Of a stretch of DNA of 48,702 nucleotides, positions 1-48,702 are shown in pieces (position 1 is the stretch's first letter; each line of letters opens with the position of its first letter). The translations under genes and the position numbers were made by a program. This DNA is from Rhodospirillales bacterium. GTDB taxonomy: Bacteria; Pseudomonadota; Alphaproteobacteria; BOG-932; Roseiterribacteraceae. The stretch is taken from contig JAQGIF010000103.1 of NCBI GenBank assembly GCA_028291345.1, forward strand, positions 1 to 48,702, in the 5' to 3' direction. The notes under the pieces are model-generated. The model was not told the DNA's origin. It did not search any database and worked only from the letters and a program-made list of their open reading frames with translations.

Positions 1-44
1 AAGCTTTCGCTGTTTGAGTTTTCCAGGGTGTTTGTCATTGGAGG

Positions 45-235
45 ACGGCGTTGGCGAAGATGCGCAGCAGCGGCGAGGTGCGCTACATCCCGAAGCATTG
101 ATCGGCGAGACCCTCGGTATTTCGCGAAACGCGAAGACGGTCACTGGGCTGTCCGCTTTGCCGATGTCCCGCCATCGCTCTATCCGGAAGCAATCTCCGC
201 ACGGAGATCTATCCCCCTACCCGGCGCGTTGCGCC
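45..235 (+). pseudogene. possible C-terminal remnant of an IS481-like transposase
   Basis: No intact gene is visible in the first 290 bases. Conceptual translation of the plus strand, switching frame twice, gives pieces (GEVRYIP, then LIGETLGIS, then KREDGHWAVRFADVP) whose order and wording resemble the C-terminal tail of integrase-core transposases of the IS481 type. Each piece is short and lies in a different frame, so if real this is a decayed scrap with at least two indels. No terminal inverted repeat or target duplication can be seen because the window begins here. It could equally be chance similarity in intergenic DNA. Confidence 0.22.
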
Positions 236-259
236 GACCTCCCCCTCAAGGGGGCAGGC

Positions 260-288
260 GCTTTTGAAGAATGCAGCACCTCAAAAGC
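260..288 (-). terminator. hairpin just after kdsA
   Basis: An 8-bp perfect inverted repeat (GCTTTTGA at 260-267 and TCAAAAGC at 281-288, 13-nt loop) begins a few bases beyond the kdsA stop on the minus strand. There is no clear run of U after it, so it is only a candidate terminator or a 3'-end-stabilising hairpin. Confidence 0.35.
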
Positions 289-290
289 CC

Positions 291-1160
291 CTAACGGACG
301 GCGCTCCGCTTCGCCAACCGGTCAAATTCGACCAGGGTCTCCAGCAATTCCGGCATATCCCTCAACGGAACCATATTCGGTCCGTCCGATGGGGCGCGGT
401 CAGGGTCTTCGTGGGTTTCCATGAACACGCCCGCCACGCCGACCGCGACTGCCGCGCGGGCGAGCACCGGCACGAAGCGGCGGTCGCCGCCCGAGCGGTC
501 GCCCAGCGCGCCAGGTTGCTGTACCGAATGGGTGGCGTCGAAGATCACCGGATGCCCGGTCTCGGCCATGATCGGCAAAGCGCGCATGTCGTTGACCAGG
601 GTGTTATAGCCGAAGCTGACGCCGCGTTCGGTCAGCAGGACATTGGGGTTGCCGGCATCGGTCACCTTGCGCGCGACATTCGCCATGTCCTTGGGCGCCA
701 GGAACTGTCCCTTTTTTACGTTGATCACGCAGCCGGTCTGCGCCGCCGCGATCAGCAGGTCGGTCTGGCGGCTGAGAAAGGCCGGGATTTGCAGGATATC
801 GACGACGCCGGCCAGCAGCGCGCATTGCTCCCGCTCATGCACGTCGGTCAGCACGGGCAGGCCCCAGCGTTCGCGGATTTCCGCGAAGATCGGCTGCGCC
901 GCCTCCAGCCCCAGCCCGCGCGGCGTATTGCCGGAGCTGCGATTGGCCTTGTCGAACGAGGTCTTGTAGATCAATCCGATCCCGGCCTTCTCAGCGATCT
1001 CCTTCAGCGCATGGCTGGTTTCGATCGCGTGGTCGCGGCTTTCCATCTGGCACGGGCCGGCGATCAACGCGAACGGCAAGTCGTTGCCGAAGGTGACGTT
1101 TCCGACGCTAACGTGATGGGGGCCGACATGAGGGGTCGCAGGCTGGCGAGCGTCCGGCAT
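291..1160 (-). CDS. kdsA: 3-deoxy-8-phosphooctulonate synthase (KDO-8-P synthase)
   Basis: Cytoplasmic class I aldolase that condenses phosphoenolpyruvate with arabinose 5-phosphate to KDO 8-phosphate, the first committed step towards KDO. Family signatures run in the expected order: GPCQMES near the N-terminus, [60 protein letters not shown], and [20 protein letters not shown] at the C-terminal end. The chosen start at 1160 (MPDARQ) gives 289 residues, close to the usual 275-285. The open frame runs 24 codons further upstream with no family similarity. The gene stands alone, facing away from the small ORF and rpmJ. Many sphingomonads are reported to carry glycosphingolipids instead of classical lipopolysaccharide, so the destination of the KDO is open. 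Confidence 0.96.
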
Positions 1161-1312
1161 TGCCGATGATCCTTTTCGCTTAAGGTCGCCTGGTATACGC
1201 CCCCCCGCCTTCGCCGCCAATGGACAGGGCATTTTCGCCCGGTCTTTTTCCGCTCTGGGTCCTCGGTTTTTCGAGTCTAGGCATCGTCCCGCTCCGATGG
1301 CATACTCTCCTC

Positions 1313-1540
1313 ATGGACGAGAAGATGAATATCATGCATCTGCGCCTCGCGATCGTGGGGGGCGGTGTTATCGTTGCGTTCGGGCTGGTCAGCCTGCTGC
1401 GCTTTCACCATCTGCCGATATTGAGCTTCACGGTCGGTCCGCTGATCAGCGCGACCTCCTGGCGGGCGCTCAGGGAAATCCACCGTAAGAAGAAATTCAT
1501 CGAAATTCGCCTGACCCCAGCTTCGCGCCGCCGCCGGTAA
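1313..1540 (+). CDS. small putative membrane protein
   Basis: A 75-codon open frame between kdsA and rpmJ. After a short N-terminus there are two hydrophobic stretches (about residues 9-25 and 27-45), then a very basic tail (REIHRKKKF and a final RRRR). The topology suggests a small inner-membrane protein with a positively charged cytoplasmic end. No convincing ribosome binding site precedes ATG 1313; a second ATG at 1325 is possible. I recognise no family. It could be a chance frame in GC-rich DNA, since the opposite strand is also open here. Confidence 0.33.
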   Translation: MDEKMNIMHLRLAIVGGGVIVAFGLVSLLRFHHLPILSFTVGPLISATSWRALREIHRKKKFIEIRLTPASRRRR

Positions 1541-1591
1541 CCCCGCCGGCTCGAATTTTCGAAGGTTTTTCGGAATTCCCCTCTCGGCTAA

Positions 1592-1620
1592 TTGACAAAT
1601 CTCCCGCGCAGGGGTTAGTT
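1592..1620 (+). promoter_or_regulatory. sigma-70-type promoter of rpmJ
   Basis: A perfect TTGACA (1592-1597), a 17-bp spacer and TTAGTT (1615-1620). Transcription would start near 1627, giving a leader of about 45 nt before the rpmJ start at 1671. Confidence 0.6.
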
Positions 1621-1670
1621 TCCGCGCCCTTGGAAAAGGACGGTCGAACGGGCCGCCCGAAGGAATTGCT

Positions 1671-1796
1671 ATGAAGATCGCCAGCTCCTTGAAGACTTTG
1701 AAGTTGCGCCACAAGGCGTGCCGCGTCGTGAAGCGGAGGGGACGCGTTTACGTGATCAACAAGCAGAACCCGCGCTTCAAAGCCCGCGCCGGCTGA
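1671..1796 (+). CDS. rpmJ: 50S ribosomal protein L36
   Basis: A 41-residue basic protein of the large ribosomal subunit, too short for most gene callers. It begins [15 protein letters not shown] and ends NPRFKARAG, the typical form of alphaproteobacterial L36. The family's zinc-binding version has four ligands in a CxxC...CxxxxH pattern. This copy keeps a single Cys (residue 17), so it belongs to the zinc-independent (YkgO-like, C-minus) branch that serves as the main L36 in alphaproteobacteria. An AGGAA ribosome binding site lies about 5 nt before the ATG. It is monocistronic and convergent with pyk, leaving 42 nt between the two stops. Confidence 0.93.
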
Positions 1797-1838
1797 TTTG
1801 CGCGCCTGTCTCGTCAGACCGGCACCCCAACGACATAA

Positions 1839-3284
1839 TTACTCGACGATCGCGATCCGTAACGTGTTGGTGCTTCCGGGCGTCCCGAACGGCACGCCCG
1901 CAGTCACTACCAGCCGGTCGCCCGCGTGCGCGATCCCCGTCGATCGCGCCATCCGCCCTGCCCGTTCCACCATCTGACTGAAACTGTGAATGTCCGGCGT
2001 GACGATGCTGCGCACGCCATAGGACAACGTCAAGCGCCGCGCGGTCTCAGCGCTGGCGGTTAGGCACAGAATCGGCATGGCCGGTCGCTCCCGCGATGCC
2101 CGCATGGTGGTGGAGCCTGAGGTCGTGAACGTCGCTATGGCGACCGCGCCGATCGTGCGCGCCACCTGATTGGCGGCCGCAGTGATCGCATCGCTCATGT
2201 TCGGCTCGGGCGGCAGGCTCTCGGTATTTATGCTGCGGCGATAGAACGGGTCGCGCTCGACCCGCCCTGCGATGCGATTCATAATTTCCACCGCCTCCAC
2301 CGGATAGGCCCCCGCCGCGGTTTCCGCCGAGAGCATCACCGCGTCGGCCCCCTCATAGACCGCGGTCGCGACATCAGAAGCCTCCGCCCGTGTCGGCGTC
2401 GGGGCCGAGATCATCGATTCCAACATCTGGGTGGCGACGATCACCGGCTTGCCTGCCCGGCGCACCGCGGCGACGATACGGCGCTGGGCAACTGGAACCT
2501 CCTCGGGCGGCAGTTCGACGCCCAGGTCGCCGCGCGCCACCATGACCCCGTCGGCGAGCGCAATCAGCGCATCGAGATGCTCCAGCGCCTGCGGCTTCTC
2601 CAGCTTGACGATCAGCGCGGCGCGGCTGCCGATCAGCTGCTGTGCCTCGACCACGTCCTCGGGCCGCTGAACGAAGGACACCGCGATCCAATCGACACCG
2701 AACGACAGCGCCGCTGCCAGGTCGACCCTGTCTTTCGCGGTCATTGCGGCGAGCGGCAACACGACGCCAGGCACGTTGACGCCTTTATGATCCGACAGCG
2801 ACCGGCCCGAGATAACGGTGGTCTCGAGGTAACCAGTCCCCTGCCCGGTCACCTGCAGCCTGACTCGGCCGTCGTCGAGCAGAATGTCCGAACCGAGTGT
2901 CAGCGCCTTGAAAAGCTCGGGGTGCGGTAGCTGCACCCGTGCGCGGTCCCCTAGGGCTGGATCGGTATCGAGACGGAAGGGCTGACCGGCCTGGAGCCCG
3001 ATCGTGCCGGCCCCAAAACGGCCGATTCTAAGCTTGGGTCCCTGCAGGTCGGCGATGATCGCGATCGGCTGGTCGTACTGCGCCTCGACATGGCGGATAG
3101 CCTCGACGCGGGCGCGATGCTCAACGACGGTGCCGTGGCTGAAATTCAGCCGGAAGCAGTCGGCGCCGGACCGGAACAGGGCTTCGATCTGCTCGGCCGT
3201 TCCGCTGGCGGGTCCCAAGGTCGCCACGATCTTGGTGCTTCTTGAACGGGGGAGAAGGCTAAATTGATGACGATGCGCGTTCAT
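1839..3284 (-). CDS. pyk: pyruvate kinase
   Basis: Glycolytic enzyme transferring phosphate from phosphoenolpyruvate to ADP. Start ATG 3284 (MNAHRHQFSLLPRSR) gives 481 residues, the usual bacterial length; the open frame upstream shows no similarity to the family. Visible signatures are TKIVATLGPAS at the N-terminus, FRLNFSHG, the active-site block VKLEKPQALEHLD with MVARGDLGVELPPEEVP, the phosphate-binding TSGSTTMRAS region and a complete C-terminal allosteric domain. It is monocistronic, divergent from the exported SH3-domain protein and convergent with rpmJ. Confidence 0.96.
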   Translation of the reverse strand: MNAHRHQFSLLPRSRSTKIVATLGPASGTAEQIEALFRSGADCFRLNFSHGTVVEHRARVEAIRHVEAQYDQPIAIIADLQGPKLRIGRFGAGTIGLQAGQPFRLDTDPALGDRARVQLPHPELFKALTLGSDILLDDGRVRLQVTGQGTGYLETTVISGRSLSDHKGVNVPGVVLPLAAMTAKDRVDLAAALSFGVDWIAVSFVQRPEDVVEAQQLIGSRAALIVKLEKPQALEHLDALIALADGVMVARGDLGVELPPEEVPVAQRRIVAAVRRAGKPVIVATQMLESMISAPTPTRAEASDVATAVYEGADAVMLSAETAAGAYPVEAVEIMNRIAGRVERDPFYRRSINTESLPPEPNMSDAITAAANQVARTIGAVAIATFTTSGSTTMRASRERPAMPILCLTASAETARRLTLSYGVRSIVTPDIHSFSQMVERAGRMARSTGIAHAGDRLVVTAGVPFGTPGSTNTLRIAIVE

Positions 3285-3364
3285 AATGGCCTGCTTGGGA
3301 TGCCTTAGTACTGGAACCGGCGGGCGCCAGCGGCATATTGAATGAATAAAGGGAGGGGAGCCAC

Positions 3365-4459
3365 ATGATGACTCAACACACAATATACAGTTTTGGGGCA
3401 GGAGCGGCGTTGGCATTTTGCCTGACTGCTGTCCCCGCGTCCGCCGAGGACGTGCCCATCGGCTATCAGCCCGGCTGGCAGATCGATGCACGCAAGGTGG
3501 TTCCACAGCTGGACAAGCCGACGGGCCGATCGCTGGCTAATTTCACCGCTCCGTCATCCGGCTTCGACATGGACAGCTATCGCGGGGGCGCACCGGAGCG
3601 TCTCGCGCGAGGGCCGGGCCCTCTCGCGCACGGCCCCGACCGACTCGCCCAAGGGATTGCCTATGATGCGCAAGGCCTGCTGAATATCACGGTCGCCGGC
3701 CCCTATAGGATCGGCGCGACCGTCGCCTGGGGCGCGGGCCAACCCGGCCCCGAGGCGACCTGCCGCCTTTCCCTGTCGCTGGACGAGCGCGTGCTGACGG
3801 AATGGAAAGGGCCACTCTCGATTATTCCCGGCCAACGCGCGCAGCAGGCCAATGCCGACCTACAGCCCGGCCTCCATCCTGTGCAATTGCGGGCAGCCTG
3901 CGACCGGCCCGTCGGTGCGCGCGTCACTGTCGCGCTCATGATGAAGGCACCATCTGACCGGGATCTGCGGCCGCTAGGACCGGCCGAAATTGTCCATCCC
4001 GGTTCCGACGGGCCAGGCACTGTTGCCCAGACGCCACCGCCCGCCACCACGCCTCCCGAACAGGCCAGCCCTCCGAAGGGCGCCACAACCATGATCGCGA
4101 CAGCCAACCTTAACGTACGCGCGCGGCCCACGACGCGATCCCGGCGGCTGCTCGGCCTGAACGCAGGCCAGCATGTCGAAGTCGCCGGGCCTGCGTCCGA
4201 TCCCGCCTGGGTTCGGTTGGTCCGTGGCGGTTTCGTCCAGTCTGCATTTCTGCGGCCGCAGGAAGCGGCCGGACCGGCGCGGCCCGAACCCGACGCACCG
4301 CCATCGCCGTCGCCGTCGCCGCAAGACCACACGCCCCGGGAATATAAAGTTGGTGAATGCCGTCCCTATCGAACGCCGACATCCAGTGACAACGGCCAAC
4401 CGAGGACCTACGGGCAGACCTGCCTGCAGGCTGATGGACACTGGCGGGTCATCCGATAA
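3365..4459 (+). CDS. exported protein with bacterial SH3 domain
   Basis: A 364-residue protein of unknown function. Residues 1-27 form a clear Sec signal peptide ending PASA|ED. The middle (about 50-200) looks like a beta-rich domain with repeated LARGPGPLAHGPDRLAQG wording and two Cys. A proline-rich linker of about 30 residues follows, then an SH3-like domain (about 240-298: NLNVRARPTTRSRRLLGLN...VEVAGP) of the kind that often binds cell-wall peptides. The tail is Pro/Ser-rich with two Cys (GECRPYR, GQTCLQ) that could form a disulfide in the periplasm. A strong GGGAGGGGAG ribosome binding site supports the start. Its neighbours do not suggest a pathway; a role at the cell wall is an inference from the SH3 domain. 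Confidence 0.85.
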   Translation: MMTQHTIYSFGAGAALAFCLTAVPASAEDVPIGYQPGWQIDARKVVPQLDKPTGRSLANFTAPSSGFDMDSYRGGAPERLARGPGPLAHGPDRLAQGIAYDAQGLLNITVAGPYRIGATVAWGAGQPGPEATCRLSLSLDERVLTEWKGPLSIIPGQRAQQANADLQPGLHPVQLRAACDRPVGARVTVALMMKAPSDRDLRPLGPAEIVHPGSDGPGTVAQTPPPATTPPEQASPPKGATTMIATANLNVRARPTTRSRRLLGLNAGQHVEVAGPASDPAWVRLVRGGFVQSAFLRPQEAAGPARPEPDAPPSPSPSPQDHTPREYKVGECRPYRTPTSSDNGQPRTYGQTCLQADGHWRVIR

Positions 4460-4550
4460 GACGATCCATTTTCACCCGGATTTGTGCTAGAGACTGCGCG
4501 GTCCCGCCGAAACTCCGGCGGCCTTCGCCCTCAGAGCCCGCGGACCCCTG

Positions 4551-5456
4551 ATGCGCTTCGTCGCCACATTGATCGGCCCGGCTCCGGGCAGCTTGACCGA
4601 AACCGAAACGACGGCTGCGCGCCGGGCCTTGTCGGCACTGGGCGCCGACTCCGTATCGGCCGGCTGGCTGGCCGAGAGAGAGGCTGCGGACCTGATTTTC
4701 GAGGACCTCGACCCCGACCAGGCCGACGCCGCGATCCGCCGGGCGCTGGACGGTGCGCCGATCGACTGCATTGCGCAGCCAGTCGAGAACCGGCGCAAAA
4801 GGCTGCTGATCGCGGATATGGAATCGACGATCATCGAGCAGGAAATGCTGGACGAGATCGCGGATCTGCGCGGTATCAAGCCGGAGATCGCAAATATCAC
4901 CGCCCGCGCCATGAATGGCGAGATCGACTTCGTCGGCGCGCTGAACGAGCGGGTGGCGCTTCTGGCCGGATTATCGGAAAGTGCGATCGATGGCCTGCTC
5001 GGCCGGATCACCTTTACGCCCGGGGCGGTGGCTCTGGTCCGGACGATGCGTGCCAACGGCGCCCGCACCCTGCTCGTTTCCGGCGGCTTCACGCTGTTCG
5101 CCGACCGGGTCGCCGCGACGCTGGGCTTCGACGTGGTCAGCGCCAATGTACTGGAATTTTCGGGAGCGGCGGGCGAACGCGTCCTGACCGGGAGGGTCGT
5201 GCCGCCAATTCGCGACCGTGCCGACAAGCTGGAGCAACTGACCGCGCAGTCCGGCCGCTATCGCATTCCGCTGACGGAAACGATCGCCGTGGGCGACGGC
5301 GCGAACGATGTGCCGATGCTGCTCGCCGCCGGACTGGGCGTCGCGTTCCATGCTAAGCCGGCCGTAAAGCAAGCCGTGCGCGCGCGGGTCGATCACACGG
5401 GGCTGGCTGCGCTGCTTTACGCCCAGGGATATGCCTCAGCAGAGATCATCGGCTGA
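4551..5456 (+). CDS. serB: phosphoserine phosphatase
   Basis: Last step of serine synthesis, hydrolysing phosphoserine to serine. The 301-residue protein has an N-terminal ACT-like region (about 1-75) and a C-terminal HAD phosphatase domain. HAD motif I reads IADMESTIIEQEMLDEIA, with nucleophile Asp89. Motif II is LLVSGGFTLFADRVA, and motif IV is VGDGANDVPMLLAAGLGVAFHAKP. The second acidic residue of motif I is Glu91 where most SerB proteins have Asp (DxDST). ThrH-type relatives also carry Glu there, so activity is probably kept. The gene is convergent with degP, with only 9 bp between the stop codons. Confidence 0.93.
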   Translation: MRFVATLIGPAPGSLTETETTAARRALSALGADSVSAGWLAEREAADLIFEDLDPDQADAAIRRALDGAPIDCIAQPVENRRKRLLIADMESTIIEQEMLDEIADLRGIKPEIANITARAMNGEIDFVGALNERVALLAGLSESAIDGLLGRITFTPGAVALVRTMRANGARTLLVSGGFTLFADRVAATLGFDVVSANVLEFSGAAGERVLTGRVVPPIRDRADKLEQLTAQSGRYRIPLTETIAVGDGANDVPMLLAAGLGVAFHAKPAVKQAVRARVDHTGLAALLYAQGYASAEIIG

Positions 5457-5471
5457 GGCAAGAGATCAGCC
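5432..5471. terminator. overlapping hairpins between convergent serB and degP
   Basis: Two inverted repeats share sequence across the two stop codons: TGCCTCAGC/GCTGAGGCA (9 bp, 5432-5440 with 5452-5460) and GGCTGA/TCAGCC (6 bp, 5451-5456 with 5466-5471). Neither has a long U-run. They may end transcription from both sides in this very short intergenic space. Confidence 0.35.
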
Positions 5472-6977
5472 CTTCGACTTGGCGTCGACCGGTAAGGCAT
5501 AGAAGCGCGTATCGCCGCCCTGGCCCTGGACCAGCAATAGGACCGATTTCTTGTTGGCCTTGCGCGCCGCGTCGACCTTGGCCACGACATCCTTTGGCGA
5601 CTTGACCTCCTGCTGATTGACCTCAAGCAGGACATCGCCCGGCGTCAGCTGCTTCTCGGCGGCGGGACTGTCGGGGGCGACGCTGGTCACCAGGACGCCG
5701 GACACGTCATCGCCCAACTGGAAGCGCTGCCGCGATTCCGCGGTGATCGCCGCAAGGCCGAGACCCAGCTGCGTGACCGACTCACCATCTTTTTTCGGCG
5801 CGCCTTCTTTTTCGTTAAGCCCGTTATCGGCTGAGGCCAAGACCTTGGATTCCGGCATTTCAGCAATCTTGATGTTCTTGCCAACCTCTTTGCCGTCGCG
5901 CCAGACCTTGATCGGCACCTCATGGTCGATCGGGGTCTCGACCACCATGCGGGGCAGGTGCCGGCTGTCGGGAACGTCCTTGCCGTCGAAGGTCAGGATC
6001 ACGTCGTTAGCCTGGATTCCGGCGGCAGCGGCCGGGCTCTTGGGCTGCACGCTTGAGACCAGCGCGCCCGCTGCCTCTTTCAAACCGAGACTGTCGGCGA
6101 TGTCCTGATCGACATTCTGGATGCTGACGCCAAGCCAGCCGCGCTTGGCTTTGCCCGACTGGATCAGCTGGGCGATGATCGGGCGAACCTCTACCGACGG
6201 GTGGGCGAAGCCCAGGCCAATCGACCCGCCCGACGGGGAATAGATGAGAGAGGTAATCCCGATGACCTCTCCCTTCATATTAAAGAGCGGACCGCCCGAA
6301 TTGCCTTTATTGATGGAGGCGTCGGTCTGGATGTAATTATCGTAGCGGCCCCCGATATCGCGATTGCGCGCCGAGATAATTCCCGCCGAGACGGTGCCCG
6401 ACAGCGCAAACGGCTCGCCGATCGCCAGCACCCATTCGCCGACCCGGGCGGCATTGCTGTCACCCCATGTGACGGCGACGAGAGCGGGCGATGGGTCGAT
6501 CTTAAGAACAGCGACATCGGCCAGCACGTCACGACCGACCACTTTGGCGGAGAATGTCTTTTCATTCTGCAACGTGACTTTGATCTCGTCGGCCGGCGGG
6601 CTGTTCGGGTCCTCGCCGACGATGACGTGATTGTTCGTAACGACATAGCCTTTTTCGGCGTCGATCACGAAGCCAGAACCAACGGAAACGCCCCTGCGCT
6701 GGGCCTGCTCGCCCTGGCCGTTGCGCTCCATGAATTCCTTGAAGAACTCCTCGAACGGAGAACCGGACGGCGCCTGCGGGGCGTCCTGTGCCTCTTTCTT
6801 GGTTTCGGCCGGTTTGGACCGGGCCGAAATATTCACCACGGTGGGCAAAAGCTTGGCGGAAAGCTCGGCGAAATCCCAGGGTGGCGCATGCTGGGCGAGG
6901 GCCGGCAACGGCGCGAGTATCGTTAGGCCGACGGCAAAGGCACCGGCGAAGATACGTCGCTTGCCATAAGTCGCCAT
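5466..6977 (-). CDS. degP: periplasmic serine endoprotease, DegP/HtrA family
   Basis: Envelope quality-control protease that degrades misfolded periplasmic proteins. Start ATG 6977 (MATYGKRRIF) puts a signal peptide at residues 1-29 (ending PALAQ). The trypsin-like domain has the full catalytic triad His117 (TNNHVI), Asp154 (ADVAVLKID) and Ser227 (GNSGGPLFN). Two PDZ domains follow (about 295-385 and 410-495), so the 503-residue architecture is complete. A loop rich in Glu/Gly/Gln before the protease domain resembles the LA loop. Upstream on the same strand are hflK and hflC, but a 186-bp gap with its own promoter separates them. The alphaproteobacterial order hflK-hflC-degP is common. Confidence 0.95.
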   Translation of the reverse strand: MATYGKRRIFAGAFAVGLTILAPLPALAQHAPPWDFAELSAKLLPTVVNISARSKPAETKKEAQDAPQAPSGSPFEEFFKEFMERNGQGEQAQRRGVSVGSGFVIDAEKGYVVTNNHVIVGEDPNSPPADEIKVTLQNEKTFSAKVVGRDVLADVAVLKIDPSPALVAVTWGDSNAARVGEWVLAIGEPFALSGTVSAGIISARNRDIGGRYDNYIQTDASINKGNSGGPLFNMKGEVIGITSLIYSPSGGSIGLGFAHPSVEVRPIIAQLIQSGKAKRGWLGVSIQNVDQDIADSLGLKEAAGALVSSVQPKSPAAAAGIQANDVILTFDGKDVPDSRHLPRMVVETPIDHEVPIKVWRDGKEVGKNIKIAEMPESKVLASADNGLNEKEGAPKKDGESVTQLGLGLAAITAESRQRFQLGDDVSGVLVTSVAPDSPAAEKQLTPGDVLLEVNQQEVKSPKDVVAKVDAARKANKKSVLLLVQGQGGDTRFYALPVDAKSKG

Positions 6978-7054
6978 GGGCTTGTTTTGCGCAGGCGCAT
7001 GGCGCGCGGCGGCGAATTCACTCTGGCTCACGGACAAAGACCTCTTCCTCAGGT

Positions 7055-7121
7055 GTCTGGCGGGCCGCCAGACAGCGCACGGATAAAGATAGCATGTAAG
7101 AGCCGTGCGAGGCGTGGTCAA
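7055..7121 (-). promoter_or_regulatory. degP promoter and leader hairpin
   Basis: On the minus strand TTGACC (7121-7116), a 17-bp spacer and TACATG (7098-7093) form a sigma-70-like promoter in the hflC-degP gap. Just inside the expected transcript a near-perfect palindrome GTCTGGCGG/CCGCCAGAC (7055-7073) could fold as a hairpin or bind a regulator. The leader would be about 110 nt. Confidence 0.45.
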
Positions 7122-7163
7122 CTGTCGCATCCCCGGCCTGCACAGGCGTTTCCCAAGATGCGC

Positions 7164-8054
7164 CTATTTCGCGGGTGCACTTTTGACTTGGTCGGGACGC
7201 GTCAGATAACGCAGGAAGTCCGAATTCGGCGAGAGCACATACTGCGTCTCATCGCCGCCCAGCGTTTTCTTATAGGCGTCGAGCGACCGATAGAATGCGT
7301 AGAAATCCGGGTCTCGGCCAAAAGCCTCGGCATAGGTCGCGGTCGCCTGGGCATCGCCTTCGCCATGGGCGATATCCGCCTGCCGTTTCGCCTCGGCCAG
7401 GATGACCGTCCTCTCGCGGTCTGCCTTGGCCTTGATTTGCTGCGCCTGCTCGTATCCTTCGGCTCGGAACTGTGCGGCCTCACGCTGGCGTTCCGAGTTC
7501 ATCTGGCCATAGATCGACTGGCTGATCGATTCCGGGAAATTGGCCCGGCTGATCCGCACGTCGGCAACAGAAAGACCCAGTGGCGTCGCAGCGTCGTTCA
7601 CTTTGGTGCGGATCGCCTGCATCACGCCTTCCCGATCTCTGGACAGCATGGTCGTCACTGTGGTGCCGCCCAACACGTCACGCAGCGTGGCGTTCATCGA
7701 AGAGGTCAGGCGCAGACGGGCACCTTCGTCGGTCCTGACCGCCTGATAGAATTTCAGCGGATCGACGATCTGGAAGACCGCATAGGCATCGACGACGAGC
7801 CGTCTTTGATCGGACAGGATCACTTCCTGCGGCGGAGATTCGATATCGAGCAGCCGTTTCTCGTAAATGACGACATCCTGGATCAGCGGAACCTTGAATT
7901 TAAGCCCGGCGGTCTTATCGATCCGCTTGACCGCGCCGAACTGCAGTACGATCGCCTGTTCGGTTTCGCTGACCGTGAAGTATGACTGCGTCAGAATCAG
8001 CAGCGCAACGATGGCGGCAATACCGCCAAAAATGAAGGTGCGTGTGATTTGCAT
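7164..8054 (-). CDS. hflC: HflC, SPFH-domain modulator of FtsH
   Basis: Membrane-anchored partner of HflK. In the family the HflK/HflC complex encloses and restrains the FtsH protease. One N-terminal transmembrane helix (about residues 7-25) is followed by an SPFH/band-7 domain (QAIVLQFGAVKRIDKTAGLKFKVP) and a long helical region rich in Ala, Glu, Arg and Gln (AEGYEQAQQIKAKADRERTV). The full length is 296 residues. The start lies 2 nt beyond the hflK stop, so the two are translationally coupled. Confidence 0.95.
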   Translation of the reverse strand: MQITRTFIFGGIAAIVALLILTQSYFTVSETEQAIVLQFGAVKRIDKTAGLKFKVPLIQDVVIYEKRLLDIESPPQEVILSDQRRLVVDAYAVFQIVDPLKFYQAVRTDEGARLRLTSSMNATLRDVLGGTTVTTMLSRDREGVMQAIRTKVNDAATPLGLSVADVRISRANFPESISQSIYGQMNSERQREAAQFRAEGYEQAQQIKAKADRERTVILAEAKRQADIAHGEGDAQATATYAEAFGRDPDFYAFYRSLDAYKKTLGGDETQYVLSPNSDFLRYLTRPDQVKSAPAK

Positions 8055-8056
8055 GA

Positions 8057-9157
8057 TTACTGCACCTTGGCCGGAGACGCCGGCGCGGGCGCATTCAGCC
8101 CGGGCAACGGCAGGTAAGGCACGACGCCGTTTTTCCCCTCGGCATTGGGATCGATGATGATCTTGCGGGAATGCAGCAGGATCGTCTCCATAGTCTCGAT
8201 ATACATTCGCCGGGCAGTGACGTCGCGCGCCGCCTTATAGGCATCGAGCACAGAGACGAACTGCGCCGCCTCGCCAGTGGCTTCGGCGATCGTCCTGTCC
8301 TTATAGCCGCCGGCATCCTGGATGACTTTTTGCGCCTCGCCGCGTGCGCGGGGCACGATATCGTTACGGTACTTCTCGGCGTCGTTGCGCTGCTGCTCCA
8401 ATTCGGCCCTTGCGCGCTGAACGTCATGGAACGCATCGACGACCGGGAGCGGTGGATCCACCCGCTGCAGCTGGATGGCCGCGATCTGGATGCCGGAATC
8501 GTACCGATCGAGCGTGTTTTGCAGTATACTGGCCGAGCTGGTTTCGATCTGTCCGCGCCCTTCGTTCAACGCCAACTGAACGTCCGTCTGGCCGATGACT
8601 TCGCGCATCGCGCTTTCGGCCGCGCGCTGCAGCACGTCGCCGGGATCGGCGACCTTGAAAAGATATTTCACCGGATCGCGCACCTGCCAAACGATGACGA
8701 AGCCCAACTCGACGATGTTGCTGTCGCCGGTCAGCATCGTTCCCGCGTCGGTCGACTCGCGGCTGTTGCGGGACCCCACCTCGGTCTGATTGCGCCGGGT
8801 GACGTCTACGATCGCGACTGTCTCGATCGGCGCGGGCAAATGATAATGGAGACCGAGCGACTCGGTGCGGGCCCAGGCGCCGAAACGCTGTACGACGGCC
8901 TGTTCATTCGGGTCGACGCGATAGATTCCGCTGAGAAGCCAGATCACCAGCACGACGCCGATCAGCAATAGGATAGCACTTCCGCCGCTGAAGCCCGGCC
9001 ACCATTCGCTGAGCCGTTCCTGGCTCTGGCGTAGCATTGCCTCGAAATCGTTCGGCCCCTTGCCGGCAGGCCCCTTTCCGTTCGAAGGGGGCCGACGCGG
9101 CTCATTTCCACCGGGCGGCGATCCCCACGGGCCTCCGCCTTTGTCGTTCCACGCCAT
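8057..9157 (-). CDS. hflK: HflK, SPFH-domain modulator of FtsH
   Basis: Partner of HflC in the FtsH-regulating membrane complex. Start ATG 9157 (MAWNDKGGGPWGSPPGG) gives the characteristic Gly/Pro-rich N-terminus. A transmembrane helix (about residues 62-80) precedes the SPFH domain (NEQAVVQRFGAWARTESLGLHYHLPAPIE) and a coiled helical segment (RARAELEQQRNDAEKYRND). The C-terminus is Pro/Ala-rich. The family length is about 350-420 residues; this one has 366. It is divergent from mrp across a 117-bp gap that must hold both promoters. Confidence 0.94.
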   Translation of the reverse strand: MAWNDKGGGPWGSPPGGNEPRRPPSNGKGPAGKGPNDFEAMLRQSQERLSEWWPGFSGGSAILLLIGVVLVIWLLSGIYRVDPNEQAVVQRFGAWARTESLGLHYHLPAPIETVAIVDVTRRNQTEVGSRNSRESTDAGTMLTGDSNIVELGFVIVWQVRDPVKYLFKVADPGDVLQRAAESAMREVIGQTDVQLALNEGRGQIETSSASILQNTLDRYDSGIQIAAIQLQRVDPPLPVVDAFHDVQRARAELEQQRNDAEKYRNDIVPRARGEAQKVIQDAGGYKDRTIAEATGEAAQFVSVLDAYKAARDVTARRMYIETMETILLHSRKIIIDPNAEGKNGVVPYLPLPGLNAPAPASPAKVQ

Positions 9158-9274
9158 AACGGATGATCCTCTCGCCCCCATGGGAGCACTTGTTCTATCG
9201 ACGTAGCCTCTATATGTGCCGGTCAGCACGACATTGGCAATTGGCCTGTGCGTTCGATATTCGGAGAGCAAACG

Positions 9275-10459
9275 ATGTCCGGGGTAAATTCGGTGGATGA
9301 GGCAACAATACGCCGGACGCTCGATGGTATTCCGGCGCCGCGTAGCGGCAAAGGATTGCTGGCTGCCGGCTGGATCGGCGGCATCTCGATTGCCGGCGCG
9401 AAGGTGACCGTCGCCCTGGAGGTCGATCCGGCGATCGGTCCGGCGATGGAGTTGCTGAAACGCGAGGTCGAAGTCCGGCTGGGTGCGGTCCCAGGCATTG
9501 AACAGGTCACCGTTGTGCTGTCGGGCAAGCGGGCGAGCTCCCAATCACAGGGTGCCCATCAAGGGCACAACCATGACCATGGGCATGACCATGGACAGGC
9601 GCATCCGCCGCGGAAGGCGCAGGTAGGCGGTGCCGCTGCACCCGGCAACGTGAAGCTGCCGCTGCCCGGCGTCCGCCACATCATAGCGGTCGCATCGGGC
9701 AAGGGCGGTGTCGGAAAATCGACGACCGCCGCCAATGTTGCGCTCTCGCTCCTGGGCCTGGGCTATAAGGTGGGCGTGCTGGATTCCGACATTTACGGCC
9801 CCTCTATGCAGCGGGTGTTGGGGGTTTCCGGCAAACCGGACACTACGGCACAGAAGAAGATGGTGCCGAAGCAGGCCCACGGCCTGAAAGTCATGTCGAT
9901 GGGCTTCCTCGTACCCGAGGATACCGCGATGATCTGGCGCGGCCCGATGGTGATGAGCGCCATCCAGCAGCTTCTGCGGGAAGTCGATTGGGGCGAACTG
10001 GACTTCCTGATCGTCGATATGCCCCCGGGGACCGGCGATGCCCAGCTGACCCTGGCGCAAACCGTTCCGCTTGCCGGCGCCGTCATCGTTTCGACGCCGC
10101 AGGATCTGGCGCTGATCGACGCCGCGCGCGGCGTCACGATGTTCAACAAGGTATCGGTGCCGGTATTGGGCATCGTCGAGAATATGAGTACCTTCATCTG
10201 CCCGAACTGCCAGCATGAGACGCCGATCTTCGGACATGGCGGAGCGCGGGCGGAGGCTGATCGGCTGGGCGTCCGTTTCCTGGGGGAAATCCCACTTGAT
10301 ATGGCCATCCGCGTCACGTCGGACGAAGGGCGCCCGATCGTCATCGACCAGCCGAACGGCCCGCACGCCGCTGCCTATCGCGCCGTGGCCGAAGGCGTCG
10401 TCGCGGTGTTGGAATCGGGCGGCGGCAAGCGGCCGGCACCGGTCATTCGGATGGAATAG
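9275..10459 (+). CDS. mrp: Mrp/ApbC/NBP35-family Fe-S cluster carrier ATPase
   Basis: P-loop ATPase that carries 4Fe-4S clusters to apo-proteins in the cytoplasm. An N-terminal MIP18-like domain (about 1-90) is joined by a linker to the ATPase domain with the deviant Walker A motif SGKGGVGKST, DSDIYGPSM, and VDMPPGTGDAQ. A CxxC pair (FICPNCQHE) binds the bridging cluster. The linker, about residues 93-112, is unusually histidine-rich (HQGHNHDHGHDHGQAH). Start ATG 9275 is preceded by GGAGAG at good spacing; an in-frame GTG at 9248 is less likely. It ends 14 bp before yccF on the opposite strand. Confidence 0.94.
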   Translation: MSGVNSVDEATIRRTLDGIPAPRSGKGLLAAGWIGGISIAGAKVTVALEVDPAIGPAMELLKREVEVRLGAVPGIEQVTVVLSGKRASSQSQGAHQGHNHDHGHDHGQAHPPRKAQVGGAAAPGNVKLPLPGVRHIIAVASGKGGVGKSTTAANVALSLLGLGYKVGVLDSDIYGPSMQRVLGVSGKPDTTAQKKMVPKQAHGLKVMSMGFLVPEDTAMIWRGPMVMSAIQQLLREVDWGELDFLIVDMPPGTGDAQLTLAQTVPLAGAVIVSTPQDLALIDAARGVTMFNKVSVPVLGIVENMSTFICPNCQHETPIFGHGGARAEADRLGVRFLGEIPLDMAIRVTSDEGRPIVIDQPNGPHAAAYRAVAEGVVAVLESGGGKRPAPVIRME

Positions 10460-10460
10460 C

Positions 10461-10485
10461 CGGCGCTTTCGATCTATAAGCGCCG
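10461..10485. terminator. bidirectional hairpin between mrp and yccF
   Basis: CGGCGCTT (10461-10468) pairs with AAGCGCCG (10478-10485) across a 9-nt loop, exactly between the convergent mrp and yccF genes and reaching into the yccF stop region. T-runs are short. It is a likely shared terminator. Confidence 0.5.
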
Positions 10486-10884
10486 AATTCCGGCCGGTAC
10501 GATCTCCTGGCCGATCGGAGCAACCGCCAGTAGCGCCAGCTTGATATGCTGGAACGCGAAGGGAATGCCGATGATTGTGACGGCAAGAGCCAGCGCCGTT
10601 GCCAGGTGCCCGAGCGCCAGCCACCAGCCGGCCAGCAGGAACCAGACGATGTTGCCGACCACGCCCAGCGCGCCGGTGCCGATATCGTCGCGCCCCGTCA
10701 ACAACCGGCGATCGACCGCCATCCGTCCGAACGGCCAGAACGAGAAGCTCGCGATGCTGAAAGCCGCCCGCGCCCACGGGATGCCGACGACTGTGATGAC
10801 CATGACCACGCCGGCTAAGACCCAGGCCAGTCCCATCCAGACGCCGCCGAGGATAAACCATAGAAGATTGAGAATAAGGTTCAT
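10474..10884 (-). CDS. yccF: YccF-domain membrane protein
   Basis: A 136-residue inner-membrane protein with two similar halves. Each has a hydrophobic helix pair and the sequence TVVGIPWARAAF or TIIGIPFAFQHIKL, the repeat that defines YccF domains. In between is the polar WPFGR...GVVGNIVWFLL loop. The function of the family is unknown. The start ATG 10884 overlaps the stop of the preceding membrane protein by 4 bp, placing it as last gene of the thyX operon. Confidence 0.88.
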   Translation of the reverse strand: MNLILNLLWFILGGVWMGLAWVLAGVVMVITVVGIPWARAAFSIASFSFWPFGRMAVDRRLLTGRDDIGTGALGVVGNIVWFLLAGWWLALGHLATALALAVTIIGIPFAFQHIKLALLAVAPIGQEIVPAGIRRL

Positions 10885-11735
10885 GGCTGCATCACCGTGG
10901 TCCCGACGGCGGCCGGACCGCCGCCGCGCACAAGTACGTCGTATGAAAGCGACAACATGACGGTCAGAACCGCCAGATCGACCGCCTTTAGCAAAGCGGA
11001 AGCGATCAGAATCGCCACCGGTCGTTCTATCGGCTTTTGAATACCGGGGTGCAATGTTGACATCGCATCGTGCATCGATGGGATAGCAAGCGCTGCATCG
11101 AGGAGGATGAACGGCAAACTGGTCAGTATTCCGGCCGCGAGCAGCCTCATCCAGTTTCCGCGGGTCGACGACCAGGAAACGCCCAGCCCGTCCATCGAAC
11201 CGACGGCCGCCGCAGGCAGAGCGAGCATAAAGCGCAGAAAAAAGACGCCCAGAAGAAAAGCGATGGCAAAACTGCCGATGAAGATCAGGCCGGCATTCGG
11301 TGCCCCTTGCTTGATCAGGCCGCCGGCGAAGGCGACGATCATGAGCAGCAGCACGAATATTACGGCAAATAAAACCCCAAGCACGGCCAACATGAGCCAC
11401 GCCCGGATATAGCGCAGCAGATTACCGTCGAGGCGCAAAAACCCGATGCCATGCCGCGTCTCGTCCAGCAGCACGGTACGGTGGATTCCGACGATGACCG
11501 ACATGGAAAAAACGATGACCGCAAAGTTGATCAGCAGGATCAACCGTGGGGGTACGAGTTGTGGGCCACCGGCCTCTGCGATCAGGTGCTGAAGATAAAC
11601 ACCGCTCGCCAGATTGACGGCGAACACGAGCAAAAGCGGGACGGCGAGCAGGACTCGATGGTCCCAGACATAGCCATAGCTGCGTTTGACCACAGCCCAT
11701 ACCGGAAGACGTTTTCGAACACCCGATTCGTGCAA
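10881..11735 (-). CDS. polytopic membrane protein, paralog 2 of a tandem pair
   Basis: A 284-residue protein with about six hydrophobic segments and no recognised family. It aligns along its length with the neighbouring gene at 11582-12574: both start with a short basic cytoplasmic stretch ([13 protein letters not shown]), share GIHRTVLLDE, FMLALPAAAVG and end with [17 protein letters not shown]. That identifies a tandem duplication. The start appears to be TTG 11735, preceded by GGGAGG five bases upstream, so it is a well-placed but rare start. The first 154 bases are also read in another frame as the end of the upstream paralog. The stop overlaps the yccF start by 4 bp. Confidence 0.82.
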   Translation of the reverse strand: MHESGVRKRLPVWAVVKRSYGYVWDHRVLLAVPLLLVFAVNLASGVYLQHLIAEAGGPQLVPPRLILLINFAVIVFSMSVIVGIHRTVLLDETRHGIGFLRLDGNLLRYIRAWLMLAVLGVLFAVIFVLLLMIVAFAGGLIKQGAPNAGLIFIGSFAIAFLLGVFFLRFMLALPAAAVGSMDGLGVSWSSTRGNWMRLLAAGILTSLPFILLDAALAIPSMHDAMSTLHPGIQKPIERPVAILIASALLKAVDLAVLTVMLSLSYDVLVRGGGPAAVGTTVMQP

Positions 11736-12574
11736 AGCATCCTCCCGGCAACCCGGTATTTGTCCAACAAGATTAACCCAGTGACGCCGCGCGATAAACT
11801 GCTAAAGCCCGCCGGCTCTCTTGCTGCTGGAGGGCCGCCACCGCGGATCAACACGTCGTATGAAAGAGACAGCATCACGGTCACGACCGTGAGTTGCATC
11901 GAAGAAAGCAGCCCCTGCGTCACCGACACCAAAAGCTCGACCGCACTGTTGCGTGGCTCCGGTAGCAGACGGCTCAGCGCGGCTTCGGCAATCAGGAAAG
12001 GAAGGGCGGTGAGCAGCGTCGCCGCCAGCAATCGAAAGCTGTTCCCTTCCGTACTTTGCCAGATTTCGCGTGGACGCTTTTGCTCCCCCAAAGCCGCCGC
12101 AGGCAGCGCAAGGGCGAGGCGGCTCAGCACCAACGCGACGCCCAGCATGACGGCAAGACCAAACAGCGCACCGGGAGCGCCCGGCTCGGCCCCATTAGCC
12201 GCAATCACTCCCATCACTATTACGGCCGCCGCCAAGGCAAGGATCAGCAAAAGCAGGGTCATCAGGACATATTGAACGAAATGGCGATCCCACCGGAAAA
12301 ACCGGGGGGCCGTGCGCACTTCGCCCAGAAGGACAAAACGATGGAGACCGACGGCGAAAGCCACGGCGAAGAGTTGTTCAGCGGCCGATAAAAGATAGAG
12401 TGCCCCATGGTTCTTCGAACTGAACAATAGGTCGAGTAAAAGCTCGGCCAGGATCGTGACCGCTGCATAGATGAAAAAAGGCGCGGCGAGGATCTCGCGG
12501 CTTTCCCAGGCATACAGGAAACTGCGCTTGACGACGATTTCGATGGGCAGCCGCCTCGGTGAGGCGTCGGTCAT
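11582..12574 (-). CDS. polytopic membrane protein, paralog 1, with extended out-of-frame tail
   Basis: A 330-residue open frame whose first ~249 residues match the downstream paralog: [55 protein letters not shown]. After RGGGPP, where the paralog stops within about ten residues, this frame continues for some 81 residues. The tail is encoded by the intergenic bases and then by the beginning of the next gene in a different frame. It is Cys/Ser/Arg-rich with no membrane character and looks like read-through after loss of the original stop. Start ATG 12574 overlaps the thyX stop (ATGA). The family and function are unknown. Confidence 0.8.
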
Positions 12575-13509
12575 CCACTCCGTCCGATCAGAACCATCAG
12601 TTCGTTCCATTCGCGCTTGCTGAGCCCGCTTTGCCCGGCTTCGACAGCCTCGCCCGCCAGCATCCGTTTGACCACCGTCAGGGCCGTGGCCGAAAGCTGT
12701 ACCGCGCCGAGGCGATATTCGCGAAAGGCTTCAGCGGCATACGGTACCCATGCGTCCAAGGTCTGGATCATCGCATCGGCATAAACGCGGATTTCGTATT
12801 GCGCATGAGAATCGGCACGCAACTTTAGAAAGTTCATCAGATTGTGGAGGTCGGTCTTCCAGTACCATTGCGTATAGGTATTGAGCGTCAGGTTGATCCG
12901 CGCCAACTCCCGCGCCAGGCCGCTGCGCTCGGGATCGACAGCAACCCCATCCTCACCCTCATTTAGCATCCAGGCATAGTCGCGATAAGTTTTTTCCGCG
13001 TCATGCTTAAGCAAATCCAGAATCTGGGCGGCCTCATCCCCCGTCAAGACATCGCCCCGGCCCTGCCGGTTGTTCGACGACTGCGCCGCCAGCTGATCGG
13101 GCGCCGGGATATAGAACTCTTTGTCCAGCACGGAATAGCGGGCGGAATATTCGTTCACATTGGCGGTGCGGTGCCGGATCCATTGCCGCGCCACAAAGAC
13201 CGGCAGCTTCACGTGATATTTGATCTCGCACATCTCGAATGGTGTCGAGTGGAAGTGTCGCATGAGATAACGGATCAGGCCCTTGTCATCGGAGACTTTG
13301 CGCGTGCCACGCCCATACGAAACCCGAGCCGCCTGCACGATCGCCGCGTCGTCGCCCATATAATCGACGACACGGACGAAGCCGTGATCGAGCACCGGCA
13401 TCGGCTCGTACAGGATGGCCTCCAGCCCGGGCGATACTGCGCGCAGGGTCGGTGCGGACTGCACGCGCAACGCCTTGATTTCGTCTTGCTGTTCTGGGGT
13501 CAGGCTCAT
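12571..13509 (-). CDS. thyX: flavin-dependent thymidylate synthase
   Basis: Makes dTMP from dUMP using FAD, NADPH and methylenetetrahydrofolate. The ThyX signature [15 protein letters not shown] (consensus RHRx7S) is intact, and surrounding conserved blocks [39 protein letters not shown] and [27 protein letters not shown]-like sequence are present. The length is 312 residues from ATG 13509, the normal size for the longer alphaproteobacterial form; GTG/ATG alternatives lie three codons upstream. It is first gene of a minus-strand chain with the two membrane paralogs and yccF. ThyA is not seen in the window. Confidence 0.95.
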
Positions 13510-13593
13510 CGCAAGCAAATATCTCCATCAAAAACCGGGCGCCGAATCGCATGAGACTGGCGAACGGTGGGGCAAGCGCCTATATCTATCAAT

Positions 13594-13610
13594 GTCAGGT
13601 CATGCCTGAC
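13594..13610. promoter_or_regulatory. dyad between thyX and ssrA
   Basis: GTCAGG (13594-13599) and CCTGAC (13605-13610) form a perfect 6-bp inverted repeat with 5-nt spacing, in the divergent gap between thyX and the tmRNA gene. It could be an operator or a short hairpin at the start of the acceptor-side transcript. Confidence 0.3.
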
Positions 13611-13620
13611 TATGGCGATA

Positions 13621-13885
13621 AACGCTTTTTGGAATAGACGTTGTGGACCCGGGGGCGGTACCCGGCGCCTCCACCATTCCCCGGCCGGCTTGCTGGTTGG
13701 GTTCTAAGGGGGCGAAACAGGCTCGACACGCGTAGTAAAGGGAAAGTTTTTGCTCGGCATGATACCGCCGTTATCGGGTCAAACACACTAGGTGCCAACG
13801 ATAACGTTGAAACCCTCGCCCTCGCTGCCTAAACAGCAGTGATAAGCGCGGTTCGGGGGGCACCGGGCAACAGAAGCCCCCCACT
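13621..13885 (+). ncRNA. ssrA: tmRNA, circularly permuted two-piece form
   Basis: Rescues stalled ribosomes and tags the nascent peptide. The acceptor piece comes first. Its T-arm is CCGGG/CCCGG (13649-13653, 13661-13665) with loop GGCGGTA, then CGCCTCC and ACCA ending at 13676. After a 31-nt intervening segment the coding piece starts at 13708 with GGGGGCG, which pairs perfectly with CGCCTCC and makes the G3-U70 pair that marks alanine tRNAs. The tag frame 13794-13832 encodes ANDNVETLALAA and stops with TAA; the Ala-Ala end suits ClpX. A GGGGGGC/GCCCCCC stem (13855-13882) lies near the 3' end. The outer ends are approximate. sspB follows immediately. Confidence 0.93.
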
Positions 13886-13980
13886 TAATCCTTCTTCGCG
13901 GCGCCCATCGCGAATCAGCCGCTATATTTCGCCCGGCCGGCGCAGTACGATCAGGCCTTCGCAGCCCCGGACCGACGATC

Positions 13981-14466
13981 ATGGCCAAAGAGATATTGCA
14001 ATATAACGTGATGGTTGAAGCGGCTTTGCGCGCTGTGGTGCGTCAGGCCCTGGCCGAGGTCGCCGAAGCGGGACTACCTGGGAACCATCACTTCTACATC
14101 ACCTTCCGCACCGGGCATCCCGGCGTGCAGGTGCCGGATTACCTCAAGGTCCGTTATCCGGCCGAGATGACGATCGTACTGCAGTTCCAGTTTTATGACC
14201 TGCAGCTGGATGATAACGCCTTCAGCGTGACCTTAACCTTCAACAACGCGCCGGAGCGGCTGATCATTCCGCTGCGCGCCATCACTGTGTTCGCCGATCC
14301 CTCGGTCAATTTCGTTCTGCCGTTCCAGCCTGCGGAAACTACCCTCGAGGAAGAGCCGGCACCGGTTACCACAGCTAAAACCAAGCCGCAGCCCGCCGCC
14401 AAGCCAACCGACGACGGCGAAAAGACTGGCGAAGTCGTCTCGCTCGATAAATTCCGCAAGAAGTGA
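13981..14466 (+). CDS. sspB: SspB-family adaptor for ClpXP (alphaproteobacterial type)
   Basis: Delivers ssrA-tagged proteins to the ClpXP protease. The 161-residue protein has the conserved peptide-binding fold sequence (NHHFYITFRTGHPGVQVPDYLK, MTIVLQFQFYDLQ, FNNAPERLIIPLRAITVFADPSVNF), an Ala/Pro/Lys-rich flexible linker, and a C-terminal ClpX-tethering motif GEVVSLDKFRKK. It lies about 100 bp downstream of the tmRNA gene whose tag it should bind, in the same direction. Its stop overlaps the GTG start of miaA. Confidence 0.93.
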   Translation: MAKEILQYNVMVEAALRAVVRQALAEVAEAGLPGNHHFYITFRTGHPGVQVPDYLKVRYPAEMTIVLQFQFYDLQLDDNAFSVTLTFNNAPERLIIPLRAITVFADPSVNFVLPFQPAETTLEEEPAPVTTAKTKPQPAAKPTDDGEKTGEVVSLDKFRKK

Positions 14467-15425
14467 CAAAACCCGACGCTGAGGTCGTCGTCCTGTATGG
14501 ACCGACCGCCAGTGGCAAATCCGATTTGGCCGCAGCATTGGCGGAGCGGCTGAACGGGGTTGTCATCAATGCCGACAGCCTCCAGGTCTATTCCGAACTC
14601 AAGATACTCACCGCCCGTCCCGACGATGCAGCGCGGGCGCGCGCGCCACATCGTCTGTTCGGTATCCTGCCGGCGGTTGAGGCAAGTTCCGCCGCCTGGT
14701 GGCGAGATGCCGCCTTGGCCGAGATCGCAGCCGCCCACGCGGCGGGGAAACGAGCCGTCCTCGCCGGCGGGACCGGTCTTTACCTGAAGACCTTGATCGA
14801 CGGCCTGTCGCCCGTGCCTGCGGCGGATATGAAAGCGCGGGCACAAGCGACCGCCCTATATTCCGCAATTGGGGGAGAGGCCTTTCGTACCGCACTGGCC
14901 GACCGCGATCCCGCGGCTGCCGCGCGTCTAATGGCCGGCGACAGCCAGCGTCTGATCCGCGCATGGGAAGTGGTTGAGGCGACCGGTACGCCATTGTCGG
15001 CTTGGCAGGCCCTGCCCAAAAATCCGGGCCATACGCTGAAATTTTGCCTGATCGGCCTGATGCCGCCGCGCGACCAGCTCTATGCCCGGATCGATCGTCG
15101 GTTCGAAACGATGCTGGACCGGGGGGCGATCGATGAAGCGGCGCGGTTCGATGCGCTGGGTCTTTCACCGGCACTTCCCGCCAACAAGGCACTGGGTCTG
15201 CGAGAATTGCGCCGGCATTTGAAAGGCGAGATCGATTTGACTGAGGCTGTACGACTGGCGCAGCAGGCAAGCCGCAATTATGCGAAGCGCCAGGTGACAT
15301 GGTTCCGTCACCAGTTGCCGGACGATAAAAAAACTCCGGTCTCGCATGTCAGGCATGTGTCATTTGAGGAACTTTCGGAAAGAAATCCGACCGAAATCAT
15401 GTCGTTTATTCTCCACCCCGGTTGA
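14463..15425 (+). CDS. miaA: tRNA dimethylallyltransferase
   Basis: Adds a dimethylallyl group to A37 of tRNAs reading U-starting codons. The N-terminal P-loop GPTASGKSDLA, the substrate motif NADSLQVYSELKILTARP, VLAGGTGLYLKTL and the C-terminal ASRNYAKRQVTWFRHQ are all present in a normal 320-residue protein. It starts with GTG at 14463, overlapping the sspB stop (GTGA), so it is coupled to sspB. It ends 4 bases into the promoter of ilvB. Confidence 0.95.
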   Translation: MTKPDAEVVVLYGPTASGKSDLAAALAERLNGVVINADSLQVYSELKILTARPDDAARARAPHRLFGILPAVEASSAAWWRDAALAEIAAAHAAGKRAVLAGGTGLYLKTLIDGLSPVPAADMKARAQATALYSAIGGEAFRTALADRDPAAAARLMAGDSQRLIRAWEVVEATGTPLSAWQALPKNPGHTLKFCLIGLMPPRDQLYARIDRRFETMLDRGAIDEAARFDALGLSPALPANKALGLRELRRHLKGEIDLTEAVRLAQQASRNYAKRQVTWFRHQLPDDKKTPVSHVRHVSFEELSERNPTEIMSFILHPG

Positions 15426-15450
15426 CCCGACGCGTTTACGCTCCTACGTT
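15422..15450 (+). promoter_or_regulatory. sigma-70-type promoter of ilvBNC
   Basis: TTGACC (15422-15427), 17-bp spacer, TACGTT (15445-15450). The -35 element overlaps the miaA stop codon. The transcript would begin near 15457, about 22 nt before the ilvB ATG, which leaves no room for a leader-peptide attenuator here. Confidence 0.5.
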
Positions 15451-15478
15451 GCGCCCCGACAATTCAAGGAAATGCGGC

Positions 15479-17245
15479 ATGTCTGAGCAGCAGATGAGTG
15501 GCGCGGAGATGGTTCTCGCAGCGCTGGCGGATAATGGTGTGGAAATCGTCTTCGGGTACCCCGGCGGCGCGGTACTACCGATTTACGACGCGATGTTCCA
15601 GCAAGAGCGCATCCGGCACGTGCTCGTCCGCCAAGAGGGCGGAGCCGTTCACGCTGCCGAAGGCTATGCACGCTCGACCGGGAGGGTTGGTTGCGTGCTG
15701 GTAACATCTGGCCCTGGCGCGACCAATGCCGTCACCGGCTTGCTCGACGCGCAAATGGATTCCATCCCGCTAGTCTGCATCACCGGACAGGTTCCGACGC
15801 ACCTGATCGGAAACGACGCCTTCCAAGAGGCCGACACCACAGGCATCACCCGCCCGTGCACCAAGCATAATTATCTGGTGAAAGATGTCGAGAAGCTGGC
15901 AGAAACGCTTCACGAAGCCTTTCATGTCGCACGCAGCGGCCGGCCGGGACCGGTGCTGGTCGATCTGCCCAAGGACATTCAATTCGCAACCGGAACCTAT
16001 AGGACGCCGGACGAGTTCGATTTCTCCTATCGTCCGGCCTATGAACCGGACATGACGCAGATCGTGCGTGCGATCGAGATGATTGCCAAAGCCGAGCGGC
16101 CGCTTTTCTATACCGGCGGCGGCGTGATCAATTCGGGGCCGCAGGCATCTGAGGCGCTGACCGAGCTGGTTCGGCTGACAGGGATTCCCTGCACTTCAAC
16201 CCTCATGGGACTGGGCGCGTTCCCCGCATCCGACCCGCAGTTCCTCGGGATGCTGGGCATGCACGGCACTTACGAGGCAAATCTGGCCACCCACGGCTGC
16301 GATTTGCTGGTCTGTGTGGGCGCCCGCTTTGACGACCGCGTCACCGGCAAGGTCTCCGCCTTCTCGCCCGGATCGCGGAAGATCCATATCGATATCGACG
16401 CCAGTTCGATCAATAAGAATGTCCGGGTGGATCTGCCCGTCGTCGGCGATGCTGGCCGCGCGCTCGCAATGATGCTGGAAGTCTGGAAAGAACAGGGTCA
16501 CGAGTGCCGAGCCAGGGCGCTGGCGCCCTGGTGGAAACAGATCGATGCATGGCGCGCGGTCGATTGCCTGGCCTATGAGCAAGGCGATTCGGTGATCAAG
16601 CCGCAATATGCGCTGGAGCGGCTGCGCGAAGCCCTCAAGGGCAGGGACAATGTCTATATTACGACCGAGGTCGGGCAGCATCAGATGTGGGCGGCGCAGT
16701 TCCTGCCGTTCGATAAGCCGAATCACTGGATGACTTCGGGCGGCCTCGGCACGATGGGCTATGGCCTGCCGGCCGCCGTCGGTGTCCAGATGGCGCATCC
16801 TGGGGCGATCGTTATCGACGTCGCCGGCGAAGCGTCGATCCTGATGAACATCCAGGAGATGTCGACGGCGGTGCAATATCGCCTGCCGGTAAAAATCTTC
16901 ATCATGAACAATAAATGGATGGGCATGGTCCGCCAGTGGCAGGAATTGCTGCATGGCGGCCGCTTCTCCGAGAGCTATACGGCGGCCTTGCCGGATTTCG
17001 TGAAGCTGGCCGACGCTTTCGGCGGCACGGGGCTGCGCGCCGAGACGGTCGCCGACCTGGACGAGGCGATCGCGAAGATGCTGTCGACGCCGGGTCCGGT
17101 CATTCTCGATGTCGCGGTCGATGAGACCGAGATGTGCTTCCCGATGATCCCCGGCGGCGCGGCGCATAATGAGATCATGCTGCGGCGGCAGGATCAGACC
17201 AAGTCCGATCCCACCGCCCGCGAAGAGGGCATGGTGCTGGTGTGA
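15479..17245 (+). CDS. ilvB: acetolactate synthase, large catalytic subunit
   Basis: Thiamine-diphosphate enzyme that makes acetolactate or acetohydroxybutyrate, the first common step to valine, leucine and isoleucine. The start at ATG 15479 follows AAGGA and gives 588 residues. Visible features are the N-terminal FGYPGGAVLPIYD, the catalytic Glu region RQEGGAVHAAEGYARSTG, the central FAD-binding domain, and the C-terminal TPP domain (GGLGTMGYGLPAAVG, NIQEMSTA, NNKWMGMVRQWQ). In the TPP/Mg motif the usual GDG/GDA reads GEA (Glu451). The small subunit ilvN follows with a GTGA overlap. Confidence 0.96.
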   Translation: MSEQQMSGAEMVLAALADNGVEIVFGYPGGAVLPIYDAMFQQERIRHVLVRQEGGAVHAAEGYARSTGRVGCVLVTSGPGATNAVTGLLDAQMDSIPLVCITGQVPTHLIGNDAFQEADTTGITRPCTKHNYLVKDVEKLAETLHEAFHVARSGRPGPVLVDLPKDIQFATGTYRTPDEFDFSYRPAYEPDMTQIVRAIEMIAKAERPLFYTGGGVINSGPQASEALTELVRLTGIPCTSTLMGLGAFPASDPQFLGMLGMHGTYEANLATHGCDLLVCVGARFDDRVTGKVSAFSPGSRKIHIDIDASSINKNVRVDLPVVGDAGRALAMMLEVWKEQGHECRARALAPWWKQIDAWRAVDCLAYEQGDSVIKPQYALERLREALKGRDNVYITTEVGQHQMWAAQFLPFDKPNHWMTSGGLGTMGYGLPAAVGVQMAHPGAIVIDVAGEASILMNIQEMSTAVQYRLPVKIFIMNNKWMGMVRQWQELLHGGRFSESYTAALPDFVKLADAFGGTGLRAETVADLDEAIAKMLSTPGPVILDVAVDETEMCFPMIPGGAAHNEIMLRRQDQTKSDPTAREEGMVLV

Positions 17246-17790
17246 CGGATATCGGCAATGCCAATCGGATCGAGCGCCATACGCTAGCGGTGCTCGTGGT
17301 CAATGAGCCCGGCGTGCTGGCGCGGGTCATCGGACTGTTCGCCGGACGCGGCTACAATATCGAAAGCCTGACGGTCGCCGAGGTTGAGCGCGCCGATGTT
17401 CGACATAGTGTGGGCCTGTCGCGCATTACGCTGGTGACCTCCGGCACGCATATGATCATCGATCAGATTAAGACGCAGCTCGAACGGCTGGTGCCGATCC
17501 GCCGGGTGCGCGACCTGACCGAGGAAGGGCCATTCGTCGGCCGCGAACTGGCCCTGGTCAAGATCGTCGGCGAATCGGGTGCCGAGAATGCCCGGCGCGG
17601 CGACGTACTGCGTATTGCCGAAGGTTTCGGAGCGCGCATCATTGATTCCAGTGAATCCAGTTTCGTCTTCGAAGTCACCGAATCGACCGAAAAAGTCGAC
17701 CAGTTTCTAGCGATGATGGCGGGCCTCGGCCGGCTCGAGGTCGCGCGGACCGGGATCGTCGCCTTGTCGCGCGGGCCGGAAAGCATCTAG
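17242..17790 (+). CDS. ilvN: acetolactate synthase, small regulatory subunit
   Basis: Regulatory partner of IlvB that confers valine feedback inhibition. The N-terminal ACT domain (about 12-85: LAVLVVNEPGVLARVIGLFAGRGYNIESLTV) and the C-terminal domain (RELALVKIVG...GARIIDSSESSFVFEVTE) give 182 residues, slightly longer than the usual 160-175. It starts with GTG 17242, overlapping the ilvB stop by 4 bp. The last bases of the gene are tandemly duplicated just after the stop. Confidence 0.95.
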   Translation: MTDIGNANRIERHTLAVLVVNEPGVLARVIGLFAGRGYNIESLTVAEVERADVRHSVGLSRITLVTSGTHMIIDQIKTQLERLVPIRRVRDLTEEGPFVGRELALVKIVGESGAENARRGDVLRIAEGFGARIIDSSESSFVFEVTESTEKVDQFLAMMAGLGRLEVARTGIVALSRGPESI

Positions 17791-17805
17791 AGGCCGGAAA
17801 GCATC
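17774..17805. repeat. 18-bp tandem duplication across the ilvN stop
   Basis: GGCCGGAAAGCATC occurs at 17774-17787 and again at 17792-17805, an 18-bp period that includes the ilvN stop. The second copy lies wholly in the ilvN-ilvC spacer. It probably arose by slippage; no function can be seen. Confidence 0.7.
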
Positions 17806-17878
17806 CGATCATCGTTTCCCGATGCCTCTAGCCAGAATTCGCTGCCAAGCCTATTAGCAGCCGCACTTACAGGATTAA

Positions 17879-18907
<1,029 letters not shown>

Positions 18908-18915
18908 TGCGTCTA

Positions 18916-18948
18916 GGGCCGGACCGCTTTGCAGCGGTCCGGCCCTTT
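18916..18948 (+). terminator. intrinsic terminator of ilvBNC
   Basis: A perfect 12-bp stem GGGCCGGACCGC/GCGGTCCGGCCC with a 6-nt loop, followed by TTT, begins 9 nt after the ilvC stop. Confidence 0.85.
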
Positions 18949-18964
18949 CCGTTTCCAGACTGTT

Positions 18965-18979
18965 TTCGATGGCATCGAA
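18965..18979. promoter_or_regulatory. dyad upstream of the copper cluster
   Basis: TTCGAT-GGC-ATCGAA is a perfect inverted repeat 27 bp before the first gene of the copper cluster. Its place fits an operator for a dimeric repressor, but no regulator gene is nearby and no known box is recognised. Confidence 0.3.
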
Positions 18980-19005
18980 GGCGGCAATGTTGTTAATTCA
19001 CAACC

Positions 19006-19386
19006 ATGTTCTTCCAGCGTCGGCATAAAGCGTTGAAGCGAGCCTCGTGGCTCGCGGTTTTGGCCATTCTGCTGCAGGCAATGTTACCGGCGATCCATCA
19101 TCCCGCGATGGCCGCCCTCGCAGGCATCGACGTTGCGCGGTCACTTTGCCTCACCCCCGGTAGCACAGCCCCGACCGATCCAGCCAAGGCCCCTGCACAT
19201 CACCTTCCCGGCTGCGCGATTTGCGCGGCCATGAATGCTGTCGGCGGTTTCGTACCACCGACCACGCCGGCCATCGGCGTCAATCGCAATTACGGCGTCG
19301 CGGTCCCGGCCTCGGCATTGATATTCCTGCCACGCCAGTGGCTTCACATCCGGCAACAGCCACGCGCGCCGCCAGTCCTCGTCTGA
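19006..19386 (+). CDS. DUF2946-like exported protein, first copy
   Basis: A 126-residue protein with basic N-terminus and one hydrophobic helix (about 14-31: WLAVLAILLQAMLPAIHH). That LLQAxLPxxHHP signature is typical of DUF2946. After a spacer it carries SLCLTPGS and a CxxC (GCAICAAMN), which with the His residues could bind copper. It opens the copper cluster. A paralog lies at 19984, on the other side of the PCu(A)C gene. DUF2946 proteins are often found next to TonB receptors and PCu(A)C proteins; their biochemistry is unknown. Confidence 0.75.
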   Translation: MFFQRRHKALKRASWLAVLAILLQAMLPAIHHPAMAALAGIDVARSLCLTPGSTAPTDPAKAPAHHLPGCAICAAMNAVGGFVPPTTPAIGVNRNYGVAVPASALIFLPRQWLHIRQQPRAPPVLV

Positions 19387-19452
19387 GCATTTTCGTTTTC
19401 CGAACCGCTGCGCTAAGGCCGCTCCGGTTGATGCTGCTCACACGAGGATTCC

Positions 19453-19953
19453 ATGTTCCGATCAAATCTGCGCCGCTATGCGTCCAAAGCTTTTATGGTG
19501 TTGCTCGCCCTCTCGATGGGGCACCCGGCTTTCGCCGGAGCCGAACCGACGATCCACATCGTGGATGTTAAGGCGCGGCCGACAGCGCCCGGCGCGAAAA
19601 CCGCCGCCGTCTATCTCGTCCTGGTGAATCACGGCGTGGTCGACGACAGCCTGACCGGCCTGTCGACCCCCATTGCCGACATGGCCTCGCTTCATCGCAC
19701 AGTCGATAGCGGCGGCATGTCCGAAATGGAGGCGGTACCCGATCTTGTGGTCAAGGCGAATGACGGCGTCACCTTCGCCCCCGGCGGGCTGCATGTCATG
19801 CTGATGGGCCTCAAGCAGCAGTTGAAACCGGGCGACACCTTCCCGCTCACACTCGATTTCGCCAAAGCCGGCGCTATCACGGTGACGGTCGCGGTGCAGT
19901 CGATCAAGATAAAGCCGAAGCCTATGCAGGGCATGCCCGGCATGAAGATGTGA
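19453..19953 (+). CDS. PCu(A)C-type periplasmic copper chaperone
   Basis: A 166-residue exported protein with a signal peptide (about 1-29, ending AFAGA). The copper-binding signature H-X10-M-X21-H-X-M of the family is met exactly (LHRTVDSGGMSEM...GGLHVM). The C-terminus adds a Met-rich tail (MQGMPGMKM) that may hold a further Cu(I). In the family these proteins pass copper to the CuA centre of cytochrome oxidase, often with a thioredoxin-like partner, and one is encoded in this cluster at 24078. It is flanked on both sides by DUF2946 genes. Confidence 0.9.
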   Translation: MFRSNLRRYASKAFMVLLALSMGHPAFAGAEPTIHIVDVKARPTAPGAKTAAVYLVLVNHGVVDDSLTGLSTPIADMASLHRTVDSGGMSEMEAVPDLVVKANDGVTFAPGGLHVMLMGLKQQLKPGDTFPLTLDFAKAGAITVTVAVQSIKIKPKPMQGMPGMKM

Positions 19954-19983
19954 CGGCCGAATAGGCCCCCACAGAGCTTCTTT

Positions 19984-20379
19984 ATGTCGTCAATAATCAG
20001 CCCACCCCGCCGAACGGCCGGCCCAGGTGTCTGGCTTGCCCTCCTGGCGCTCTGGATTCAGGCACTGTTGCCGGCTGTCCATCATCCCGGCGGCGCGATC
20101 TCGGGACCATTCACGTTGGGCATAGCCGGCACCCTGTGTCTGGCGCCTGGCAGCTCTCCTTTCGTACCGCAGGATAAAACCCCGGATCACAAGGCGCCGC
20201 CTTGCCCGGTCTGCCAGACATTGCAGATATTGGCGGCCGGCTTTGCTCCTCCAGGCGCGGCCACGATCTCACTACCGCTCTTTGCCGGTCTGGTGGCCGA
20301 TAACGCCATCTCATGTACCGACCTTCCGGAGCAGCCCCGTTCGCGGCCGCGAGCCCGCGCGCCACCTCGTCCGACCTAA
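19984..20379 (+). CDS. DUF2946-like exported protein, second copy
   Basis: A 131-residue paralog of the protein at 19006. It has the same WLALLALWIQALLPAVHHP membrane helix near the N-terminus, TLCLAPGS at the same place, then a CxxC (PCPVCQTL), and ends in an Arg/Pro-rich tail. It lies directly upstream of the TonB receptor gene, 64 bp before its start. Two DUF2946 genes bracketing one chaperone suggest that the pair works together or on different sides of the envelope; this is inference. Confidence 0.72.
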   Translation: MSSIISPPRRTAGPGVWLALLALWIQALLPAVHHPGGAISGPFTLGIAGTLCLAPGSSPFVPQDKTPDHKAPPCPVCQTLQILAAGFAPPGAATISLPLFAGLVADNAISCTDLPEQPRSRPRARAPPRPT

Positions 20380-20443
20380 CGATCAGATCCGCGGCTGCAA
20401 GCTCGGTTGGCAGCCTTTTGTCATCAGTTCGGAAAGTCCCCTC

Positions 20444-22855
20444 ATGTCATCCCACAGCCTGGGCCACAGGCGCATGGCCCACACTGCCTATGCGCTATCC
20501 GCCCTTCTCCTTGTAGGTGGTACAAATCTGTCCCTCGCGGATACCGCCGCGCCGCTATCACCGCAGGACAAGGCGGCAAAGCGTGCGACTTTGCTCGAGG
20601 AACTGCAATCGGTGCAATCCCAGTTGGCGGTGCTGGACAGCGACAGCCCACCATCCTTGCCGGTTGCAACAAAAACGGCGCCGAAAACGGCGCCGTTTAG
20701 CGACGCGCGGCAGACCGAGATCATCGTCACCGCGCGCCCCTTGCTGGCGGCCGCGGCGCAGACGGTCACCAGCATTGATCGGGCGCAATTCAAAGATTCC
20801 CAGGCCTTCTCAATTGGGCAGGTGTTGCAATACAGCCCTGGCGTGACAATCAAGCAGGGCAACGGCCCGCGCGATGTCGGCATCTCGATCCGCGGCTCGA
20901 GCGACCGCAATGGCTTCGGAGTCCGCAACATTCAGGTACTGGAGGATGGCTTTCCGGTCACGCAGCCGGATGGCCTGTCGCGCACCGACCTGACCGATCC
21001 GCATGCTTATGCTGGGATCGATATCTATCAGGGTCCATCCTCATCTCGGTTTGGCAATTACGCTACCGGCGGCGCCATCAATTTCCGCACTCGGCCGGGA
21101 GGCGATATCGACGGGATCGAGATCGGCAGCGATACGGGCGGCTTCGGCTATTTTAATGAATTCCTGATGGCGGGGACCAAGGCCGACCAATACGAATATG
21201 CCCTGTTCGGAAGCCATGTGCGCGGCGACGGTTTCATCGCGAACAGCAGGTTCAAGACGACCACCGAAGATATCACGGCCAGCTATTCTCCGACCGCGGA
21301 CGACAAGTTCACGCTGAAGCTGATCAATAATGATGTCGATACCAAGCTGCCGGTTCGCCTGTCCTTGAATCAGTTCCATTCGAATCCGCTCCAGAAGGGC
21401 TGCACTGTCCCCGCGAACACCACAGCCGGTTGCGGCACGGTTAATCTATTCATCAACGGCTTTTCTGGACCTACGCGGGCGCAAACTGCCGAACAGGCGG
21501 GCCTGGGTCGCACCGACCGGCGCACCATCGCTGGCGTGCGCTGGGAACGTGCGGTGGACGACCAGACGGTTCTGCGCACGGTCGCGGTCTTCGACAATAA
21601 GGACATCAACCAACCTACCGGTGCGACCAGCGCGCGGGGTGCAACACCGGCGTTCAACGTGCAGAGTGATCTTACGCGCATCGGCACACTGCTCGGTCTC
21701 GTGGCCAGTCACACCGCCGGTTTCTTCTTCAATTACGAAGACCTGAATTCCTTTACCTACAACGTCGCACTGGGGGGAAACGGGACTCAGGGTGCGCTCA
21801 CCTCCAATTATTTCGGCCACCACTATAATGTCGGCGGTCGAGCGCGGGAGGAGATCACGCTGCCGTCGGGCCTGACTGCGATCATCGGCGCAGACATCGA
21901 ATATACAGACCTGCAGGCGCTCAACACCGCCTACAGCTTCCCGGTCAGCGGGACGCCGAACTTCACGATGTTGCCGGTTCAGCGCGATTTCTGGAATGGA
22001 GCCTATGAGGCGGCGCTGCGCTATCGTCCCGACACCGAATGGCAGCTTCATGTCCGCGCGGCCAGTGCCTATGGCACGCCGCAGGCAAGCAACCTGTTCG
22101 TGACGCCAGCGGGTGTGACAGGCAACAACACGCAGCTAAAGCCGCAGACGAACCAAGGCTTCGACCTCGGAGCCGATTGGTCGCCTGACGCGAGTTTCAC
22201 TGCCAGCGTCACCGGATTTTATGAATTCTTCACCAATGAGCTGGTCACCCAGTCGCCGGGGGCGAGCCAGCAGAGCTTCACCTTCAATGCGCCGTCATCC
22301 GAACATCGCGGCGTCGAAGTGAATGCCGATTGGCGGCCATTCAACGGCTGGCTCGTGCGCGCCGCCTATACCTATGACGACCAGTATTACACCGACTATG
22401 TCGAGCGGCTGAGCGCGGGGACGAAATCGGCAGCCTTCAACCGGAACGGCAAGGCGATTCCCGGCGTTCAACCCAATTTCTTCACGTCACGCCTGGGCTA
22501 TGATCAGCCGACCGGCCTGCTCGCCGGGCTAGGCGCTTTCGTGGAGTACAACTGGCGGGGCGCGTTCTTCGTGGACAACGCCAACCTGCTGAAAGCGCCG
22601 GGCTATCACCTTGTGAATCTCAATCTGCATTACGATCCCGACATCAGTTTTGCCTTCGTCAAAGGATTCAGCCTGTTCTTGGAGGTCGAAAACGTCTTCG
22701 ACAAAACCTGGGTCGCCTCGGCCAATAACGTGTCTGATTCGATCAGCGCGGCGACCGGGCTGCAGAATCCGGCCAGCGTGGTGGCGGGTGCGACCGGTTC
22801 GATCTATGCCGGCGCGCCGCGCACCTTCGTCGGCGGTTTGAGGATCAAGCTGTGA
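20444..22855 (+). CDS. TonB-dependent outer-membrane receptor, probably for copper
   Basis: An 803-residue outer-membrane receptor. A signal peptide ends near NLSLADT. A short helical segment (KRATLLEELQSVQSQLAVLDS) and a TonB-box-like TEIIVTARP follow. The plug domain has IGQVLQYSPGVTIKQGNGPRDVGISIRGSS, GFGVRNIQVLEDGFPVTQPDG and IDIYQGPSSSRFGNYATGGAINFRTRPG. The rest is a beta-barrel ending in TFVGGLRIKL. Upstream starts in the same frame exist but run through the DUF2946 gene. The copper assignment rests on its neighbours (PCu(A)C, DUF2946), as for OprC/NosA-like receptors. The downstream gene overlaps by 4 bp. Confidence 0.9.
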   Translation: MSSHSLGHRRMAHTAYALSALLLVGGTNLSLADTAAPLSPQDKAAKRATLLEELQSVQSQLAVLDSDSPPSLPVATKTAPKTAPFSDARQTEIIVTARPLLAAAAQTVTSIDRAQFKDSQAFSIGQVLQYSPGVTIKQGNGPRDVGISIRGSSDRNGFGVRNIQVLEDGFPVTQPDGLSRTDLTDPHAYAGIDIYQGPSSSRFGNYATGGAINFRTRPGGDIDGIEIGSDTGGFGYFNEFLMAGTKADQYEYALFGSHVRGDGFIANSRFKTTTEDITASYSPTADDKFTLKLINNDVDTKLPVRLSLNQFHSNPLQKGCTVPANTTAGCGTVNLFINGFSGPTRAQTAEQAGLGRTDRRTIAGVRWERAVDDQTVLRTVAVFDNKDINQPTGATSARGATPAFNVQSDLTRIGTLLGLVASHTAGFFFNYEDLNSFTYNVALGGNGTQGALTSNYFGHHYNVGGRAREEITLPSGLTAIIGADIEYTDLQALNTAYSFPVSGTPNFTMLPVQRDFWNGAYEAALRYRPDTEWQLHVRAASAYGTPQASNLFVTPAGVTGNNTQLKPQTNQGFDLGADWSPDASFTASVTGFYEFFTNELVTQSPGASQQSFTFNAPSSEHRGVEVNADWRPFNGWLVRAAYTYDDQYYTDYVERLSAGTKSAAFNRNGKAIPGVQPNFFTSRLGYDQPTGLLAGLGAFVEYNWRGAFFVDNANLLKAPGYHLVNLNLHYDPDISFAFVKGFSLFLEVENVFDKTWVASANNVSDSISAATGLQNPASVVAGATGSIYAGAPRTFVGGLRIKL

Positions 22856-24081
22856 GGCGTCTGATGAAATTGACGATTTCGATTTGCGCGGCGATCTGGC
22901 TGTCCTGTGCTGCCGGTCCGGCAGCGGCGCAGATGGCGGGAATGCATCATGCCGGCAACGGCGCCTGCGCGGGCGAGGCGCTGGCATGCGCGTCGTCGGC
23001 AACGCCGATCTTCGCGCCTGATAGTAGCCTTTACCTTGCGTGGGCGACCGCCGACCATGTCGCGGTGGCGCATTCGACCGACGGCGGCAAAAGCTTTGGC
23101 CCCGTGGCCAAAGTCAATCCGGATGCGGCGAAAATCGATCCAGGACCGGATTCACGGCTCGGAATCGCCATCGGCAGAGATGGACAGCTCTTCATCAGCT
23201 ATACGATCCTCACCGGCGCGGATTATGTCGGCCGGGTCTATGTTGGCCGCTCAACCGATGGCGGGCGCAGTTTCACCCCCCCGGAACCGATCACCAACGA
23301 TACCGCCAGCCAGCGCTTCACCAGACTGATTGCCGATACGTCGGGCAAGATCTTTGCCGCCTGGATCGACAAGCGCGAAGTCGTCCCAGCGAAACAGGCT
23401 GGGCGCGACTATACCGGCGCAGCCCTGGCCTTTGCCTGGTGGGACCCAGCGCGCAAAGCCTTCACTCCCACACGCATCGCCCAATCGGACAGCTGCGAGT
23501 GCTGCCGGGCGGCGGCGGCACTCGACCGTTCGGGCCATCCGGTGGTGGCGTTCCGGAACATCTTCGATACACATGTCCGCGATCACGCGATAATGACATT
23601 CGGCGCGAACGGCGAACCCGGGCCGCTTCGGCGGGTTAGTATCGACGATTGGCAGACCGATGTGTGCCCGCACCAAGGTCCGGATATCGCGGTCGGGCCG
23701 GACGGTGCCTACCATGTGGCCTGGTTCACTCAGGGCAGCAAACGGCAGGGCCTATTCTACGCGCGATCGACCGATGCCGGCATCTCTTTCTCCGCACCAA
23801 TCCGGCTGGGCGATCCGGAGCGGACGCCGTCCCGCGCTCGTGTCCTGGCAACCAAAAATGCGGTCTGGCTCGCCTGGAAAGAATTCGACGGCACGGTCTC
23901 GAGCATACGTGCCATGAGCTCCGCCGATGGCGGAAAACACTGGTCGCCCGCGCGCACGTTGGCCGAAACAAGGAATGCATCGGACCAGCCGATCTTGATC
24001 GCCGGCGGGGACCGCGCCTATCTGTCGTGGCTGACCCATGACGAGGGTTATCATCTGCTTGCATTGGATACTCAGCCATGA
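22852..24081 (+). CDS. exported sialidase-like beta-propeller protein with Cys motif
   Basis: A 409-residue secreted protein. The signal peptide ends near AAAQMAG. At least four Asp-box/BNR repeats are visible (HSTDGGKSF, RSTDGGRSF, RSTDAGISF, SSADGGKHW), the signature of a sialidase-fold propeller. The sialidase catalytic set is not evident. Instead it carries a CxCC cluster (SDSCECCRAAAAL), a Cys in TDVCPHQGP and two early Cys, plausible metal or disulfide sites. Starts: GTG 22852 overlapping the receptor stop, or ATG 22864 with better spacing to GAGG. Position inside the copper cluster suggests a periplasmic copper role, not sugar hydrolysis. Confidence 0.8.
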   Translation: MRRLMKLTISICAAIWLSCAAGPAAAQMAGMHHAGNGACAGEALACASSATPIFAPDSSLYLAWATADHVAVAHSTDGGKSFGPVAKVNPDAAKIDPGPDSRLGIAIGRDGQLFISYTILTGADYVGRVYVGRSTDGGRSFTPPEPITNDTASQRFTRLIADTSGKIFAAWIDKREVVPAKQAGRDYTGAALAFAWWDPARKAFTPTRIAQSDSCECCRAAAALDRSGHPVVAFRNIFDTHVRDHAIMTFGANGEPGPLRRVSIDDWQTDVCPHQGPDIAVGPDGAYHVAWFTQGSKRQGLFYARSTDAGISFSAPIRLGDPERTPSRARVLATKNAVWLAWKEFDGTVSSIRAMSSADGGKHWSPARTLAETRNASDQPILIAGGDRAYLSWLTHDEGYHLLALDTQP

Positions 24082-24563
24082 CCCGCTGGATTGTCATTCT
24101 TTTGGCTCTATCGGTGGGGTTTCCAGCTCTGGCCGGAGACGCACGACCCTTTCTCCACGGCAGTTGGCAAGAACTGCGCCGCCAGCATCAGAACAAGCCG
24201 ACCATCGTCCATTTCTGGGGCATCACCTGCGCCCCCTGCATGATCGAGATGCCGCATTGGGCGAAGCTTGCCGAGGCCGACCATAACGTCGATCTCGTGC
24301 TGATCGATGCTGATCCGCTCAGTGAAACCTCCGACGCCGACACACAAACGCTGGCCAAGATGGGACTATCCCAAACCGAAAGCTGGCGTTTCGCCGACGA
24401 TTTCACCGAGCGGCTGCGCTATGAGATTGATCCGAAATGGCAAGGGGAGCTGCCGCTCACTTTGTTGATCGGCCGTGACAGTACAGTGCGGAAAGTCGTC
24501 GGTTCTGCCGACTTTGTCGAGGTCCAACATTGGCTGGACGACCAGGAAGGCATGAAGCACTGA
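24078..24563 (+). CDS. TlpA-like thioredoxin-fold periplasmic protein
   Basis: A 161-residue exported thioredoxin-like protein. The signal peptide is about residues 1-19 (ending ALAGD). The redox motif is CAPC in HFWGITCAPCMIEMPHW, and the cis-proline region reads GELPLTLLIGRDS. Related TlpA proteins reduce Cu-binding cysteines of cytochrome oxidase or its assembly factors. It starts with ATG overlapping the propeller stop (ATGA), so it is the last gene of the copper operon. Confidence 0.88.
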   Translation: MTRWIVILLALSVGFPALAGDARPFLHGSWQELRRQHQNKPTIVHFWGITCAPCMIEMPHWAKLAEADHNVDLVLIDADPLSETSDADTQTLAKMGLSQTESWRFADDFTERLRYEIDPKWQGELPLTLLIGRDSTVRKVVGSADFVEVQHWLDDQEGMKH

Positions 24564-24644
24564 TAGCACGAACGGGGGAATGGGCTTGGTCGAACGTCAT
24601 ATTTAACAACTGCGGATTGTGCGGAATTTGAGGTCCGGCATCGA

Positions 24645-25202
24645 ATGAAAAGACTTAACATCCTGAGGCCGGCGGCAATTGTCACAATCTCGGTTACGTT
24701 ACTTGCTGGCGACCATTTGCCGCGCGAGCCGAAGGTCAGGCCGAAGCACAGAAACCCGCCGAAGCGTATGCTCCCGGATTAGGCGATCTCATGACCTCCT
24801 ATGTGCAGCCGCACCACGTCAAGGTCTGGCTAGCCGGGCATGCTGGTAACTGGCATCTGGCGAAATACGAAGCCAAGGAACTGCGCGAGACGTTCGGCGA
24901 CGTCACGACCTATCAGGGCGCCTGGCACGATTTCCCAATAGCCAAGCTGGCCGAAACTAACCTGGAATCGCCACTCGGCGAACTTGAAGGCAATTGCCGA
25001 CAAGAATCCCACGAATTTCAAAAAGGCCGATGACCGCGTGACAGCGGCTTGCAATGGCTGCCATCAGGCGATGAGCCATGGTTTCCTGGTGATCAAGACG
25101 CCGAATGGTCCGGATTTTCCCGATCAGAATTCCAATCTCAATGATCATCGCAAGTCGGCGGACGAGCAAATCGTTGCGCGCCGACCCGCATCTCGTGTAT
25201 GA
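24645..25202 (+). pseudogene. frameshifted c-type cytochrome gene
   Basis: Three pieces of one exported cytochrome-like protein lie in alternating frames. ATG 24645 opens a signal-peptide-like MKRLNILRPAAIVTISVTLLAG. Near 24710-24720 the sense shifts to another frame reading RAEGQAEAQKPAEAYAPG, then MTSYVQPHHVKVWLAGHAG and NWHLAKYEAKELRETFGDV. Near 24975-24990 it returns to the first frame with ADKNPTNFKKADDRVTAAC and the haem motif CNGCH. Two indels at least are needed, so no full product can be made, unless the window has sequencing errors here. It follows the copper operon and may once have belonged to it. Confidence 0.75.
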
Positions 25203-25212
25203 CACGGACATC

Positions 25213-25311
25213 ATGACGCGCACCAACGGCATTCTGTCGAATATTACGGGGCTCTCCAGCCCTATCGACGTGTGCCTGCCTCTTCTCCTTCTGCGACTTA
25301 CGCGCCCCTGA
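25213..25311 (+). CDS. leuL: leucine-rich leader peptide upstream of leuA
   Basis: A short frame ending 101 bp before leuA. From GTG 25270 it reads VCLPLLLLRLTRP (13 codons), with six Leu including four in a row. An in-frame ATG at 25213 would give 32 residues. Such a run just before competing hairpins is the hallmark of ribosome-mediated attenuation, in which leucyl-tRNA shortage stalls the ribosome at the Leu codons. Which start is used cannot be decided; no strong ribosome binding site is seen. Confidence 0.6.
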   Translation: MTRTNGILSNITGLSSPIDVCLPLLLLRLTRP

Positions 25312-25315
25312 CCGC

Positions 25316-27077
<1,762 letters not shown>

Positions 27078-27204
27078 CCCTGCTATTCCACAATCGCCGG
27101 CCGGTAGGTCCAAAGTCCCCGATAATGGAAGAGCCGGCCGACCATCGGCAGATCGATCGTCCGCGTCCCCCGGCAGGGATGCCTTCAAGATTTCGCTGAG
27201 CGGC

Positions 27205-27798
27205 TCACGCGTGCCCGGCGTCGCCCGACAGCATTGCAGGGTCAAAGCCCAGCTGCCCGATCGCGCGTGCCCACTTGGTATCGAGCTCCCGGTCGAAGAT
27301 CAGTTCAATATCCGCCGGGGCGTTCAGCCAGACATTGTCCTGGATTTCCGAATCCAGCTGCCCCGCGAACCATTTGGCGTAGCCCAGCGCAAAGATGGCA
27401 TTGTCCGGGCCCTGGCCCTCGGCGATCGCCTGCAAAATGTCCTTGGTTGCGGTGAGTGCAACCTTATCGTCGATGATGAGGGTTTGATCGGCGCGGAAAT
27501 CGGCGGAGTGCAAGACGAAGCCGCGGCTGGAATCGACCGGTCCCCCGAAATGCACCGGCCGGTCCTGGTCTGATGAGCCCTCAATTCCCAACTGGTTCAT
27601 CAGATCGGCGAAACGGATTTCACCGAAGGCTCGATTGATGACCAAGCCCATCGCACCATCCGCGGAGTGGGTGCAGATATAAAGCACGGTGCGTCCGAAA
27701 CGCGGGTCCCGCATGCCCGGCATTGCGATCAGTAGCTGACCGTTCAACCAGGTAGGTTCGGCGTCAAATGGGTGACTGATCATCGGGGCAAAGCTCAT
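27205..27798 (-). CDS. yqgE: YqgE/AlgH family protein
   Basis: A 197-residue cytoplasmic protein of the YqgE/AlgH (DUF179) family. Conserved blocks are LNGQLLIAMPGMRDPRFGRTVLYICTH, GAMGLVINR, VHFGGPVDSSRGFVLHS and FALGYAKWFAGQLDSEI. The family is widespread and its biochemical role is not settled. Start ATG 27798 (MSFAPM) was chosen because the family begins about ten residues later; the longer open frame upstream is not conserved. It is divergent from the peroxiredoxin gene across about 215 bp containing a tandem repeat. Confidence 0.92.
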   Translation of the reverse strand: MSFAPMISHPFDAEPTWLNGQLLIAMPGMRDPRFGRTVLYICTHSADGAMGLVINRAFGEIRFADLMNQLGIEGSSDQDRPVHFGGPVDSSRGFVLHSADFRADQTLIIDDKVALTATKDILQAIAEGQGPDNAIFALGYAKWFAGQLDSEIQDNVWLNAPADIELIFDRELDTKWARAIGQLGFDPAMLSGDAGHA

Positions 27799-27821
27799 TG
27801 TTCCGGCAAATCGAACCCTAT

Positions 27822-27851
27822 CCTGACGATTACGTTCCTGACGATTACGTT
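27822..27851. repeat. 15-bp perfect tandem repeat in the yqgE/prx gap
   Basis: CCTGACGATTACGTT occurs twice without a gap (27822-27836 and 27837-27851), 24 bp before the yqgE start and 160 bp before the peroxiredoxin start. It may be a paired binding site for a regulator acting on either gene, or simple slippage. Confidence 0.8.
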
Positions 27852-28014
27852 GGACAAAGGCGGACGGATTTATAGCGCCAGTGAACACTGCTTGCGCAAA
27901 CACGGCAAGTCGGGCAGTCAGCTCACCCCGGCTGCGAACGCATCTCGACAAGTCCCCCGCCGCCGCGTAAGTCCGGGGACAAGTTTTTCCCAACTAGATA
28001 ATGGAGCGAAACGC

Positions 28015-28491
28015 ATGATCAAGATCGGTGACAAGATACCGTCAGTGACGTTGAAACGGTTCGGCGCGAACGGCATGGAGGAAGTTTCCACCGATACGCT
28101 GTTCCTGGGCAAGGTCGTCCTCTTCTCTGTTCCAGGCGCCTTCACGCCGACCTGCTCGATGAAGCATCTGCCCGGTTTTATCGAAAAGGCCGATGCCTTC
28201 AAGGCCAAGGGTATCGATCGCGTGCTGTGCCTCGCGGTGAACGACGCCTTCGTCATGAAGGCCTGGGGCGAGCAGAATAAGGTCGACGGCAAGGTCGAGA
28301 TGCTGCCCGATGGCAATGGCGTCTTCACCAAGGCGCTGGGCCTAGAGATGGACGGCTCGGGCTTCGGCCTCGGCACGCGCGGACAGCGTTTCGCGCTCTA
28401 TGCGGTGGATGGCGTGGTCAAGGACCTGCAGGTTGAAAAGCCAGGCGCCTTCGAAGTCTCCAGTGCTGAATCCATGCTGGGCCGCGTCTGA
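28015..28491 (+). CDS. peroxiredoxin, Prx5-like
   Basis: A 158-residue thiol peroxidase that reduces hydrogen peroxide and organic peroxides. The active-site motif PGAFTPTCSMKHLPGF places the peroxidatic Cys at residue 47. A second Cys near 72 (RVLCLAVND) could act in resolution; many Prx5-type bacterial enzymes work with glutathione or glutaredoxin. The block FGLGTRGQRFALYAVDGVV is also typical. Start ATG 28015 is preceded by GGAG at good spacing. It is monocistronic, ending in a long hairpin terminator. Confidence 0.93.
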   Translation: MIKIGDKIPSVTLKRFGANGMEEVSTDTLFLGKVVLFSVPGAFTPTCSMKHLPGFIEKADAFKAKGIDRVLCLAVNDAFVMKAWGEQNKVDGKVEMLPDGNGVFTKALGLEMDGSGFGLGTRGQRFALYAVDGVVKDLQVEKPGAFEVSSAESMLGRV

Positions 28492-28507
28492 TCGCCAAGA
28501 TTTGAAC

Positions 28508-28544
28508 GATTGAAGCGGGCGGCCTGGGGCCGCCCGCTTCAATC
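28508..28544 (+). terminator. hairpin terminator of the peroxiredoxin gene
   Basis: A perfect 17-bp stem centred on TGG (arms 28508-28524 and 28528-28544) starts 17 nt after the stop. There is no clean U-run, but the stem is exceptionally strong. Confidence 0.7.
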
Positions 28545-28561
28545 CTCACATTTGTCTCTGT

Positions 28562-28587
28562 GGAACCTGAGCGGCCAAGCCGGGGTT
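28562..28587 (+). promoter_or_regulatory. EcfG-type promoter candidate before DUF1328 gene
   Basis: GGAAC (28562-28566), 17 bp, GGTT (28584-28587). It matches the EcfG consensus GGAAC-N16/17-CGTT except for the first base of the -10 box, and lies 84 bp before the DUF1328 start. Confidence 0.5.
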
Positions 28588-28670
28588 AGCATTGCTACAG
28601 ATTGCGTGCCGGTCGTCTGGGCCGGTTCTCGCGGTTCGATGCCAACAACGCCGCATCAAGGAGACAAGTC

Positions 28671-28853
28671 ATGCTTGGCTGGGCAATCACCTTTTTCATC
28701 ATCGCTATCATTGCAGCGGCGCTCGGTTTCGGCGGTATTGCCGGCAGCGCCGTCTCCATCGCGCAGATACTCTTCGTAATCTTCCTGATTTTGTTTCTAA
28801 TTTCGTTGGTCTGGCACCTTGTAGCGGGCCGTCGGCCGCCGCCCGTACTCTAG
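28671..28853 (+). CDS. small DUF1328 (YtjA-like) membrane protein
   Basis: A 60-residue protein made almost wholly of two transmembrane helices: [21 protein letters not shown], then [25 protein letters not shown]. It ends with a basic RRPPPVL tail. The GWAxxF...[11 protein letters not shown] wording identifies DUF1328. Such genes are often part of the alphaproteobacterial general stress regulon. AAGGAG precedes the ATG by a few bases, and an EcfG-like promoter lies upstream. The function is unknown. Confidence 0.88.
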
Positions 28854-28875
28854 TCAGATCCGGCAAAAAAATTTG

Positions 28876-28900
28876 GGAACCATTTCACGCGCGATTCGTT
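28876..28900 (+). promoter_or_regulatory. EcfG promoter, perfect consensus
   Basis: GGAAC (28876-28880), exactly 16 bp, CGTT (28897-28900). This is the full consensus for the alphaproteobacterial general stress sigma factor, whose gene lies 5 kb away. The start would be near 28908. No protein gene lies between it and the terminator at 28951. Confidence 0.78.
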
Positions 28901-28907
28901 CATAATT

Positions 28908-28988
28908 TGACAGGTAGTGACATCCCTCATCCTGTTAGGTCCTGACTTATAGCCTTCCGCCGCCTCGTGCGACGGGAGGCTTTTTTTC
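28908..28988 (+). ncRNA. candidate general-stress small RNA
   Basis: About 80 nt between a perfect EcfG promoter and a classical intrinsic terminator, with no likely gene inside. The predicted fold has a 5' hairpin ACAGG/CCTGT (28910-28914, 28931-28935) whose 16-nt loop holds CATCCCTCAT. That C-rich single strand could pair with purine-rich ribosome binding sites. A short linker and the 3' terminator hairpin follow. The general layout recalls GsrN, the sigma-T-controlled RNA of Caulobacter, but no sequence kinship can be claimed. An 11-codon GTG frame (28917-28952) has no ribosome binding site. Confidence 0.55.
28951..28987 (+). terminator. intrinsic terminator of the small RNA
   Basis: AGCCTTCCG (28951-28959) pairs with CGGGAGGCT (28973-28981), 9 bp with one G-U, followed by seven T counting the base-paired one (28981-28987). 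Confidence 0.85.
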
Positions 28989-29039
28989 GCCCGGATTCCC
29001 TACGTCACGCCCGCCGCGGAAATACCAAAAAATCGCTGA

Positions 29040-29064
29040 GGAACATCTGATCACACCGCGGGTT
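29040..29064 (+). promoter_or_regulatory. EcfG-type promoter candidate before the lipoprotein gene
   Basis: GGAAC (29040-29044), exactly 16 bp, GGTT (29061-29064). One base differs from consensus. The transcript would start near 29071, about 24 nt before ATG 29095. Confidence 0.6.
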
Positions 29065-29094
29065 ACCCCTCTGAAAACGATACTTGGAGACACT

Positions 29095-29304
29095 ATGTTA
29101 AAGAGCGCAACCCTCGTCATCTGTCTCGCCACCAGCATTGCGCTGGGCGGATGCGCCACCCACCAGGGTAACCGCATCCTGACCGACAGCGCGGTCGGCG
29201 CCGGTGGCGGCGCGCTCCTCGGCGCAGTGGCGGGCTTCAATCCGCTGGTCGGGGCTGCCGTTGGCGGCGCTGGCGGTGCTGCTGTGGGCGCGGCCACTCA
29301 CTAG
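29095..29304 (+). CDS. glycine-zipper lipoprotein
   Basis: A 69-residue lipoprotein. The lipobox ALGGC puts the lipidated Cys at residue 20. The mature part is a glycine-zipper helix (GAGGGALLGAVAGFNPLVGAAVGGAGGAAVG) like those of small stress or osmotically induced outer-membrane lipoproteins. A GGAG site precedes the ATG. It is monocistronic with an EcfG-like promoter, in keeping with envelope stress defence. Confidence 0.85.
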   Translation: MLKSATLVICLATSIALGGCATHQGNRILTDSAVGAGGGALLGAVAGFNPLVGAAVGGAGGAAVGAATH

Positions 29305-29554
29305 CGTTGGCGATGGCGGTGGTGGGACGATCTTGTTACCTCATTCGCCAAGGTCGTATTTTTAACTGGGATAAAACTGCACTGAATGTATTGTGATATT
29401 TATATCAAATGCTGATATTCGTTTGCATATATTGACCTCGGTACGGCGCGGCTTGGGTCCGTCCAGTCGAAAGAACATAATGTGTGCTCGACACGTGATG
29501 CGAACCATTTCCATGGTTAATAACGGAGTGCCGGTTGATAGGCGGCATTGCTGA
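29305..29554. other. gene-free AT-rich stretch before the kinase gene
   Basis: No gene is seen. The part 29360-29440 is notably AT-rich for this genome. A perfect inverted repeat AACCAT-TTCC-ATGGTT lies about 45 bp before the kinase start and may be an operator. No GGAAC element is present, so the kinase gene is not an obvious EcfG target. Confidence 0.4.
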
Positions 29555-30598
29555 ATGTCATCTGGAAGTGCGCGGACTATTCGTTTCAGGCTGACGCTGG
29601 TCCTTTCCATTTTTTTACTGCCTGTCGTGGCTTACATGGTGCTGCTTGGCTGGTCCTATGCCAGTCAGCCATCCGCCACGCGCACTATATTGATGCTTGG
29701 TCCCATCGTTTTATGGCTGGCCGCGCTGGCGGTCGTGTGGTTCGCCGCGGATCTGCAAATCGCGCGCCCGCTTCGCCGTCTGACCCGCACCGCCGAAGCC
29801 TATTGCAAAGGCGATCTTTCCGCCGATCCGCCCTTGGCCGGACCTGGGGAATTGCGGAACCTTGGGGCCATGTTCAATGAAATGGCAGTCAGGATCGCCG
29901 GCCGCGAGACCGAACTGCGAGAGGCGATCGAGACGCGGGAGGCGATGATGCGCGAAATCCACCATCGCGTGAAAAACAATCTGCAGATCGTCACAAGCCT
30001 GCTGAATCTCCAGGCCAAGGCGGTTCAGGGGGAGAGCGCACAACGCGCATTCAACGACATTCAGACGCGGGTACGTGCCTTGGCGCTCGTGCATCGGTAT
30101 CTGTACGAAAGCGAGGATCTTCAATCGGTCAATCTGGGCGCCTTCCTGAAGGAACTGGCGGCAAGCCTGCAGCTGTCATACGGGATTTCACAGGACCAAG
30201 TTGCCATTGAGGTCGAAGCCGACACGGTATGGGATGTATCCGATCGCGCTGTGCCGCTAGCCTTGTTCATGACCGAAACCATGAGCAACGCGCTGAAACA
30301 CGCATTTCCCCAAGGCCGCCAGGGCGTCATTCGGATCGTGCTGAAATCGATGCCAAATTCCGTCGTCTGCTTCAGTGTCGAGGATAACGGCGTCGGCTTG
30401 ACCGAGGCGCAATCCATCGCTCAAGGGCCTCAGGCAAGCCTTGGGATGTCGCTGATCAAAGCCTTCGCGCGGCAGGTCGACGGTAAACTGACGATCAGCG
30501 GCCCTCCGGGGACGAGCGTCATGATCGAGTTCGTCAATAAATATCAGCCGCATGAAATTCCCAGCGATGCAGTTCGGAAGTACGCCTGGGCAGTCTAG
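29555..30598 (+). CDS. HisKA_2-type sensor histidine kinase
   Basis: A 347-residue inner-membrane kinase, probably an input to PhyR. It has two transmembrane helices (about 12-34 and 45-65) with almost no periplasmic loop, a HAMP-like linker (IARPLRRLTRTAEAYCKGDLS), and a HisKA_2 dimerisation domain with EIHHRVKNNLQ (phospho-acceptor His137, the one before Arg). The ATPase domain has MTETMSNALKHAFP, DNGVGLTEAQ and GMSLIKAFAR. Kinases of this class (PhyP, PhyT, PakF, PhyK) control the general stress response in alphaproteobacteria, some as net phosphatases. With no sensory domain outside the membrane, the signal may be in the membrane or come from a partner. Confidence 0.88.
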   Translation: MSSGSARTIRFRLTLVLSIFLLPVVAYMVLLGWSYASQPSATRTILMLGPIVLWLAALAVVWFAADLQIARPLRRLTRTAEAYCKGDLSADPPLAGPGELRNLGAMFNEMAVRIAGRETELREAIETREAMMREIHHRVKNNLQIVTSLLNLQAKAVQGESAQRAFNDIQTRVRALALVHRYLYESEDLQSVNLGAFLKELAASLQLSYGISQDQVAIEVEADTVWDVSDRAVPLALFMTETMSNALKHAFPQGRQGVIRIVLKSMPNSVVCFSVEDNGVGLTEAQSIAQGPQASLGMSLIKAFARQVDGKLTISGPPGTSVMIEFVNKYQPHEIPSDAVRKYAWAV

Positions 30599-30622
30599 TT
30601 GAATTGAGTTGGGTCGCCTGTA

Positions 30623-31036
30623 TTATTTGTTAGGCGGCTCGCGGCGGCGGAACAGGCCGAGGATTTGTGGGCGTACACCGATCACCAATCCCAAAACGGC
30701 CGCAGCAATGGCGATCTGCGGTGCAGCCTTGCGAATATGCTTGCCGATCTGGTTGCCGATTTTGATGCCGGCGTTGAAGTTTCCATTCGACGATCCCAGG
30801 CTCTCGGCGTGAGATTTGAGCATCCCGAGGATCGGCGAGCTTGAGACGGTTGGGGCCTTGGGTTTCATGAGCGCGCGCCCGATCAGCATAACCGCGATCA
30901 GCAACAGATTGGCCCCGAACAGAATCGCGGCCGCGCTTGTATCATCCACGCGCGATGACAGCCCGTGATAAAGAAGGACATAAAAGAACGCCAAGGCTGC
31001 CAGTGCGAACACGAACACCATGGTGTAGAAAAGCAA
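30623..31036 (-). CDS. small hypothetical membrane protein
   Basis: A 137-residue protein of unknown function with three hydrophobic segments (about 4-24, 37-57 and 108-125) and a basic C-terminus (FRRREPPNK). The start is probably TTG 31036, preceded by GAAGGGG. ATG 31021, five codons later, has no clear ribosome binding site. It is convergent with the kinase gene. It sits in the stress island but has no GGAAC element upstream. Confidence 0.7.
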   Translation of the reverse strand: MLFYTMVFVFALAALAFFYVLLYHGLSSRVDDTSAAAILFGANLLLIAVMLIGRALMKPKAPTVSSSPILGMLKSHAESLGSSNGNFNAGIKIGNQIGKHIRKAAPQIAIAAAVLGLVIGVRPQILGLFRRREPPNK

Positions 31037-31193
31037 AATCCCCTTCAGCCTCTGCGTCGCAGCTCGGACAAGCGCCTGCCCGATAAAGACTTCGGCGCTT
31101 TAGCGTAAAATACCTCCGCCGCTGCGCAGCAGGAATGTCAGCAGGCTGTTCATCGCCGGCCCACCTGATCTGACGTAGCCGGCGCGCCTTTTG

Positions 31194-31484
31194 TCATCGA
31201 TCGAACAGCCGGCCGATCAAAATCCCTGCACCGAACGCGATTAGTATGCTGGCGAGCGGCCGCTCTTCGATACGGTCGGTCAAATCGTCCAGCATTTCAC
31301 GGCTCTGCACCTTCGCATCGTCGGTCAGGCGGTCGATTCCGCCGCGGAGGGAGTCGATCCGTTCGTGAACGGTTTCGGAGGTCAACTCTTTGAGAGCATT
31401 GCTGAGATTCGCAATATCGCTCCGCAATTTTGCCAGATCGTCTTTTACGGCGCCGAAGTCGCCCTCTACATCGTGTGACGTCAT
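31194..31484 (-). CDS. DUF883 (ElaB/YqjD-like) membrane-anchored protein
   Basis: A 96-residue protein: a long charged amphipathic helix (about 10-75, DDLAKLRSDIANLSNALKEL), then a single C-terminal membrane anchor ending GAGILIGRLFDR, the hallmark of DUF883. Enterobacterial relatives (YqjD, ElaB) are stationary-phase membrane proteins that bind ribosomes. That role here is inference. AAGGAAC precedes the ATG. A GGAAC-N16-GGTT element lies about 200 bp upstream on the same strand. Confidence 0.85.
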   Translation of the reverse strand: MTSHDVEGDFGAVKDDLAKLRSDIANLSNALKELTSETVHERIDSLRGGIDRLTDDAKVQSREMLDDLTDRIEERPLASILIAFGAGILIGRLFDR

Positions 31485-31908
31485 TGCAAGGTTCCTTATC
31501 AGAAGGGTCGAAGCATACTACGCGTAAATCCTGTGGACACAATTCCCTCCAAGCTCGCACTGGACTTGTCGGGCACAACGATTTTCTCGCATAGTAAGTA
31601 CATTCGAGGCCGTGTTGGGAGCTTGGGAAGGCGATGGAAATGCCGCATAATCATCAGCGCCAACGATTTCCATTTGACTTTGTTTCCAACCCCGGCGTCC
31701 GATGATGGTTCCGCCCGTCGCGCATGGTGGCGGAATTTCGGTCGGCATGATGGACACATTTTCCGTTGTGGCGTGTTCAGGCTATGTCGAAGCGGAATTC
31801 ATCGTCGTACGGACTGCGCAGGTCCCCCGGTCAAAGGGACGCTTCTCGACATTGGTCGGGCCGGTATAGGCCGGGCGCATTTCGGTATACGGGTAATGCG
31901 GAGGGATC
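31485..31908. other. gene-free divergent region between DUF883 gene and nepR
   Basis: No gene with proper features is seen; the open frames here lack ribosome binding sites and family similarity. It should hold the promoters of both neighbours. One EcfG-like element for the minus strand is found at 31688-31712; none is seen for nepR. Confidence 0.5.
31688..31712 (-). promoter_or_regulatory. EcfG-type promoter candidate facing the DUF883 gene
   Basis: On the minus strand GGAAC (31712-31708), exactly 16 bp, GGTT (31691-31688). The leader to the DUF883 gene would be about 195 nt, which is long; a small transcript in between is possible. Confidence 0.42.
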
Positions 31909-32091
31909 GTGGCGGACAAACAAAAACTGGGACGAAAGGAACCCCGCGGCCAGAAGAAACTCAGCGACGGAGCGGTCGCTGGATTCGATAGCTGGCTCGA
32001 AAACAAGTTGCGAACTGCCTACAGTTCCGTATTGGATGAACCGATCCCCGAAGACCTTATTCAGTTGCTGTCGCAAAAACTGAAGGACTGA
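31909..32091 (+). CDS. nepR: NepR, anti-sigma factor of the general stress response
   Basis: A 60-residue protein that in the family binds and silences EcfG until phosphorylated PhyR takes it away. The core two-helix region SWLENKLRTAYSSVLDEPIPEDLIQLLSQKL matches NepR, including the conserved LR..Y..V..EPIP..L. It starts with GTG 31909 after a strong GGAGGG. Unlike the common nepR-ecfG operon divergent from phyR, this nepR stands alone and is convergent with phyR. Confidence 0.92.
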   Translation: MADKQKLGRKEPRGQKKLSDGAVAGFDSWLENKLRTAYSSVLDEPIPEDLIQLLSQKLKD

Positions 32092-32093
32092 GC

Positions 32094-32118
32094 AGTGCCG
32101 AAAGGCGAAACCGGCACT
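32094..32118. terminator. hairpin between convergent nepR and phyR
   Basis: AGTGCCG (32094-32100) pairs with CGGCACT (32112-32118), 7 bp with an 11-nt loop, just after the nepR stop. It lacks a U-run. Confidence 0.35.
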
Positions 32119-32158
32119 TGGCGCTGGTCGAAAAAACCTGAGTAACGCCCCGCAGGAT

Positions 32159-32950
32159 TCACCCCGTTTTGGCTTGCTGCACGGAAAATGACAGGGCCTG
32201 CACGATCGCAACCTTCAATGTCTCAGGATCGAACGGTTTGGTGACGATAAAGGCCGGCTCAACGCGATCGCCGGTTAAGAGCCGCTCCGGAAAGCCGGTA
32301 ACAAAAATCACCGGAGCATCCATCGAGCGCATAATTTCCTGAACTGTCACGATGCCGCTATCGCCATCCTGCAGCTGAACGTCGGCCAGAACCAGGCCGG
32401 GCCGATGCTTGCGGGCCAATTCCACCGCTTCGGCCTGCCGGCCGGCCACACCGACCACCTCGTGGCCCAATGATTCCACAATGCCTGCGATGTCCATCGC
32501 GATCACCGGCTCATCCTCGATGATCAAGACACGTGTCGTCGCCTGGCGACGCAATTCCTGTCGCGCGACGTCCAGTTTCCTGACGACGTCGGCCTCCTCA
32601 AGATCCAGTATCCTGGCCGCCTCTGCCGTGGAGAAGCGCTCGAGCGCGATCAGCAACAGAACCTGGCGCTCGATCGACGGCAAGGCCGCCAATTGGCGGT
32701 TGAGGCCGCCATCTTCGGCAGTGCCTTCAACCGCCGGAATGGCGCTATCGACGATGTCCCAGGCGTCGTGGAACACGGCGAAGAGCTCTACACGCAGGTC
32801 GGCGGCGTTCTTGATCCGCTCGGGCTCGGCTAGGATCGCCTCGAGACACAACCGCACATACTCGTCGCCCGTCGCCTGCGCTCCGGTCAGAGCCCGCGCA
32901 TAGCGACGAAGGTAGGGCAGAAGGCGGACAATATCGTGGGAGACGCTCAT
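32159..32950 (-). CDS. phyR: PhyR, anti-anti-sigma response regulator
   Basis: Master switch of the general stress response. The 263-residue protein has an N-terminal EcfG-like sigma mimic domain (about 1-135: LLPYLRRYARALTG, LAALPSIERQVLLLIALERFSTAEAARIL) and a C-terminal receiver domain. The receiver keeps the acidic pocket (IIEDEP), phospho-acceptor Asp190 (LVLADVQL), Thr218 and Lys238 (VTKPF). When phosphorylated it binds NepR and frees EcfG. ATG 32950 is preferred over GTG 32956 because GAGG is then properly spaced. It lies downstream of ecfG on the same strand, 188 bp apart. Confidence 0.95.
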   Translation of the reverse strand: MSVSHDIVRLLPYLRRYARALTGAQATGDEYVRLCLEAILAEPERIKNAADLRVELFAVFHDAWDIVDSAIPAVEGTAEDGGLNRQLAALPSIERQVLLLIALERFSTAEAARILDLEEADVVRKLDVARQELRRQATTRVLIIEDEPVIAMDIAGIVESLGHEVVGVAGRQAEAVELARKHRPGLVLADVQLQDGDSGIVTVQEIMRSMDAPVIFVTGFPERLLTGDRVEPAFIVTKPFDPETLKVAIVQALSFSVQQAKTG

Positions 32951-33138
32951 AAACACGACCTCATTTCATTCTTCGGCGGCGCTGCGGCGCCTGCTTCGTT
33001 GCTCATCAAATTCGGCCTGCCGTGACGGTCAGGAAACCGTAATCGCGTTCTACTCAAAATGACTATCGCAGCAATATGGCATAAACCCGACAGCGATGCT
33101 TAAGGTCCATGCCGAAACGCACGTTCTAGAGATGGAAA

Positions 33139-33765
33139 TCAGATCGCGCGAGGCAAGGGATTTGTTCCGCTTGGGTTTGGACCATCCCGCCGCCCCTCCC
33201 CAGCCAGCCCGCGCGATTTGGCGAGAACCTTTTTCAATTCACCGCGCGCCCGGTTCAACCGGGATTTGATCGTGCCGACCGCGCAGCCGCAAACTTCGGC
33301 CGCCTCTTCGTAGCTGAGACCCGCGGCGGAGACCAGCACGAGGATTTCGCGATGTTCGACCGACATGCGCTGAAGCGCATTCGCAACCTCGTTGACCTCG
33401 ACCACGTGTTCCTGATTGGGCGCGCTGGGCAGGGCGCCCTCCGGGATATCGCCGATAGTTTCGACCTCGATCCGCGTTCGCCGCAACCCGTTAATGTAAT
33501 GGTTGCGCAGGATGGTCATCAGCCAGGCCTTAAGATAGGTGCCGGGCTGAAATTGCGCCTCGGCCGACAAGGCCTTCAGCACGGTATCGTTGACCAGATC
33601 GTCCGCGCGATCGCGGTGCCCCGTCAGCGCACGCGCCACGGCCCGCAGATGCGGCAGATGGGAAACCAGCTCCTGGCGAAAATCGCTTCCCGCGTTGGTG
33701 CTCGGCTTAGCGGGCTGGTCAAACCGCCCATCGTAGCGTGGACCCTTTGCGTGGGCTTCCGTCAT
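33139..33765 (-). CDS. ecfG: EcfG, general stress response sigma factor
   Basis: ECF sigma factor directing RNA polymerase to GGAAC-N16/17-CGTT promoters. Sigma region 2 (about 30-95) has HLPHLRAVARALTGHRDRADDLVNDTVLKAL and the EcfG-typical QPGTYLKAWLMTILRN. Region 4 (about 125-180) has RMSVEHREILVLVSAAGLSYEEAAEVCGCAVGTIKSRLNRAR with its helix-turn-helix. From ATG 33765 it has 208 residues. The open frame extends 52 codons upstream through the likely promoter region, so that longer start is rejected. Two GGAAC elements lie upstream, suggesting autoregulation. Confidence 0.94.
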   Translation of the reverse strand: MTEAHAKGPRYDGRFDQPAKPSTNAGSDFRQELVSHLPHLRAVARALTGHRDRADDLVNDTVLKALSAEAQFQPGTYLKAWLMTILRNHYINGLRRTRIEVETIGDIPEGALPSAPNQEHVVEVNEVANALQRMSVEHREILVLVSAAGLSYEEAAEVCGCAVGTIKSRLNRARGELKKVLAKSRGLAGEGRRDGPNPSGTNPLPRAI

Positions 33766-33814
33766 ATTTGTACTTCGCGCACTCGATCGGACAAGTGGAT
33801 TGAATGGATAGGGA

Positions 33815-33840
33815 AAGCTCTGTCGCTCATATATCGTTCC
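33815..33840 (-). promoter_or_regulatory. GGAAC element upstream of ecfG, proximal
   Basis: On the minus strand GGAAC (33840-33836), 17 bp, GCTT (33818-33815). The -10 half deviates from CGTT. A start near 33807 would leave a 42-nt leader to ATG 33765. Confidence 0.4.
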
Positions 33841-33869
33841 AGTCACATGGGCTGTGGCGCGTAAAATAG

Positions 33870-33895
33870 AAGCCTCCCCCGTTACACGGGGTTCC
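33870..33895 (-). promoter_or_regulatory. GGAAC element upstream of ecfG, distal
   Basis: On the minus strand GGAAC (33895-33891), 17 bp, GCTT (33873-33870). Same spacing and same deviant -10 half as the proximal element 55 bp away. Confidence 0.35.
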
Positions 33896-33926
33896 AACAT
33901 TCCAATGTTTCGGCTACGCAAATGCC

Positions 33927-34805
33927 ATGAGAATCCGAGATATTCTGCTGGCGCTGCTCGCGATGGCCCTTTGGGGCCTTAATTTTGCCGTCGCCAAAAT
34001 GGCGCTTGCCGAATTCCCCCCGATTTTGCTCGCCGCCCTGAGATTTACACTAGTCGCTCTGATTCTCCTGCCCTTTTGCCGCCGCCCCAAACAGCTGCGG
34101 CCGATTATCGAACTCGCCGTAGTGTTGGGCGTTTTGCATTTCCCCATGGTGTTCTCCGGTCTGGCCCTGATCGACGCATCCACGTCCGCGATCGTGCTGC
34201 AACTCCAGGTACCGCTTGGCGTTATCATGGCCGCCGTCCTGCTAGGCGAAAAGCTCAGTTGGCGTCATGGGCTCGGCATGCTGATCGCATTCGCGGGCGT
34301 TGCACTGATCGCCGGCGCACCACGGCTCGAAGCCAACCGGATAGGTCTTCTCTTCCTGCTGACGGCGGCGACGGCGTGGGGATTCAGTACGGTCCAACTG
34401 AAGAAGATCGGGGTGATCGATGCCTTTACGCTGAACGGTTGGCTGGGGCTTTTCATGGCGATCGAGCTTCTGACCATCAGCCTTACCGTCGAAGGGTCGC
34501 CTTTGCCTTATATCAGCGACGCGGGCTGGCGCGGTTGGTTCGGCGTTCTATACACCGGAATTATTTCAACGATCGTTGCCTTCGGGCTTTGGGCCCGCCT
34601 CGTCGCCCGCTATTCCGTCGGACAGGCGATGCCTTTCATGCTGACCGTGCCGCTCTTTGCGATCATGGGCGGCATCGTGCTCAACCACGATAAGATCACG
34701 CCCGATATCGTCGATGGCGGCCTGCTCACTATCGCAGGGGTCGGGCTGATCATCGTGCGACGCCCGCGCGGCCGCGATCACACGGCGGTGGCCAGTCCTT
34801 CGTGA
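33927..34805 (+). CDS. EamA/DMT-family membrane transporter
   Basis: A 292-residue inner-membrane protein with about ten transmembrane helices in two EamA repeats (about 5-132 and 145-278). It starts LLALLAMALWGLNFAVAKMAL, the typical WGxNF signature. Repeat 2 has AWGFSTVQLKKIG. Family members export amino acids or related metabolites; the substrate cannot be told. It is divergent from ecfG. Its stop overlaps the GTG start of the amidase gene by 4 bp. Confidence 0.9.
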   Translation: MRIRDILLALLAMALWGLNFAVAKMALAEFPPILLAALRFTLVALILLPFCRRPKQLRPIIELAVVLGVLHFPMVFSGLALIDASTSAIVLQLQVPLGVIMAAVLLGEKLSWRHGLGMLIAFAGVALIAGAPRLEANRIGLLFLLTAATAWGFSTVQLKKIGVIDAFTLNGWLGLFMAIELLTISLTVEGSPLPYISDAGWRGWFGVLYTGIISTIVAFGLWARLVARYSVGQAMPFMLTVPLFAIMGGIVLNHDKITPDIVDGGLLTIAGVGLIIVRRPRGRDHTAVASPS

Positions 34806-35497
34806 CCAATACGGTGCCGCCGATGCGTGAACGGGAATCGCCCAATCATGGACCGCGGCGTGCCGGCGCCGCGATCGATATGTTGGTGCTGCACTATACC
34901 GGCATGGATAATGCCGGTATCGCGCTCGATCGGCTATGCGACCCGGCAAAACAGGTCGGCGCGCATTATGCCATCGAAGAGGACGGCACGATCTGGCGGT
35001 TGATACCGGAGGATCGGCGGGCTTGGCACGCCGGATTGTCGTTCTGGGCCGGCGAGACGGATATCAACAGCCGGTCGATCGGCATCGAACTCGTCAATCC
35101 CGGCCACGGACCTGACTATCATTCCTTTCCGGAGGCTCAGATGGTGGCCCTGGAGGCGCTCTGCAGGGATATTGTCAGCCGGCATCCCATTCCGCCGCAT
35201 CGCATAGTAGGGCATTCCGATGTCGCGCCAGGACGCAAGCGCGACCCCGGCGAACTGTTTGACTGGCGGCGGTTGGCGGCGGCCGGGATCAGCCTATGGC
35301 CTGAGAAGATCGAGCCCGCACTGCCGAGCAACGCCGATTTCGCCGAGCTTATGCGGCGCTTTGGCTACGCAGATTCGTCGGTGGAGTCGATCATCGCCTT
35401 CCAGCGCCATTTTCGCCCGGCCAATCTGACCGGGATTGCCGATGACGAAACCAAGGCCCGGCTCGCCGCATTGGCAAAACAGGCCGGGTTAGCGTAG
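34802..35497 (+). CDS. N-acetylmuramoyl-L-alanine amidase, AmpD/AmiD-like
   Basis: Hydrolyses the bond between muramic acid and the peptide stem. The amidase_2 domain (about 20-165) has the zinc ligands in MLVLHYTGM and GHSDVAPGRKRDPG and the conserved GIELVN. A C-terminal peptidoglycan-binding domain (about 178-228: FAELMRRFGYADSSVESIIAFQRHF) makes it more like the AmiD/AmpD long form. No signal peptide is seen, so a cytoplasmic recycling role is likely. It starts with GTG 34802, coupled to the transporter gene. Confidence 0.92.
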   Translation: MTNTVPPMRERESPNHGPRRAGAAIDMLVLHYTGMDNAGIALDRLCDPAKQVGAHYAIEEDGTIWRLIPEDRRAWHAGLSFWAGETDINSRSIGIELVNPGHGPDYHSFPEAQMVALEALCRDIVSRHPIPPHRIVGHSDVAPGRKRDPGELFDWRRLAAAGISLWPEKIEPALPSNADFAELMRRFGYADSSVESIIAFQRHFRPANLTGIADDETKARLAALAKQAGLA

Positions 35498-35500
35498 GAT
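35471..35500 (+). promoter_or_regulatory. promoter of rnpB
   Basis: TTGGCA (35471-35476), 18 bp, TAGGAT (35495-35500), inside the end of the amidase gene. The -10 box ends 7 nt before the predicted first base of RNase P RNA. Confidence 0.55.
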
Positions 35501-35506
35501 TCTCGG

Positions 35507-35924
<418 letters not shown>

Positions 35925-35938
35925 TTTATCCCAGCCCT

Positions 35939-35955
35939 ATCGGCGGTGCGCCGAT
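35939..35955 (+). terminator. hairpin after rnpB
   Basis: ATCGGCG-GTG-CGCCGAT, 7 bp, 14 nt beyond the P1 helix. No U-run follows. Confidence 0.35.
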
Positions 35956-36117
35956 CAACGAAGCACTGGAGAGGAAAAGAGAACTAACTAAGAACATAAG
36001 TTGATTTCCGCTCTAATTAGTTTCTTTACAATAATTTTCGGCAATTGCAGACGCGGATTTTTGCCCCGCGCGCTGAATTCTGGGGCTGAAGACTTAAAGA
36101 CTACTACGTTTCCGTTG
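35956..36117. other. gene-free leader region before the mraZ operator
   Basis: Between the rnpB hairpin and the MraZ boxes the sequence is AT-rich (about 35985-36060) for this genome. It should hold the main promoter of the dcw cluster. I could not place one with confidence. Confidence 0.35.
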
Positions 36118-36120
36118 CTA

Positions 36121-36166
36121 CCCGTGAAATCCCGTGTTATCCCGTAATGTCCCATCAGTTGATGGG
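36121..36166. promoter_or_regulatory. putative MraZ operator, four 10-bp repeats
   Basis: CCC occurs at exactly 10-bp steps (36121, 36131, 36141, 36151), each preceded by T in three of four cases: CCCGTGAAAT, CCCGTGTTAT, CCCGTAATGT, CCCATCAGTT. Read on the other strand this is GGGA/GGGT-type repeats at one helical turn. It fits the known MraZ box (TGGGN repeated with 5-nt spacers), with one more repeat than in E. coli. A partly inverted copy TGATGGGA (36160-36167) follows. mraZ starts 76 bp downstream. Confidence 0.6.
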
Positions 36167-36241
36167 ATAGCCTTATCGCGTGCGGTCCGCGCGCGCGATT
36201 TTAGGATCAACGGCGCGGAACGGATTTGGGCACGCAGCGCG

Positions 36242-36721
36242 ATGTCACTGTTGGTGAACACAGCTCTGTTCTTGAATACGCACACCCACCGGATCGACGG
36301 TAAGGGCCGCGTATCCTTTCCCGCGCCCTTCCGCACGGCCGTCGACTCGCGAAACTCGCAGGGCCTCGTCATCTTCAGGTCTCTGGTCGATCCGGCGATC
36401 GAAGGGATGACGGTCGAGCGCCTGCAGCAAATGGCTAGCGCGCTTGAAAGCTTTCCCCCCTTCGCGCCAGAGCGGGCTTATTTTGAAACGGCGATTTTCG
36501 GAGCAGCCCAAGCGCTGCTCTATGACGGTGAGGGACGCTGCTCCTTGCCGAAATCACTGCTCGACCAAGTCGGCATCACCACGGATGTCGCTTTTCTGGG
36601 CCGCGGCGCCACGTTTCAGATCTGGGAGCCGCAGGCCCTGGAGCGCCGTCGTATCGAATCGATCGAGGCGATCAGGGTCGGCACGGTGCCCTTCCCGGTC
36701 CTACCCGCGGGTGTGCTGTGA
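36242..36721 (+). CDS. mraZ: transcriptional regulator MraZ
   Basis: First gene of the division and cell-wall cluster. MraZ binds repeats in front of its own operon and represses it. The 159-residue protein has two SpoVT/AbrB-like halves, with the conserved HRIDGKGRVSFPAPFR in the first and LLYDGEGRCSLPKSLLDQVG in the second (DxxGRxxxP). Start ATG 36242 gives the family N-terminus; the open frame upstream runs through the operator. Its stop overlaps the rsmH start (GTGA). Confidence 0.93.
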   Translation: MSLLVNTALFLNTHTHRIDGKGRVSFPAPFRTAVDSRNSQGLVIFRSLVDPAIEGMTVERLQQMASALESFPPFAPERAYFETAIFGAAQALLYDGEGRCSLPKSLLDQVGITTDVAFLGRGATFQIWEPQALERRRIESIEAIRVGTVPFPVLPAGVL

Positions 36722-37698
36722 GCGCCTCCGCCCATATTCCGGTCTTGCGCGATGCCGTCGTCGCATCGCTGATGCCGAAGGCCGGCGGCCGCTATGTCGA
36801 CGGCACGTTCGGTGCGGGGGGCTATAGCGAAGCCCTATTAGGCGCGGCCGATTGCCGTGTCTGGGGAATCGACCGTGATCCCGATGCGCTGGCATTCGGT
36901 GAGGCACTGATGATGCGCTTTCCCGGCCGGCTGACGTTGATCGAAGGCAATTTCGGCGAGATGGACAAGCTGCTGGGCACGTTGGGCGTGCATGAGGTGG
37001 ACGGTGTCGCGCTCGATCTCGGCGTTTCGTCGATGCAGCTCGATCGGGCCGAGCGGGGCTTTTCCTTCCGCACGGACGGTCCGTTGGACATGCGCATGGC
37101 GCATCGGGGCGAAACCGCCGCCGATCTGATCAACACGCTCGACGAGACCGACCTCGCCAATCTGATCTATGATTTCGGTGAGGAGCGTTTCGCGCGCCGT
37201 ATCGCCGGCGCGATCGTTCGCGCCCGGCCGATTTCGCGCACGGCGGAACTGGCTCAGATCGTCCGGCGCGCCATTCCTAGAAAAGAAGACCGGCCGAAGA
37301 AGGGCGATGGGATCGATCTGGCGACGCGGACCTTCCAGGCGCTCAGGATCGCCGTCAATGACGAGATGGGGGAGTTAACGCGGGGTCTCGGAGCGGCCGA
37401 AAGGCTGCTCGTGCCCGGGGGCCGGCTCGCCGTCGTTACTTTCCACTCTCTGGAAGATAGGCCGGTTAAATCCTTCTTCCAGCAACGCGCGGGGAAAACC
37501 CCCACCGGGTCGCGGCATTTGCCAATCACCGCACCTTCGCGGACCCCGTCTTTCCGCCTGCTGACCAACAAACCCCTCGTCGCCGACGCGCAGGAGGTCC
37601 GAGTGAATCCCCGCGCCCGCTCGGCGAAACTACGCGCCGCCGAGCGCACCGCCGCGCCGCCATGGCCGGGAATGGACGAATTGGGAGAAGCCGCATGA
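36718..37698 (+). CDS. rsmH: 16S rRNA (cytosine-1402 N4)-methyltransferase
   Basis: Methylates C1402 in the ribosomal decoding site using S-adenosylmethionine. The N-terminal HIPVLRDAVVASL, SAM motif VDGTFGAGGYSEALL and GIDRDPDAL, then LDLGVSSMQLDRAERGFSFRTDGPLDMRM, RTFQALRIAVNDE and VTFHSLEDRPVKSFF are all present. 326 residues from GTG 36718 is normal. Overlaps of 4 bp link it to both neighbours. Confidence 0.96.
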   Translation: MSASAHIPVLRDAVVASLMPKAGGRYVDGTFGAGGYSEALLGAADCRVWGIDRDPDALAFGEALMMRFPGRLTLIEGNFGEMDKLLGTLGVHEVDGVALDLGVSSMQLDRAERGFSFRTDGPLDMRMAHRGETAADLINTLDETDLANLIYDFGEERFARRIAGAIVRARPISRTAELAQIVRRAIPRKEDRPKKGDGIDLATRTFQALRIAVNDEMGELTRGLGAAERLLVPGGRLAVVTFHSLEDRPVKSFFQQRAGKTPTGSRHLPITAPSRTPSFRLLTNKPLVADAQEVRVNPRARSAKLRAAERTAAPPWPGMDELGEAA

Positions 37699-38216
37699 TC
37701 CGCATAACGACGCTTCTATGGGTTGCCCTTCTGTTTGTCGCCGGCGGGACAGTGATGCATGTCAGCTATCAGGTCCGGCATGTCGAAAGGCATTTGTCCC
37801 AACTGGCGCGCGATACGCGTCAGGAACAGGATGCGATCCGCATTTTGAGCGCCGAGTGGGATACGCTGAACGATCCGCAGCGCATCGATGCGCTGGCGAA
37901 GCGTCATCTTGCGCTGGAATCAACCCCGATCGCACGCGTGGTCGCGCTGGAGGCGATTCCGCTGAAGCTATCCGATGAACAGATCGCCAAGCTGTCGGTC
38001 GCCGCCGCGAAGACGCCGAAGGGACAGGCGCCCGCGCCCCAGGCGGTGACGAAAAAGCCTGAAATCCTGGTCAATACGACGAACCGCGACCTCCCGGCCC
38101 GGACGCTCCAGCCTGTGTTTTTGCCGATACGGGCGGTTACCGCACGGACGACGCAAGGGCCGCAGCCGCGCGATGATGTCGGCATCATCCTCGCCCGGCT
38201 GGAGCGCCGCGAGTGA
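37695..38216 (+). CDS. ftsL: FtsL-like cell division protein
   Basis: A 173-residue bitopic protein at the position of ftsL. A very short cytoplasmic start leads to one transmembrane helix (about 4-23), then a periplasmic heptad-rich coiled coil (about 28-60: YQVRHVERHLSQLARDTRQEQDAI) and the FtsL-like SAEWDTLNDPQRIDALAKRHL. A Pro/Ala-rich tail of about 90 residues is longer than in enterobacteria. FtsL joins FtsB and FtsQ to activate FtsWI. Start ATG overlaps the rsmH stop. The call depends partly on synteny. Confidence 0.88.
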   Translation: MIRITTLLWVALLFVAGGTVMHVSYQVRHVERHLSQLARDTRQEQDAIRILSAEWDTLNDPQRIDALAKRHLALESTPIARVVALEAIPLKLSDEQIAKLSVAAAKTPKGQAPAPQAVTKKPEILVNTTNRDLPARTLQPVFLPIRAVTARTTQGPQPRDDVGIILARLERRE

Positions 38217-40015
38217 CCCAAGCCGGAAATTTCGTCCCGCTGGAAGGTGCAATCGGATCGCACTTCGGACCCGCTCTGCCGGAAAGCGTGGGACACCCGT
38301 CGTCGATGACCGTGACCGTCGAGGGCGCGGCGCGCCAGACATTGGAGCAAGCTAGAACACGTCTGGTCGTCGTTGGCGCATTGTTCGGCCTGGCCCTGCT
38401 GGTCGTCGCAGGCCGTCTGGTCGATCTTGCTATTCTGGGCGGGGCGGGCTCGAACAACCAGGTCCGTGTCGCGCCGGCAGCTGCGCGCGTCGTGCGCGCC
38501 GACATTCTCGATCGCAACGGCCATGTGCTCGCGACCTCGATCGCCACTGCTTCGCTATTTGCCGATCCGCAGAAGATCATCGATGCACCGGATGCCGCGC
38601 GCCAGCTGGCGACCCTGTTCCCCGACGTCACCTATGGTGAGTTCCTGCAGAAGCTGCAGGGCAAGAACCGCTTCGTTTGGCTGCGCCGCCATCTGACTCC
38701 GCGTCAACAGTATGACGTCAACCAACTGGGCATCCCCGGCGTAGCCTTCGAGCCGGACGAGCGTCGACTATATCCGCAAGGCAGCGAAGTGGCCCAGGTC
38801 ATCGGTTATGCCGATATCGACAGCCAGGGCATCGCCGGTATCGAGCAGTCGTTCGACGACTATCTTGCGAAGGGCACGGATCCGCTACGCCTTTCGATCG
38901 ATATCCGGCTGCAGCACATGCTCCATCGCGAGGTCGCGGCGCAAGTCGAAGAATTTCATGCAATGGGCGGCGGTGGCCTTATTATGGACACGCATACCGG
39001 CGAGATTCTTGCCATGGTGTCGTTGCCCGATTTCGATCCTGAACAGCCCGGCGCTGAGCCCAAACCGGCTCCCGGCGAGCCCGATCCGCATTTCAATCGC
39101 ATGACCCTCGGGGTCTACGAGATGGGCTCGATTTTCAAGGTCTTCAACACAGCGCTGGCACTCGACAGCGGCAAGGTCAAGCTCACCGACTATTTCGACG
39201 CGTGGCATCCGATCAAGATCGGGCGGTTTACGATCCATGACTTCAAGGGCGACGAACTTCCCGGTTACTCCTCCGTCGCCAAGATCTTCGAGATTTCGTC
39301 GAATATCGGCTCAGCCCAGATGGTCAAGCAGGTCGGACCTGAGGCGCAGGAGCAGTTCATGGACAAGCTCGGCCTTACCAAGAAGATGTCGCTGGAAGTG
39401 CCCGAGGTCGGGACGCCCGGGATTCCGCGGCCGTGGCGGCCGATCAATATGCTGACGATCGCTTTCGGCCACGGCATTTCGGTCACGCCCGTGCAACTGG
39501 TCAGCGCGATCTGCGCTGTCGCCAATGGCGGTATCCTGCGGCCCGCGACCCTGATCCAGCGTCCGGACGGTGCCGTTCCCCAAGGCGTTCGCGTAATCTC
39601 TGAAGAAACCTCCGACACGATGCGTCGCCTGATGCGGCTAGTCGTCACCGGAGGCACCGCTAAACAGTTCGGCAATGTCCCGGGCTATCTGGTGGGCGGC
39701 AAGACCGGCACGGCCGAGAAGATCATGCTCGGCAGCTATGCCAAGAGGCATGCCAATCTGAGTTCCTTCGTCGGTGTCTTCCCGATGACCGATCCCCGCT
39801 ATGCCGTGTTCGTCACCATCGACGAGCCGCATGGCAACAAGAAAAGCGCGGGCTTCGAAACTGGCGGCTGGGTTGCGGCACCAGCGGTCGCCCGCGTAAT
39901 TTCCTCGATGGGGCCGCTGCTCGGCGTTCCGGCCGTCGACCCCGATTCGCCTGTGATCCAGGCTAAGATGGAAATCGACGTCAATCCTGTTGGCCGCCAC
40001 ATTGCTCCTAATTGA
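38213..40015 (+). CDS. ftsI: penicillin-binding protein 3, septal transpeptidase
   Basis: Septal peptidoglycan transpeptidase. After a cytoplasmic N-terminus comes a transmembrane helix (about 52-75), a pedestal domain (VRADILDRNGHVLATSIAT) and the transpeptidase domain. Active-site motifs are SIFK with nucleophile Ser306, SSN at 362-364 and KTGT at 497-500. Starts with GTG 38213, coupled to ftsL (GTGA), giving 600 residues; an in-frame ATG at 38306 would still include the membrane helix. The N-terminal extension is longer than in E. coli. murE follows after 4 nt. Confidence 0.95.
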   Translation: MTQAGNFVPLEGAIGSHFGPALPESVGHPSSMTVTVEGAARQTLEQARTRLVVVGALFGLALLVVAGRLVDLAILGGAGSNNQVRVAPAAARVVRADILDRNGHVLATSIATASLFADPQKIIDAPDAARQLATLFPDVTYGEFLQKLQGKNRFVWLRRHLTPRQQYDVNQLGIPGVAFEPDERRLYPQGSEVAQVIGYADIDSQGIAGIEQSFDDYLAKGTDPLRLSIDIRLQHMLHREVAAQVEEFHAMGGGGLIMDTHTGEILAMVSLPDFDPEQPGAEPKPAPGEPDPHFNRMTLGVYEMGSIFKVFNTALALDSGKVKLTDYFDAWHPIKIGRFTIHDFKGDELPGYSSVAKIFEISSNIGSAQMVKQVGPEAQEQFMDKLGLTKKMSLEVPEVGTPGIPRPWRPINMLTIAFGHGISVTPVQLVSAICAVANGGILRPATLIQRPDGAVPQGVRVISEETSDTMRRLMRLVVTGGTAKQFGNVPGYLVGGKTGTAEKIMLGSYAKRHANLSSFVGVFPMTDPRYAVFVTIDEPHGNKKSAGFETGGWVAAPAVARVISSMGPLLGVPAVDPDSPVIQAKMEIDVNPVGRHIAPN

Positions 40016-40019
40016 CCTT

Positions 40020-41510
40020 ATGAACCGCTCTTGCCCCACCGACGAGCATCCTCGCGCCGTTGCCGGCCTCGAAACGATCGAGATTGCCGGCCTAACGGCG
40101 GATTCGCGCGCTGTGCATCCAGGATATCTCTTCGCCGCTCTGCCCGGCGGGAAGGTGTCGGGCGTCGAATTCATCGGCGAAGCGGCGCGGCGCGGCGCTG
40201 TCGGCGTGTTGGCTCCAGTCGGCACCCGGCTGGATGCAGGCTTGCCGCCGCTGACACTCATCGAAGATCCCCGGCCCCGCCGTATGTTCGCCCGAATGGC
40301 CGCCGCCTTCTACGGCGCGCAGCCGGACATAGTCGTCGCCGTCACCGGCACCAGTGGCAAAAGCTCGACCGTCAGCTTTGCCCGGCAGCTTTGGAAATTT
40401 CTCAGCCTCAACGCCGCCAGCCTGGGCACGCTCGGGATTGAATCCGATCCGATCACCCGTTACGGCACCCTGACCACCGCCGATCCGGTCGAACTCCATG
40501 CCGATCTGGCGGCGCTAGCCCATAGCGGTGTGACCCGCGCGGCAATGGAAGCATCGTCGCACGGTCTGGATCAATATCGCCTGGATGGCGTGCACGTACG
40601 CGCTGCTGGATTCACCAGCTTCGGCCGGGACCATTTAGACTATCATCCGACTACCGAATCCTATCTGGACGCCAAGATTCGCCTGTTTACCGAGGTGTTG
40701 CAGCCGGACGGCATCGCAGTGCTGAACGCCGACATTCCGGAATTCGAGCGGTTGAAAACCGCGGCCGAAGGCGCAGGTCACCGGGTTATTTCCTATGGAA
40801 TGCAGGGCGCCGATTTGGGAATCGTCCAGCGTACGCCCACCACAGCTGGACAGCAGGTGGCGCTCAGGCTTTTCGGGCAGCAGTTTGCGATCGATTTGCC
40901 GCTCGCCGGGGCCTTCCAACTCATGAACGCGCTGTGCGCGCTGGGGCTGGTGATCGCCGGCGAGATCGAGGACTTATCCACCGTTGCCAAAGATGCCCCT
41001 CTGGCACGTTTCGTGGCCGGCCTTGAGCAACTGATCGGCGTACGCGGCAGGCTGGAATTGGTCGCGACTCTACCGAACGGCGCTTCGGCCTATGTCGATT
41101 ACGCGCATAAACCCGATGCGCTGGTTGCGGTGCTGGACGCGCTACGTCCGCACACCGCGGGACGGCTCGTGGTCGCCTTCGGCTGCGGCGGCGATCGCGA
41201 TCCTGGCAAGCGGCCGATCATGGGCGAGATCGCGGCACGACTGGCTGACCGGGTGATCGTGACCGACGATAATCCGCGCAGCGAAGATCCCGCCAAAATC
41301 CGCGCGGCGATTCTGGCCGCCGCGCCTGCCGCAATCGAAATCGGCGATCGGGCGGAAGCCATCGCGGCGGCCGTTCGCGGACTCGGTGCGGGAGACATCC
41401 TCGTCGTTGCCGGAAAGGGACATGAGCAAGGCCAGATCATCGGCAGCGCCGTGCGGCCGTTCGACGACGCGACCGTCGTGCGCTCTGTCGCGGCGGAGAT
41501 GCAGTCATGA
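40020..41510 (+). CDS. murE: UDP-MurNAc-tripeptide synthetase, diaminopimelate-adding
   Basis: Cytoplasmic ligase adding meso-diaminopimelate to UDP-MurNAc-dipeptide. Motifs: the P-loop GTSGKSST (most Mur ligases have GKTT or GKST), TTADPVELH, ASSHGLDQYRLDG, and the substrate-selecting DNPR (VTDDNPRSEDP), which indicates diaminopimelate, not lysine. Start ATG 40020 gives 496 residues. In-frame TTG codons at 39990 and 40002 lie inside ftsI and are less likely. Confidence 0.94.
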   Translation: MNRSCPTDEHPRAVAGLETIEIAGLTADSRAVHPGYLFAALPGGKVSGVEFIGEAARRGAVGVLAPVGTRLDAGLPPLTLIEDPRPRRMFARMAAAFYGAQPDIVVAVTGTSGKSSTVSFARQLWKFLSLNAASLGTLGIESDPITRYGTLTTADPVELHADLAALAHSGVTRAAMEASSHGLDQYRLDGVHVRAAGFTSFGRDHLDYHPTTESYLDAKIRLFTEVLQPDGIAVLNADIPEFERLKTAAEGAGHRVISYGMQGADLGIVQRTPTTAGQQVALRLFGQQFAIDLPLAGAFQLMNALCALGLVIAGEIEDLSTVAKDAPLARFVAGLEQLIGVRGRLELVATLPNGASAYVDYAHKPDALVAVLDALRPHTAGRLVVAFGCGGDRDPGKRPIMGEIAARLADRVIVTDDNPRSEDPAKIRAAILAAAPAAIEIGDRAEAIAAAVRGLGAGDILVVAGKGHEQGQIIGSAVRPFDDATVVRSVAAEMQS

Positions 41511-42920
41511 GCGCACTGTGGACCGCGCAAGACGCGGCACTCGCGACCGGCGCAGCACCGGTTCCGGGCGCGGCATGGACGGCGGGCGGGGTCTCAATCG
41601 ACACGCGTGCGGTTGCGCCCAGGGACCTGTTCGTCGCCCTGAAAGGGCCGCGTTTCGACGGGCATGATTTCGTCCGTGCCGCGCTGGCTAACGGCGCGGC
41701 GGCGGCGATGGTCGATCGCCCGATGCCGGGTGCTGATCCAACGCGATTGCTGGCTGTGTCCGATACGCAGGCAGGATTAGAAGCCTTGGCGATTGCCGCG
41801 CGCGCGCGGAGTTCGGCACGGATCGTCGCCATCACTGGCTCGGTCGGGAAGACGGGCACCAAGGAGGCCTTGGCGGCGCTGCTCGGCGCCCAAGGTGCAA
41901 CCCATGCCAGCAGCGGGAATCTCAACAACCAAATCGGCATGCCGCTGTCGCTGGCGCGGATGCCCGCCGCCGCACAATTCGGCATTTTCGAAATCGGCAT
42001 GAACCATGCGGGCGAGATCGCACCGCTTTCGCGCATGTTGCGGCCACATGTCGTGATCATCACGAATGTCGAGGCGGTGCATCTGGAGTATTTCGCCGAC
42101 GTCGAGGCAATTGCCGAAGCCAAGGCTGAGATCTTCGCCGGGATGAATACCGACGACACGGCGATCCTGAATCGCGACAATCTTCATTTTGCGCGCCTCT
42201 CGGCACGAGCTAAAGCTCGCGGGATCGACCGCGTCTGGGGTTTTGGAGAGGCAGCGGGGGCCGAGGCGCATCTGGTCTCGGTCGTGCTCGACCCGGCGGG
42301 CTCGGCGGTCGAGGCGACCATTCTGGGCCGTCCCGTCGGTTTCCGGCTGCCCCTTCCCGGCCGCCACCAGGTGCAGAACGCGCTTGCGGTCCTGCTCGCG
42401 GTGGCTGCGGTCGGCGGCAATGTCGAAGCGGCGGCTAAAGCGCTGGAACGGCTGGCTCCGGTCAAAGGCCGTGGGGTCACCAGCGAAATTCAGATCGAGG
42501 GCGGCAGCTTCAAGATCATCGACGAGTCCTATAACGCCAGTCCGGCGGCGGTGCGTGCCGCGGTGGCGGTACTAGGAATGATCCAGCCGTTGGCCGGCGG
42601 ACGACGGATGGTCGCGCTGGGCGACATGCTGGAGTTGGGCGAAGGCGGCCCTGCCGCGCATGCCGACCTTGCCTATGCGCTGATCACCGCCGGTATCGAC
42701 CGTGTGTTCACCACCGGTCGCCTGATGCGGCATCTGCAGGATGCCCTGCCCGCACGGATGAAAGGCGGCCATACCGGCGATTCCACGGCCCTCGGTCCTC
42801 TGGTCGCAGCTTCCGCCAGTCCGGGCGACATAGTGTTGGTAAAGGGCTCGGCGGGTTCGCGGATGGATGCGGTTGTGACCGCGCTTCGTGGACGGGCGCA
42901 AAGCGCAACGGAGGCACACC

Positions 42921-42931
<11 letters not shown>
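41507..42931 (+). CDS. murF: UDP-MurNAc-tripeptide-D-alanyl-D-alanine ligase
   Basis: Adds D-Ala-D-Ala to complete the UDP-MurNAc-pentapeptide. The ATP-binding motif is [12 protein letters not shown]. Other family blocks are [44 protein letters not shown] and [13 protein letters not shown]. The length of 474 residues is normal. The start overlaps the murE stop (ATGA). The last 11 bases overlap mraY. Confidence 0.96.
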
Positions 42932-44002
<1,071 letters not shown>

Positions 44003-44006
<4 letters not shown>

Positions 44007-45415
44007 GCGAGCAGGCCACCCCCACTCTCGATTTCAGCTTCCTGCGCGGCGCGCCCGTCGCGGTGCTGGGGCTCGGCAAATCGGGAATGGCGACGGCCAC
44101 GGCGCTTCAGGCCAGCGGCGTCGATGTCGCCGCTTGGGACGATCAACCGGCCGCGCGCGAAGCGGCCAAGGCTCACAGCATCCCGCTGGTCGACCTGAAC
44201 CAGGCCGATCTCGGCCGGATGCAGTTCCTGGCACTCTCGCCCGGCATCCCGTTGCATTTTCCCACACCACACCCGGTCGCGACGCGTGCGAAAGCCGCTG
44301 GATGCGCGATCATCGGCGATATCGAACTGCTGTACCGAGCCGAGCCCGAGGCGCGCTATATCGGCATCACCGGCACTAATGGCAAATCGACCACGACCTC
44401 GTTGATTGGCCATATATTGGCCGAAGCCGGCATGCGGATCGCCGTCGGCGGCAATCTAGGCACGGCGGTCCTGACCTTCCCGGCCCTTGGTTCCGGCGGG
44501 GCCTATGTGCTGGAAATGTCGAGCTATCAGCTCGATCTCATCGACACGTTGGTGTTCGACGCCGCCGTGCTGCTCAACATCACACCCGATCACCTCGACC
44601 GCCATGGCGGAATGGACGGCTATATCGCCGCGAAGGAACGGATTTTCGCCGGCCAAACCGGACCGAAGGCTGCCATTGTCGGCATCGATACCGCCCCGTC
44701 CAGCGACATCGCGAAGCGGCTGGCGGCGCGCGGTCATGCCCGCCTGATCCCCATCTCGGTCGGCGCAGAGGCACCGGCGGGTGTTTCGGTGATCGATGGC
44801 TGGCTGATCGACGATCTCGACGGCGGGTCCGTCAGAGAAATTGATTTGAAGGCGATCCGGCGGCTTCCCGGCGTCCATAATTGGCAGAACGCAGCGGCGG
44901 CCTGGGCCGTGGCGCGGGTTTCCGGGGTGCCGAAGCCTGTCATCATAGAAGCGCTGAAGAGCTTTCCGGGCCTGGTACATCGCCAGCAGCTGGTCCGCAC
45001 AATCGGCGATATCGCCTTTGTCGACGATAGCAAGGCGACAAATGTCGATGCCGCCGAAAAGGCGCTTGCCAGCTATGATCGGATTTATTGGATCGCCGGC
45101 GGCCGCGCCAAGGAAGGTGGGTTGTCGGGGCTGGAGCCGTTCATCAAACCTGTCGTCCACGCCTTTCTGGTGGGCGAAGCGGCCGAAGACTTCGCCACAT
45201 GGCTGGAGGGCAAGGTGCCGACGACCATCGTCGGTACGATCGACCGCGCGGTTGCCGCGGCCTATGCGATGGCCGAGGCTGATGGACAGGGCGGTGTTGT
45301 TTTGCTGTCGCCGGCCTGCGCCTCGTTCGACCAGTTCCCCAATTTCGAGGTACGGGGCCGGTTTTTCCTCGCGGCCGTGAACACGCTGCCGAAAACGGCG
45401 GGGGGCGGGGCATGA
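44003..45415 (+). CDS. murD: UDP-MurNAc-alanine D-glutamate ligase
   Basis: Adds D-glutamate to UDP-MurNAc-L-Ala. An N-terminal Rossmann-like domain ([14 protein letters not shown]) binds the UDP part. The ATP motif is [19 protein letters not shown]. Further blocks are [42 protein letters not shown] and [15 protein letters not shown]. Full length is 470 residues. ATGA overlaps with both neighbours. Confidence 0.96.
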
Positions 45416-46551
45416 GCACGGTTTTCGCCCGTACGGATCACTCGGTCGTCGGCCGTTGGTGGTGGACGGTCGATCGCTGGACTCTCGTCGCGCTCGCCGT
45501 GCTGATCGGCGTCGGCGCGTTGCTGGTAACCGCGGCGAGCCCATCTGTCGCGGAACGCATCCATCTGCCGACTTTCTATTTCGTCATCCATCAGGCGGTC
45601 ATGCTCGTGCCGACCCTGATCCTAATGCTGGGCGTCTCGCTGCTGAGCCCGCGCGGCGTCCGGCGGCTCGCCTTCGGCAGCTTCATCGTCTTCTATTTCC
45701 TAACCGCACTGACCCTGGTTTTCGGCAACGAAATCAAGGGCGCCACCCGCTGGGTGTCGGTCGGGCCGTTATCGGTCCAGCCTTCCGAGTTCCTTAAGCC
45801 GGCCTTCGCCGTTGTCAGCGCCTGGCTGTTCGCCCGGCAGCACGCCGCGCGCGCGGCGGGGCAGTTCTTCCCCGGCTATCTGCTGGCGGTCGCCGTCTTC
45901 GGCGCGGTGCTGATGGTGCTGATGGCGCAGCCCGATTTCGGCATGACCTTCGTCTGCACCGCGATCTGGTTCGCCGAGTTTTTCCTAGCCGGCCTGCCGA
46001 TGGTCTTCGTGCTGGCGCTGGCGGTGATGGCCATTGGCGGGCTCGTCGGTGCTTATTTCATTTTCCCACATATCGCCAGCCGCATCGACCGATTCCTCGA
46101 CCCGGCGGCAGGGGATACATATCAGGTCGACCGCTCGCTTGAGGCCTTCATTCACGGCGGCCTGACCGGCACCGGGCCGGGCCAGGGCACTGTCAAGCTG
46201 TCGTTGCCCGACGCCCATGCGGACTTCATTTTCGCGGTGGCGGGCGAAGAGCTCGGTCTCGCGGCGACCCTGTTCATCGTCACCCTGTTCGGCTTCATCG
46301 TTCTGCGCGGTTTTGCCCGCGTGCTGAAAGATACAGACGTGTTCGTCGTGCTGGCGGTCGGCGGGTTATTCACCCAGTTCGGGCTCCAGGCCCTGGTCCA
46401 TATGGGCTCGTCGCTGCATCTCCTTCCGGCCAAGGGCATGACCTTGCCTTTCATCTCATATGGCGGCTCGTCAATGCTGGCTTTGGGACTCGGCACCGGC
46501 ATGGCACTTGCGCTGACCCGTACGCGCTTCCCAGGGAGCGAATCGCGATGA
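45412..46551 (+). CDS. ftsW: septal peptidoglycan glycosyltransferase FtsW
   Basis: SEDS-family polymerase that works with FtsI at the septum. About ten transmembrane helices in 379 residues. Conserved blocks are GATRWVSVGPLSVQPSEFLKPAF, AQPDFGMTFV, YQVDRSLEAFIHGGLTGTGPGQG, LPDAHADFIFAVAGEELG and GMTLPFISYGGSSMLALG. The conserved catalytic Asp lies in the SLPDAHADF loop region. ATGA overlaps on both sides. Confidence 0.95.
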   Translation: MSTVFARTDHSVVGRWWWTVDRWTLVALAVLIGVGALLVTAASPSVAERIHLPTFYFVIHQAVMLVPTLILMLGVSLLSPRGVRRLAFGSFIVFYFLTALTLVFGNEIKGATRWVSVGPLSVQPSEFLKPAFAVVSAWLFARQHAARAAGQFFPGYLLAVAVFGAVLMVLMAQPDFGMTFVCTAIWFAEFFLAGLPMVFVLALAVMAIGGLVGAYFIFPHIASRIDRFLDPAAGDTYQVDRSLEAFIHGGLTGTGPGQGTVKLSLPDAHADFIFAVAGEELGLAATLFIVTLFGFIVLRGFARVLKDTDVFVVLAVGGLFTQFGLQALVHMGSSLHLLPAKGMTLPFISYGGSSMLALGLGTGMALALTRTRFPGSESR

Positions 46552-47684
46552 CCGCACCGCTCGTCATCCTCGCGGCCGGCGGCACCGGCGGCCATATGTT
46601 CCCGGCGGAGGCGCTCGCCCGTGCACTGATCGCTCGAAATATACGGGTGGCGCTGATCACCGATCAGCGCGGCCAGGCGTTTGGTGAAACTTTGCCGGAA
46701 GTGGGCGTCCACCGCATCCGCGCCAGCCGGCTTCCCCGCCACACGATCGATCGGGTGAAGGCCGTGATCGAGATGGGGCTGGGCGGCCTCGAAGCACGCC
46801 GGCTGTTGCGCGCGCTGGGTCCGTCGGTGGTCGTCGGCTTTGGTGGCTACCCCTCGATCCCGACGGTGTTCGCGGCGGCCTTCGCCAAGGTTCCGATCGT
46901 GCTGCACGAACAAAATGCCCTGCTGGGCCGCGCCAACCGACGGCTGGCTTCGCGGGCACAGGCGATTGCCACCTCCTTTGAAAAAGTGTCCGGGATACCG
47001 GCCGACGTGCGGACGACCCTGACCGGCAATCCGGTCCGGCCGGGAATTATCGCCGTGCGTGACATCGCCTATGCGGCGCCGACCCAGGACGGCCCCTTGT
47101 CGATCCTGGTGACCGGCGGCAGTCAGGGCGCCCGTATCTTCAGCGAAGTTATGCCGGCAGCCGCTGCCCTGCTGCCGGAGGGTATGAAAGCGCGCCTACG
47201 GATCGTGCAGCAGTGCCGACCCGAAGATATCGATACGGTAACCGCTGATTTCCGCGCGGCAGGGATCACCGCCGTGCTTTCGACGTTTTTCTCCGACATG
47301 CCCGCACAGCTCGGCGCCTGCCATCTCGCAATAACCCGTTCGGGAGCTTCCACGGTGGCGGAACTGGGCGTGACTGGACGCCCGGCGATTCTTATCCCCT
47401 ACCCGTTTGCGACAGACAATCACCAGACCAGCAATGCCGAGGCCCATACTCAGGGAGGCGGCGGCTGGGTCATCAGCCAGCGCATCCTGACGCCGAAATT
47501 CTTGGCCGAGCGCATCGTCGCACTGGCTGCCCGCCCTGACACGCTGGTCCGGGCCGCGGAGGCTGCGCGGCGCGAGGGGCGACCCGACGCAGCCAATCGT
47601 TTCGCGGATCTTGTCATTTCGGCAATCGGCGCCCGTCCGGACCTGACCGCCTCAAGAAATTCGATCAAGGACATCGCGGCATGA
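46548..47684 (+). CDS. murG: UDP-GlcNAc:lipid I GlcNAc transferase
   Basis: Peripheral membrane enzyme that converts lipid I to lipid II. The N-terminal GT28 domain has [16 protein letters not shown] and [14 protein letters not shown]. The [12 protein letters not shown] loop and the C-terminal UDP-GlcNAc site ([32 protein letters not shown]) are complete. 378 residues. Overlaps ftsW and murC by 4 bp each. Confidence 0.96.
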
Positions 47685-48702
47685 GGGCCCTTCCGCTCAC
47701 CATCGGGAAAATTCATTTCGTCGGCATCGGCGGCATCGGCATGAGCGGCATCGCCGAGGTACTGCATAATCTGGGCTATTCAGTCCAGGGATCCGATGTC
47801 GCCGACAACCCGAACGTGCGCCGGCTGCGGGCGCTCGGCATCCAGATCGTCATTGGTCACACGGCGGAAAATCTCGGCGACGCGGCGGTAGTCGTCGTGT
47901 CGTCCGCAATCAAAGCCGAAAACGCCGAGCTAGCGGCTGCCCGCGCCAATCTGCTGCCGGTCGTGCGCCGCGCCGAGATGCTGGGCGAGCTGATGCGACT
48001 GAAATGGTCGATCGCGGTCGCCGGAACCCATGGCAAGACTACTACGACATCCCTTGTCGCGGCGGTTCTGGAAGGCGCGGCTTACGACCCCACCGTCATC
48101 AATGGCGGCATCATCAATGCCTACGGGACCAATACGCGGCTCGGCGCGGGCGATTGGATGGTGGTCGAGGCGGATGAGAGTGACGGCACCTTCGTGAAAC
48201 TGCCGGCGACGATCGCGATCGTCACCAATATCGACCCTGAGCATCTCGACCATTTCGGTACGTTCGACGGGGTGAAGGCGGCATTCGACAGCTTCGTCCA
48301 GAATATCCCGTTTTACGGTTTCGCTGCGCTCTGCATCGACCACCCTGAAGTCCAGGCGATGATCCCGCGGGTCGCCGACCGGCGCATCGTCACCTATGGC
48401 TTCTCGCCCCAGGCGGACATCAGGGCGATGAATGTCGAGACCAGCCCGGACGGCTCGGTCTTCGATATCGAAATCAACGGCCGTGGCGGCGATTCGCGCG
48501 TCATCAGCCAGATCCATCTGGCGATGCTGGGCCGGCATAATGTCCAGAATGCCTGCGCGGCCATCGCGGTGGCCAACGAGATGCAGATCGACGACGACGC
48601 GATCCACGGCGCTCTCGCACGATTCCTGGGTGTAAAGCGCCGCTTCACCAAGACCGGAGTGGCCGGCGGTGTCACAGTGATCGATGATTACGGCCATCAC
48701 CC
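47681..48702 (+). CDS. murC: UDP-MurNAc L-alanine ligase (cut by window end)
   Basis: Adds the first L-alanine to UDP-MurNAc. The gene begins with ATG 47681, overlapping the murG stop, and stays open to the right edge, so about 340 of an expected 460-480 residues are seen. Motifs are [17 protein letters not shown] at the N-terminus, the ATP site [54 protein letters not shown] and the start of VIDDYGHHP. The C-terminal domain lies beyond the window. murB, ddl and ftsQ would be expected next. Confidence 0.96.

Follow-up and report, generated by a model that had tools for sequence, protein, structure and literature searches.

Introduction

Alphaproteobacteria possess small RNAs of the AbcR, MmgR and NfeR1 kind, which present C-rich loops and anti-Shine-Dalgarno sequences.

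In Caulobacter crescentus the general stress response includes a small RNA of its own, GsrN (CCNA_R0081), a transcript of about 106 nt made from an EcfG/SigT promoter (PMC5869019). The unpaired C-rich 5′ loop of GsrN pairs with the katG leader, as has been experimentally proven; the RNA is processed to a stable 5′ isoform of 51–54 nt, and many of its listed target sites are rich in GGGGG (PMC5869019). BLASTn matches to GsrN are limited to Caulobacteraceae, and outside C. crescentus its homologues usually lie near ecfG, nepR and phyR (PMC5869019). GsrN-like RNAs have also been predicted in Rhizobiaceae and relatives (R. etli, S. meliloti and B. abortus; PMC5869019 Fig. 9). In the literature that we searched GsrN is the experimentally studied EcfG-driven small RNA, and the equivalents in other lineages have been assigned mainly by position.

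We analysed a window of 48,702 nt (contig JAQGIF010000103.1, assembly GCA_028291345.1, Rhodospirillales bacterium; genome label G000), for which a preliminary description had proposed an EcfG-type promoter followed by a terminated small RNA of approximately 80 nt and GsrN-like build within a general stress response island. The sequence supports this proposal, and the RNA represents a new small-RNA family of a kind already known from related bacteria. The host is a member of a little-known group of soil bacteria, the Roseiterribacter lineage (Rhodospirillales at NCBI). It had been taken for a sphingomonad, which is wrong because the window's order includes Roseiterribacter gracilis TMPK1 (NCBI order Rhodospirillales) and the remaining relatives' genomes are Rhodospirillales or unclassified alphaproteobacterial MAGs. 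The comparison set consisted of five genomes of the window's order, from two genera, and one MAG of another order (G048); the cultured species R. gracilis TMPK1 is G003, and the order is represented by few genomes (n = 5).

Structure of the predicted RNA gene

The GGAAC-N16-CGTT promoter claimed upstream of the RNA was confirmed as an exact sequence match (Table 1). Within the window the looser pattern GGAAC-N15..18-CGTT occurs three times against 1.6 expected from shuffles, and the match by itself is therefore not significant. Directly 5′ of the promoter, at 28864–28875, an A-run followed by TTT is found in G000 and G001 and is possibly an UP-like element.

The RNA, taken as 83 nt, has a predicted fold of −30.7 kcal/mol with a z-score of −3.6 against shuffles, and across the six sequences the folding z-scores range from −3.6 to −5.9. 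The 5′ stem-loop put forward in the preliminary description appears in all six predicted folds, but the C-rich loop assigned to it, CATCCCTCAT, is half base-paired: because UCAU (28927–28930) pairs with GUGA (28917–28920), the exposed part is shorter than claimed and consists of the apical tip CAUCCC (28921–28926). The 9-bp hairpin and T-run said to end the transcript are present, with a stem at 28951–28981 that contains 9 bp plus three inner pairs and seven T at 28981–28987. Sequence and terminator pairing together mark the predicted transcript as a short non-coding unit with an intrinsic terminator. No Rfam family matched the small RNA region at the gathering threshold, and under a relaxed threshold the best match over the RNA was ErsA, with 14 bits of the 50 needed. 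Elsewhere in the window are a class A RNase P RNA (35509–35926) and a permuted, two-piece alphaproteobacterial tmRNA (13554–13885).

Table 1. Features of the small RNA locus and its surroundings, in window coordinates.
Feature	Position	Strand	Basis or remark
Peroxiredoxin gene	28018-28491		Pfam
EcfG-type promoter of DUF1328 gene, GGAAC-N17-GGTT	28562..28587	+	Counterpart in 5/5 genomes of the order
DUF1328 small membrane protein gene	28671..28853	+	PF07043, E 6e-15
EcfG-type promoter of small RNA, GGAAC-N16-CGTT	28876..28900	+	Exact match; GGAAC-CATTTCACGCGCGATT-CGTT
Small RNA gene, predicted transcript ~81 nt	28907..28987	+	Start +/-2 nt, inferred from -10 element
5′ stem-loop, 7-8-bp lower stem, apical loop CAUCCC	28907..28938	+	Same predicted fold in six sequences
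38-nt core TGACAGGTAGTGACATCCCTCATCCTGTTAGGTCCTGA	28908..28945	+	Invariant in five genomes (two genera)
Linker UAGGUCCUGA between hairpin and terminator	28936..28945	+	Identical in five genomes
Rho-independent terminator with seven U	28951..28987	+	Stem kept in all six
EcfG-type promoter of lipoprotein gene, GGAAC-N16-GGTT	29040..29064	+	3′ of small RNA in 6/6 loci
Gly-zipper (YMGG-like) lipoprotein gene	29095..29304	+	PF13441
HWE/HisKA_2 sensor histidine kinase gene	29555..30598	+	PF07568, PF07536
nepR (anti-sigma factor)	31909..32091	+	PF18557
phyR (anti-anti-sigma response regulator)	32159..32956	-	PF22029, PF22233, PF00072
ecfG (general stress sigma factor)	33139..33921	-	PF04542, PF08281

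The predicted RNA shares with GsrN an EcfG/SigT-type promoter, a free-standing short terminated form, a putative C-rich single-stranded region near the 5′ end and a place at the general stress response locus. It differs in length (about 81 against about 106 nt) and in its tip, where the predicted hairpin is small and exposes a CAUCCC that is shorter and less C-rich than the longer C-run in the GsrN loop; control, place and design are common to the two, whereas kinship in sequence would be conjectural. The GsrN-like RNAs of the Rhizobiaceae type were assigned by the same marks, an EcfG promoter and a place at the general stress response locus, but belong to a different lineage, and the present RNA falls outside the Rfam families. 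With AbcR, MmgR and NfeR1 it has in common an exposed pyrimidine-rich motif complementary to ribosome-binding sites, a U-rich terminator and a genome that encodes Hfq; the motif and the control are different, and no homology was seen (no Rfam match).

Conservation across two genera and a second order

Every one of the five genomes from the window's order carries the RNA, as does one genome of another order (G048). In R. gracilis TMPK1 the core is located at about 2,035,551–2,035,588 of BOPV01000001.1, and the expected RNA measures about 76 nt. Not a single base of the core differs among the five genomes, which span two genera, whereas the third codon positions of the DUF1328 gene and phyR are only 46–49% identical between the same genera and codons for identical residues agree at 46%; at such rates an identical 38-mer has a chance of about 3e-13. 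A perfect GGAAC-N16-(C/T)GTT ends 7–8 nt before the RNA core in each of the six homologous loci, in which the 16-nt promoter spacers average only 32% identity, and the EcfG-class sequence GGAAC-N16/17-(C/G/T)GTT stands immediately 5′ of the RNA in every locus, the window's included. A promoter at fixed spacing and an identical core, set against diverged spacers and third positions, therefore give a signal that exceeds chance.

A hairpin with the six-base CAUCCC tip and a strong terminator are predicted in 6/6 loci. In the G048 RNA the loop region is enlarged by insertions and a stem G-U is replaced by G-C with the pair preserved; this RNA also shares the AGGUCCU of the linker. As the 5′ hairpin is otherwise invariant, it gives almost no covariation evidence. 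Among the three terminators from the same genus, three pairs are changed on both sides, against none or one when the partners are slid, and 97% of terminator cells are paired compared with 38–54% for slid partners; with only three sequences the two-sided changes are not significantly above shuffles. The terminators of the other three loci are dissimilar in sequence and still form strong stems with U-tracts. Promoter, loop and terminator, whose conservation in relatives had been named as the decisive check, are all kept in the six loci. Since it has been retained letter for letter across genera, the RNA gene of about 80 nt very probably specifies a genuine regulatory RNA.

Reach of the family

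A covariance search in relatives, advocated in the preliminary description, recovered homologues in six genomes. In 385 alphaproteobacterial genomes the covariance model (R2) matched the six loci and two further sequences, in G038 (L018) and G148 (L019), which we rejected as chance matches as they carry neither a GGAAC promoter nor a U-run terminator in the flanks read; the 379 genomes other than the six thus gave chance matches only. A pattern scan of genome contigs returned five family contigs, from four related genomes and the other-order MAG, and matches in Neglectibacter and in a Verrucomicrobiia MAG that were dismissed as chance, being inside coding sequence. When the same 385 genomes were screened for two EcfG promoters in tandem, spaced as in the family, four known members and five matches that lack the core came up, and hence no diverged equivalent recognisable by its core. 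The plasmids searched held no match to the small RNA. Because neither the R2 nor the tandem-promoter search found members beyond the six, the family is, judged from these sequences, narrow yet tightly kept.

Genomic context

The small RNA lies 3–5 kb from nepR-phyR-ecfG in G000, G001, G003 and G004; the G002 contig stops before these genes. ecfG adjoins phyR and nepR in related genomes, and the island of R. gracilis TMPK1 likewise holds all three. In the window two unnamed small genes separate the HWE/HisKA_2 kinase gene from nepR. The DUF1328 gene is the upstream neighbour of the small RNA in 5/5 genomes of the order, which also keep the triple of EcfG promoters (DUF1328, small RNA and lipoprotein, at 28562, 28876 and 29040). 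A similar lipoprotein open frame follows the RNA in G001, G003 and G004, and no such frame was recognised 3′ of the RNA in G002. In G048 an EcfG promoter comes 3′ of the RNA, and after it a Gly-zipper lipoprotein gene begins (translated by eye) that is truncated by the contig end; on its upstream side the RNA adjoins a divergent DUF1345 gene, not DUF1328. The order DUF1328, small RNA, EcfG promoter and Gly-zipper lipoprotein thus recurs near nepR-phyR-ecfG, and the 3′ half of this arrangement is also seen outside the window's order. Two minus-strand matches to the EcfG-type promoter were also observed, one at 31712 upstream of a reading frame at 31194–31484 (no Pfam match) with a counterpart in G001, and another at 27838.

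Alternative explanations

That a chance promoter happens to precede a chance hairpin, with nothing functional there, has in its favour only that the promoter pattern by itself is about as frequent in the window as expected; the conserved promoter, the core, the terminator pairing and the codon-position comparison all refute it, and we regard its probability as practically negligible. The core could instead be a tiny leaderless gene of 12 codons (NTG-ACA-GGT-AGT-GAC-ATC-CCT-CAT-CCT-GTT-AGG-TCC-TGA) and not a regulatory RNA. In its favour, the block that is identical throughout the five genomes of the order starts with the second base of the NTG (TTG, CTG, ATG, GTG and GTG) and stops precisely at the TGA. 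This reading would, however, have to accommodate zero synonymous changes in 12 codons where identical-residue codons of neighbouring genes agree at 46%; the chance that all 11 sense codons after the start stay identical is about 2e-4. CTG is moreover a poor start, and in G048, which retains hairpin and tip, a TGA closes the frame after only four codons; all this makes a leaderless gene very improbable.

A role in cis, either as leader or attenuator of the Gly-zipper lipoprotein gene or as a terminator-bearing 3′ UTR of DUF1328 transcripts, would agree with the constant place of the RNA immediately 5′ of the lipoprotein promoter, which the genome of another order shares, and with DUF1328 transcripts that could read into it, no terminator having been found between the two. 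Yet in 6/6 loci a separate EcfG promoter 3′ of the terminator serves the lipoprotein gene, the RNA has a promoter of its own, in G048 the upstream gene is not DUF1328, and a conserved tip combined with a variable terminator is unlike an attenuator switch, so that we hold a cis-acting element to be quite improbable. Promoter type, proximity to ecfG-nepR-phyR, similar size and a C-rich-tipped 5′ hairpin with terminator would all suit a true orthologue of Caulobacter GsrN that has diverged in sequence (compare PMC5869019). Orthology is nevertheless rather unlikely, considering that GsrN has BLASTn matches only in Caulobacteraceae (PMC5869019), that the model of the present RNA gave only chance matches in 379 other alphaproteobacterial genomes and that a CAUCCC tip would not match GGGGG-rich GsrN target sites. 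The explanation that we favour, with considerable confidence, is a small RNA that acts in trans from its own transcription unit as part of the general stress response.

Proposed function and candidate targets

Control of such a trans-acting RNA by EcfG is strongly supported by the promoters compared here, and pairing with mRNAs is likely. By analogy with GsrN, it would most likely act through Hfq-assisted pairing at ribosome-binding sites. Under stress EcfG would be freed from NepR via PhyR, and EcfG-RNA polymerase would start at about 28907 and stop at the intrinsic terminator near 28987. Hfq, which is encoded in 5/5 genomes of the window's order and gave no match in the 85% complete G048 genome, would probably bind the U-rich 3′ end. 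The CAUCCC tip, and perhaps the linker GGUCCU, would then be offered to purine-rich ribosome-binding and start-codon regions of targets, and pairing would mostly block translation. Tip and linker both appear complementary to purine-rich ribosome-binding sequences, and the linker, whose complement contains AGGA, may possibly be a second pairing site. As the 38-nt core is frozen, the pairing site can be tested directly. The RNA would add an independent and strongly conserved example from a lineage of which one species, R. gracilis TMPK1, is in culture, and it lends support to the idea that a small RNA dedicated to the stress sigma factor is a recurrent device in alphaproteobacteria.

Targets are only suggested. 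The preliminary description had anticipated GAGGGATG-like sites at start codons, but these proved rare and not conserved across genera, and for this reason we name no firm targets. The 13-mer GATGAGGGATGTC, with at most one mismatch, has 28 matches outside the small RNA loci compared with two for the reversed pattern; most near-perfect tip complements lie within coding frames or in antisense orientation. The 9-mer GAGGGATGT matched 12 times in G000 and five times in G003, and apart from the small RNA locus itself no shared gene was recognised between the two sets. In G004 the full 13-base complement covers the start codon of two unrelated genes (C86 and C78), which encode a beta-helix/DUF4214 protein and a PAS-domain-like protein, respectively; the G003 orthologue of C86 keeps at least 10 of the 13 bases in the same place, and a gene of G001 (C161) has 12 of the 13 overlapping its start codon. 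The beta-helix/DUF4214 gene was rejected as a cross-genus target, its start-codon site being present in G003 and G004 and absent in the related genes of G000 and G001, and no target site conserved in both genera was found. Right-handed beta-helix/DUF4214 loci were noted in G004 (L041, C86) and G003 (L081), and related beta-helix or DUF4214 stretches occur at about two dozen loci of R. gracilis.

Within the island, the nepR start region of G000, GGAGGGATC-GTG (31895–31911), is complementary to the tip, and GGAGGGAUC just 5′ of the GTG start forms a predicted duplex of −17.2 kcal/mol with the small RNA, against a background of −9.6 ± 2.8 kcal/mol over 130 starts; this duplex was picked from seven island genes looked at. 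The site is similar or partial in G001 and absent in G003 and G004, and with seven island genes examined nepR can be put forward only as a hypothetical target. One may conceive of a separate family of general stress small RNAs in which a single tip has to pair simultaneously with numerous start-codon regions, a constraint that would keep the 38-nt 5′ domain frozen, and whose targets might include nepR in the window's genus; this combination we consider unlikely. If it were true, targeting of nepR in that genus would provide positive feedback on EcfG.
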